From the NCBI RefSeq assembly GCF_001936595.1, contig NZ_MLBG01000041.1:1-34215 (forward strand): a DNA stretch of 34,215 nucleotides, given 5' to 3'. The position numbers and the translations under genes are program-made. The notes below the pieces were generated by a model, which saw only the letters and a list, made by a program, of their open reading frames with translations, searched no databases and was not told where the DNA came from. Positions 1-34,215 of the stretch are shown here, one piece after another (position 1 is the first letter of the stretch; each line of letters begins with the position of its first letter). The stretch comes from Desulfovibrio sp. DV. Its GTDB lineage: Bacteria; Desulfobacterota; Desulfovibrionia; Desulfovibrionales; Desulfovibrionaceae.

Positions 1-1001
1 TACAGAAGGCGAGTGCACTGCTCTTGGGAAAGGAGCGGGCTGGGCGTCCGCTGCCCGCGACGTTTGGGGATCGGGAGGCGGGAAATGGCCTTCTGCGGGG
101 TTTCGATCCGAGCGGACAACGGCAGGTGCACGTAATCCGCCCCAGGCTTGTGCCCCCAGGTGACGGTCACTGCCTCCCCGTCGAATACCGCACGCTCCAG
201 GACCCAGCCCGAGGCAGCAATGGGAAGAGTCAACAGGGCCTTGATGCCGCGCGAAACGAACTCATGCATCTCGGGAGCCGTTGTCCAGGGCTGCGGGAAG
301 TGTCGCTCTGGATGCGCCAAAAGCTCTTGCTTGCGCTGCTCCTTGTTCACCATGGCGACTCGGGTCGCTTCCATGGCCTTTTTGCCCGCCTGGTGGGCCA
401 GGAAGAGTCTGACTCCGTAGCCGCCAAGCAGCAGTACCGCAGCCAGGCTCCCCAGGGCTGCCAGTTTACGCCGCTGCCCCGGTATGGGCTGCAAAGGCTG
501 CAAGTAGCCGTTGCGGCTTCGCAGGCGGCTGAAGGGGCCGGCGCTGATAAGCGGCGTGAGCCAGAGCAAACTCTCGTCTAGGGTCGCGCATGTAGCTGTT
601 TCCGCGAAATCACTGTCGAGCAGGCCCTTCAAGGATTGAATCCATTCTTCGGCCTCGGGACGGTTCGGGAAGACCTGGTCCCCCATGCCCACAATCAGGG
701 ACTGGGATATGGCAAACACCCACCAAAATTCGCCGTCCTTATCCGCAAGGCAAAAAAGGCCCAGAAACGAAGGCGAGGTCACGCGCACCGCCGCCGCCAA
801 GGCGCGAACTCCAAGCCAGTCGCGGACCACGCCGCCGCTGGCGGCAAATCCGTACTGACGTTGACGGTATGCCACCATGTCCAGGGAGTGATCCAACTTC
901 CCAGCCGCCCGCCGCAGGTCGGGGGCGGTCTGCTTGGCGGTGCCCATGAACCATTGGAGACCAACCGCCCAGTGGCGTTTATTGATGACAACGCGGCGCA
1001 T
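1..1001 (-). CDS. pilO: PilO-like type IVb pilus protein, partial (3' end beyond window)
   Basis: A minus-strand frame opens with ATG at 1001-999, two bases after the stop of the PilN-like gene, and stays open to the window edge, giving about 333 residues without a stop. The start MRRVVINKRHWAVGLQW, a long soluble N-terminal part, and a single hydrophobic segment near residues 180-200 (LAALGSLAAVLLLGGYG) match the layout of type IVb pilus PilO/PilO2 proteins, inner-membrane partners of the pilus assembly machine. Position directly after a PilN-type secretin is the order seen in R64-like thin-pilus clusters and in some ICEs. The family assignment rests on context and layout rather than on a catalytic motif. 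The C-terminus, and probably PilP, Q, R, S, lie left of the window. Confidence 0.75.
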   Translation of the reverse strand, partial: MRRVVINKRHWAVGLQWFMGTAKQTAPDLRRAAGKLDHSLDMVAYRQRQYGFAASGGVVRDWLGVRALAAAVRVTSPSFLGLFCLADKDGEFWWVFAISQSLIVGMGDQVFPNRPEAEEWIQSLKGLLDSDFAETATCATLDESLLWLTPLISAGPFSRLRSRNGYLQPLQPIPGQRRKLAALGSLAAVLLLGGYGVRLFLAHQAGKKAMEATRVAMVNKEQRKQELLAHPERHFPQPWTTAPEMHEFVSRGIKALLTLPIAASGWVLERAVFDGEAVTVTWGHKPGADYVHLPLSARIETPQKAISRLPIPKRRGQRTPSPLLSQEQCTRLL

Positions 1002-1003
1002 GG

Positions 1004-2644
1004 TTATACTTCCGCCGATTCCACTTCGATGGTGATAACCAGCAATGTCCGGCCATAGTTTCCGCTATGAGACGTCTTGGTTATTCCTACGGCGTTGCTG
1101 GTATCAGTGGATTCTTTTTCAAATCCGCAGAGGACGAGCGTTTGCCCCATCTTCATCACTGATCGTTGGGATAAGGCTCGTGTGGATGTTTGCGGTAACT
1201 CGACAGTCACGTCGGAAGTCGTCAGCTCTTTCATTTCGTCAAGAGACGAAATATTGATGTTGTATTGCAATATTACGCGGCGTTGATCCAGGATGTGGGG
1301 GATTACGGTCATGGCAAATCCCGTAGTCACCTCGCCTGGAGTGATTTCCGTGGTCTGGCTGTAATCTGAGGTGGATTTGCCTACACCCGCCAAGTAGGCA
1401 TGGCGTTCGATGGCCAGGACTGGCACGGGCTGGTTGCTCATCACCAAACCACCGGCGGATGTGACTTGCGTTGCTTTTCCCCACTGGCGCAAAGCCTTGA
1501 GCACAGCAGAAGAATCCTTGAGCCGCCCGGAAACGATGGTCGCCGTGGCCGTGTTGATGGTCCCGACCCCGCTTATGCTGCCGGCAGAAAGGGCCACGTC
1601 GGAGACGTCGGCGTTTTGGAAAAGCGTCTGGATGTTGAAACCGATCTCGGCGTCATCCGTCACTTTCAGCGACCAGACGCGGACCGTCAGAGCCACTTGT
1701 CTGGAAATGCGGGTATTGAGTTCGTCCACGTAGGTGGCAACCCGCCGAACGCTCTCCGGGGTATCGCGGACGGTGATCGTGCCGGCGGCTTGGTTGACGA
1801 CAACCACACCCTTGGGAGTGAGCAGAGCCTTCACCGCCTTTTCCGTGTCCGCCCACACGTCGAAAGTCAGGGTGGTGCCCGATGTCTGCGATGTCTGCGA
1901 ACTGGTGTCCTCGCGGGAAACCGGTTGGCTCACCAGCGAGCTGCTGATTCCGGTGGATGCGTTTTCCTTGGATTTGTTCGTGAGCTTGTTTTCGTAGCTC
2001 ACCTTTCCCGGCGCTCCCAGGATGGTGAAGGTGCGCACAAGCGAGTGGGCAAAGGTGACACTGTTGTTTTTCTCGTCGAAATCCCAACCGTACCCTGATA
2101 GCGCGGCCAAATGATCGAGGAGGCCACGCAAGGTGCCCTCATAGGAAACGCTCAGGACCTTGCCCTCGCCAAAGGCGAGTCCGGATAGAGCGAGCCCGTT
2201 GTGGCCTCCTCCCCCTCCCCGCAACAAGGCTTCCAGGTCCATATTCACACCCTGCCCTCCCGCTGGCGTGGAAGGAACGGCAGCCTGCGGAACGGTCGGG
2301 ACATGCCCAGCCTCGGGCTGCGCTGCTTTCTTCGCGTCCTCATCCGCAGCGATCTGTACCGGCAGCGAGGACAGCTCACTTATGGCCGACGCAATGCTGG
2401 CCAGGGTGCCCTTGCGTCGCAGCATCACCTGCTTGCTTAAGATCGGATTGGTCGAGGAAAGGAGAGGAGAAATTTTCGCGCCCAGATAGGGGGTCTCCAC
2501 CACTTCCACGGTGCGCGAACGGCTTTGCTCGCGGAACTTTTCCCCTTGACGTTCGATGGGGTCCACTTGGTGGTTCGTTTTAGCGCAGCCGCCACCAGCG
2601 AGTGCTAAAACGAAAAGAAGAAAAATATATTTCGTTTTAAACAT
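1004..2644 (-). CDS. pilN: PilN-like type IVb pilus secretin lipoprotein
   Basis: A 546-residue protein. The start at 2644 was chosen because a GGAGG lies just upstream inside the end of the preceding gene and because it yields a clean lipoprotein signal peptide ending in AGGGC (Cys20). The middle carries Ser/Thr/Gly-rich linkers and secretin N-domain-like segments (VKALLTPKGVVVVNQAAGTI, VRRVATYVDELNTRI). The C-terminal third has the beta-rich secretin pattern, with IPHILDQRRVILQYNINIS and a closing GQTLVLCGFE segment. PilN proteins form the outer-membrane ring through which type IVb (thin) pili leave the cell. It sits between the TrbH/TcpQ fusion gene and the PilO-like gene with almost no spacing, so these are co-transcribed. 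The upstream gene carries the TcpQ domain that usually accompanies such secretins. Confidence 0.87.
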   Translation of the reverse strand: MFKTKYIFLLFVLALAGGGCAKTNHQVDPIERQGEKFREQSRSRTVEVVETPYLGAKISPLLSSTNPILSKQVMLRRKGTLASIASAISELSSLPVQIAADEDAKKAAQPEAGHVPTVPQAAVPSTPAGGQGVNMDLEALLRGGGGGHNGLALSGLAFGEGKVLSVSYEGTLRGLLDHLAALSGYGWDFDEKNNSVTFAHSLVRTFTILGAPGKVSYENKLTNKSKENASTGISSSLVSQPVSREDTSSQTSQTSGTTLTFDVWADTEKAVKALLTPKGVVVVNQAAGTITVRDTPESVRRVATYVDELNTRISRQVALTVRVWSLKVTDDAEIGFNIQTLFQNADVSDVALSAGSISGVGTINTATATIVSGRLKDSSAVLKALRQWGKATQVTSAGGLVMSNQPVPVLAIERHAYLAGVGKSTSDYSQTTEITPGEVTTGFAMTVIPHILDQRRVILQYNINISSLDEMKELTTSDVTVELPQTSTRALSQRSVMKMGQTLVLCGFEKESTDTSNAVGITKTSHSGNYGRTLLVITIEVESAEV

Positions 2645-2645
2645 C

Positions 2646-4106
2646 CTAATCCTCCGCAACTTCGAGGACATTGTTGCCCCGGTAGAGCGTGACCCGCAGG
2701 GCATGGCCACTCCGGTGCAGCCCCGCGAAAAGCTGTTTGATGGCCGTTTCGAAATCCCCTTCGAAAGCGGCTCGGGCCTCTAACTCGAAATCATGCTGGG
2801 CTTTCCAGATCAGCTGATAATGAGCGCGCATCGCCCAGTGCCCGAGTTGTGAATGGAGGCTCCCAGGGGAGATGTTCCAACTGGGCGCGGGAGGAGTCGG
2901 CGGCGATGGCGGCGGGCTCGCTGGCGTTTGCGCCGGAGGCACTGCCGAGACCGGACCTGAGTCCTGCGGCTCTGTGGCTGGAGTCGTTGTGTGATCAGGG
3001 CCGCAGGGTGTCGGGGACGAGATAGGGGCCGGCCCAGGGAGTGGAGTCGGCTGCTGAGGCGTTGCAGTCGCCGAAGTCGCCGAGACCCCCTGTGTTGCCG
3101 CAGGCGAAAAGGCGGCCACTTCAATGAGCCGGGGGACCGGGGATGAAGCCGCAGGGGCCGCAGCAGGCGAGGAACCCGCCGGGACCGGAACGGAGGCCTT
3201 CACAGGGGCAGGAGGAGCCTTTACCTGCTTGACCGCAACCGCCGGCTGAATCGTCGCTGGCACCGGCTCGTCCGTCGGGGCCTGGATCGGCGTGAACTTT
3301 GTCTGGCGAATTTCAGAAGGCGAATCGGCCCGGGCCGCCACTGGCAACGGCGTGAGCGCGGCCGCAGGCTCATGGGGCTCATGGAGCAGCACCTGCTGCC
3401 CGGCGGGAATGATCGCGTCCGGAGCCACACTGTTGAGGCGGCAGAACTCCTCCACGGGAATCCGGTTGCGCTTGGCGATCTTGGCCGCTGAACTTTTGAC
3501 ACGCACTGAAATGCCGCCGCGCTCGCGAGAAGCCACTCCCTTACGTTCGAGCTTGGACGACATTACCGGTGTCGGCCTGGGATTTGTCGCAACCGCAGGG
3601 GGCAGATCGCTTAGCGGATGGGGCTTCGGAGCCGAAGCCGAGTCCGAAGGAGCGCTTTCGGGAGGGAAGCTTTCTCCCTTGGTCTGCCGGGGTTCGCCGG
3701 TCAATGCGTGCAAAGTCCCGAAGGCAACGCCATCAGAAGTCCGGACGCGCAGATAGCAGGTGGGAGGCGTCTCCTCGCGGATGACATCCAGGGTGTACGC
3801 GACACGCACGCCGGAAGCGTCCTGAGCGGCGATGGGAAACCCCTGCTCCCGCAAGGCGGTTTCCAGATCTTGGCCGAAGGTGGATTCCGTTTTGACCAGC
3901 GCCAGGGTCGTCCGGGCCGGCGGATAGCGGTGAGCCATCTCCTCGGCGGCCGAGGCGGCCAGGGCCTGGGCGTCGCCGGGGTAATCAGCGCTCACGCCGT
4001 CATAGGCCGCCATACCGCCGGTATCGGCGCGAGACCCGCGCATAGCGGCGCAGCCGGGAAGCACGATGAGGATCAGGATAATAAGAAGAAGGAAAGTGCC
4101 TCGCAT
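2646..4106 (-). CDS. TrbH-like lipoprotein fused to LysM-like and TcpQ-like domains
   Basis: A 486-residue lipoprotein; lipobox VLPGC gives Cys19. Residues 40-140 resemble TrbH of IncP/Ti conjugation systems (AASAAEEMAHRYPPARTTL, then an 'ALREQGFPI' segment), and the gene sits directly after trbG, where trbH belongs. Residues about 198-242 look like a LysM-type repeat (KIAKRNRIPVEEFCRLN, then IIPAGQQVLL). Residues 243-410 are a Pro/Ala-rich linker able to span periplasm or peptidoglycan. Residues 411-486 resemble the C-terminal TcpQ/PilL domain of type IVb pilus systems (HWAMRAHYQLIWKAQHDFEL). The protein therefore appears to join the conjugation channel to the pilus secretin encoded next. 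The longer open frame upstream (to 4349) is ignored because it overlaps trbG and destroys the signal peptide. Domain names are from recognition by eye. Confidence 0.75.
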   Translation of the reverse strand: MRGTFLLLIILILIVLPGCAAMRGSRADTGGMAAYDGVSADYPGDAQALAASAAEEMAHRYPPARTTLALVKTESTFGQDLETALREQGFPIAAQDASGVRVAYTLDVIREETPPTCYLRVRTSDGVAFGTLHALTGEPRQTKGESFPPESAPSDSASAPKPHPLSDLPPAVATNPRPTPVMSSKLERKGVASRERGGISVRVKSSAAKIAKRNRIPVEEFCRLNSVAPDAIIPAGQQVLLHEPHEPAAALTPLPVAARADSPSEIRQTKFTPIQAPTDEPVPATIQPAVAVKQVKAPPAPVKASVPVPAGSSPAAAPAASSPVPRLIEVAAFSPAATQGVSATSATATPQQPTPLPGPAPISSPTPCGPDHTTTPATEPQDSGPVSAVPPAQTPASPPPSPPTPPAPSWNISPGSLHSQLGHWAMRAHYQLIWKAQHDFELEARAAFEGDFETAIKQLFAGLHRSGHALRVTLYRGNNVLEVAED

Positions 4107-4114
4107 CGCCAACC

Positions 4115-5077
4115 TCACTTCGCCTTGCGGATGGTGATGCGCTGCTGTTTGCTGCCCACTCCGGAAATGAGCTTCGCCTCGGGAAATACCCCGTCCACCA
4201 GCAGAGTCAGGTTCTTCATCCGGAAGTTGGCCAGGGTGTCCTGCCCACCGTTGCGGACCAGGACCACCGGAGCATCGCCGGATTGGACCCCTGGCGGGAG
4301 CTTGATGAACATCTGGCGGCCGTCGTCGAACACTTGCAGTGGTTTCCATGGGGCATCGCCGCTGATATCGTACCCAAAGTTCAATTGACTCAGGTCCTTG
4401 GTCTGTCCATCGACCTCAGCCGTTTTGAATTCCTTTTCCTTGGCGTTCTGGGCCTCTTTTTCGCGAAGCCGGGCGGTGTTATCGCCGGGGTAGAGAAAAG
4501 CCACCTGCGGGGTATGGCCGGTTTGCTGGCTTTTTAAGGTGAGGTGATAGGCGCGGCGATCCGTGGTGACCACCGCGCTGGTAGAGAGTCCCGCGTCCAC
4601 GGGCTTGATGAGGATGTGCGACGTGTTGCCGGATTTGGCGATTTCCAACATCCAGCGGGCGGAGTCGCCGACGATCACTTCATTGACGGTCTCGCCCGGC
4701 TGGAGCTCCACGTCGCAAATCTGGAGCGGTGCGCCGATCACCGTGGGCGAGGAAGCGCCATAGGTGTATATGACTTTCCCATTGGCCTGGATCGGGGCCG
4801 GGGCCGTGCCTTCCCAGTCCTTGGCCATTTGGACGGCTTTTTTGTCCCGATTGGAAAGAGGAATATTGGGGCTGATGTACTCCAGAGGCGGAGGGGGAAT
4901 GTTGGGTTTTGTTCTCGCTCCCTTGTCCCCTTTGGAGTTATCCATGGCCTCCATATTGTAATCCTCGGGTATCCATCCTTTGGGTTTGTCCTCGGCAAAG
5001 CTTTCTATGGACAAAGCGATCACGCAAAGGCTCACAATGAAGGGGACAGTCACAACTACAAACAACAGTCGTTTCAT
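4115..5077 (-). CDS. trbG: TrbG, P-type conjugal transfer protein (VirB9 family)
   Basis: A 320-residue exported protein. The N-terminal signal segment MKRLLFVVVTVPFIVSLCV is followed by a Pro-rich stretch (NIPPPPLEYISPNIPL), then a VirB9-like N-terminal beta domain (VELQPGETVNEVIVGDSARW) and a C-terminal beta domain with FGYDISGDAPWKPLQVFDDG and a late DTLANFRMKNLTLLVDGVF. The pattern around W-x-P-x-x-VFDDG is typical of TrbG/VirB9/CagX proteins, which line the outer-membrane core of the type IV secretion channel with TrbI and the VirB7-like lipoprotein. It lies nine bases after trbF and eight before the TrbH-like gene, in Ti-plasmid trb order. Confidence 0.93.
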   Translation of the reverse strand: MKRLLFVVVTVPFIVSLCVIALSIESFAEDKPKGWIPEDYNMEAMDNSKGDKGARTKPNIPPPPLEYISPNIPLSNRDKKAVQMAKDWEGTAPAPIQANGKVIYTYGASSPTVIGAPLQICDVELQPGETVNEVIVGDSARWMLEIAKSGNTSHILIKPVDAGLSTSAVVTTDRRAYHLTLKSQQTGHTPQVAFLYPGDNTARLREKEAQNAKEKEFKTAEVDGQTKDLSQLNFGYDISGDAPWKPLQVFDDGRQMFIKLPPGVQSGDAPVVLVRNGGQDTLANFRMKNLTLLVDGVFPEAKLISGVGSKQQRITIRKAK

Positions 5078-5086
5078 TGGGGATTC

Positions 5087-5809
5087 CTACTTCCGGGAAG
5101 AGTTGGGACCGGTAGGCTCCATGACCGTGGAGCTGGACATGGCCGTTACGTACACGCCGCCTGGATTACGAAGCACTTGGGCGTCAGTTGTTGGCGGCTG
5201 CAATTGAATGGTCAGGGTCGCCTGATACGTCTCCAAGGAGATTTGGACCCCAGCGTGATTGCGGGTGATTTCATCCCATTCCACACGCCAGGATTCCGCA
5301 CTGACCTGCGATGGCAGGCTCTTGATGTGGACCTGCACAAGTTTTTCCTTGGCACGCTCGTAGGGATTGTTGGTCTCGAACCACTGCCGCATTTGCCCCT
5401 TGGCCGCGCCTGTCACGCAGAAAGACAGCTTTTCGAGGAGGCGCTTTTGAAGGTCGAGGTCGGCCGTGACGGAACGCCAATTGGTGACGAAGTCCGCCAG
5501 GGTGGCCTGGATCACGCGGGTCGGCGTCGGTGAGGCTTCTGAGGCGCGGGCAACGGCGGCGATTTGGCCAAGCTTGTCTACCTCGACGATGTACGGGACT
5601 ATTTTGTATTGGCTGGCCTGGATGACATTGCCGGCGACAGCCACGGCAGCGACAGCAAGACAGCCGATAGCAGCCATGCGCCATTGGCGAGCCCGCTGAA
5701 TGTAGCTGCCGTAGCGCTCAAGCCACTCTTCGCGGCCGGACACGTAGGGGTCGCCGGCCGGGACGCCCCGACCGAGGGCATCACTTTTGGATTTCGGCTT
5801 ATGTAGCAT
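5087..5809 (-). CDS. trbF: TrbF, P-type conjugal transfer protein (VirB8 family)
   Basis: A 240-residue bitopic inner-membrane protein: cytoplasmic N-terminus, one membrane segment at about residues 44-62 (AAIGCLAVAAVAVAGNVIQ), then a periplasmic VirB8/NTF2-like domain starting with YKIVPYIVEVDKLGQ. The segments VTNWRSVTADLDLQ and WRVEWDEITRN are typical of TrbF. VirB8-type proteins nucleate the inner-membrane part of the type IV secretion channel. A GGGAG ribosome site lies before the start at 5809. The 73 bases separating it from trbL are strongly A-rich on the coding strand, but no terminator is apparent, so the operon probably continues. Confidence 0.94.
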   Translation of the reverse strand: MLHKPKSKSDALGRGVPAGDPYVSGREEWLERYGSYIQRARQWRMAAIGCLAVAAVAVAGNVIQASQYKIVPYIVEVDKLGQIAAVARASEASPTPTRVIQATLADFVTNWRSVTADLDLQKRLLEKLSFCVTGAAKGQMRQWFETNNPYERAKEKLVQVHIKSLPSQVSAESWRVEWDEITRNHAGVQISLETYQATLTIQLQPPTTDAQVLRNPGGVYVTAMSSSTVMEPTGPNSSRK

Positions 5810-5882
5810 TCAGCTATTCTCCCTTGCGTTCTTTCGTGTTTTAATTTTTTCGTTCTTTCTTTTTTTCTTTTTTTGACGCTTA

Positions 5883-7058
5883 TTAGCTTTCCTCTTCGTT
5901 GCCGCTTGCCATGTTGCGCATCTTCATTTCCTGCAGCCGCTTGCCGGCATTGGCGTTCATGGAGGTGAAGTGCCCCGCGCGTCTCCGATCAAAGCGGGCA
6001 TCCATATGCGCCCCCAAGAGGGCCTTTCCGAACTCGCCAACTTTGCCGACTCCCGAGGCACCCGACATGCCGGCGGTCTGTGCGGCTTTCTTCACCGCCT
6101 GGCTTGCTCCATAGGAACCAGCTCCCATGCCGATGGCGGTCGCTGCCGCGCCGACCGCGCCACCGGCCAATGCCGCCCCGGCTTGACTCAGGGCTGACCC
6201 GCCGCTAACATTTGAGCCGCTTATAACTCCTGCGATGGCGTCAGGGAGACTCTTTACAAGAGCAAAAAGCACGACAGAAACTCCAATAATAATAATTATA
6301 TCTTCAAAATTTGCTTCAGATACGACCATATCTTGAATGAATTGCAAGCCTAGTCCGAGAACAAGTTGCATAACAAAAAGTTTAAAAGCTACTGATAAAA
6401 CATAGCGCATAACGTTTATTGCGTACTCTTTTAGAAAACTTGCACCGCCAAGACCAAGTAAAATCATAGCCGCGTTCATCACAATTGCCGCTTCACATTT
6501 AATAAGGACGACTTGAGCAGTTATAAGAGCAAAAGCTATCATCACAACTAAAGCGGCAATTACATAGCCAACAGATTCGCCAGGGCTAAAGACACTGAGT
6601 TTCTTAAAAATAGTTGCTGCCATTTTATATCCCACCTCAAGCGGCTTATCTATTTGCAAATTACTTGGCCCAAGTTCTCCAGCTACATTCTTCAATCCAG
6701 TAATTATATTCCATGACCATTCTTGATAGTAATTGATCACGGCAAGGACAAACCCACAAAACACTAGAGTCATAACAAATTGACCAAGAACTTCTCCCAG
6801 CTGATGCCTATTAAGAACGGCCTTGACGCCAAACATTGCTATTGTTAATGTTGTACAAAGCTTGAACAAGCCCAAAGCATACTGTTGAAGAGCTGTTCCC
6901 CATGCGTTAGATTTCTCTGTGAAAGCGGAAACAATTTTCCCCACAGTATCAACCGAAACCCCAGATTGCGCGAACGCATCGCAAGCGAACACAACCAGCA
7001 AAACAACAACTGCAATGGAGGATATTTTTATGAAACGTTTGACCATAATGATTCTCAT
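5883..7058 (-). CDS. trbL: TrbL, P-type conjugal transfer polytopic membrane protein (VirB6 family)
   Basis: A 391-residue protein with an N-terminal signal/membrane segment (ISSIAVVVLLVVFACDAFAQS), several hydrophobic segments over residues 45-270 (TLTIAMFGVKAVL, FVMTLVFCGFVLAVI, YVIAALVVMIAFALITA, IIIIIGVSVVLFALV), and then a Gly/Ala/Ser-rich low-complexity tail. This is the standard TrbL/VirB6 layout; the protein contributes the inner-membrane translocation pore. The start could be 7058 or an in-frame ATG at 7046. The membrane part is encoded by AT-rich DNA and the tail by GC-rich DNA, with a sharp change near 6220. Its 5' end overlaps the 5' end of an oppositely oriented lipoprotein gene. 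Confidence 0.92.
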   Translation of the reverse strand: MRIIMVKRFIKISSIAVVVLLVVFACDAFAQSGVSVDTVGKIVSAFTEKSNAWGTALQQYALGLFKLCTTLTIAMFGVKAVLNRHQLGEVLGQFVMTLVFCGFVLAVINYYQEWSWNIITGLKNVAGELGPSNLQIDKPLEVGYKMAATIFKKLSVFSPGESVGYVIAALVVMIAFALITAQVVLIKCEAAIVMNAAMILLGLGGASFLKEYAINVMRYVLSVAFKLFVMQLVLGLGLQFIQDMVVSEANFEDIIIIIGVSVVLFALVKSLPDAIAGVISGSNVSGGSALSQAGAALAGGAVGAAATAIGMGAGSYGASQAVKKAAQTAGMSGASGVGKVGEFGKALLGAHMDARFDRRRAGHFTSMNANAGKRLQEMKMRNMASGNEEES

Positions 7059-7257
7059 TTTTGTTTTAGCCCTCAGTTCTTTCGCCCTTCAAGGCTGTGG
7101 TGAATCCGATCAAGCCAAACTCGAAAAGGAGCGAACACTGCTCGAAATCGAGAAACTTAAACGCGAAGCTGAAGAACAGGTCGATCGCAAAAAGGTCCAC
7201 GATGAATTTCTAAAGACGGACAAAATCAAAGACTACAAGGCTAATGTTCCATTCTAG
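7030..7257 (+). CDS. TrbK-like small lipoprotein, inverted within the trb operon
   Basis: A 75-residue plus-strand lipoprotein. A GGAGG lies about 10 bases before the ATG at 7030. The signal peptide MKRLTIMILIFVLALSSFAL ends at a lipobox LQGC (Cys23), followed by a highly charged helical tail (EKERTLLEIEKLKREAEEQV). In Ti/RP4-type operons a small lipoprotein, TrbK (entry exclusion), lies between trbJ and trbL; here the equivalent slot holds this gene but on the opposite strand. Its first bases overlap the start of trbL, and its TAG is shared with the TAG of trbJ through the palindrome TTCTAGAA. TrbK function is inferred from place, size and lipidation, not from sequence similarity; another small-lipoprotein role is possible. 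Confidence 0.72.
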   Translation: MKRLTIMILIFVLALSSFALQGCGESDQAKLEKERTLLEIEKLKREAEEQVDRKKVHDEFLKTDKIKDYKANVPF

Positions 7258-8072
7258 AAATCAGTTTTTGAGGTAAAGTTTCCAATTTTGTCAGTGGACA
7301 ATGCTCCCTTCCAGGCCTCGTCCTCTATTTGTTGTTTCTTTTCGTCCTTCATAGTTTTCTGGACGCTGGCCTGAACAGAGACAGAGAGAAGAGATCGGAG
7401 CTTTTGAGCTTCCTGGAGTTGCATCGTCGCAAGGTGATTTCCGGCTTCCAGAGCCTTCATTTGTCCATCTGGCGTCGTCAAAAGGTCATTGAGCTGGCTC
7501 TCCAGTTCAGTGGCCTTTTGTTCGAGGTCTTGGATTTGCATTCCGGATTCTTGAAAGGCCGCTTGCTGCGAGCGATCCACTTCCTCGGACCACTTTTTGC
7601 GCATCTCATCGAAGGTGCCGGCAGCCGATTCCATCGTCTCCCTGGTGGACTTAGCCATGTCCCGAATAGTGCCTGTGCCGGCATACGTGCTGCTAAAAAT
7701 CTGGCTCAAAGCAGAGGCGTCACCTCTTTGCAGGTTCAATGATTGTGATAGCGACGACAATTTTTGAAATGTACCAAGTATCTTTGTTCTAATTTTATCT
7801 GGAAGGCTGACTGTGTTTTTGACCATATTTTCTAACTGATCTATATTGTTCTGGACCAGCTCAATTTGTTGCTCAGTTTGTTTGATCGCTTCTGTGACTT
7901 GCTTGTAAACTTGTTGTAGCTTTTCAAGGTTTGTAACTCGTTCTAGAGATTGTGTAAAAGTATCGCTGCAGTTTGTGCAGTGCACAACGTATTGAGCGCT
8001 TGACGTACTTGAGAGAACAAAAAATATTAAAAACAGGCAGATAAATATGCTGACCAATAAGTAATTTCTCAT
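7254..8072 (-). CDS. trbJ: TrbJ, P-type conjugal transfer protein (VirB5-like)
   Basis: A 272-residue exported protein. The signal peptide (VSIFICLFLIFFVLSSTSSA) is followed by CTNC, a Cys pair close to the mature N-terminus as seen in TrbJ proteins, then long amphipathic helices rich in Gln/Glu (LQQVYKQVTEAIKQTEQQIE). TrbJ/VirB5-like proteins are minor pilus components or pilus assembly factors in the periplasm. It lies 10 bases after trbE. The first third is AT-rich, continuing the AT-rich character of the 3' end of trbE and of trbL. Its stop codon is shared, on the other strand, with the inverted lipoprotein gene. Confidence 0.9.
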   Translation of the reverse strand: MRNYLLVSIFICLFLIFFVLSSTSSAQYVVHCTNCSDTFTQSLERVTNLEKLQQVYKQVTEAIKQTEQQIELVQNNIDQLENMVKNTVSLPDKIRTKILGTFQKLSSLSQSLNLQRGDASALSQIFSSTYAGTGTIRDMAKSTRETMESAAGTFDEMRKKWSEEVDRSQQAAFQESGMQIQDLEQKATELESQLNDLLTTPDGQMKALEAGNHLATMQLQEAQKLRSLLSVSVQASVQKTMKDEKKQQIEDEAWKGALSTDKIGNFTSKTDF

Positions 8073-8082
8073 GACAGACTCC

Positions 8083-10506
8083 TTATGCGGCAGAACGCTT
8101 TTTGGTTTGTTCTACAACCCATGCCCTAGGCCAGTTGGTGCCGTATTCTTTTTGGAGTTCTTTTATTCTTGAGATATTTTCCTTGTCGCTGATACCTACA
8201 AAGGCGAGTTCTGTTCTTTGTAAAGCTAATTGTACAAGCCTTCTTCCGTATGGTGTAACAACGTAGTAATCTCGCTTTGGCGTAGCCGAAGCGATGATTT
8301 CAATTTGCTTGTTGTTCAGACCCATCTGTTGATACAATTCAGACTGTACGTCCTGGCGCGCCGTGATGTTCGGCAAAAAGACCTTTGTCTGGCAGGATTC
8401 AACCAACACATCCAGTATCCCGGAGTTTTTAGCGTCCGAGAGACTTTGCGTGGCCATCACCACGGCACAGTTGGCCTTGCGCAAGACCTTGAGCCATTCG
8501 CGTATTTTGGCGCGGAAGGCGGGATGCCCGAGCATGAGCCAAGCCTCGTCCAGGATCAGCAGGACAGGCTGGCCGGTGAGGGCTTTCTCGATCCGGTGGA
8601 AGAGGTAGAGCAGCACAGGGATCAGGTTCTTGTCGCCCAGATTCATGAGATCCTCGATCTCGAAGACCATGAAAGGCGAAAGGCCAAGCTGATCCGTCTC
8701 GGCATCGAGCAGGTAGCCCATGGCTCCGGCCCGGGTGTAGTGTTGGAGCCCCTCCTTCAGGCGTTGATCCTGGATCAGGTTCACGAAATCGGTGAGGCTT
8801 CGCATATCGACCGGGCTGCTGCGTAGCAGTCTCATGGCCTTGTGGATTTCGTTACGGTCCCGAGGAGTGACCGGGGCTCCCTGCAGTTCCAGGAGGGTGC
8901 CCACCCATTCTTCGGCCCAGGCCAGTTCGGCGGGATCGTCTATGTGCTGCAACGGGGCAAACGACAGCGCGTCACTGCCGCCGACATCATAGTGGGTGCC
9001 GCCCACGGCTTCGCAGAGGGCAAACATCGACATGCCCTTGTCAAAGGCGAAAACCTGGGCCTGGTCATACCGCCTGAACTGCGCCGCGATCAGCGCCAGC
9101 AAAGTGGACTTACCGGCACCGATGGGGCCGAAAATCAAGGTGTGCCCGACATCTCTTACGTGCAGGTTAAACCAAAACGGTGTGGAACCGTCGGTCGTGC
9201 ACACCATAAGGGCCGGAGAGTCGGCCGGATAAAACGGACATGGGCAATTCCGCTCGCCCGCCCAGATACTGGCAAGGGGAAGCAGATCGGCCAGATTGAG
9301 GGTGTTGATGAGGGGTCTACGGAGATTGGCGAACCAGTTACCGGGGTGCGTGCCGAGCCAGGCGTCCAGGGCATTGATGGTTTCGATCCGGCAGCCGAAG
9401 CCAAGGGTCAAGATGGCCCGGCGGAGTTCCCTCGCCCAATCCTGCAGGATGACCTGGTCCTCATGGAGTAGCACAATGCAGGAGCTCAAAAAGCCGGCCC
9501 CGACATAACCTCCCTGGACTTCACTGAGTGCGTCGCCAGCGTCATTGACCATGTTGGCCGCGTCCATGTTTGGACGCGCATTGGGCAAGTTGAAGTATTT
9601 GTCGATGAACCGAAAAACGTTTTGTTCCCATCCCTTCCTGTACGATGTGATCGCTTTTTGAGCGTCCAGCTGATCCAGGCAGATGAACCGGGAAGAAAAC
9701 CGATACTGGAGCTGCAAGCCGTCCAGGACCGACAGCATGGCCGGCCAGCTTTCCTGGGGCAGGCCGTCAATGCTGATGACCGCGATGTGCTGGTCGCCGA
9801 TCCGGGGCGTCAAACCGCCGATCAGCTCCTCGCTGCCGAGAAGCGCGTCCAGATACATGGGCGTGGACGGGACCTGGACAGGCTGCTCGATGCCCGTCAG
9901 GCATAGCTGGAGATGAGACAAAAGCTCGCTGTAGCGCGCCGAGGAGCCGCTTTCGTCCACTTCGGTATAGTCCGCGAGCCGTTTCAGGTGCAGGACCGCC
10001 GAAAGGGCATCCTCGAACTCCAGCAGGGTATTTTGGAAGAGTTCCAGGCTGCGTTCCAAAGCGGTGCTGGAGCCGCCGCCAGTCTTGGCGGCGGCAGTCA
10101 TCTTTTCAGCGCCGAAGTTTGGCTTGAAACTCAGGATGACGACGGTCTTTGTTCGATAGCAGACGCCGCCGCTGAAAAAGTCACGGCGCTCGTCATCGAT
10201 GAGCTGCGAGACGGGGTCCGGAAAGTGGCTGTCCTCGGGCCGGGAGTAGGCATGATGGATGCTGCGCACCGCATCCACATGCAGCATCCAGCCGGAGCCA
10301 AGGAGTTTCACCGCGTTGTTGAATTGGGCGGAAACAAAGGCCAGCTCGTCGGCGGTACTGGAGGCTGTATCCTGCCCATGCGCGACAAATCCCGCCAGAA
10401 ACGTCCCGTCTTTGCAAAGCACGATGCCTGGGCCAATGAGGGCCGCATAGGGCAGCAGGTCCGAGACGCCACGGGCGCGTGAGCGAAACTTGCGCAGATT
10501 GAGCAT
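8083..10506 (-). CDS. trbE: TrbE, type IV secretion ATPase (VirB4 family)
   Basis: An 807-residue cytoplasmic/inner-membrane ATPase. Start MLNLRKFRSRARGV at 10506 overlaps the trbD stop (TGATG), so the longer upstream frame is discarded. Walker A GPIGAGKST has its Lys at about residue 466, and Walker B is LLILDEAWLMLGHPAFR near residue 650, followed by VVMATQSLSDA. These are standard VirB4/TrbE/CagE motifs. The protein powers pilus assembly and substrate transfer together with TrbB. The length is usual for the family and no frameshift is seen. The last 200 bases of the gene are noticeably richer in A/T than the rest. Confidence 0.96.
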   Translation of the reverse strand: MLNLRKFRSRARGVSDLLPYAALIGPGIVLCKDGTFLAGFVAHGQDTASSTADELAFVSAQFNNAVKLLGSGWMLHVDAVRSIHHAYSRPEDSHFPDPVSQLIDDERRDFFSGGVCYRTKTVVILSFKPNFGAEKMTAAAKTGGGSSTALERSLELFQNTLLEFEDALSAVLHLKRLADYTEVDESGSSARYSELLSHLQLCLTGIEQPVQVPSTPMYLDALLGSEELIGGLTPRIGDQHIAVISIDGLPQESWPAMLSVLDGLQLQYRFSSRFICLDQLDAQKAITSYRKGWEQNVFRFIDKYFNLPNARPNMDAANMVNDAGDALSEVQGGYVGAGFLSSCIVLLHEDQVILQDWARELRRAILTLGFGCRIETINALDAWLGTHPGNWFANLRRPLINTLNLADLLPLASIWAGERNCPCPFYPADSPALMVCTTDGSTPFWFNLHVRDVGHTLIFGPIGAGKSTLLALIAAQFRRYDQAQVFAFDKGMSMFALCEAVGGTHYDVGGSDALSFAPLQHIDDPAELAWAEEWVGTLLELQGAPVTPRDRNEIHKAMRLLRSSPVDMRSLTDFVNLIQDQRLKEGLQHYTRAGAMGYLLDAETDQLGLSPFMVFEIEDLMNLGDKNLIPVLLYLFHRIEKALTGQPVLLILDEAWLMLGHPAFRAKIREWLKVLRKANCAVVMATQSLSDAKNSGILDVLVESCQTKVFLPNITARQDVQSELYQQMGLNNKQIEIIASATPKRDYYVVTPYGRRLVQLALQRTELAFVGISDKENISRIKELQKEYGTNWPRAWVVEQTKKRSAA

Positions 10507-10784
10507 CAGTTTTTCCTCCAAATGCTGGCTTTGGCGGGGTAGTAGAGCTGTTGTTTGATATGGCGCATCCAGATCTTGCTCATGATCGGGTCCGCCTTGG
10601 CCATTCTCCTGGCCACAAGAAGCCCCCCCCCGTAAAACAGCACTGCCGCAAGCCCTGAAAGCCAGGTCATGCCGCCGACGCCGACAAGCATGGCAAGCAG
10701 GCAGATGCACAGCGCAATTTCTCGTTCAGCACCCATCACGTGATTGTGACGGTGCAAGGACTGATGGATAGGGAGCGTTCTCAT
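10506..10784 (-). CDS. trbD: TrbD, conjugal transfer protein (VirB3 family)
   Basis: A 92-residue protein of the TrbD/VirB3 type: short N-terminus with PIHQSLHRHNHVMGAERE (TrbD proteins share a 'P.H.S L.R....G..RE' pattern), two closely spaced hydrophobic segments (IALCICLLAMLVGVGG and SGLAAVLFYGGGLLVA), and a basic C-terminal tail. VirB3 proteins are inner-membrane partners of the VirB4 ATPase, and trbE follows here with a one-base overlap. The Gly-Gly-Gly of the second membrane segment is encoded by an uninterrupted run of nine G, seen as nine C on the plus strand near 10623-10631. Confidence 0.93.
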   Translation of the reverse strand: MRTLPIHQSLHRHNHVMGAEREIALCICLLAMLVGVGGMTWLSGLAAVLFYGGGLLVARRMAKADPIMSKIWMRHIKQQLYYPAKASIWRKN

Positions 10785-10785
10785 A

Positions 10786-11100
10786 TTAGATTATCGCGCC
10801 ACTGAAGGAGAAAACGGATTCGACGATGTTCGTTGCGAAGGCGATGAAAGAAATGCCGAAGACGACGGACAGAAGGAGCTTGAATCCCCCGCTGATGTCT
10901 TCCTTATTGAAAATGTAAACCGCGCCACAAATTGCCATGGCAGTAATGGAAATCCACTTTCCGGCCGAACCGGTGATCGTCTGGACGACCTTTTCCAAAG
11001 GTGATGAGAATTCCGAAATGCCGCCGGAAGCCAGGGCATTCGAACAAGTCGCCAAAACAACGGCCACAGCCAAAACTACACAAACATCTTTTTTACGCAT
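10786..11100 (-). CDS. trbC: TrbC, conjugative pilin precursor (VirB2 family)
   Basis: A 104-residue small membrane protein with a signal peptide ending near SNALA-SGG and two further hydrophobic segments (ISITAMAICGAVYIF and LLLSVVFGISFIAFATNIV), the usual pre-pilin layout of TrbC/VirB2. After cleavage, TrbC pilins of P-type systems are assembled (and in RP4 cyclised) into the conjugative pilus. The gene lies four bases after trbB and one base before trbD, inside the same operon. Cyclisation in this protein cannot be judged from the sequence alone. Confidence 0.92.
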   Translation of the reverse strand: MRKKDVCVVLAVAVVLATCSNALASGGISEFSSPLEKVVQTITGSAGKWISITAMAICGAVYIFNKEDISGGFKLLLSVVFGISFIAFATNIVESVFSFSGAII

Positions 11101-11104
11101 TACA

Positions 11105-12097
11105 TTATCCTTTGATGTATTCTTGATACCACTTGCCTTCGTTCACGCTCATATTGTTCTTGAAGACGTATTCAAGAAGATATGCATGCCTTGCGCGGTC
11201 ATAACCATGAACGTAAGCGACTTCCGAAATTTGCCGACCCTCGGGAGTCTTGCGAATGAAGACGATCACGTTAATGGCTCGGCTGATCAGACGATGCATC
11301 GGGGAGGTCAGGCGTTCGGCGACCAGGTCTTCCAGGCGGCCGAGGGCGTCTATGGCGCTGTCAGCGTGCAGTGTGGCTATGCCGCCGGGGTGGCCAGTGT
11401 TCCAGGCCTTGAGGAGATCAAGCGCTGCGCCGTCACGGACTTCGCCAACGAGGATTCGGTCGGGCCGATAGCGCATGGTGATCTTGGTCAGTCGCTGCAT
11501 GTCCATGGTGTCCGAAGTCCGGAACATCACCCGGTTAGGACTGGACACCTGGAGTTCGCAGGTGTCCTCCATGGCCACGATCCGATCATCTGGGCACACG
11601 CGCGAGAGCGCCTCAATCATGGCGTTAACGAGGGTGGTTTTTCCGGAGCCAGTCCCACCGACGACAAGGATGTTGCACTTGCGCAGGATCGCCTGATGCA
11701 AAAAAGCCAGGAGGTTTGGGGCCAGGATGCCCTTCTCGACATAGTTTTCGAGGGTGAAAATTGTGCTGGGCTTTTTGCGGATCGTAAACGATGGCCCGGG
11801 GACGATGGGAAAATCAGTTCCTTCGAAGCGGCTCCCGTCGATAGGGAACTCGCCCTCCACCACCGGCTGTTCCCGCGTGATGGTTGTCCCGAGGGCGGAG
11901 GCGACGAGAGAAACAACCTGGCGACCCTGTTCAGGTGAAAGGTTGCCCACATGGCGCATGGGCTCCCCGAAGCGTTCCAGCCACAGGAGACCACACGGGT
12001 TGAGCATGATCTCCAGGATGTCGGGAGACTGGAGAGCGCCAAGAACCATATCGCCCAGGGCTTGCTCCAGGCTGCGGATCAGGCGGGGATCGCTCAT
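11105..12097 (-). CDS. trbB: TrbB, type IV secretion ATPase (VirB11 family)
   Basis: A 330-residue hexameric ATPase of the VirB11/GspE superfamily. Start MSDPRLIRSLEQALG at 12097 overlaps the traM stop (ATGA). Walker A VVGGTGSGKTTL has Lys153; downstream are the Asp/Glu-containing RIVAMEDTCELQV, the conserved RPDRILVGEVRDGAALDLLK (Walker B region) and GHPGGIATLHADSA (His box). All hallmark motifs are present. TrbB drives pilus biogenesis and DNA transfer from the cytoplasmic side of the channel. It is the first trb gene and is translationally coupled to the tra genes before it, so tra and trb are one transcription unit here. Confidence 0.96.
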   Translation of the reverse strand: MSDPRLIRSLEQALGDMVLGALQSPDILEIMLNPCGLLWLERFGEPMRHVGNLSPEQGRQVVSLVASALGTTITREQPVVEGEFPIDGSRFEGTDFPIVPGPSFTIRKKPSTIFTLENYVEKGILAPNLLAFLHQAILRKCNILVVGGTGSGKTTLVNAMIEALSRVCPDDRIVAMEDTCELQVSSPNRVMFRTSDTMDMQRLTKITMRYRPDRILVGEVRDGAALDLLKAWNTGHPGGIATLHADSAIDALGRLEDLVAERLTSPMHRLISRAINVIVFIRKTPEGRQISEVAYVHGYDRARHAYLLEYVFKNNMSVNEGKWYQEYIKG

Positions 12098-12516
12098 CGC
12101 AGTGCCCCCACGACGAAAACCGCCACATTGAGCAGTGCTGAGATGGCCGTGATCGCCGCCAGCCATTTCATATTCCCCTGGCACACGTTCACCGCCGCCA
12201 AATGCTTTCTGCATGTCTCCTGGATGACACCGACGCCGGAGGCGGCCTCCGCAGCCACCCGGGCTACTTCCAGGTATTCCTGCGCTTGGTCCGCGAGGAA
12301 GGCTGTCAATGCCTCGTTGTGGCGGCTGAGCAGCTTGTCGTATTCGCCTAAAAAAGCGTTGTTAATGGTCACCAGCATGAGCATCGGGTCGTCCTTGCTC
12401 ATGGTGGTCTCGTGCGCCTGGATCAGCAGGGTCCGAACTTGCTCGATGCTCAGGCCGATGCCATCCGCCATTGCCTGGTCCGGGGCCTCATCGCGGGCTT
12501 CTGATTCGGGAGCCAT
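12094..12516 (-). CDS. traM: TraM-like protein of RP4-type transfer region
   Basis: A 140-residue protein with an N-terminal segment SKDDPMLMLVTINNAFL that matches the pattern of RP4 TraM ('DDPIL.L.TIN'), a long helical middle (YDKLLSRHNEALTAFLADQA), and a single C-terminal membrane helix (AAITAISALLNVAVFVVGAL). It directly follows the traL homologue with a TAATG overlap, the RP4 order traK-traL-traM. RP4 TraM aids transfer efficiency through an unclear role; a membrane-anchored coiled-coil adaptor is a reasonable reading. The assignment rests on the motif plus gene order. Confidence 0.85.
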   Translation of the reverse strand: MAPESEARDEAPDQAMADGIGLSIEQVRTLLIQAHETTMSKDDPMLMLVTINNAFLGEYDKLLSRHNEALTAFLADQAQEYLEVARVAAEAASGVGVIQETCRKHLAAVNVCQGNMKWLAAITAISALLNVAVFVVGALR

Positions 12517-13256
12517 TACGCAGCCCTTCCCAGCAGGAGATTGGCCCTGTCCATGATGGCCACCACGTCATCCCAGTATTTGCTGAGCCGCCGCCGGACC
12601 ATGATGGGCTGTGAGGAATGAATGGCAGCGTCGAAAGACAAACGCCGGGCTAGGTGGTCGGAGAGGTCTTTGCCGAAGGTAGCCGTGTTGCGGTGAGGCA
12701 GTTCGATCACCGAATGGAAGCTGTTGCCGTATTCCTTGAACACTTTGAAGTCGTAGAAGGTCAGGCCGTCCAGAGCGATCTCGCCATCCTTGGGATTGAG
12801 CCAGACAGCCAGATGAGCCTGAGGGAAATATTTGGCCAGAGCAGCCAAGCCGTTGACCGTGTCCATAATCCCCTGGCCACCCGTCACCACGGAATGCAGC
12901 ATGACGGTGTGTCCCTCGGACTGGAGCAGGCTGATGGCCTCGTTTTCGAGGAGGTAGGAGCAAAGGGGGATGAAGCTGGACGCGCCATTGTCAACGACGA
13001 GATGGGCGTCCTCGGGCAGCCCCAGGGCGGTTTCCATAAGGCTGTCGAACATGCGCGGATCGACGTTGTTTTCTCGCATGATTGGCAAGACGCTCACGTC
13101 AAATTCTTTGTAGCCTGCCAGCGTGTTATTGACGGGGTCGGTATCGATGGCGTTAACCATGCACCCCTTCAGCTTGAGATACTGCACGAGTAGGCTGGCG
13201 ATGTATGATTTTCCAACGCCGCCTTTTCCTTGCAGTACCATATTAATTATTCCCAT
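12516..13256 (-). CDS. traL: TraL-like P-loop ATPase (ParA/MinD superfamily)
   Basis: A 246-residue protein beginning MGIINMVLQGKGGVGKSYIA, with a deviant Walker A (GKGGVGKS, residues 10-17), then CMVNAIDTDPVNNTLAGYKE, AHLVVDNGASSFIPL and HSVVTGGQGIMDTVNG. These signatures are those of RP4 TraL, a ParA-like ATPase of the IncP transfer region, rather than of a chromosome-partition ParA. It overlaps traM by one base and starts at the stop of the traK-like gene. Related StbB-type proteins help position plasmid DNA for transfer or inheritance; that role is an inference here. Confidence 0.92.
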   Translation of the reverse strand: MGIINMVLQGKGGVGKSYIASLLVQYLKLKGCMVNAIDTDPVNNTLAGYKEFDVSVLPIMRENNVDPRMFDSLMETALGLPEDAHLVVDNGASSFIPLCSYLLENEAISLLQSEGHTVMLHSVVTGGQGIMDTVNGLAALAKYFPQAHLAVWLNPKDGEIALDGLTFYDFKVFKEYGNSFHSVIELPHRNTATFGKDLSDHLARRLSFDAAIHSSQPIMVRRRLSKYWDDVVAIMDRANLLLGRAA

Positions 13257-13663
13257 TAGTCGTCCCCGGTTATGTTGTTTGATGGTATGGAGAAGATAAC
13301 AGTCTCATGTCTAACGATAGGTTTTATTTCACTTGTCTCCTTGTCCCGAGACGAAGTTTCTTTTGCAAGGTTGTACTGCTGTCTGTCTGGAAGAGGTTCT
13401 GTTTTGGGCATTTCTGGTCGAGAATCACTCCGTTTAGCTTTCAAAATTTTTAAATGAAGAGCCCGTAAAAATGTCCTGTATGTGTAATTGCCCTGGACAA
13501 TCCCTTTTGCGACGTGTGCCTTGTAAATTGACTCTGCTGAATATTTTTCGTCGAGCCAATGCTCAATAAGCTGCCTATGTATGGTTACATCAATACGAGC
13601 AAGGCCCTTGCGCTTTGCGTATTTACGCGGCGTAGTGTCTTCTATTGTTGAATTGATACCCAT
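13256..13663 (-). CDS. traK: TraK-like DNA-binding protein
   Basis: A 135-residue basic protein. Residues about 20-75 (LIEHWLDEKYSAESIYKAHV, then GNYTYRTFLRALH) match the pattern of IncP TraK proteins, which have an 'I...H...G.I...YETF.RHV' helix-turn-helix region and bind the oriT neighbourhood. The C-terminal half is Ser/Thr/Glu-rich and probably disordered. The gene is followed at once by traL and traM, strongly supporting the name. The coding sequence is AT-rich compared with its neighbours, and its first 41 bases overlap the end of the upstream winged-helix gene, so the usual oriT-bearing gap before traK is absent here. Confidence 0.72.
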   Translation of the reverse strand: MGINSTIEDTTPRKYAKRKGLARIDVTIHRQLIEHWLDEKYSAESIYKAHVAKGIVQGNYTYRTFLRALHLKILKAKRSDSRPEMPKTEPLPDRQQYNLAKETSSRDKETSEIKPIVRHETVIFSIPSNNITGDD

Positions 13664-14699
13664 ATAACCACCTGCTAAAGTTCGTTGTTGTCGCTTGTGC
13701 GATTTGCAAAAGTGTTTCCGGGGCAGGCAACCGTCCCTGGGAATGCAGATATCGCCAAGTGCCCCGCACGTGGCAAAGCTGAGCTTCGGTCAGTTCCCCT
13801 GGCCAGACGCTCAAGGCGGCATTGAGTTGCTCCCAGACTCCATCAGGGACCGGCGGACAGGCGGCGCTCAAGGTGGCTGTCTCGCTTCTTCCTCCTTGGA
13901 GTCCAACTGCCTTTGGATCGGTCCTGGCCGAGGCTGATGCGACCGGCGTCGAGACTTTGTCCGATCCGGGAAGGACCGGCTTGGCAGGGGCGGCGTCTTC
14001 CCAGCGTCGGTTTTTGAGCCAGGTGGCCAAAAACGGCACGAAGCCTCGAAGCCAGCGCGGGTTGCGGGCTTGGTGTTCCTGGATCAGTCGCAGGATCTTT
14101 TCGAGGGGCGGCAGTAGGCCCAGACGCTTGAGCCGCATCCACCAGCGCAGGGCGGCGGTTCGGGCTTCCTGAATTGGCCATGCTGTCCACAGGCGTTCGA
14201 ATTCGGCCAGGGCGGCAGTCTTCCAGGCGGGGGCGGCATGGGCTTGTCGGCCATCCCCCTGCTGGGGGGTAAGGGGGGTATTCTTCTCTTCTCTCTTAAT
14301 TACAGGCGCAGCTTTTGCGCCGTCCCCCTCTGCAATTTTTTTATGGCCCAGCATCAACGGTTTTGCCGCGTGGATCGGCTGGGGCTGGCGTCGCGCGAGT
14401 TCCGTCTGGACGAGCGGGTGCGGCAGGAGGCGGTAGGTGTTGGTTTCTCCGTCCTTGCCTTGTGTGACGGCAATGAATCCCAGCTTTTCAAGCTGCTGGA
14501 GGTAGTTTTGCACTGAGCGGACGCTGACGCCGATCCGGTCGGCCAAATAGCGTTGCGAGGGCCAGCAGCGGTCGCCATTACCGCTCAACTGCACCAGAAG
14601 GGCGTAGGTATGGCGCTCTCCCAAGTGTAGGCTTTTATGTTGCACACAATCCGGCACGACCAGACCCCTTTTTTGCAAGTCTTTTCCAGAAAAGTTCAT
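13623..14699 (-). CDS. Winged-helix protein, plasmid replication/regulator type
   Basis: A 358-residue protein with an N-terminal helix-turn-helix of the replication-initiator/DnaD-like kind: CWPSQRYLADRIGVSVRSVQ followed by NYLQQLEKLGFIAV (about residues 45-80). The middle is Pro/Gln-rich and linker-like; the C-terminal part has helical segments (WMRLKRLGLLPPLEKILRLI, and RLPAPETLLQIAQATTTNFS). ATG at 14699 has AGGA upstream. Such proteins occur at the head of ICE and plasmid backbones and may start replication or regulate the operon; the exact role is not shown. It shares the 'SVRSxQN' recognition-helix pattern with the smaller protein at 15055-15399. It overlaps traK, so it probably heads the tra/trb operon. 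Confidence 0.72.
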   Translation of the reverse strand: MNFSGKDLQKRGLVVPDCVQHKSLHLGERHTYALLVQLSGNGDRCWPSQRYLADRIGVSVRSVQNYLQQLEKLGFIAVTQGKDGETNTYRLLPHPLVQTELARRQPQPIHAAKPLMLGHKKIAEGDGAKAAPVIKREEKNTPLTPQQGDGRQAHAAPAWKTAALAEFERLWTAWPIQEARTAALRWWMRLKRLGLLPPLEKILRLIQEHQARNPRWLRGFVPFLATWLKNRRWEDAAPAKPVLPGSDKVSTPVASASARTDPKAVGLQGGRSETATLSAACPPVPDGVWEQLNAALSVWPGELTEAQLCHVRGTWRYLHSQGRLPAPETLLQIAQATTTNFSRWLYGYQFNNRRHYAA

Positions 14700-14739
14700 T
14701 ATTCCTGATCCTTAAGCGAGACAGAAAAAGGCAAAAACT

Positions 14740-14835
14740 ATGACTACACTGTTGACAGTGCTGACCCGGGCGGGGTATGGAATTGCCATTCCGATCCTTA
14801 AGAAGGTGGGTGGCAATCCACTCATCTGCTTTTGA
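14740..14835 (+). CDS. Possible 31-residue peptide (alternative to an RNA gene)
   Basis: A plus-strand mini-frame, MTTLLTVLTRAGYGIAIPIL followed by KKVGGNPLICF, ends with TGA at 14833-14835, whose last base begins a strong intrinsic terminator hairpin. The hydrophobic-then-basic composition is peptide-like. The ribosome site is weak (AAAAAGG), and the frame contains promoter-like boxes, so it may be fortuitous within an RNA gene (see 14788-14871). It lies antisense to any minus-strand transcript running from the 15-kb genes into the replication-type gene. Confidence 0.25.
   Translation: MTTLLTVLTRAGYGIAIPILKKVGGNPLICF
14747..14781 (+). promoter_or_regulatory. Promoter-like site with palindromic operator
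   Basis: TTGACA at 14752-14757 and TATGGA at 14776-14781 are spaced by 18 bases, resembling a sigma70 promoter with a weak -10. The -35 box lies inside a perfect palindrome CACTGT-TG-ACAGTG (14747-14760), a possible operator. The direct repeat GATCCTTAAG occurs once on each side (near 14707 and 14793). Reading is inferred from sequence only. Confidence 0.35.
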
Positions 14836-14871
14836 AACCCGTTGGCGGCAACCAGCGGGTTTCGCCTTTTT
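14788..14871 (+). ncRNA. Candidate small structured RNA, antisense to the leader of the replication-type gene
   Basis: Downstream of the promoter-like site the plus strand can fold into two stem-loops: ATTGCCA (14782-14788) with TGGCAAT (14811-14817), containing an inner CCTT/AAGG hairpin, and the terminator stem at 14835-14862 followed by a T run. If transcription starts near 14788, the outer pairing would be partly lost, so the start site matters. The product would be about 80 bases and complementary to the region upstream of the winged-helix gene, the arrangement of plasmid copy-control antisense RNAs. No known RNA family is recognised. Confidence 0.35.
14835..14871 (+). terminator. Intrinsic terminator, plus strand
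   Basis: Arms AAACCCGTTGG (14835-14845) and CCAGCGGGTTT (14852-14862) form an 11-bp stem with one G-U pair around a six-base loop, followed by CGCCTTTTT. The T run is on the plus strand only, so it ends a plus-strand transcript although all surrounding genes are on the minus strand. Confidence 0.7.
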
Positions 14872-14875
14872 CGGC

Positions 14876-15058
14876 CTACTGGTTTACGCCAACGGCATCT
14901 CCCGTGGACAAGATTGCCCGAGCGGCTGGCTCATCAGGGCCGGGCCACCACACCCGGCCGACCGCTCCGAGGGGAACGGTTTCGCCTTGTTGTTCAAGCG
15001 AGAAGATCTCTTGGATGAGGCCGATCTTCTTAGGGGGCCGAACAAAAAGCGCGATCAT
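14876..15058 (-). CDS. Small protein of unknown function coupled to winged-helix gene
   Basis: A 60-residue frame starting MIALFVRPPKKIGLIQEIFS whose ATG overlaps the TGA of the winged-helix gene (ATGA), a common sign of coupled translation. The sequence is compact, includes VPLGAVGRVWWPGPDEP, and has no signal peptide or membrane segment. I do not recognise the family. Its position between two DNA-binding proteins at the head of the element suggests an accessory regulatory role, which is only inference. Confidence 0.5.
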   Translation of the reverse strand: MIALFVRPPKKIGLIQEIFSLEQQGETVPLGAVGRVWWPGPDEPAARAILSTGDAVGVNQ

Positions 15059-15399
15059 GCCCGCCGCCTGGGGGTAGCGGGCCGGCACTTTTGCTGTTGA
15101 TGCGCGGGGACGACTGGCCGGACGACCAGTTGGTAGATCGCGAAATCTCCGGGGAATCCGGTGCTGAGGGTGATGAAGCCGTTTCGAACGAGTTCGATCA
15201 GGTGGTTTTGAATTGACCTGACAGACTGGCCAAGCATCGCGGACAAAATTTTTTGTCCTGGCGCACAATGATCCTGGCCAGCCGATTTCGCGATGTGGCA
15301 CAGCGCTGCGTACACCAGCTTGGCCCCCTGGTTGAGATTGGGGAGGCCCAGGACAAAGGGGGGAACCACTAATCCGTCTCGAATATGCAAATGCGGCAT
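15055..15399 (-). CDS. Small winged-helix DNA-binding protein
   Basis: A 114-residue protein. Residues about 25-75 (LVYAALCHIAKSAGQDHCAP, then GQSVRSIQNHLIELVRNGFI) form a helix-turn-helix closely resembling the N-terminal domain of the larger protein at 13623-14699. The C-terminus is short and basic. It is probably an element-encoded transcription or replication regulator, and the two proteins may bind similar sites. It starts 12 bases after the Rha-like gene ends, so the genes are probably co-transcribed. Confidence 0.7.
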   Translation of the reverse strand: MPHLHIRDGLVVPPFVLGLPNLNQGAKLVYAALCHIAKSAGQDHCAPGQKILSAMLGQSVRSIQNHLIELVRNGFITLSTGFPGDFAIYQLVVRPVVPAHQQQKCRPATPRRRA

Positions 15400-15411
15400 G
15401 ACACGGCCCTC

Positions 15412-16260
15412 CTAAAGGTCGTGAACCCTATTGGGTTGATTGCAGAAAATATGACGGAATATGCCGAGCAGTGCGGCGTTGAAAGCTTTTTGAAGCGAGT
15501 GTTGCTTTATGTCGTCAAGTGAACGAATGTTGTTTTTTGTGCATATAAAAGACAAAATGTTGTGATAGCTTTCACCGAGACACTTGTCCCAAAATTCTAT
15601 TAACCCATAAAATGCGAAAATTTGTTTTTCGTTCAACGATTCGCCTGTCTTTGACCGGATGGCGAAGAATGACCACCATATAAAATTATATATGCATACA
15701 GTATGACTGTCCTGAATTTCTGTTAAGCTCTCTATCTGAAGCACAGTACAAAGCTGCCGAATAGCGTCTTGCTTTTCGATATTATCTATGTAGCACCAGT
15801 AATCGATCCACCCCATAATGCCGTCGATCTTGTCTTTGGCCATGGGTTTCCACTCTTTGTAAGAGAAGATAATTTGTCTTTTGCTTTCGGTTGCCTCGTT
15901 TTTATGCGGAAGGAGTGTGGGGTTGCATTTTTCCCGAAGCCTGTTTTCCATGGCGTTAAAGGCTTGGATGTAGCGCACCTTCCAGGTCAGGGCTTTGGCC
16001 CCGCTGAATCCCATGGCCACGAGGGTGAAGCCGTCCCGGGTGAGGTTAAAGGCGGGGCGCATCTCGCCCTTGGGATCGAGGTATTCAACGGCCGCAAAAT
16101 TGCGGGCGTTAAAATCTTCAGGCAGACCTCGAATGAGATTTCGGATAGCCTTCAGAACATCATCGTGCCGCTTTCGGAAATGCTCGGCTAACGTGAGGCT
16201 TGAAACCACGGGGGTCCCGTTGACCAGGCACAGGTTTGGGTTCTGAGAGGGCTTGGTCAT
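15412..16260 (-). CDS. Rha-family phage-type regulatory protein (antirepressor-like)
   Basis: A 282-residue protein; the start MTKPSQNPNLCLVNGTPVVS at 16260 is preceded by a GGGGGG stretch serving as ribosome site. Residues about 10-105 are a Rha domain: LAEHFRKRHDDVLKAIRNLI, then ARNFAAVEYLDPKGEMRPAF and LTRDGFTLVAMGFSGAKALT, VRYIQAFNAME. Rha proteins are phage regulators that interfere with repressor or host functions. The C-terminal 170 residues are of unrecognised type and are encoded by distinctly AT-rich DNA, suggesting a domain swap as is common in phage antirepressors. It is the gene nearest the tRNA-Glu end of the element. A longer frame (to 16443) is rejected because it runs through a perfect hairpin. 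Confidence 0.85.
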   Translation of the reverse strand: MTKPSQNPNLCLVNGTPVVSSLTLAEHFRKRHDDVLKAIRNLIRGLPEDFNARNFAAVEYLDPKGEMRPAFNLTRDGFTLVAMGFSGAKALTWKVRYIQAFNAMENRLREKCNPTLLPHKNEATESKRQIIFSYKEWKPMAKDKIDGIMGWIDYWCYIDNIEKQDAIRQLCTVLQIESLTEIQDSHTVCIYNFIWWSFFAIRSKTGESLNEKQIFAFYGLIEFWDKCLGESYHNILSFICTKNNIRSLDDIKQHSLQKAFNAALLGIFRHIFCNQPNRVHDL

Positions 16261-16376
16261 GCATCCCCCCGGTCGTTGGGCCACAGCGGTTGTGTGAAGC
16301 ATGGGAATGACAGGGCTTGGTGAGTGGCTTTTCTTGGCGTAAAGAGGTTCATTGGCTTTTTGCGCATCCCTCCCGA

Positions 16377-16406
16377 GAGGCTGCTCCGCAAGCGCGGAGC
16401 AGCCTC
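16377..16406. repeat. Perfect 13-bp hairpin
   Basis: Arms GAGGCTGCTCCGC (16377-16389) and GCGGAGCAGCCTC (16394-16406) pair perfectly around AAGC. No T run follows on either strand. It could be an attenuator or protein site in the leader of the Rha-like gene. Confidence 0.6.
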
Positions 16407-16436
16407 TGCAGGGGTGGTGGGGTGGAGGCGGCGGGC

Positions 16437-16482
16437 AAAACAAAAGCCCGCAAGGTGCTGTGACAGCGCGCTTACGGGCTTT
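16437..16482 (-). terminator. Second intrinsic terminator-like hairpin, minus strand
   Basis: Arms AAAGCCCGCAAG (16443-16454) and CTTACGGGCTTT (16471-16482) pair with one mismatch and enclose an inner GCTGT/ACAGC pairing. On the minus strand the stem is followed by a T-rich run (TTTTGTTTT). It lies in tandem with the terminator at 16511-16559. Confidence 0.55.
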
Positions 16483-16510
16483 ACGAGGGCTGGGATGGGG
16501 AAAATCGAGG

Positions 16511-16559
16511 AATAAAAAAGGGAAAGCGACAAGACCCTGTTTTTGCAGGTCCTTGTCGC
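16511..16559 (-). terminator. Intrinsic terminator after tRNA-Glu, minus strand
   Basis: Arms at 16526-16539 and 16546-16559 (GCGACAAG...CTTGTCGC with a two-base internal mismatch, then CCTG/CAGG) form a long stem. On the minus strand it is followed by TTTCCCTTTTTT. It would end the tRNA-Lys/tRNA-Glu transcript. Confidence 0.75.
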
Positions 16560-16570
16560 CATTGAATTCT

Positions 16571-16646
16571 TGGCGTCCCCAAGGGGATTTGAACCCCTGT
16601 TAGCGGCGTGAGAGGCCGCCGTCCTAGGCCACTAGACGATGGGGAC
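16571..16646 (-). tRNA. tRNA-Glu (anticodon CTC)
   Basis: On the minus strand the acceptor arms GTCCCCA and TGGGGAC pair fully, followed by discriminator G and an encoded CCA. The anticodon loop CTCTCAC has CTC at positions 34-36, reading GAG (Glu). The T arm GGGGTTCAAATCCCC is standard. It lies 11 bases downstream of tRNA-Lys in the same orientation. The conjugative element lies on its 3' side, the side usually used by tRNA-targeting integrases. Confidence 0.95.
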
Positions 16647-16657
16647 GAAGCGGAAGC

Positions 16658-16733
16658 TGGTGGGCCGTGCTGGGCTCGAACCAGCGACTCTCTGCTTAAA
16701 AGGCAGATACTCTACCGACTGAGTTAACGGCCC
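16658..16733 (-). tRNA. tRNA-Lys (anticodon TTT)
   Basis: On the minus strand the acceptor arms GGGCCGT and ACGGCCC pair fully, with discriminator A and an encoded CCA. The anticodon loop CTTTTAA contains TTT, reading AAA/AAG (Lys). D arm CTCAGTCGGTAGAG and T arm GGTTCGAGCC are canonical. Co-transcribed with tRNA-Glu. Confidence 0.96.
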
Positions 16734-16865
16734 ACACGGGAGAAAAGTCACTATGCCGGTTGCGCGATTGTGTCAAGTGGATTTCGCCCGGTTGTCGAAA
16801 AAGAACTCCCGGTCCCGGAAAACGGCCCTTTCCAAAGCAGCGGCTCCCGACTATATCCCCGCCCC

Positions 16866-17819
16866 ATGGATATCGCCCACCTCTGGCACGCCCTTGGCTG
16901 GCCGCTTCTGCGTCTGCTTGGTTCCCTGGCCCTTGGCCTGCTGGTGGCCAACCTGATCGAGGCCCTGAACTGGACCCGGTTCCTGGCCCGTTTTGCCGCG
17001 CCCATCATCCGTATCGGCCATCTCAAGGATGTCATCGGCGCGAGCTTTTCCATGGCCTTTTTTTCCGGCGTGGCGGCCAATTCGCTCCTGGCCGAGGCCT
17101 ACGGCGCAGGAAGGCTTACCGATCGCGAACTGATCCTGGCCAACCTGTTTAACAGCCTGCCCACCTACTTCCTGCATCTGCCGCAGATGTTTTTTATCAC
17201 CGTGCCCTTTATCGGGGCCCGGGCCGCGGCCACCTACGTGGGCCTGACCTTGCTGGCTGCCGTGGCCCGCAGCGCCGCCATCCTGGTCTATGGCCGCCTT
17301 GTCCTGCCGCCCCTGGCCGACGGCTGCGTGGTCTGCCATCTCACCGATGACTCCTTTTCCTGGAAAAAGGCCCTCGCCAAAGCCTGGAAGCGGTTTTTGC
17401 GCCGGCTGCGCTCCATGGTCCTTTTCACCGTGCCCATCTATATCCTCTTTCACTATCTCACGGTCTGGGGCGTCTTTGACGCCGTGGAGCGCTGGCTGGC
17501 CGCCCACCTCGGCTTTCTCTCCTGGATGACGCCCCAGGCGGTCAGCATCGTCATGTTCCAGATGGCGGCCGAGACCTCGGCCGGGCTGGCTGCGGCCGGG
17601 GCCATGCTCGGGGCCGGCGACCTCGAACCCCGGCAGGTGGTGTTGGCGCTGCTTGTCGGCAACATCCTGTCCACCCCCATGCGGGCCTTTCGCCACCAGT
17701 TCCCCTACTATGCCGGCATCTTCAAGCCGGCCGTGGCTGTCCGGCTGATCGTCCACAACCAGGCCTTCCGCGCCGCCAGCCTGATCCTGGTCCTGGTGGC
17801 CTACGCAGTCCTCGGCTGA
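16866..17819 (+). CDS. Nucleoside recognition (gate) domain membrane protein
   Basis: A 317-residue polytopic inner-membrane protein. Gly/Asn-containing membrane segments such as VIGASFSMAFFSGVAANSLL and NLFNSLPTYFLHLPQMFFIT, and a second similar half (VSIVMFQMAAETSAGLAAAG, LVGNILSTPMRAFRHQFPYY), match proteins with the 'nucleoside recognition' gate domain. These are related to SpmA/FeoB-gate membrane segments and are often of unknown substrate. The start at 16866 was preferred because it begins at a natural hydrophobic helix; a GTG 96 bases upstream is possible, and neither has a strong ribosome site. The gene is GC-rich with core-genome codon use and is divergent from the tRNA genes. Confidence 0.83.
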   Translation: MDIAHLWHALGWPLLRLLGSLALGLLVANLIEALNWTRFLARFAAPIIRIGHLKDVIGASFSMAFFSGVAANSLLAEAYGAGRLTDRELILANLFNSLPTYFLHLPQMFFITVPFIGARAAATYVGLTLLAAVARSAAILVYGRLVLPPLADGCVVCHLTDDSFSWKKALAKAWKRFLRRLRSMVLFTVPIYILFHYLTVWGVFDAVERWLAAHLGFLSWMTPQAVSIVMFQMAAETSAGLAAAGAMLGAGDLEPRQVVLALLVGNILSTPMRAFRHQFPYYAGIFKPAVAVRLIVHNQAFRAASLILVLVAYAVLG

Positions 17820-17915
17820 GCCCGGGGCCGAGCCGGCGCACCAGGACAGCCGGGAGACGGCGGTGTTGGCGCGGCCGCCGGGTCCTGGCCGCCTGGGGAA
17901 TGCGCCGGGGCGGGC

Positions 17916-18335
17916 CTACTGCACCCGGCGGTATTCGACGTAGCCGGCCCGGGGATTGTCGCCGCCGGGCGAGAGATAATAAAACACCATGGCGTCGGGC
18001 CCTTCGAGCCTGCCCAGGCGCAGGGCGTCGTTGTGGCCGACGAAGTAGAAATCGTCGCCGTTTTTGTCGATGACGCCGGAAAAGGTGTCCTTGCCGCTGA
18101 CCTTGCCCGACCAGTTCACTTCACCGTGAAAGACCCGGCCTTGCTGTTCCTTGATGACCAGGGTGGCTTTTTCGCCCTGGCCGGTGGTGAAGCCGTTTTT
18201 CTGGCTGTGCATGTGAAAGGCGGTGGCCGCCCAGGTGCCGGTCAGCTGGGGGATGCGCGCATCCTGGGCGCGGGCCGGGCCGGACAGGCCCAAAAGAAGG
18301 GCGGCCAGGGACACGAGGACGAGAGGCAGGCGCAT
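17916..18335 (-). CDS. Secreted protein of unknown function
   Basis: A 139-residue exported protein with signal peptide MRLPLVLVSLAALLLGLSGP ending near ARA-QDA. The mature part is a single beta-rich domain (LTGTWAATAFHMHSQ, FHGEVNWSGKVSGKDTFSGV, DGDDFYF-like strands, VFYYLSPGGDNPRAGYVEYR). The 'LxGxW' opening followed by repeated short strands suggests a small beta-barrel or lipocalin-like fold, but I recognise no family. It is convergent with the gate-domain gene and lies downstream of the protease gene on the same strand, after a hairpin that probably separates their transcripts. Confidence 0.75.
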   Translation of the reverse strand: MRLPLVLVSLAALLLGLSGPARAQDARIPQLTGTWAATAFHMHSQKNGFTTGQGEKATLVIKEQQGRVFHGEVNWSGKVSGKDTFSGVIDKNGDDFYFVGHNDALRLGRLEGPDAMVFYYLSPGGDNPRAGYVEYRRVQ

Positions 18336-18469
18336 GGCAGACTCCTTGGGTTGGGGTCGTGGGTGGCGGCCTTTTGCCGCATTGCCACACTACCCGGACG
18401 CCTCCAAAATGCAACGCCGGCCTGAAGAGGGGTTGGCGTATTTTTTTTGCCGCAACTCCGGGGCCGGGA

Positions 18470-18500
18470 GCGCTCCGGCCGGCAGGACCGGCCGGAGCGC
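18470..18500 (-). terminator. Strong hairpin after the protease gene
   Basis: Perfect 13-bp stem, arms GCGCTCCGGCCGG (18470-18482) and CCGGCCGGAGCGC (18488-18500), loop of five bases, 38 bases beyond the protease stop. It lacks a directly adjacent T run, so termination is likely but not certain. Confidence 0.5.
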
Positions 18501-18537
18501 ATTGGGCCTGGTGGCTGGCGCCCTCCCGGGGCGCGCG

Positions 18538-20049
18538 TTATTGGTCCAGGAGCAGCGGCAGCAACTGCGTCGACGAGGCATTGGCTTCCAATGCCGCTGG
18601 AATGTACACCCTGGGCTTGGACAGACCCGTGCCGCAACCGGTGACGATGGGTGTTCCACCGGCCAGGACCCGGCTGAGAATGGTTCCCACGCTGTCGTTT
18701 GGCCGGTTCTGGCGCAGGATGGCCCAGGTCCCGGCCACGTGGGGCGTGGCCATGGAGGTGCCGTCCCAGGAGGCGTAGCTGGTATCCGAGGCGCCGGTCG
18801 AAGAATAGATGCCGGACCCGGGGGCAAAGAGGGTTTGCAGGTTGGGGTTCCAGTTGTTGAAGTAGCTTTCTCCATCGCCTGAGGTGGAAGCACCGACGGC
18901 GATGGCGGTGGAGATGCAGGCCGGGGAGCTGATGTAGGAGCAGTAGCCGTCGTTGCCGGTGGCGATGGTGGTGGCAATATTGACCGAGCGCAGCAGGTCG
19001 ACGCCGGCCTTTTGGGAGGCGCTGTCGCAGGGGGTGCTGTAGGCGCCTCCGCCAAGGCTCATGCTGGCGGCGGCGATGCTGGTCGAGCCCCGCAGGGAGT
19101 AGACGTAGTTGAGGCCGGCCAGCTGGTCGCTGGGGTAGGAGCCGATCCAGGGGGTCGTGTCCGGGATGATGGAAAAAACCTGGACGGCGATGAGATTGGC
19201 GTTTTTGGCCACCCCGGCCACGGTGCCGTCGGCCTTGTTGCCCGTGGCGATGCCGGCGCAGTGGGTGCCGTGGTCGTAGCCCGTGTAGGTATTGGCGTAG
19301 TGGACGGCGCTGCCCGGGCCATAGGCGGTTTTCGTCCCGCCGGGGCAGTTGGAATTGGCGGAAAAACAGGCTTCGACGATGGTCTTGCCGGCAAAGAATT
19401 CATGGGTGCGCCGGATGCCGGTATCCAGGATGGCCACGGTCCAGCCGGCCCCGGTGTAGCCCCGGGACCAGGCGGTGTCGGCACCGATCTTGGGCGGCCC
19501 CCAGTTGAGATTGCCCGAAGTGGGGAGCTGGGGCGGGGCGGTGGAGGCTGCGCCGGATTCGCCCTTGGCGCCGCTTCCGGAGGGCACGGGCAGGGGCAGC
19601 GGGATGGGAGCGTCGACCTCGATGGAGGTCACTCCGGGCTCAGCCTGCAGAGCTTCCAGGGCCTTGGCATTGACGGCGACGGCCACAAAGGGAAGGGCCG
19701 AATAGGTCCGATAGACCGTGTAAGCGGACTTGGGCAACGAGGCCAGCACGGCGTTGACGCTGCTGGCGATGGCGGCTTCCAGGGCGGCGTCGGCCGCTTT
19801 GGAAGCTGCTCGGTTTTTGGGGGCCTCATCTGGCGTCACCACTTTGTATTGGGCTGACCGGGCGGCCAGGGCGTCGTAGTCTGCAACGGTCAGGCCCACG
19901 ATGACACGGGCCAGCCCGGTGTCGGTCATGGCGGCGGCAGGCAGGGCGTCCCAGGCCGGGCCTTTGCCTCCGGCCCAGGCCGGAGCAATGGAGAAAAGAC
20001 ACAGTACAAGAAGCAGGCCGAATCCGATATTGGTGCGATTGCTGATCAT
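18538..20049 (-). CDS. Secreted subtilisin-family (S8) serine protease
   Basis: A 503-residue preproprotein. A signal peptide occupies about residues 1-26 (GLLLVLCLFSIAPAWA). Residues 45-150 look like an I9-type inhibitor propeptide (RVIVGLTVADYDALAARSAQ, then EALQAEPGVTSIEVDAPIPL), followed by a Pro/Gly linker. The catalytic triad is complete: Asp209 in WTVAILDTGI, His263 in DHGTHCAGIATG, Ser432 in DGTSMATPHVAGTW; the oxyanion Asn366 is in IATGNDG. Extra Cys residues (NCPGGTK, CDSASQ, CSYISSPAC) suggest disulfides. It should be exported by Sec, mature by autocleavage and degrade proteins outside the cytoplasm. There is no C-terminal anchor or P-domain. ATG at 20049 follows AAAGGGAC. The gene stands alone with its own terminator hairpin. 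Confidence 0.95.
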   Translation of the reverse strand: MISNRTNIGFGLLLVLCLFSIAPAWAGGKGPAWDALPAAAMTDTGLARVIVGLTVADYDALAARSAQYKVVTPDEAPKNRAASKAADAALEAAIASSVNAVLASLPKSAYTVYRTYSALPFVAVAVNAKALEALQAEPGVTSIEVDAPIPLPLPVPSGSGAKGESGAASTAPPQLPTSGNLNWGPPKIGADTAWSRGYTGAGWTVAILDTGIRRTHEFFAGKTIVEACFSANSNCPGGTKTAYGPGSAVHYANTYTGYDHGTHCAGIATGNKADGTVAGVAKNANLIAVQVFSIIPDTTPWIGSYPSDQLAGLNYVYSLRGSTSIAAASMSLGGGAYSTPCDSASQKAGVDLLRSVNIATTIATGNDGYCSYISSPACISTAIAVGASTSGDGESYFNNWNPNLQTLFAPGSGIYSSTGASDTSYASWDGTSMATPHVAGTWAILRQNRPNDSVGTILSRVLAGGTPIVTGCGTGLSKPRVYIPAALEANASSTQLLPLLLDQ

Positions 20050-20629
20050 GGTCTGTCCCTTTCTGATGTATTTTCTCTGTCAATTCACTCGGGGTGGCTT
20101 GGAGGCAGGCTGGCGATGAAGACGAGTCTTGCGCGGGCTGGCAGTATTTAGAAAACACCTGATTTGGATATGCGGCTTTGTGTCCATTCGTGCAAGTTTT
20201 TTTGCTGTATTTTAATAAATGAAATATATGGTGTTATTCCAAGGACATTTTTCAACCTCTGCAAGTCTGGCTTCTGCCTGTGTCAGACAGCCGGCGGATG
20301 ATCAGGCCGGCTCTCAAATGGCACAGGTGTTTTTTGCCCTTTGGGTCATCAAAAATAATTCCTATCGCATTAATAAAACGGCGAACGATATTTGCCGTGC
20401 GTTGTTGTGGCCCGTATGGGCTGCGCCGCTGCACCGATGGCATGGGTCCTTTGCAGTCACGGGACAGCCGAACCAGGCCATTGACTGCAGTGGCCGGGCC
20501 AGGGGCATCAGAGGGCTGGCGGACGCTGCATCGCCAGCCGGGCAACCGGCCGCTTGGGATAAAAAAACGGGGGGCCCATCGGCCCCCCGCGTTCTTGCAA
20601 GGATGTGCGCTCGGTTTGCGTTGGTGGCG
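20050..20629. other. Intergenic region between protease and SNF2 helicase genes
   Basis: No convincing gene. The part near the protease (about 20150-20230) is AT-rich and probably holds its promoter. The part near 20561-20589 is the helicase terminator. Open frames crossing this stretch run on into the antisense strand of the helicase gene and lack ribosome sites, so they are not annotated. Confidence 0.6.
20561..20589 (-). terminator. Intrinsic terminator of the SNF2 helicase gene
   Basis: Nine-bp stem, arms CGGGGGGCC and GGCCCCCCG around CATC. On the minus strand it is followed directly by TTTTTTT. It lies 41 bases beyond the helicase stop codon. Confidence 0.88.
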
Positions 20630-23600
20630 CTAGACGTCAAAGAGCGATTCCAGATCGTTGCGGGTGAGGGACTTGAAGGCGTCTTGGCCGGGAATGACGG
20701 CCTCGGCCACGTCGCGCTTTTGTTCCTGCAGGCGCAGGATCTTTTCCTCCACCGTGTTCTGGCAGATGAGCTTGTAGGAGAACACCTGGCGCAACTGGCC
20801 GATGCGGTGGGTCCGGTCGGTGGCCTGGTTTTCCACGGCCGGGTTCCACCAGGGGTCGTAGTGGATGACGTAGTCGGCGCTGGTGAGGTTAAGCCCCGTG
20901 CCGCCGGCCTTGAGCGAGATGAGGAACACCTTGATGTTCTCATCCTGGTTGAACTTGTCCACCTGATCGAAACGGTCCTTGCTCGAACCGTCGAGATAGC
21001 AAAAGGGCATCTGGCTGATGGTCATCCAGGACCGGATGATATGGAGCATCTGCACGAACTGGGAGAAGACCAGCACCTTGTGGCCTTCCTCGATACAGTC
21101 GGTGATGAGGTCTTTGAAGGCGTCGAACTTGCCGGAGGGCAGGTTGGTGTTGACGCCGGGCAGGTCGAGCTTGAGCAGGCGCGGGTGGCAGCAGATCTGC
21201 CGCAGCTTCAGCAACGCGTCGAGAATGGACATCTGCGACTTGGCCATGCCCTTTTCATCCACCGTGGCCAGCACCTGTTCCTTGAGCTTTTTGGCCAGGG
21301 CGGCGTAGAGCTCAAGCTGCTCGTCGAGCAGATTGCAGTAGTAGGTGTTTTCCACCTTGGGCGGCAGGTCCTTGGCCACCTCGGACTTGGTGCGCCGCAG
21401 GATAAAGGGCTTCACCCGGCCGCGCAGGTAATCAAGGGTCTCCACGTCGCCGTCCTTGATCGGCTTGACGATGCCGCGCTGGAAGGCGTTCTGGCCGCCC
21501 AGAAAGCCCGGCATGAGGAACTCAAAGAGCGACCACAGCTCAAAGAGATTGTTCTCGATGGGCGTGCCCGACAGGCAAAGCCGGGTCTTGCCGACCAGCC
21601 GGCGCACGGAGCGGGCCGTGATGGTATTGGGGTTTTTGATGTTCTGGGCTTCGTCTAGGATGATGGAGGCGAATTCGTATTTGAGCAGTTCGTCGAGGTC
21701 GCGGCGCAGCAGCGCATAGGTGGTGATGACCAGATCGGCCTCGCCGATCTTTTTGAACATGTTCTCGCGCCGTGCCCCGTAGATGATGAGTTGGGTGAGG
21801 TCGGGCACGAACTTCTGGGCCTCGCGCTCCCAGTTGGGCAAAACCGAGGTGGGCACGACGATGAGGTTGGGACCGCGTGCCCCGCGCTCCACATTGTGCT
21901 GGATAAAGGCCAGGGTCTGGACGGTCTTGCCCAGGCCCATCTCGTCGGCCAGGATGCCGCCGAAGCCATATTCGCGCAGGAAATTGAGATAGGACAGGCC
22001 CTCTGCCTGATACGGCCGCAGGTCGGCGTGGAGGCCCTTGGGCACGCGCACCGGCATGATTTCCCGGAAGCTGTGGATCTTCTGGCGCAGGCTGTTCCAG
22101 AACGAATCCGTGCGCGCTTCGGGCATGTCTTCCAGGAGCTTGTCCAGGACCGGAGCCTCGAACTGCTTGAATTTCGTCTGGGGCGGCTTGTCCGTGTCGT
22201 AGCCAAGGGCCCGCAGCTTGTGGGCCAGCTTTTCCAGCCAGGCCTCGGGCAGGCTCGTATACGAACCGTCTTTGAGCTGCACGTAGCGTTTGCCCTGGGT
22301 CCAGGCCCGCCAGATCTTGTCGATGGGCACCCGCTGGTCGTCGTATTGCACCTGCAGGTCGAGGTTGAACCACTTTTCCTCTTCCTTGGACTCCACCTCG
22401 GCCACGATCACCGGGGTGGTCAGGCGCACCTTGTAGCGGGTCAGGTTCTTTTCGCCAAAGACCCGGTATTTTTCCACCAGCTTGGGGTAGGCATCCAGGA
22501 GAAAGACGATGGCCTCTTCGGTCTCCAGGAACCAGTTGGCGTTGTTTCGGGCCTGGAAACGCATGTCGGAGAGCATGGTCAAAAGGGCCTGCTCCTGGTC
22601 GCAGTCCCGGGCGATCAGGTAGGACTTGCCGTTGTGCAGATACGAAGCGGTCATCAGGTCCGGATTGGGGCCGGGGACCGTGATCTCGCCGTGTTCGGTC
22701 TGGTAGACGTTTTGAATCTGCAGGGTGAGCAGGCTGCCTTCCTCATCCAGGAAGATTTTCGGGTCATAGGTGGCGGCCACAAAAAACGGCTGCATTTTGA
22801 CCAGGAATTCCTCCTGGCCGTACAGGTCGCTCATGGGCAGATGGGTCCAGACCCGGTCGAGAAATTCCGACACGTCCGAGGTGGGAATGACCGGCGGGTT
22901 CTGGGCCATCTCCGACACCAGCTGGGGCGGCAGGCCGGTCTGGACCGGATAGAAGGCGTTTTTCCAGCACACCCAGATGGGCATCTGGCCGTAGAAGTAG
23001 ACTTCCTGGCCGAGGATGGAAAACGGCGCCTTGCCCGGGGTGCCAAGCAGCGTATCAAAGGACAGGCCTTCTTCGGAGAGCTTGGGGGCCAGCTGTAGGC
23101 GCATGGTCTTGGATTCGATGCGCACCGGCTGCTCGGTGTCGCGCCAGTAGAGGTAGTATTCCTTGCCGATGGCCCAGAAAAACCAGGCCAAAAGCCCTGG
23201 CGGCAGTTCCACCCGGTGGCCGGCATAGTCGAGGTGGTGTTCGAGCATCTCGGCCACCACCGGCAGGGTGGGGGAGAGTTCCGACCAGTCCGGGTTCTTG
23301 ATGATCTGCTCGAGGGTGATCTCGGAGTGGACCTGGGAGATGCCGGACTTGTTTTGCCTGGCCCGGAAAAAGGCCACCTGCAACCGCCCCGGTTCGGGGT
23401 GGAAGCGAAAGATCAGATAGTGGCGGCCGGGTTCCGGCTCGGGTTCGGTGGAGAAATAGGTGCGAAAGGTCTGCCGCCATTCCCCGCGCGAGGCCTGGGC
23501 GGCGCGGTCGCTGGCCTCGCTCGTGTCGCCGGCTTCCTCTTCCAGGGTGCGGATGCACTTAAGGGCCGTGGCCCCGACATGGCGGCACACGCCGGAAAAG

Positions 23601-23860
23601 GAATCCGGGCAGTTGCAAAAGAAATTGATGCTGCCTTCCCGAAGGTTGACAGACAGCTCCGAGGCATAGACCTGGAAATCATCACCCTGGACCTGGCCTT
23701 CCACATCCCAGAAGTGGTCGTGCTTGTTGACGGCCAGTTTCTGGATGCCGCCCCCGGCCACGATGGCGTGGGAGCCGTCCAGGATGTATTCAGGAATCGT
23801 CTCGCGAACGAATTCCCCAAGCAATGCTTTGATTTTTGTTTCGTCGTTTCCCATGACCAT
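20630..23860 (-). CDS. SWIM zinc finger / SNF2-family helicase
   Basis: A 1076-residue protein. A SWIM zinc finger lies near residue 85 (CNCPDSFSGVCRH, the CxC...CxH pattern). A long middle domain typical of bacterial SNF2 proteins follows, then the ATPase: ILADEMGLGKTVQTLAF near residue 640 (Walker A), IILDEAQNIKNP (motif II, DEAQ), LCLSGTPIENN (III), VLVFSQFVQML (IV), SLKAGGTGLNLTSADYVIHY (V) and TDRTHRIGQ (VI, near 1015). All motifs are intact. Such proteins translocate on double-stranded DNA and probably remodel protein-DNA complexes, for instance RNA polymerase. AAGGAG stands 10 bases before the ATG at 23860; a second ATG lies two codons in. Single-gene unit with its own terminator, divergent from the substrate-binding lipoprotein gene. 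Confidence 0.95.
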   Translation of the reverse strand: MVMGNDETKIKALLGEFVRETIPEYILDGSHAIVAGGGIQKLAVNKHDHFWDVEGQVQGDDFQVYASELSVNLREGSINFFCNCPDSFSGVCRHVGATALKCIRTLEEEAGDTSEASDRAAQASRGEWRQTFRTYFSTEPEPEPGRHYLIFRFHPEPGRLQVAFFRARQNKSGISQVHSEITLEQIIKNPDWSELSPTLPVVAEMLEHHLDYAGHRVELPPGLLAWFFWAIGKEYYLYWRDTEQPVRIESKTMRLQLAPKLSEEGLSFDTLLGTPGKAPFSILGQEVYFYGQMPIWVCWKNAFYPVQTGLPPQLVSEMAQNPPVIPTSDVSEFLDRVWTHLPMSDLYGQEEFLVKMQPFFVAATYDPKIFLDEEGSLLTLQIQNVYQTEHGEITVPGPNPDLMTASYLHNGKSYLIARDCDQEQALLTMLSDMRFQARNNANWFLETEEAIVFLLDAYPKLVEKYRVFGEKNLTRYKVRLTTPVIVAEVESKEEEKWFNLDLQVQYDDQRVPIDKIWRAWTQGKRYVQLKDGSYTSLPEAWLEKLAHKLRALGYDTDKPPQTKFKQFEAPVLDKLLEDMPEARTDSFWNSLRQKIHSFREIMPVRVPKGLHADLRPYQAEGLSYLNFLREYGFGGILADEMGLGKTVQTLAFIQHNVERGARGPNLIVVPTSVLPNWEREAQKFVPDLTQLIIYGARRENMFKKIGEADLVITTYALLRRDLDELLKYEFASIILDEAQNIKNPNTITARSVRRLVGKTRLCLSGTPIENNLFELWSLFEFLMPGFLGGQNAFQRGIVKPIKDGDVETLDYLRGRVKPFILRRTKSEVAKDLPPKVENTYYCNLLDEQLELYAALAKKLKEQVLATVDEKGMAKSQMSILDALLKLRQICCHPRLLKLDLPGVNTNLPSGKFDAFKDLITDCIEEGHKVLVFSQFVQMLHIIRSWMTISQMPFCYLDGSSKDRFDQVDKFNQDENIKVFLISLKAGGTGLNLTSADYVIHYDPWWNPAVENQATDRTHRIGQLRQVFSYKLICQNTVEEKILRLQEQKRDVAEAVIPGQDAFKSLTRNDLESLFDV

Positions 23861-24042
23861 GGGCCTTGGACTCCTTGGTGCGACATATCTGCGTCCGGTA
23901 TCCTTCGGCCATGCCGCCAGACGGCAGACGGAAGGGACAGACGAGTCCGGGCCGATTACCCGATTTCAGACCAATTTGGAACGGAAATATTGTCGGCGGG
24001 GCATTCACCCGGCCGCCGCCGCCAGGTCCGGGAAAAAGCGCT

Positions 24043-24070
24043 TTGATTTTTGGCAGTCCCCGTATATATT
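24043..24070 (+). promoter_or_regulatory. Possible sigma70-type promoter for the substrate-binding protein gene
   Basis: TTGATT (24043-24048) and TATATT (24065-24070) are separated by 16 bases, in the only AT-rich patch of the divergent gap between the helicase and lipoprotein genes, about 75 bases before the lipoprotein start. Confidence 0.35.
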
Positions 24071-24144
24071 TTAGCTGCACAAGGCTTTGCGCATCCGTTC
24101 CAATACGTTGTTTCGGGCGGGCGTTGCAAGCGAAAAGGAGAACT

Positions 24145-25803
24145 ATGCGTCTGGCGCACGCAGCATTTTTTGTCCTTGTCCTGCTCCTCCTTGGCGGTTG
24201 CGACAGCCCGCCCCGGGACGCGGACAAGGCCCCCCCGGCTTCGGCTGCGGCCCCGGCCAAGGCTCCTGGCGAGCCGGTTTCGGGCGGACGCATCGTCATG
24301 GCCACCATCGGCGAACCCTCCAACCTGATCCCGCCCCTGGCCTCGGATTCCGCCTCCCATGAGGTGGCCGACCTGCTCTATGTCTCGCCGCTGCGCTACG
24401 ACAAGGACATCAAACTCGAATGTTTCGCGGCCGAGCGCTATGAAGTGCTCGAAGACGGCAAGCTGCTCAAATTCTGGCTGCGCCCGAATATCCGCTGGAC
24501 CGACGGCGCCGAGCTCACAGCCGAGGACGTGGAATTCACCTACAAGCTCATGATCGACCCCAAAACGCCCACGGCCTATGCCGAGGACTACAAGGCGGTC
24601 ACGAGCTTCACCGTGACCGGCAAATATTCTTTCGAGGTGCGCTACGCCGAGCCCTTTGCCCGGGCGCTGGTCACCTGGGCCGGGTCGATTCTGCCCAAGC
24701 ACGTCCTGGCCGGCCAGGATCTGATGACGACCAAGTACGCCCGGGAGCCCGTCGGGGCCGGCCCCTACGTCCTGGCCGGCTGGGAACCCGGCCGCAGCCT
24801 GACGCTCAATGCCAATCCCGACTATTTCGAGGGCCGGGCCTACATCGATCAGGTCCTCTATCGCATCATCCCGGACACCTCGACCATGTTTCTGGAACTC
24901 AAGGCCGGCAATCTGGACATGATGGGGCTCACCCCGCAGCAGTACCTCTACCAGACCACCGGCCCGACCTGGGAAGCCGACTGGCAGAAGTTCAAATACC
25001 TGTCCTTTGGCTACACCTACCTGGGCTACAACCTCAAAAGCCCGTTTTTCACCGACGTCCGGGTGCGCCGGGCCCTGGCCCATGCCGTCAACAAGGAAGA
25101 CATCATAAAAGGGGCGCTCCTGGGCCTTGGCATGCCCACCATCGGCCCCTACAAGCCCGGCACCTGGGTCTACAACACCGCCATCACGGACTATTCCTTC
25201 GATCCGGACAAGGCCAAGGCCCTGCTGGCCGAAGCCGGCTGGCAGGACCGAAACGGGGACGGCATCATCGAGGATGCATCCGGCCGGCCCTTTTCCTTTA
25301 CGCTCCTCACCAACCAGGGCAACGAGGCGCGCATCAAGGCCGCCACCATCATCCAGAGCGAACTGGCCGCCATCGGCATCAAGGTCGAGATCCGCACCGT
25401 GGAGTGGGCTTCGTTTCTCAAGGAATTCGTGGACAAAGGCAATTTCGACGCCGTCATCCTGGCCTGGAGCGTGGCCCAGGACCCGGACAACTACGACGTC
25501 TGGCACTCGAGCCGGGCCGTGCCCGGGGGGCTTAATTTCGTGGGCTATAAAAACCCCGAAGCCGACGCCCTGCTGGAGCGCGGCCGGCGCACCGTGGATC
25601 AGGCCGAGCGCAAGGTGGTCTATGACGCCTTCCAGGAGCGCCTGCACCAGGACCAGCCCTACCTCTTCCTTTTTGCCCCCTACAGCCTGCCCATCCTGAC
25701 CGCGCGCATCCAGAATGTGGCCGTGGCCCCGGCCGGCATCAGCTACAACTTCACCAAATGGTGGATTCCCCGCGACAAGCAGACGTTTCGTCTGGAACAG
25801 TAA
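24145..25803 (+). CDS. ABC transporter substrate-binding lipoprotein, peptide/nickel family 5
   Basis: A 552-residue lipoprotein of the OppA/DppA type (SBP_bac_5). Start ATG at 24145 has AAGGAG upstream; the longer frame is rejected. The lipobox LLGGC puts the lipid at Cys19, followed by an Ala/Pro linker. Family features: RWTDGAELTAEDVEFTYKLM, PVGAGPYVLAGWEPGRSLTL, VRRALAHAVNKEDI, and the terminal lobe with YLFLFAPYSLPILTARIQNV. It would capture peptides or similar solutes in the periplasm for an ABC importer, but no permease or ATPase gene is adjacent. The partner is therefore elsewhere or the protein acts as an orphan. A 12-bp hairpin follows. Confidence 0.93.
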   Translation: MRLAHAAFFVLVLLLLGGCDSPPRDADKAPPASAAAPAKAPGEPVSGGRIVMATIGEPSNLIPPLASDSASHEVADLLYVSPLRYDKDIKLECFAAERYEVLEDGKLLKFWLRPNIRWTDGAELTAEDVEFTYKLMIDPKTPTAYAEDYKAVTSFTVTGKYSFEVRYAEPFARALVTWAGSILPKHVLAGQDLMTTKYAREPVGAGPYVLAGWEPGRSLTLNANPDYFEGRAYIDQVLYRIIPDTSTMFLELKAGNLDMMGLTPQQYLYQTTGPTWEADWQKFKYLSFGYTYLGYNLKSPFFTDVRVRRALAHAVNKEDIIKGALLGLGMPTIGPYKPGTWVYNTAITDYSFDPDKAKALLAEAGWQDRNGDGIIEDASGRPFSFTLLTNQGNEARIKAATIIQSELAAIGIKVEIRTVEWASFLKEFVDKGNFDAVILAWSVAQDPDNYDVWHSSRAVPGGLNFVGYKNPEADALLERGRRTVDQAERKVVYDAFQERLHQDQPYLFLFAPYSLPILTARIQNVAVAPAGISYNFTKWWIPRDKQTFRLEQ

Positions 25804-25808
25804 CACCC

Positions 25809-25838
25809 GCGGGCGCGTCCATCCCCGGACGCGCCCGC
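25809..25838 (+). terminator. Hairpin between the lipoprotein and rel genes
   Basis: Perfect 12-bp stem, arms GCGGGCGCGTCC and GGACGCGCCCGC around ATCCCC, six bases beyond the lipoprotein stop. No T run follows, so it may be a weak terminator or an mRNA 3'-end stabiliser. Confidence 0.5.
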
Positions 25839-25877
25839 CATTCACGGCCGCCACCCGGGCACGAGGCCGGGACAATC

Positions 25878-28097
25878 ATGATCCGCATCAACGAAATTCT
25901 CGATAAAACCGCCCTGTACTTAAATGAGCAGGACCAAGCGCTTATCACCAAGGCCTACGTGTTTTCGGCCGCTGCCCATGCCGGGCAGGTGCGCCTTTCC
26001 GGCGAACCCTACCTGTCCCATCCCCTGGAAGCCGCCGGCATCCTGGCCGACATGCGCCTCGACGCCGCCTCCATCGCCTCGGGCCTGCTCCACGACACCG
26101 TCGAGGACACCAAGGCCACGGTGGACGAGATCGAGGAACTCTTTGGCGAGGAAGTGGCCGACATCGTTGACGGCGTGACCAAGATCAGCCTCATCCCCTT
26201 TGAGACCAAGGAAGAGGCGCAAGCCGAAAACATCCGCAAGATGATCCTGGCCATGGCCGAGGACATCCGGGTGGTGCTGGTCAAGCTGGCCGACCGGCTG
26301 CACAACATGCGCACGCTGGAGTTCCAAAAGCCCCACAAGCGCTCGATCATCGCCCAGGAAACCATGGACATCTACGCCCCGCTGGCCAACCGGCTGGGGC
26401 TGCATCGCATCAAGACCGAGCTTGAGGACTGGAGTTTCCGCTACCTAAAGCCCGACATCTACAACCAGTTGGTGGAAGGGGTCGAGACCCACCACACCCT
26501 GGACGAAACCTATATCGACCGGGTCATCGCCTACATAAACGGCCTGCTCGAACCCAACAACATCAAGGCCCGGGTCTTTGGCCGGCGCAAGCATCTCTGG
26601 AGCGTCTACAACAAGATGCGCGTCCAGGAGCTGACCATCGATCAGGTCCACGATCTGGTGGCCTTCCGGGTGGTGGTGGAGACGATTCGCGAATGCTACC
26701 ATGTGCTCGGGCTGGTCCACTCCCTGTGGAAGCCGGTTCCGGGGCGGTTTAAAGACTACATCTCCATGCCCAAGGCCAACATGTACCAGAGCCTGCACAC
26801 CACGGTGGTGGGCCCTGGCGGCGAGCGCATCGAAATCCAGATCCGCACCGAGGAGATGCACCGGCTGGCCGAAGAAGGCGTGGCCGCCCACTGGAAGTAC
26901 AAGGAACGGGAGAAGGGCAAGTTCAACCCCCGCGATGTGGAGCGCTTCCAGTGGCTGCGCCAGATCATGGACTGGCAGCGGGAGCTGACCGACTCGCGCG
27001 AGTTCGTCACCAACCTGCGCTTTGATCTCTTCCAGGACGAGGTCTACGTCTTCACCCCCAAGGGCGACGTCAAGGAGCTGCCCGAAGGGGCCACCGCCGT
27101 GGATCTGGCCTTTCTCATCCACACCGCTATCGGCGAGCACTGCGCCGGAGCCAAGGTCAACGGCAAGCTGGTGCCGCTCGATACGCCGCTTAAAAACGGC
27201 GACACCGTCGAGATCATCACCGACAAGAACCGCCGGCCCAACCGCGACTGGCTCAAATTCGTCAAGACGGCCAAGGCGCGGATGCGCGTCAAGCATTTCA
27301 TCCGCACCGAGGAACGGGTCCACTCCATTGCCCTTGGCCGCGAGATGCTGGAAAAGCAGGGGAGAAAGGACGGGGTCAACGTCTTAAAGGCCATCAAGGA
27401 CGGCTCCATGCTGACCGTGGCCCGCGACCTGTCCATGGGCAGCGTCGAGGACGTGCTCTCGGCCGTCGGCTATTCGCGCATTACCCCCAAAAAGATCATT
27501 GTCCGGCTCATGCCCAAGCGCGAGGGCGAAGAGCCCGAAGCCGCCGCCGCCAGGGTTGCCGAGCAGCATCCCCCGACCCCGGAATCCGGGCATGTGCCCA
27601 AGGGCAAGCCCGGAGAGGGCGTGCGCATCCAGGGCGTGGACAACGTGCTGGTGCGGCTGGCCCAGTGCTGCAACCCGGTGCCCGGCGACGCCATCGTGGG
27701 CTATATCTCCCGGGGACGCGGCATGGTGGTCCACACCCACGACTGTCCCAACGTGCGCAACCTCGAATCCGAGCGGCTCATCCAGGTCAGCTGGGAAGGC
27801 GAGAAGGAACAGCCGTATCCGGCCGGCCTGTCGATTCTGGCCAAGAACGAGAAGGGCGTGCTCAGCAAGATTTCCAACCAGCTGGCCGAGGAAGGCGTCA
27901 ATATCGATTCCGGGGCCATCCACTCCAATGTGGACGGCACCACCCAGCTCACCTTCCGCATCGAGGTCCGCGACTCCGGCCACCTCTACCGCACCATCGA
28001 ACGCCTGCGCCGCCTGGACGCCGTCATCGACGTCAAGCGCCACGCCGTTTCCGACGAACTTGGGACCAACACCAGCGAACCCGGCATTATGGACTGA
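25878..28097 (+). CDS. rel: Bifunctional (p)ppGpp synthetase/hydrolase, Rel/SpoT
   Basis: A 739-residue stringent-response enzyme with all domains. The HD hydrolase has GQVRLSGEPYLSHPLEAA and the catalytic LLHDTVEDT, so (p)ppGpp degradation should be active. The synthetase domain has KMRVQELTIDQVHDLVAFRV and GRFKDYISMPKANMYQSLHT; the RFKD motif is of the bifunctional (GDP-preferring) type, not the RelA EXDD type. The TGS domain follows (VYVFTPKGDVKELPEGATAV), then the zinc-finger/RIS region (AQCCNPVPGDAIVGYISRGR, HTHDCPN), and the C-terminal ACT domain (LSKISNQLAEEGVNIDSGAI). The start at 25878 gives the conventional MIRINEILDK N-terminus. The split-Rad50 cluster begins nine bases after its stop, so the genes may share a transcript. 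Being bifunctional, it is probably the main alarmone enzyme of this organism. Confidence 0.96.
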   Translation: MIRINEILDKTALYLNEQDQALITKAYVFSAAAHAGQVRLSGEPYLSHPLEAAGILADMRLDAASIASGLLHDTVEDTKATVDEIEELFGEEVADIVDGVTKISLIPFETKEEAQAENIRKMILAMAEDIRVVLVKLADRLHNMRTLEFQKPHKRSIIAQETMDIYAPLANRLGLHRIKTELEDWSFRYLKPDIYNQLVEGVETHHTLDETYIDRVIAYINGLLEPNNIKARVFGRRKHLWSVYNKMRVQELTIDQVHDLVAFRVVVETIRECYHVLGLVHSLWKPVPGRFKDYISMPKANMYQSLHTTVVGPGGERIEIQIRTEEMHRLAEEGVAAHWKYKEREKGKFNPRDVERFQWLRQIMDWQRELTDSREFVTNLRFDLFQDEVYVFTPKGDVKELPEGATAVDLAFLIHTAIGEHCAGAKVNGKLVPLDTPLKNGDTVEIITDKNRRPNRDWLKFVKTAKARMRVKHFIRTEERVHSIALGREMLEKQGRKDGVNVLKAIKDGSMLTVARDLSMGSVEDVLSAVGYSRITPKKIIVRLMPKREGEEPEAAAARVAEQHPPTPESGHVPKGKPGEGVRIQGVDNVLVRLAQCCNPVPGDAIVGYISRGRGMVVHTHDCPNVRNLESERLIQVSWEGEKEQPYPAGLSILAKNEKGVLSKISNQLAEEGVNIDSGAIHSNVDGTTQLTFRIEVRDSGHLYRTIERLRRLDAVIDVKRHAVSDELGTNTSEPGIMD

Positions 28098-28106
28098 GTT
28101 GGCCCC

Positions 28107-29594
28107 ATGATCACCCGGCTCACCCTGACCGATTTCATGGCCCACGGGCACACTGAGTTTGCCTTTGCGCCGGGCCTCAATGTGCTGACCGGCCCCAACA
28201 ACACCGGTAAATCCGCCGTGGTCGAGGCCCTGCGCTGCCTGTCGGAAAATCCCGTGCCCCGCCACGTCATCCGCCACGGCGCTGCCGAGGCCCGGGTGGA
28301 GGCCGAGCTTGAGGACGGGGTGACGGTCACCTGGGTGCGCCGGCCGAAATACGCCCTCTATGAAGTGCGCCGGCCCGGGGTGGACGAGCCGGAAGTCTTT
28401 GCCAAGTTCGGCCGGGCCGTGCCCGAGGAGGTGCGCCGGCTGCTGCGCCTGGGGCCGGTGCTTCTCGGCGGCGACGGCGAGGTGAGCGTGGATGTCCATA
28501 TCGGCAACCAGCGCGAACCGGTGTTTCTCCTAAACGAACCCGGTACCGTGGTGGCCGGCTTTTTTGCCGCCTCCACCGAAGCGGCCCATCTGATCGCCAT
28601 GCAGGCCCGGCTGACCGAACGCAGCCGCAAGACCAAGACCGAGAAAAAACGCCTGGAAAAGGGGCTGGCCGCCATCGCCGCCAGCTTAGGGCGGCTTGCC
28701 CCCCTGCCGGAGTTGGAACTGCGCCTGGAAGCGGCGGCCGGGCTGGAGGCCGCTGTTGCCGGCCGGGAGGCCGATGCTTGCGGGCTGGAACGGCTGCTGG
28801 CCGGGCGCGGGCAGGTGGCCGGGCGCATCGCCGTCCTTTTGCGCACCGGGCGCACCCTTGACGGGCTGGCTCCGCCGCCGGTCCTGGCCCCGACCGGACA
28901 GCTTGTGGCCCTGACCGCCCGGCAGGCCGAACTGGTCTGGAGCCTTCGCCGGACAACCGGCCGGGAACGCGCCCTGGCCCCCCTGGCCCTGCCGCCGGTC
29001 CTGGCTGACACCGCAACCCTGGCCGCCCGGCTGGCCGCCCTGGTCCGGGTCGGGCAGGCGGTCGGCCGCTGTGCCGGCCGGTCCGTGGCCCTGGCCCGGC
29101 TCGACGAGCCGCCGCCAATGGCCGATGCCAGGGGACTGGGTGCGTTGCTTGCGCGTCTGGCCGAGAGGCAGGCCGCCCTGGCCGTTCGGGAACGCCGCCA
29201 TGCGGTCCTGGCCGCCCTGGACGAACCGCCGCAGACCGCGGACGTGGCCGTCCTTGGGGCGCTGGTGCGGGCGGTCACCCAGGGCCGGGCCGCCGTTGCC
29301 GCCCTGAGCCGTCGGCAGGCCGTGCAGGCCGCCCTGGCCCCGCCGCCGGACGTCGCCGATGTGCGCCCCCTGGCCGAACTGGTGCGGACCCTGGCCGAGG
29401 CCAGGGCTGCTGTGGCCGCAACAAGCGCTGCCCTGGCCGCCAGGGAACAGGCCGTGGCGGCCTTTGCCGAGGGCGTGGCCCGGCGTCTGGCCGCCCTTGG
29501 AGCCTGTCCCTTGTGCGGCGGCGAACTGTCGGCCGAAGCCTTTCTGGGCGGCGGCCACAGCCACCAGCCGCCGCCGCCCTCGGAGGAGTCATGA
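28107..29594 (+). CDS. N-terminal half of a Rad50/SbcC-like ATPase, with CPLC hook motif
   Basis: A 495-residue protein. The N-terminus MITRLTLTDFMAHGHTEFAF continues into Walker A GPNNTGKS (residues 29-36), the typical SMC/Rad50/RecF start. Residues 1-170 form the N-terminal ATPase lobe (Q-loop-like SVDVHIGNQREPVFLL). There is no Walker B or signature motif. Residues 170-250 are helical; residues 251-445 consist of five tandem 39-residue repeats; residues 466-472 are ACPLCGG, like the CxxC zinc hook at the tip of Rad50. The chain ends soon after, in an His/Pro-rich tail. It thus corresponds to the first half of a Rad50, stopping at the hook; the other half is encoded at 30863. It overlaps the phosphoesterase gene by four bases (ATGA). 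Function in DNA end processing or repair is inferred. Confidence 0.8.
   Translation: MITRLTLTDFMAHGHTEFAFAPGLNVLTGPNNTGKSAVVEALRCLSENPVPRHVIRHGAAEARVEAELEDGVTVTWVRRPKYALYEVRRPGVDEPEVFAKFGRAVPEEVRRLLRLGPVLLGGDGEVSVDVHIGNQREPVFLLNEPGTVVAGFFAASTEAAHLIAMQARLTERSRKTKTEKKRLEKGLAAIAASLGRLAPLPELELRLEAAAGLEAAVAGREADACGLERLLAGRGQVAGRIAVLLRTGRTLDGLAPPPVLAPTGQLVALTARQAELVWSLRRTTGRERALAPLALPPVLADTATLAARLAALVRVGQAVGRCAGRSVALARLDEPPPMADARGLGALLARLAERQAALAVRERRHAVLAALDEPPQTADVAVLGALVRAVTQGRAAVAALSRRQAVQAALAPPPDVADVRPLAELVRTLAEARAAVAATSAALAAREQAVAAFAEGVARRLAALGACPLCGGELSAEAFLGGGHSHQPPPPSEES
28857..29441 (+). repeat. Five in-frame 117-bp (39-residue) tandem repeats
   Basis: Units begin at 28857, 28974, 29091, 29208 and 29325, each exactly 117 bases. 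Each protein unit opens like LARLDEPPPMAD or LAALDEPPQTAD, with a paired proline at positions 7-8 and Ala (usually Ala-Asp) at 11-12, then about 27 helical Ala/Leu/Arg residues. Units are diverged in DNA and protein but keep length without any insertion or deletion. Confidence 0.85.
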
Positions 29595-30544
29595 CCCTGC
29601 CGGTGCGTCGGGCCAGCGGCCTGCTCCTTATCCCCGATCCCCATGTGGCGGCCACGCCGCCCATGCAGCGGCTCGACTCCTACATGGACGACATCCTGGC
29701 CAAGCTGGCCGCCTGCCTGGACCATGCCGCCGCCGCCGATCTCGTGCCGGTGGTGTTGGGCGACCTGTTCCACTGGCCGCGCGAGAATCCCAACGTGGTC
29801 ATGGTGGCGCTCATCGAACTTTTCCGGGACCATCATCCGTACGTGCTGGTTGGCAACCACGACAAATATCAGGCCCGGTTCACGGCCGACACCTCGCTGG
29901 CCGTGTTGCGCGCCGCCGGAGTGTGCGAGGTTCTGGACGAACCCGGTTTGTTTCTGCGCCTGGACACGCCGACCGGCCCGGCCCTTGTCGGCGCGTCCCC
30001 GGACGGCGCGTCCCTGCCGCTCTCGGTGGACACGGCACCCGGCGAGGAGAGCGTGTGGCTCACCCACCACAATGTCGGGTTCCCGGATTTCCTGGACAAG
30101 CACGTGAAGATCCGGGAAATTCCGGGTCTGACCTGGCTTATTAACGGCCATATCCACCGGCCCCAGCCGACGGTTGCGGCCGGCTGCACCCGCTGGGCCA
30201 ACCCCGGCAACGTGACCCGGCTCAAATTTAGCCGCAGCGCCATGACGCGCGTGCCGGCCGCTGCCGTCTGGCGGCCCGGAGCAGCGGACATCGAACACTG
30301 GACCGTGCCCTACCGCCCCTTTGCCGAGGTGTTCCCGGACCAGGAGTTCCCGCCCGAAGACAGCGCCCCGGCCGAGGTCCAGTCGCGCTTTCTCGAAGGG
30401 CTGGCCCGGCTGGCCTGGAAGCGCACCCGCGAGGGGGCGGGGCTGCATGAATTCCTGCGCGCCAACCTCAACCCCGAGCACCCGGAATCCGCCCTCATCT
30501 GGGAGCTGTACCGCGAGGTCACCGATCATGCCGATGCCGAGTAA
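29591..30544 (+). CDS. Mre11/SbcD-like metallophosphoesterase
   Basis: A 317-residue calcineurin-type phosphoesterase. Metal-binding motifs in order: LLIPDPHVA (Asp16, His18), VVLGDLFHW (Gly57-Asp58), VLVGNHDKY (Asn89-His90-Asp91), LTHHNVG (His159-160) and NGHIHRPQ (His187, His189). Spacing and the final GHIHxPQ...NPGN pattern fit the Mre11/SbcD nuclease branch. The C-terminal 90 residues (FLEGLARLAWKRTREGAGLH, ANLNPEHPE) are helical and could be the surface that binds the ATPase coiled coil. GGAGGA precedes the ATG at 29591, which overlaps the stop of the N-half ATPase. It lies between the two ATPase halves. Nuclease activity is expected from the motifs but not proven. Confidence 0.85.
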   Translation: MTLPVRRASGLLLIPDPHVAATPPMQRLDSYMDDILAKLAACLDHAAAADLVPVVLGDLFHWPRENPNVVMVALIELFRDHHPYVLVGNHDKYQARFTADTSLAVLRAAGVCEVLDEPGLFLRLDTPTGPALVGASPDGASLPLSVDTAPGEESVWLTHHNVGFPDFLDKHVKIREIPGLTWLINGHIHRPQPTVAAGCTRWANPGNVTRLKFSRSAMTRVPAAAVWRPGAADIEHWTVPYRPFAEVFPDQEFPPEDSAPAEVQSRFLEGLARLAWKRTREGAGLHEFLRANLNPEHPESALIWELYREVTDHADAE

Positions 30545-30845
30545 GGTTGTTGCCGCCGACGCCGACGCCAGCCTGGAACGCGAACTGGCCGGCCTCAAGA
30601 CCGCCTATGAGCGTTTACGGGACGACAAGGTGCGCACCGAACAGGATTTGCGCCACCAGCAGACCCAGCTGGCCGAACTGGAAGCCAAGGCCCGCGCCGA
30701 CTACGGCACGGCCGATCCCGAGGCCCTCGCCCGGCTTCTGGAAGAAAAGCGCCAGGAAAACGCCCGTCTGGTCGCCGAATACCGCGAGCACATCGCGGCG
30801 GTCAGGCGCGACCTCGACGCCGTGGAGCAGGATTTTGCCGGCTGA
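30528..30845 (+). CDS. Small coiled-coil protein of the split-Rad50 cluster
   Basis: A 105-residue protein, almost wholly helical and charged (LERELAGLKTAYERLRDDKV, EARLLEEKRQ-like heptads, VAEYREHIAAVRRDLDAVEQ). No Cys, membrane segment or catalytic motif is seen. It overlaps the phosphoesterase gene by 17 bases and ends 17 bases before the C-half ATPase start, so it is part of the operon. The C-half ATPase has only a short helical arm, so this protein may supply missing coiled coil to the complex; that is inference. Two in-frame ATGs (30528, 30534) could serve as start. Confidence 0.75.
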   Translation: MPMPSKVVAADADASLERELAGLKTAYERLRDDKVRTEQDLRHQQTQLAELEAKARADYGTADPEALARLLEEKRQENARLVAEYREHIAAVRRDLDAVEQDFAG

Positions 30846-30862
30846 TTTTTGGGGTGGTGCGT

Positions 30863-31597
30863 ATGCCGCTTGAAGCTTCGCCAGAGCTGGCTGCTCTGGC
30901 CGAGGAGCGCCAAACCCTGACGCGCCGCCTCGACCGGCTCTCCGGGCAGGCCTCGGCCAAGGCCGAGGCCTATATCGAGTCGCGCCGCCAGCTCCTGGCC
31001 GCCGAGGCCTTTCTCGACCTCGCCCCCCAGGCGGCCGCACGCCTGGAAGACCTCACCCGGGAGCTTTTCGGCGAGGTGCTCGACGAGATCGAAACCGACC
31101 TGACACACGCCGTGCGCGAAATCCTCGGCCAAAATCGCACGGTCGTCACCCGGCGCGAGATCAAAAACGGCAAGCTCGTCATCGAATTCGAGATGGAGCA
31201 GGACGGCAGGACCGAAGATATCTACGTCGGCCAGGGCGGGTCGGTCTGCAACATCCTGTCCGTCGGACTGCGCCTGGTCGCCCTTTCCCAGCTCGACCCC
31301 GACCGCCACAGGCCCTTTCTGGTGCTCGACGAGCAGGACTGCTGGCTGCGCCCGGACCTTGTGCCCGGTTTCGTGCGCCTCATTGCCGCCATCGCCGACC
31401 GGCTCGGCATCCAGGTGCTCTACATCAGCCACCATCCGGTCGATCTCTTTGCCCTGGAGGCCCGGCGCGTGTTCGGCCTGCGTCCGGGGCGGGAAAACGG
31501 ACCAACCCTGACCATCCTGGCCGATCGCACAGCCGCCGGCGCAGTCGATCTGTCGGCCCCGCAAGCCGAAGCCCAGACCACCCCGGGCGGCGAATAG
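30863..31597 (+). CDS. C-terminal half of a Rad50/SbcC-like ATPase
   Basis: A 244-residue protein lacking Walker A. Residues 8-70 are helical. A beta segment follows (VVTRREIKNGKLVIEFEMEQ), then a signature-like segment GQGGSVCNILSVGLRLVALS (residues 123-142, in place of LSGGQ), Walker B FLVLDEQDCWLRPD (Asp156, Glu157) and an H-loop-like YISHHP (His190-191). These are the motifs found in the C-terminal lobe of Rad50/SbcC/SMC ATPases and are missing from the protein encoded at 28107, so the two probably combine into one nucleotide-binding head. The divergent signature resembles that of some stand-alone RecF/SMC-like ATPases. ATG at 30863 was chosen over two GTG codons just upstream. A REP-like element follows the stop. 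Confidence 0.82.
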   Translation: MPLEASPELAALAEERQTLTRRLDRLSGQASAKAEAYIESRRQLLAAEAFLDLAPQAAARLEDLTRELFGEVLDEIETDLTHAVREILGQNRTVVTRREIKNGKLVIEFEMEQDGRTEDIYVGQGGSVCNILSVGLRLVALSQLDPDRHRPFLVLDEQDCWLRPDLVPGFVRLIAAIADRLGIQVLYISHHPVDLFALEARRVFGLRPGRENGPTLTILADRTAAGAVDLSAPQAEAQTTPGGE

Positions 31598-31688
31598 GCC
31601 GGGGATGCGTGAAGGGAGATACGGTGGGGGAGATGAGGTGAGACGAGGTGGAATGAAGGGAGATGAGGTGGGGCGAAGGAGTCGAAGA

Positions 31689-31740
31689 GTGCCTCCGGCG
31701 GCCGGGGGGATGATCCCCCCGGACCCCTGCAATGGGAAAA
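31689..31740 (+). repeat. REP-like 3'-end element, copy 1 (variant hairpin)
   Basis: GTGCCTCCGGCGGCC is followed by a 9-bp hairpin (CCGGGGGGA/TCCCCCCGG, loop TGA) and then ACCCCTGCAATGGGAAAA. It sits about 90 bases after the C-half ATPase stop, in the direction of transcription. Confidence 0.75.
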
Positions 31741-31851
31741 ATTAAAAACGGTGTGCATGCTCTCCGACCAGGGACCTCTTCCCGCCTTTCCGGGCTCCCT
31801 TCCGCCCGGTGACTTGGCAACGCGCCCGGTCAAATCCAACCTGCCCCGGGT

Positions 31852-31893
31852 GGGATTCCAAAGGGTGTCAGTCCCTTTGGCCGCCGGAGGCAC
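31852..31893 (-). repeat. REP-like 3'-end element, copy 2 (minus orientation)
   Basis: On the minus strand it reads GTGCCTCCGGCGGCC, then a hairpin CCAAAGGG/CCCTTTGG, then AATCCC. It lies 28 bases beyond the stop of the minus-strand Cys-rich peptide gene. Confidence 0.78.
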
Positions 31894-31921
31894 TCTTTTC
31901 TCCTTTCATTCTCCCCTCGCA

Positions 31922-32107
31922 TCACCCGCAACTGATGCAGTTGCAGCTCGGGCAGGCCGGGCAGCCGCAGCCCAGGCAATTTTGCGGCGACGCGGCCAGT
32001 TCGTCGCTGTAGGCCGTAAAGGCCGCAGCCGGCACAGCCCGGGCCACGGCAAACAGTGAACCGGCCAACAGGGCGGCCAGGACCGCGCAACAAACAACCG
32101 CGCGCAT
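31922..32107 (-). CDS. Small exported Cys-rich peptide
   Basis: A 61-residue peptide. GGAG stands eight bases before the ATG. A signal peptide occupies about residues 1-29 (VVCCAVLAALLAGSLFAVAR, ending near AVPAAA). The mature part is about 32 residues and ends in a cluster of seven Cys (positions 44, 47, 49, 52, 55, 57, 60; CLGCGCPACPSCNCISCG). The Cys spacing could bind metal or form disulfides. It is 12 bases downstream of the CBS-pair gene and probably co-transcribed. I recognise no family. The combination of ribosome site, signal peptide and a 3' REP-like element supports a real gene. Confidence 0.62.
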   Translation of the reverse strand: MRAVVCCAVLAALLAGSLFAVARAVPAAAFTAYSDELAASPQNCLGCGCPACPSCNCISCG

Positions 32108-32119
32108 ACTTCGTACTCC

Positions 32120-32581
32120 CTACATGTTTTTGACGAGAAATTGCAGGATCATGCGGCGGCTGATCTCGCCGACCAGGACGCCGTTGGGATCGATGACCGG
32201 CACGGCCGGGATGCCCCGTTCCACAATCAGCTCGTTGGCCATGACGAACAGGTCTTCGGGGTGGGCAAAGGGGTAGTCCGAGTCCATGATGTCGCCGACC
32301 GGCGTATCGGAAATGGCGGCCATGTTGTGGCGCAGGGCGTCGAGCAGTTCCTCGCGGCCGTCGAGCAGCCCGGCCTTGGCCTGGGCCGTGATCTCCGTCG
32401 AGACGATGGTGGAGAGAAACGTGTGGATGGTCACCACCCCGAGCAGCCGGTCGCAGTGGTCCACCACGTAGGTATTGCGGAACACGTGGGTCATGCCGCC
32501 GTACCAGATGAGCACGTGGCCGACCGGCGCTTCCGGGCGAACTTTGATAAGCGTCGTGCGCATGATGTCGGCGATTTGCAT
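32120..32581 (-). CDS. CBS-domain pair protein
   Basis: A 153-residue cytoplasmic protein made of two CBS domains. It starts MQIADIMRTTLIKVRPEAPV at 32581; the second domain has VGDIMDSDYPFAHPEDLFVM and IPAVPVIDPNGVLVGEISRR. A helical insert of about 40 residues (ITAQAKAGLLDGREELLDAL) separates the motifs. CBS pairs bind adenosine nucleotides and act as energy or ligand sensors; without an attached catalytic domain the target is unknown. The start was chosen at the canonical 'M-x-x-DIM' opening; longer frames reach into the divergent cupin promoter region. It is followed by the Cys-rich peptide gene on the same transcript. Confidence 0.87.
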   Translation of the reverse strand: MQIADIMRTTLIKVRPEAPVGHVLIWYGGMTHVFRNTYVVDHCDRLLGVVTIHTFLSTIVSTEITAQAKAGLLDGREELLDALRHNMAAISDTPVGDIMDSDYPFAHPEDLFVMANELIVERGIPAVPVIDPNGVLVGEISRRMILQFLVKNM

Positions 32582-32732
32582 GGGGGCCTCGGGTGTCGTT
32601 TGTGAAAAAAAGTACGAAAAACATAGCACCGCCCGTTCTGCCCGTAAAGGCATTAAAGGCGAGAATAGGGCAGGATCGTACAAGAATTTTCCCGGCCGCC
32701 CGGCCATGGTGCCCGAAACATCGGAGGAATCC

Positions 32733-33125
32733 ATGGACACAAATCCGCAGACCGTGTTGGCAACAGGCCGCAGCATCCACACCACGACCGGCAGCCGCCA
32801 GGCCGGCGACATCCCCTGGAAAGACCACCCGGCCTTTGCCGGGGTGGCGTTGCGCCATCTGGTCACCGCCGCCGACACCGACGGGGCGCTGAGCTGTCAT
32901 ATTGTGCGCCTGTTGCCCGGAGCCAGCCTTGCCAGCCACGTCCATGACGGGCAATGGGAACTCCATGAGGTGGTGGGCGGCTCGGGAACGGCGGCGCTAA
33001 ACGGCACACAGGCCGACTACCGCCCGGGTGTGGCCGCCGTCATTCCCCGGGGCGTGGCCCACGAGGTCACGGCCGGCCCCGAGGGCCTCACCCTCTACGC
33101 CAAGTTCTTCCCGGCGCTGCTGTAG
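32733..33125 (+). CDS. Cupin-domain protein
   Basis: A 130-residue single-domain cupin. Cupin motif 1 appears as HVHDGQWELHEVVGGSGTAA (with the metal-ligand His/His/Glu type pattern) and motif 2 as VAAVIPRGVAHEV (His). GGAGGA lies six bases before the ATG at 32733. Small cupins bind a metal and act as sugar or acid isomerases, dioxygenases or sensors; the substrate cannot be told. An AraC regulator with its own cupin-like N-terminus follows in the same direction, 164 bases on, suggesting a shared pathway or simple neighbourhood. A REP-like element lies between the two. Divergent from the CBS gene. Confidence 0.87.
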   Translation: MDTNPQTVLATGRSIHTTTGSRQAGDIPWKDHPAFAGVALRHLVTAADTDGALSCHIVRLLPGASLASHVHDGQWELHEVVGGSGTAALNGTQADYRPGVAAVIPRGVAHEVTAGPEGLTLYAKFFPALL

Positions 33126-33170
33126 GTATGAGGGCGTGGGAGGTGGAGGAGGAGTGGGAAGGCGGGGGGA

Positions 33171-33210
33171 GTGCCTCCGGCGGCCAAAGGGGTGACCCCT
33201 TTGGAAACCC
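33171..33210 (+). repeat. REP-like 3'-end element, copy 3
   Basis: GTGCCTCCGGCGGCC is followed by a hairpin (CCAAAGGGG/CCCCTTTGG, loop TGA) and AAACCC. It lies 45 bases after the cupin stop, in the direction of transcription, and is preceded by a purine-rich stretch. Confidence 0.8.
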
Positions 33211-33289
33211 ACCGGGAAGAAGTGTGTAAAGGGGTTCTTGGCGTTGTGTGGCAATCCGGTCGGCGGCGGACCGGGGAAAGGAAACGATC

Positions 33290-34135
33290 ATGGCCGAAAC
33301 GCCTGTCCTCACCGTCGTCCGCCATCCGGCTGTGCCGGGGCTTGAGGCCGTGGCCGGGCTTGGCGTGGCCGCCGACATTGTGGCCCATGCCCATGCGGCC
33401 ATGGTGGTGGGGCTGTGTCTGGCCGGCGGCCGGCGCATCGTGTCCGGAGGCGGCCAGTGGCGCATCGAGGCCGGGCAGGGGTTTGTGGTGCCGGCCGGGG
33501 TACGCCATGCCTGTTCGCCGCTCGACGTCGCCGGACACGCCTATCTGGCCCTGGCCATCCGGCCCGAAGCGTTGCTTGAGGCCGGGGTGGCGGTCGGTGC
33601 GCCGGAAGTCTGGGTGCGCCCGTGGCAGGACAGGGGTGCGGCCGCGTTGGTGCGCCGGCTGGCCGGCCTCCTGGCCGGGGAAGGGGACGACGCGGGCCGG
33701 ATACTGGAGACGCTGGCCGCTTTGGCCGCCGGCCTAGGCCTCAAACCGGGCCTTGCCCCGCCGCCCCATCCGGCCACGGTGCGGGCCAGAGCGGCCATGG
33801 ATGCCGATCCGGCCGCGGCCCACAGCCTGTCTGCCCTGGCCCGGCTGGCCGGGGTCGGGGAGACGTACCTGGAGCGGGTCTTTGCGCGCGATGTGGGGAT
33901 GCCGGTCGGCCAGTACCTGCTTGGCCGCCGGGTCCGGCTGGCCGCCTCGCGCATTGCCGGCGGCGAAGCGCTGGCCGAGGCTGCCCTGGCCGCCGGATTT
34001 TACGACCAAAGCCACCTGACCCGCCACTTCCGGCAACGCATGGGCGTGCCCCCGGGGGGGTATAGCGAGGGGATACGGGAAGAGCCTGCGGCTGGGGATA
34101 AAGGCAGAAGATGCCTCCGGCGGCCAAAGGGGTGA
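33290..34135 (+). CDS. AraC-family transcriptional regulator
   Basis: A 281-residue regulator. Residues 1-110 are a cupin-like effector domain (VAADIVAHAHAAMVVGLCLA, GQGFVVPAGVRHACSPLD). The C-terminal about 100 residues form two AraC helix-turn-helix motifs: AHSLSALARLAGVGETYLER, VFARDVGMPVGQYLLGRRVR, and ALAAGFYDQSHLTRHFRQRM followed by GVPPGGY. It probably senses a small aromatic or sugar-like ligand and may control the cupin gene or an operon beyond the window. The final residues (CLRRPKG) and the TGA are encoded by a REP-like element, so the natural C-terminus has been extended into repeat sequence. Confidence 0.92.
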   Translation: MAETPVLTVVRHPAVPGLEAVAGLGVAADIVAHAHAAMVVGLCLAGGRRIVSGGGQWRIEAGQGFVVPAGVRHACSPLDVAGHAYLALAIRPEALLEAGVAVGAPEVWVRPWQDRGAAALVRRLAGLLAGEGDDAGRILETLAALAAGLGLKPGLAPPPHPATVRARAAMDADPAAAHSLSALARLAGVGETYLERVFARDVGMPVGQYLLGRRVRLAASRIAGGEALAEAALAAGFYDQSHLTRHFRQRMGVPPGGYSEGIREEPAAGDKGRRCLRRPKG

Positions 34136-34150
34136 CCCCTTTGGAATCCC
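34111..34150 (+). repeat. REP-like 3'-end element, copy 4, containing the AraC gene stop
   Basis: ATGCCTCCGGCGGCC is followed by the hairpin CCAAAGGGG/CCCCTTTGG with loop TGA, then AATCCC. The loop TGA (34133-34135) is the stop codon of the regulator gene. Confidence 0.8.
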
Positions 34151-34195
34151 TCCTGGAAGGCAAGCAGCCAGGGAGGTGACGCCTGCCCCTTTACA

Positions 34196-34215
34196 GCTTT
34201 TCCCGTTGCAGGGGT
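34196..34215 (-). repeat. Partial REP-like element at window edge (minus orientation)
   Basis: On the minus strand from 34215 it reads ACCCCTGCAACGGGAAAAG, matching the tail module of copy 1 (ACCCCTGCAATGGGAAAA) with one change. The rest would lie beyond the window. Confidence 0.5.

Follow-up and report, generated by a model that had tools for sequence, protein, structure and literature searches.

A Mre11-Rad50-like gene set in Desulfovibrio sp. DV with the Rad50 chain apparently opened at the hook

Four adjoining genes and their conserved motifs

The window, that is, the whole stretch of 34,215 nucleotides from Desulfovibrio sp. DV (contig NZ_MLBG01000041.1), carries on its plus strand a set of four genes, whose sequences support a Rad50/Mre11-like set in which the hook is the point where the Rad50 chain is open. 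N (28,107–29,594; 495 aa) encodes the N-half ATPase with a Rad50-type N-lobe, a repeat arm and a terminal CPLC hook; M (29,591–30,544; 317 aa), a Mre11/SbcD-like metallophosphoesterase; CC (30,528–30,845; 105 aa), a small helical protein; and C (30,854–31,597; 247 aa, GTG start), the C-half ATPase with a helix and a Rad50/SMC-type C-lobe. By the ORF calls, the start of M overlaps the end of N by 4 nt, that of CC overlaps the end of M by 17 nt, and C starts 8 nt past CC. An earlier note on this DNA had described four overlapping or abutting genes at 28,107–31,597, which the ORF calls, motifs, Pfam matches and conservation all bear out; its view of a Rad50 chain opened at the hook with the nuclease gene in the gap also held, the M and CC ORFs lying between N and C. 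A single gene split by sequencing error was ruled out, because the M gene separates the halves and the layout recurs in 58 loci. Eleven comparisons of the window genes with loci L009, L010 and L013 gave dN/dS values of 0.11–0.57, and pairwise distances of the four proteins correlated at 0.84–0.93 over 53 loci, for which common species history alone could suffice. Within 27,900–31,800, no sigma-70-like promoter site was found, and the one terminator-like site was no excess over shuffles. No fifth partner gene was seen among the neighbours of 81 loci, the commonest neighbour cluster occurring in 13 of them; DUF3795 was the commonest Pfam family next door (7 of 67 immediate same-strand neighbours, among the best 25 of 87 families), the rule that called the neighbour ORFs being crude, so that probably not all of them are genes.

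The N-half bears a Walker A motif, GPNNTGKS (28,191–28,214; residues 29–36), of which G29, N31, N32, G34, K35 and S36 were kept in all 54 N sequences, and matched Pfam AAA_23 (34.5 bits against a 27-bit cut-off). Profile searches of the ATPases had been suggested in the earlier note; against PDB profiles, N matched the N-lobes of Rad50 and SMC6 as well as two solved structures of the Rad50 zinc hook, 1l8d and 6zff. P. furiosus Rad50 was the first Foldseek row for the N model, with a low TM over the whole chain. The top NCBIfam match of N was ASRP (NF045487; 42 bits over residues 15–106, cut-off 300), followed by RecN, and RecF also matched, all over the P-loop region. The arm (28,581–29,498) consists of helices spanning residues 159–464, approximately 305 residues, in an AF2 model with mean pLDDT 79 and a pTM of 0.35, at which the global shape is unreliable; beyond residue 252 the model has four helices of 27–30 residues and one of 45. 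Pro-containing breaks about every 39 residues separate these helices, so that the arm is not one continuous coiled coil, and among 53 loci its length ranged from 219 to 499 residues, growing in 39-residue steps. An up-down fold of these repeats seems improbable: arm lengths can differ by one unit, and each added unit would then move the hook to the opposite end. The CPLC hook (29,505–29,516; residues 467–470) lies 29 residues from the C-terminus, and a terminal CxxC was present in 56 of 58 N-halves (locus L086 left out). By profile, N thus has the CxxC zinc hook of Mre11-Rad50, with zinc binding predicted. At least one His followed the CxxC in 52 of 56 tails, at least two in 39 of 56, and [HC]xH in 32 of 56, suggestive of a CCHH zinc site within the N chain.

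The metal-motif residues of M are D16–H18, D58, GNHD (29,852–29,863; residues 88–91, G88, N89, H90 and D91 each in 68/68 sequences), H159/H160 and GHIH (30,146–30,157; residues 186–189, with G186, H187 and H189 in 68/68 and I188 in 66/68), followed after the nuclease core by a conserved C-terminal region of about 95 residues, which may or may not be a counterpart of the domain by which Mre11 binds Rad50. M matched Pfam Metallophos (28.6 bits, cut-off 21.5), and 14 of its 15 PDB profile matches were named Mre11, SbcD or (putative) exonuclease. Its top NCBIfam match was PdeM (TIGR04123; 22.3 bits over residues 33–106, cut-off 150), while the SbcD model TIGR00619 gave 13 bits against a cut-off of 77.65. 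By its motifs and its Pfam and PDB profile matches, M provides the Mre11-type nuclease partner with metal motifs that is a feature of Mre11-Rad50. Since these motifs were essentially invariant in 68 chromosomal sequences and present in 27/27 phage copies, the nuclease of the window is under selection.

The AF2 model of the C-half (pLDDT 86) has one long helix, residues 10–91, and its best Foldseek matches were SMC/Rad50 C-lobes (for example 1f2u_B, TMt 0.75). C carries a signature-like GQGGS (31,229–31,243; residues 126–130; G126, G128 and G129 in 79/79), which by its position would be equivalent to the Rad50 signature and differs in sequence from LSGG; a Walker B/D-loop LDEQDCW (31,325–31,345; residues 158–164), found in 80/80 C-halves with L086 left out; and an H-loop SHH (31,427–31,435; S192, H193 and H194 in 79/79). 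A Walker A pattern was found in 0/80 C-halves. Taken over 54 N, 68 M and 79 C sequences, the Walker A, Walker B and metal-site residues were invariant or nearly so. Regarding the unequal arms claimed in the earlier note, the inequality itself stood, and the N-arm has about 305 residues rather than the 275 given there, against the C helix of residues 10–91. CC has a YGTxD turn in an alignment of 40 and may be a helical hairpin; no curated Pfam or NCBIfam family matched it over cut-off. The suggestion that CC completes the shorter arm found no support: the simple form of CC as a returning arm was ruled out because its core span was constant, 73 residues in 53/53 loci, while the N-arm varied by whole 39-residue steps. 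Several CC copies per arm are possible.

Arrangements, distribution and relation to SbcCD

The system was present in Desulfovibrionales, other deltaproteobacteria, Planctomycetes, two Bacillota MAGs, proteobacterial megaplasmids and phages. Among 81 loci from the C-half search, 58 had N-M-CC-C complete and in the same order, and most others were cut by contig ends. The four genes are often together and not always: the C gene lay distant from the N-M-CC set in four genomes (one of which has N truncated at a contig end), the N gene lay distant from M-CC-C in one, and three MAGs had C with no N found. Halves occurring apart had been named beforehand as evidence against a single machine; their occurrence in these five genomes and the three C-only MAGs loosens the linkage, and joint function is not refuted, because both halves were kept in all five split-locus genomes.

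In phages, N, C and M were all present in 27/27 loci, in the order N, then C, then M, and in 12 of them a profile placed CC between N and C. A tblastn search of phage records returned no C-half; the phage N-half and the genes next to it led to the phage C-half. The count leaves out the N-like proteins that phages PG1 and Lilo encode, which are without the hook, and scans of viral_contigs gave no relatives, whether the query was A1 or one of two megaplasmid fusions. The single annotated phage copy is followed downstream by genes for a Holliday-junction resolvase and for a helicase labelled UvsW. Megaplasmids (21 records found, 10 regions examined) had a C~N fusion, C first, in all 10 regions, with CC upstream by profile in nine and M recognised downstream in nine. 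The nuclease motifs of M were lost in five gamma-proteobacterial megaplasmids that retained the ATPase lobes and hook, and a sixth had no recognised M. RecQ, UvrD-type or other helicases, RecJ or RdgC were found near the megaplasmid copies in six of seven annotated regions, the exception being Bosea.

To relate the system to SbcCD, we compared genomes with and without it. In the Desulfovibrionales sample, 0/15 system genomes had an SbcD-family match (E ≤ 1e-10) compared with 46/66 others (Fisher P=4e-7), and in the phylum sample 0/11 compared with 88/186 (same threshold; P=0.0013), the sampled genomes not being independent by descent. The SbcC Walker-B family occurred in 0/15 system genomes and 22/66 others of the order sample (P=0.008), its model missing 7/14 control genomes. 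At the curated SbcD cut-off, which misses 6/14 control genomes, the order-sample difference was not significant (0/15 and 12/66, P=0.11). Neither the system nor an SbcD match was found in 20/66 genomes of the order and 98/186 of the phylum. In the window's own genome, TIGR00618 and TIGR00619 reached at best 19.7 and 20.8 bits, below cut-off, and the curated NCBIfam SbcC/SbcD cut-offs were not reached by the set itself. The earlier question whether canonical sbcCD is absent alongside the system is answered positively for the order and phylum samples at E ≤ 1e-10. It is answered negatively for four genomes in a set of 23 with the system that were traced from the loci: these had an SbcD-family match, two of them over cut-off. 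As the system and SbcD-family matches at E ≤ 1e-10 never co-occur in the sampled order and phylum, the system appears, from gene content, to be a stand-in for SbcCD there.

A candidate hook-opened complex and competing readings

Together these data make it likely that the set is a hook-opened Mre11-Rad50 complex doing the job of SbcCD. N, with the Walker A lobe, and C, with the signature and Walker B lobe, would form one ABC ATPase head, for which the C~N fusion is the best evidence. Two such heads would dimerise around two ATPs and gate the Mre11-like nuclease M docked at the head, which may cut or resect DNA ends, hairpins or blocked ends. Beside the head, the short helix of C would pair with the first stretch of the N-arm, the remaining arm forming an extended modular rod to which one 39-residue unit is added per step, and a zinc hook at the rod end would join two complexes. 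Because the hook lies near a real chain terminus, the N-arm would be without a returning strand there; CC is probably placed at one fixed site (head/neck or C-half helix) and not along the arm. In a Rad50 head the two chain ends are near each other, so that opening at the hook would allow for split genes as well as for the circularly permuted C~N fusion seen in megaplasmids.

A very improbable reading is that N and C do not make one head, each being paired with another ATPase in a loose operon, as the split loci of five genomes and the three MAGs with C and no N might suggest; against this, the halves are fused in every megaplasmid region examined, their motifs are complementary, and both are present in 27/27 phage loci. 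A structural, tethering or loading machine of cohesin/RecN-like type, whose arm bridges DNA while the nuclease is accessory or dispensable, accords with the loss of nuclease motifs in 5 of the 10 megaplasmid versions, which keep the ATPase lobes and hook, with the modular arm, with a C-lobe whose matches include SMC heads in addition to Rad50, and with RecN as second-best NCBIfam match of N. We consider it unlikely, given the nearly invariant metal motifs of chromosomal M and their presence in all phage copies. The anti-invader role raised in the earlier note, an anti-phage or anti-plasmid system in which a split Rad50-like sensor acts with a nuclease effector, comparable to Lamassu and other ABC-ATPase systems, could explain why N has local PADLOC matches to GajA, LmuB and PtuA ATPase models, why the distribution is patchy (11/197 genomes in the phylum sample) and why copies occur on plasmids and in phages. 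Nevertheless, all 25 listed of the 71 PADLOC matches of N are local over the P-loop region, M had no PADLOC match at E ≤ 1, and the C matches were weak (best E 0.0014); the 25 Pfam families most frequent in the 67 immediate neighbours included no defence family, and recombination genes follow the annotated phage copy. In addition, LmuB is described in PMC10586767 as a single chain with Walker B generally changed from E to Q, whereas E stands in 80/80 C-halves here. The neighbour families, the PADLOC matches and the lack of SbcD-family overlap in the sampled order and phylum all speak against a defence role, which we regard as improbable.

Rad50/SMC proteins are generally treated in the field as one chain folded back at a hook or hinge. 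Beyond the hook-opened complex preferred above, we tentatively raise a broader reading, which as a whole is possible and rather doubtful: a separate Rad50-type branch in which the chain is opened at the hook and the returning arm is gone, leaving a single N-arm built of whole 39-residue modules. In such a branch the terminal hook would be a free end, often with trailing His and possibly a one-chain CCHH site; a ring or tether could open at its tip or by exchange of half-heads, unlike one-chain Rad50; and in some megaplasmids the opened chain would have been re-joined in circularly permuted form, alongside a dead nuclease.

Comparison with known systems and use of the natural variants

A search of a literature library found no prior description of a hook-split Rad50 set. 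With SbcCD/Mre11-Rad50 the set shares a Walker A N-lobe, a C-lobe with signature-like motif, Walker B, D-loop and H-loop, a CxxC hook at the arm end and an Mre11-type phosphoesterase encoded alongside. It differs in having two chains, N ending within about 30 residues of the hook, where SbcCD has both lobes on one chain with the hook in mid-coil, as well as in the extra 105-aa CC protein, the arm of 39-residue Pro-broken units, and SbcC/SbcD model scores far below cut-off. PdeM (TIGR04123), a ligase-associated endonuclease, belongs to the same phosphoesterase superfamily as M, which scores far below its 150-bit cut-off, and we know of no Rad50-type ATPase that is part of the PdeM system.

Non-canonical Mre11-Rad50 also occurs in viruses and plasmids: according to PMC3175470, fusions in Mimivirus, plasmids and some bacteria place Mre11 before Rad50, while here M stands alone and Rad50 itself is divided, or permuted to begin with the C-lobe. 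A Rad50-like ATPase, often with a CPxCG hook, is likewise found in Lamassu (LmuB) and ABC-3C, and the part of PMC10586767 that covers them mentions no Mre11-type partner; Lamassu there combines a single-chain LmuB with the LmuA effector, as opposed to a two-chain ATPase and an M without PADLOC match, and its LmuB models cover only the P-loop region of N among the 25 matches listed of 71. The archaea-specific SMC-related ClsN/Sph (NF045487) shares the zinc hook and is the best NCBIfam match of N; it is a single chain, N reaches 42 of the 300 bits of its cut-off, and the text of PMC9389158, which treats it, nowhere contains 'Mre11'. The set points to a possible role for genes that now bear the label AAA ATPase, metallophosphoesterase or hypothetical protein, and its variants offer natural separation-of-parts constructs, namely half-heads, arms of 223, 262, 301 and 340 residues and dead-nuclease versions, which serve questions on the roles of hook, arm length and nuclease.

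The four genes and their folds

The layout described in the earlier note held up, with forward-strand reading frames that overlap or stand within 8 nt of each other: N, a Rad50-type N-lobe ATPase half with Walker A, an arm and a terminal CPLC hook (28107–29594); M, an Mre11-like metallophosphoesterase (29591–30544); CC, a small helical protein of 105 residues (30528–30845); and C, a Rad50/SMC-type C-lobe ATPase half (30854–31597). A Pfam search assigned AAA_23 to N and Metallophos to M, both over cut-off, and no family over cut-off to CC or C. The top PHROG match of N was an 'exonuclease' family (102 bits, residues 2–217), while all NCBIfam matches of N and M were far under cut-off (N: ASRP best, 42 of 300 bits, then RecN, RecF and Rad50 at 30–33; M: PdeM best, 22 of 150 bits, with SbcD at 13 of 77.65).

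In comparisons of PDB sequences with profiles from 51–79 relatives, the N profile matched the N-lobes of SMC6 and Rad50, its positions 360–431 and 375–431 matching the Rad50 zinc-hook structure 6zff and 1l8d, respectively. Among 15 matches of M, 14 were named Mre11, SbcD or (putative) exonuclease and the remaining one hypothetical protein, and C matched an SMC3-construct C-lobe first (E 6e-5) and an ABC-transporter ATPase second (E 0.003). The AlphaFold2 model of C (pLDDT 86) comprised a single long helix (10–91) and a lobe; Foldseek ranked SMC and Rad50 C-lobes as the best matches of this lobe (e.g. 1f2u_B, TMt 0.75). The N model (pTM 0.35) showed a lobe followed by separate helices, with P. 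furiosus Rad50 as the first Foldseek row at a whole-chain TM of only ~0.2. LDEQDCW was present in 80/80 C-halves and Walker A in 0/80, and dN/dS of 0.11–0.57 in 11 comparisons indicates purifying selection. A loose Walker-B pattern matched 5/55 N-halves, hits read as chance or a conserved FLL.E stretch rather than a second Walker B. His followed the CxxC in the tails of 52/56 N-halves, and [HC]xH in 32/56; the N-halves of loci L056 and L082 have no CxxC at all and end in a different, mutually similar tail.

Upstream, the gene at 25758–28097, judged by eye to be a RelA/SpoT-like (p)ppGpp gene, ends 9 nt before the N start, a gap short enough that co-transcription with the four genes is possible; it was not found as a recurring neighbour of the set. 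Downstream lies a family of ~48-nt intergenic repeats, TGCCTCCGGCGGCC..., whose stem is imperfect (31690–31737, 33172–33219 and 34112–34159; relative to the reference, the other copies show 63% and 94% identity), with an inverted copy at 31872–31897.

Arm length and the small helical protein

Arm length was measured from the conserved MQ after the N-lobe to the CxxC column in 53 loci. In 41 of these the arm was exactly 223, 262, 301 or 340, that is, in steps of 39, and the periodicity near 39.5 beat all 2000 jittered sets. The CC core span was 73 in 53/53 loci, with varying ends, and the C-half helix did not track arm length (Spearman 0.16, p = 0.25; 53 loci). CC thus does not stand in for a missing returning arm, and the earlier proposal that it may complete the shorter one is not supported, since the CC core stays constant and the C-half helix does not follow the varying arms. 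Because arm lengths vary one unit at a time, they would fit a linear modular rod better than up-down folding, and our guess is that two N-arms pair in parallel along the outer arm.

Gene order in chromosomes, megaplasmids and phages

A C-half scan with one genome per species yielded 104 relatives, of which the best 80, together with the window, gave 81 loci; being picked by C-half likeness, they are not a neutral sample. By record title, these best 80 of 104 included Desulfovibrionales (Solidesulfovibrio being closest to the window's genome), Syntrophobacterales, Desulfobacterales, other deltaproteobacteria, Planctomycetes and two Bacillota/Clostridiales MAGs. In 58/81 loci the four genes share a strand in the order N-M-CC-C, N itself being cut by the contig end in a few. 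Another 14 start at a contig end within the set (M-CC-C in 11, CC-C in one, C alone in L015 and L048), five of them with an N fragment still visible; N is also cut by the contig end in L029, and in L086 every part is present, M and CC being fragmented. Seven loci were exceptions despite room on the contig. For L065, N lies elsewhere in the same genome, and for L021, L041, L042 and L071 an N-M-CC set lies elsewhere, apart from C (N being cut by a contig end in the L021 genome, and the set ending at one after CC in the L042 genome). The MAGs of L043, L045 and L048, for which no completeness is given, yielded no N. The earlier note had asked whether the four genes always occur together: they stand side by side in the 58 loci, but are split within five genomes. 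About 36 kb from its main match, one genome has a further, incomplete C-half match interrupted by two stop codons (G067:C3:305733–305975).

Other ARRANGEMENTS of the parts occur in megaplasmids and in phages. The C-half was found by tblastn in 21 plasmid records, and in all ten megaplasmid regions examined C and N form one chain, C first and N second. These fusions carry Walker A (10/10), a CxxC starting 11–24 residues before the C-terminus, and an LDE-type Walker B (9/10; not matched in Methylorubrum); a CC-like gene lies immediately upstream by profile in 9/10, weakly in L089. M follows the fusion with GNHD and GHxH intact in Bosea, Variovorax, Rhizobium and Methylorubrum, and without them in Alteromonas, Vibrio and three Pseudomonas, and was not recognised in the Aeromonas region; beside the fusions of L089, L090, L139, L142 and L145, M is apparently a dead nuclease, its motifs gone. 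The strongest case for a single head made of N and C comes from this permuted fusion.

In Bacillus phage vB_BboS-125, N is gp32, ending CPLC, the CC-like protein gp34 and C gp35. This phage is one of 27 IMG/VR phage loci, all with the order N, C, M, three M motifs and a terminal CxxC; Walker A was found in 0/27 of their C-halves, a simple LDE-type Walker B in 22 loci, and CC by profile in 12. The M-like phosphoesterase frame of vB_BboS-125 (L091, 9112–10227) lies mostly in a gene-less stretch of the record (9238–10244). Trees were built from 22 chromosomal, 10 megaplasmid and 8 phage rows. In both lobe trees the phage copies formed a single group, and chromosomal copies grouped with good support in the C-lobe tree and less in the N-lobe tree (90/72); megaplasmid copies formed a single group in the N-lobe tree (88/89), but not in the C-lobe tree.

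Relation to SbcCD and probable function

Among 81 genomes of the window's order, 15 carried the C-half and 46 an SbcD-family match (E <= 1e-10), with an overlap of 0 (Fisher p = 4e-7); the corresponding comparisons were 0/15 vs 12/66 with the curated SbcD cut-off (p = 0.11), 0/15 vs 22/66 for the SbcC Walker-B family (p = 0.008) and, in 197 genomes of the phylum, 0/11 vs 88/186 for the SbcD family (p = 0.0013), p-values that are overstated because the two samples share genomes (including system-bearing G000 and G033), many genomes have neither (20/66 and 98/186, respectively) and relatives are non-independent. The window's own genome gave an SbcD-like match of 20.8 bits and zero SbcC over cut-off. 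A missing match does not prove absence, since among 14 well-known control genomes 12 gave an SbcD hit (8 over cut-off) and 7 an SbcC hit. Among 23 system-bearing genomes reached via the loci (14 planctomycete by title), four had an SbcD-family match, two of them over cut-off, and the seven with deltaproteobacterial titles had none. The earlier note had asked whether canonical sbcCD is absent from system-bearing genomes; in the order and phylum samples no SbcD-family match accompanied the system, but one did in these four genomes. Replacement of SbcCD therefore has fair support within the window's phylum; outside it, the case would be looser.

Recombination-type neighbours were found in one annotated phage and 6/7 annotated megaplasmid regions. 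This company, with the parts themselves, their conservation, purifying selection and the lack of SbcD-family overlap in the samples, makes DNA-end processing like that of SbcCD the most likely predicted function. A defence role is possible, and the anti-invader function suggested earlier found zero positive evidence here. Among the matches listed in searches of open-access literature, no description of a split or permuted Rad50 was found; one may have been published elsewhere. We consider that the set probably encodes an Mre11-Rad50 complex opened at the hook and doing SbcCD's job, in which the N and C halves would assemble into the head, cutting would be gated by ATP, and tethering would proceed via the hook.
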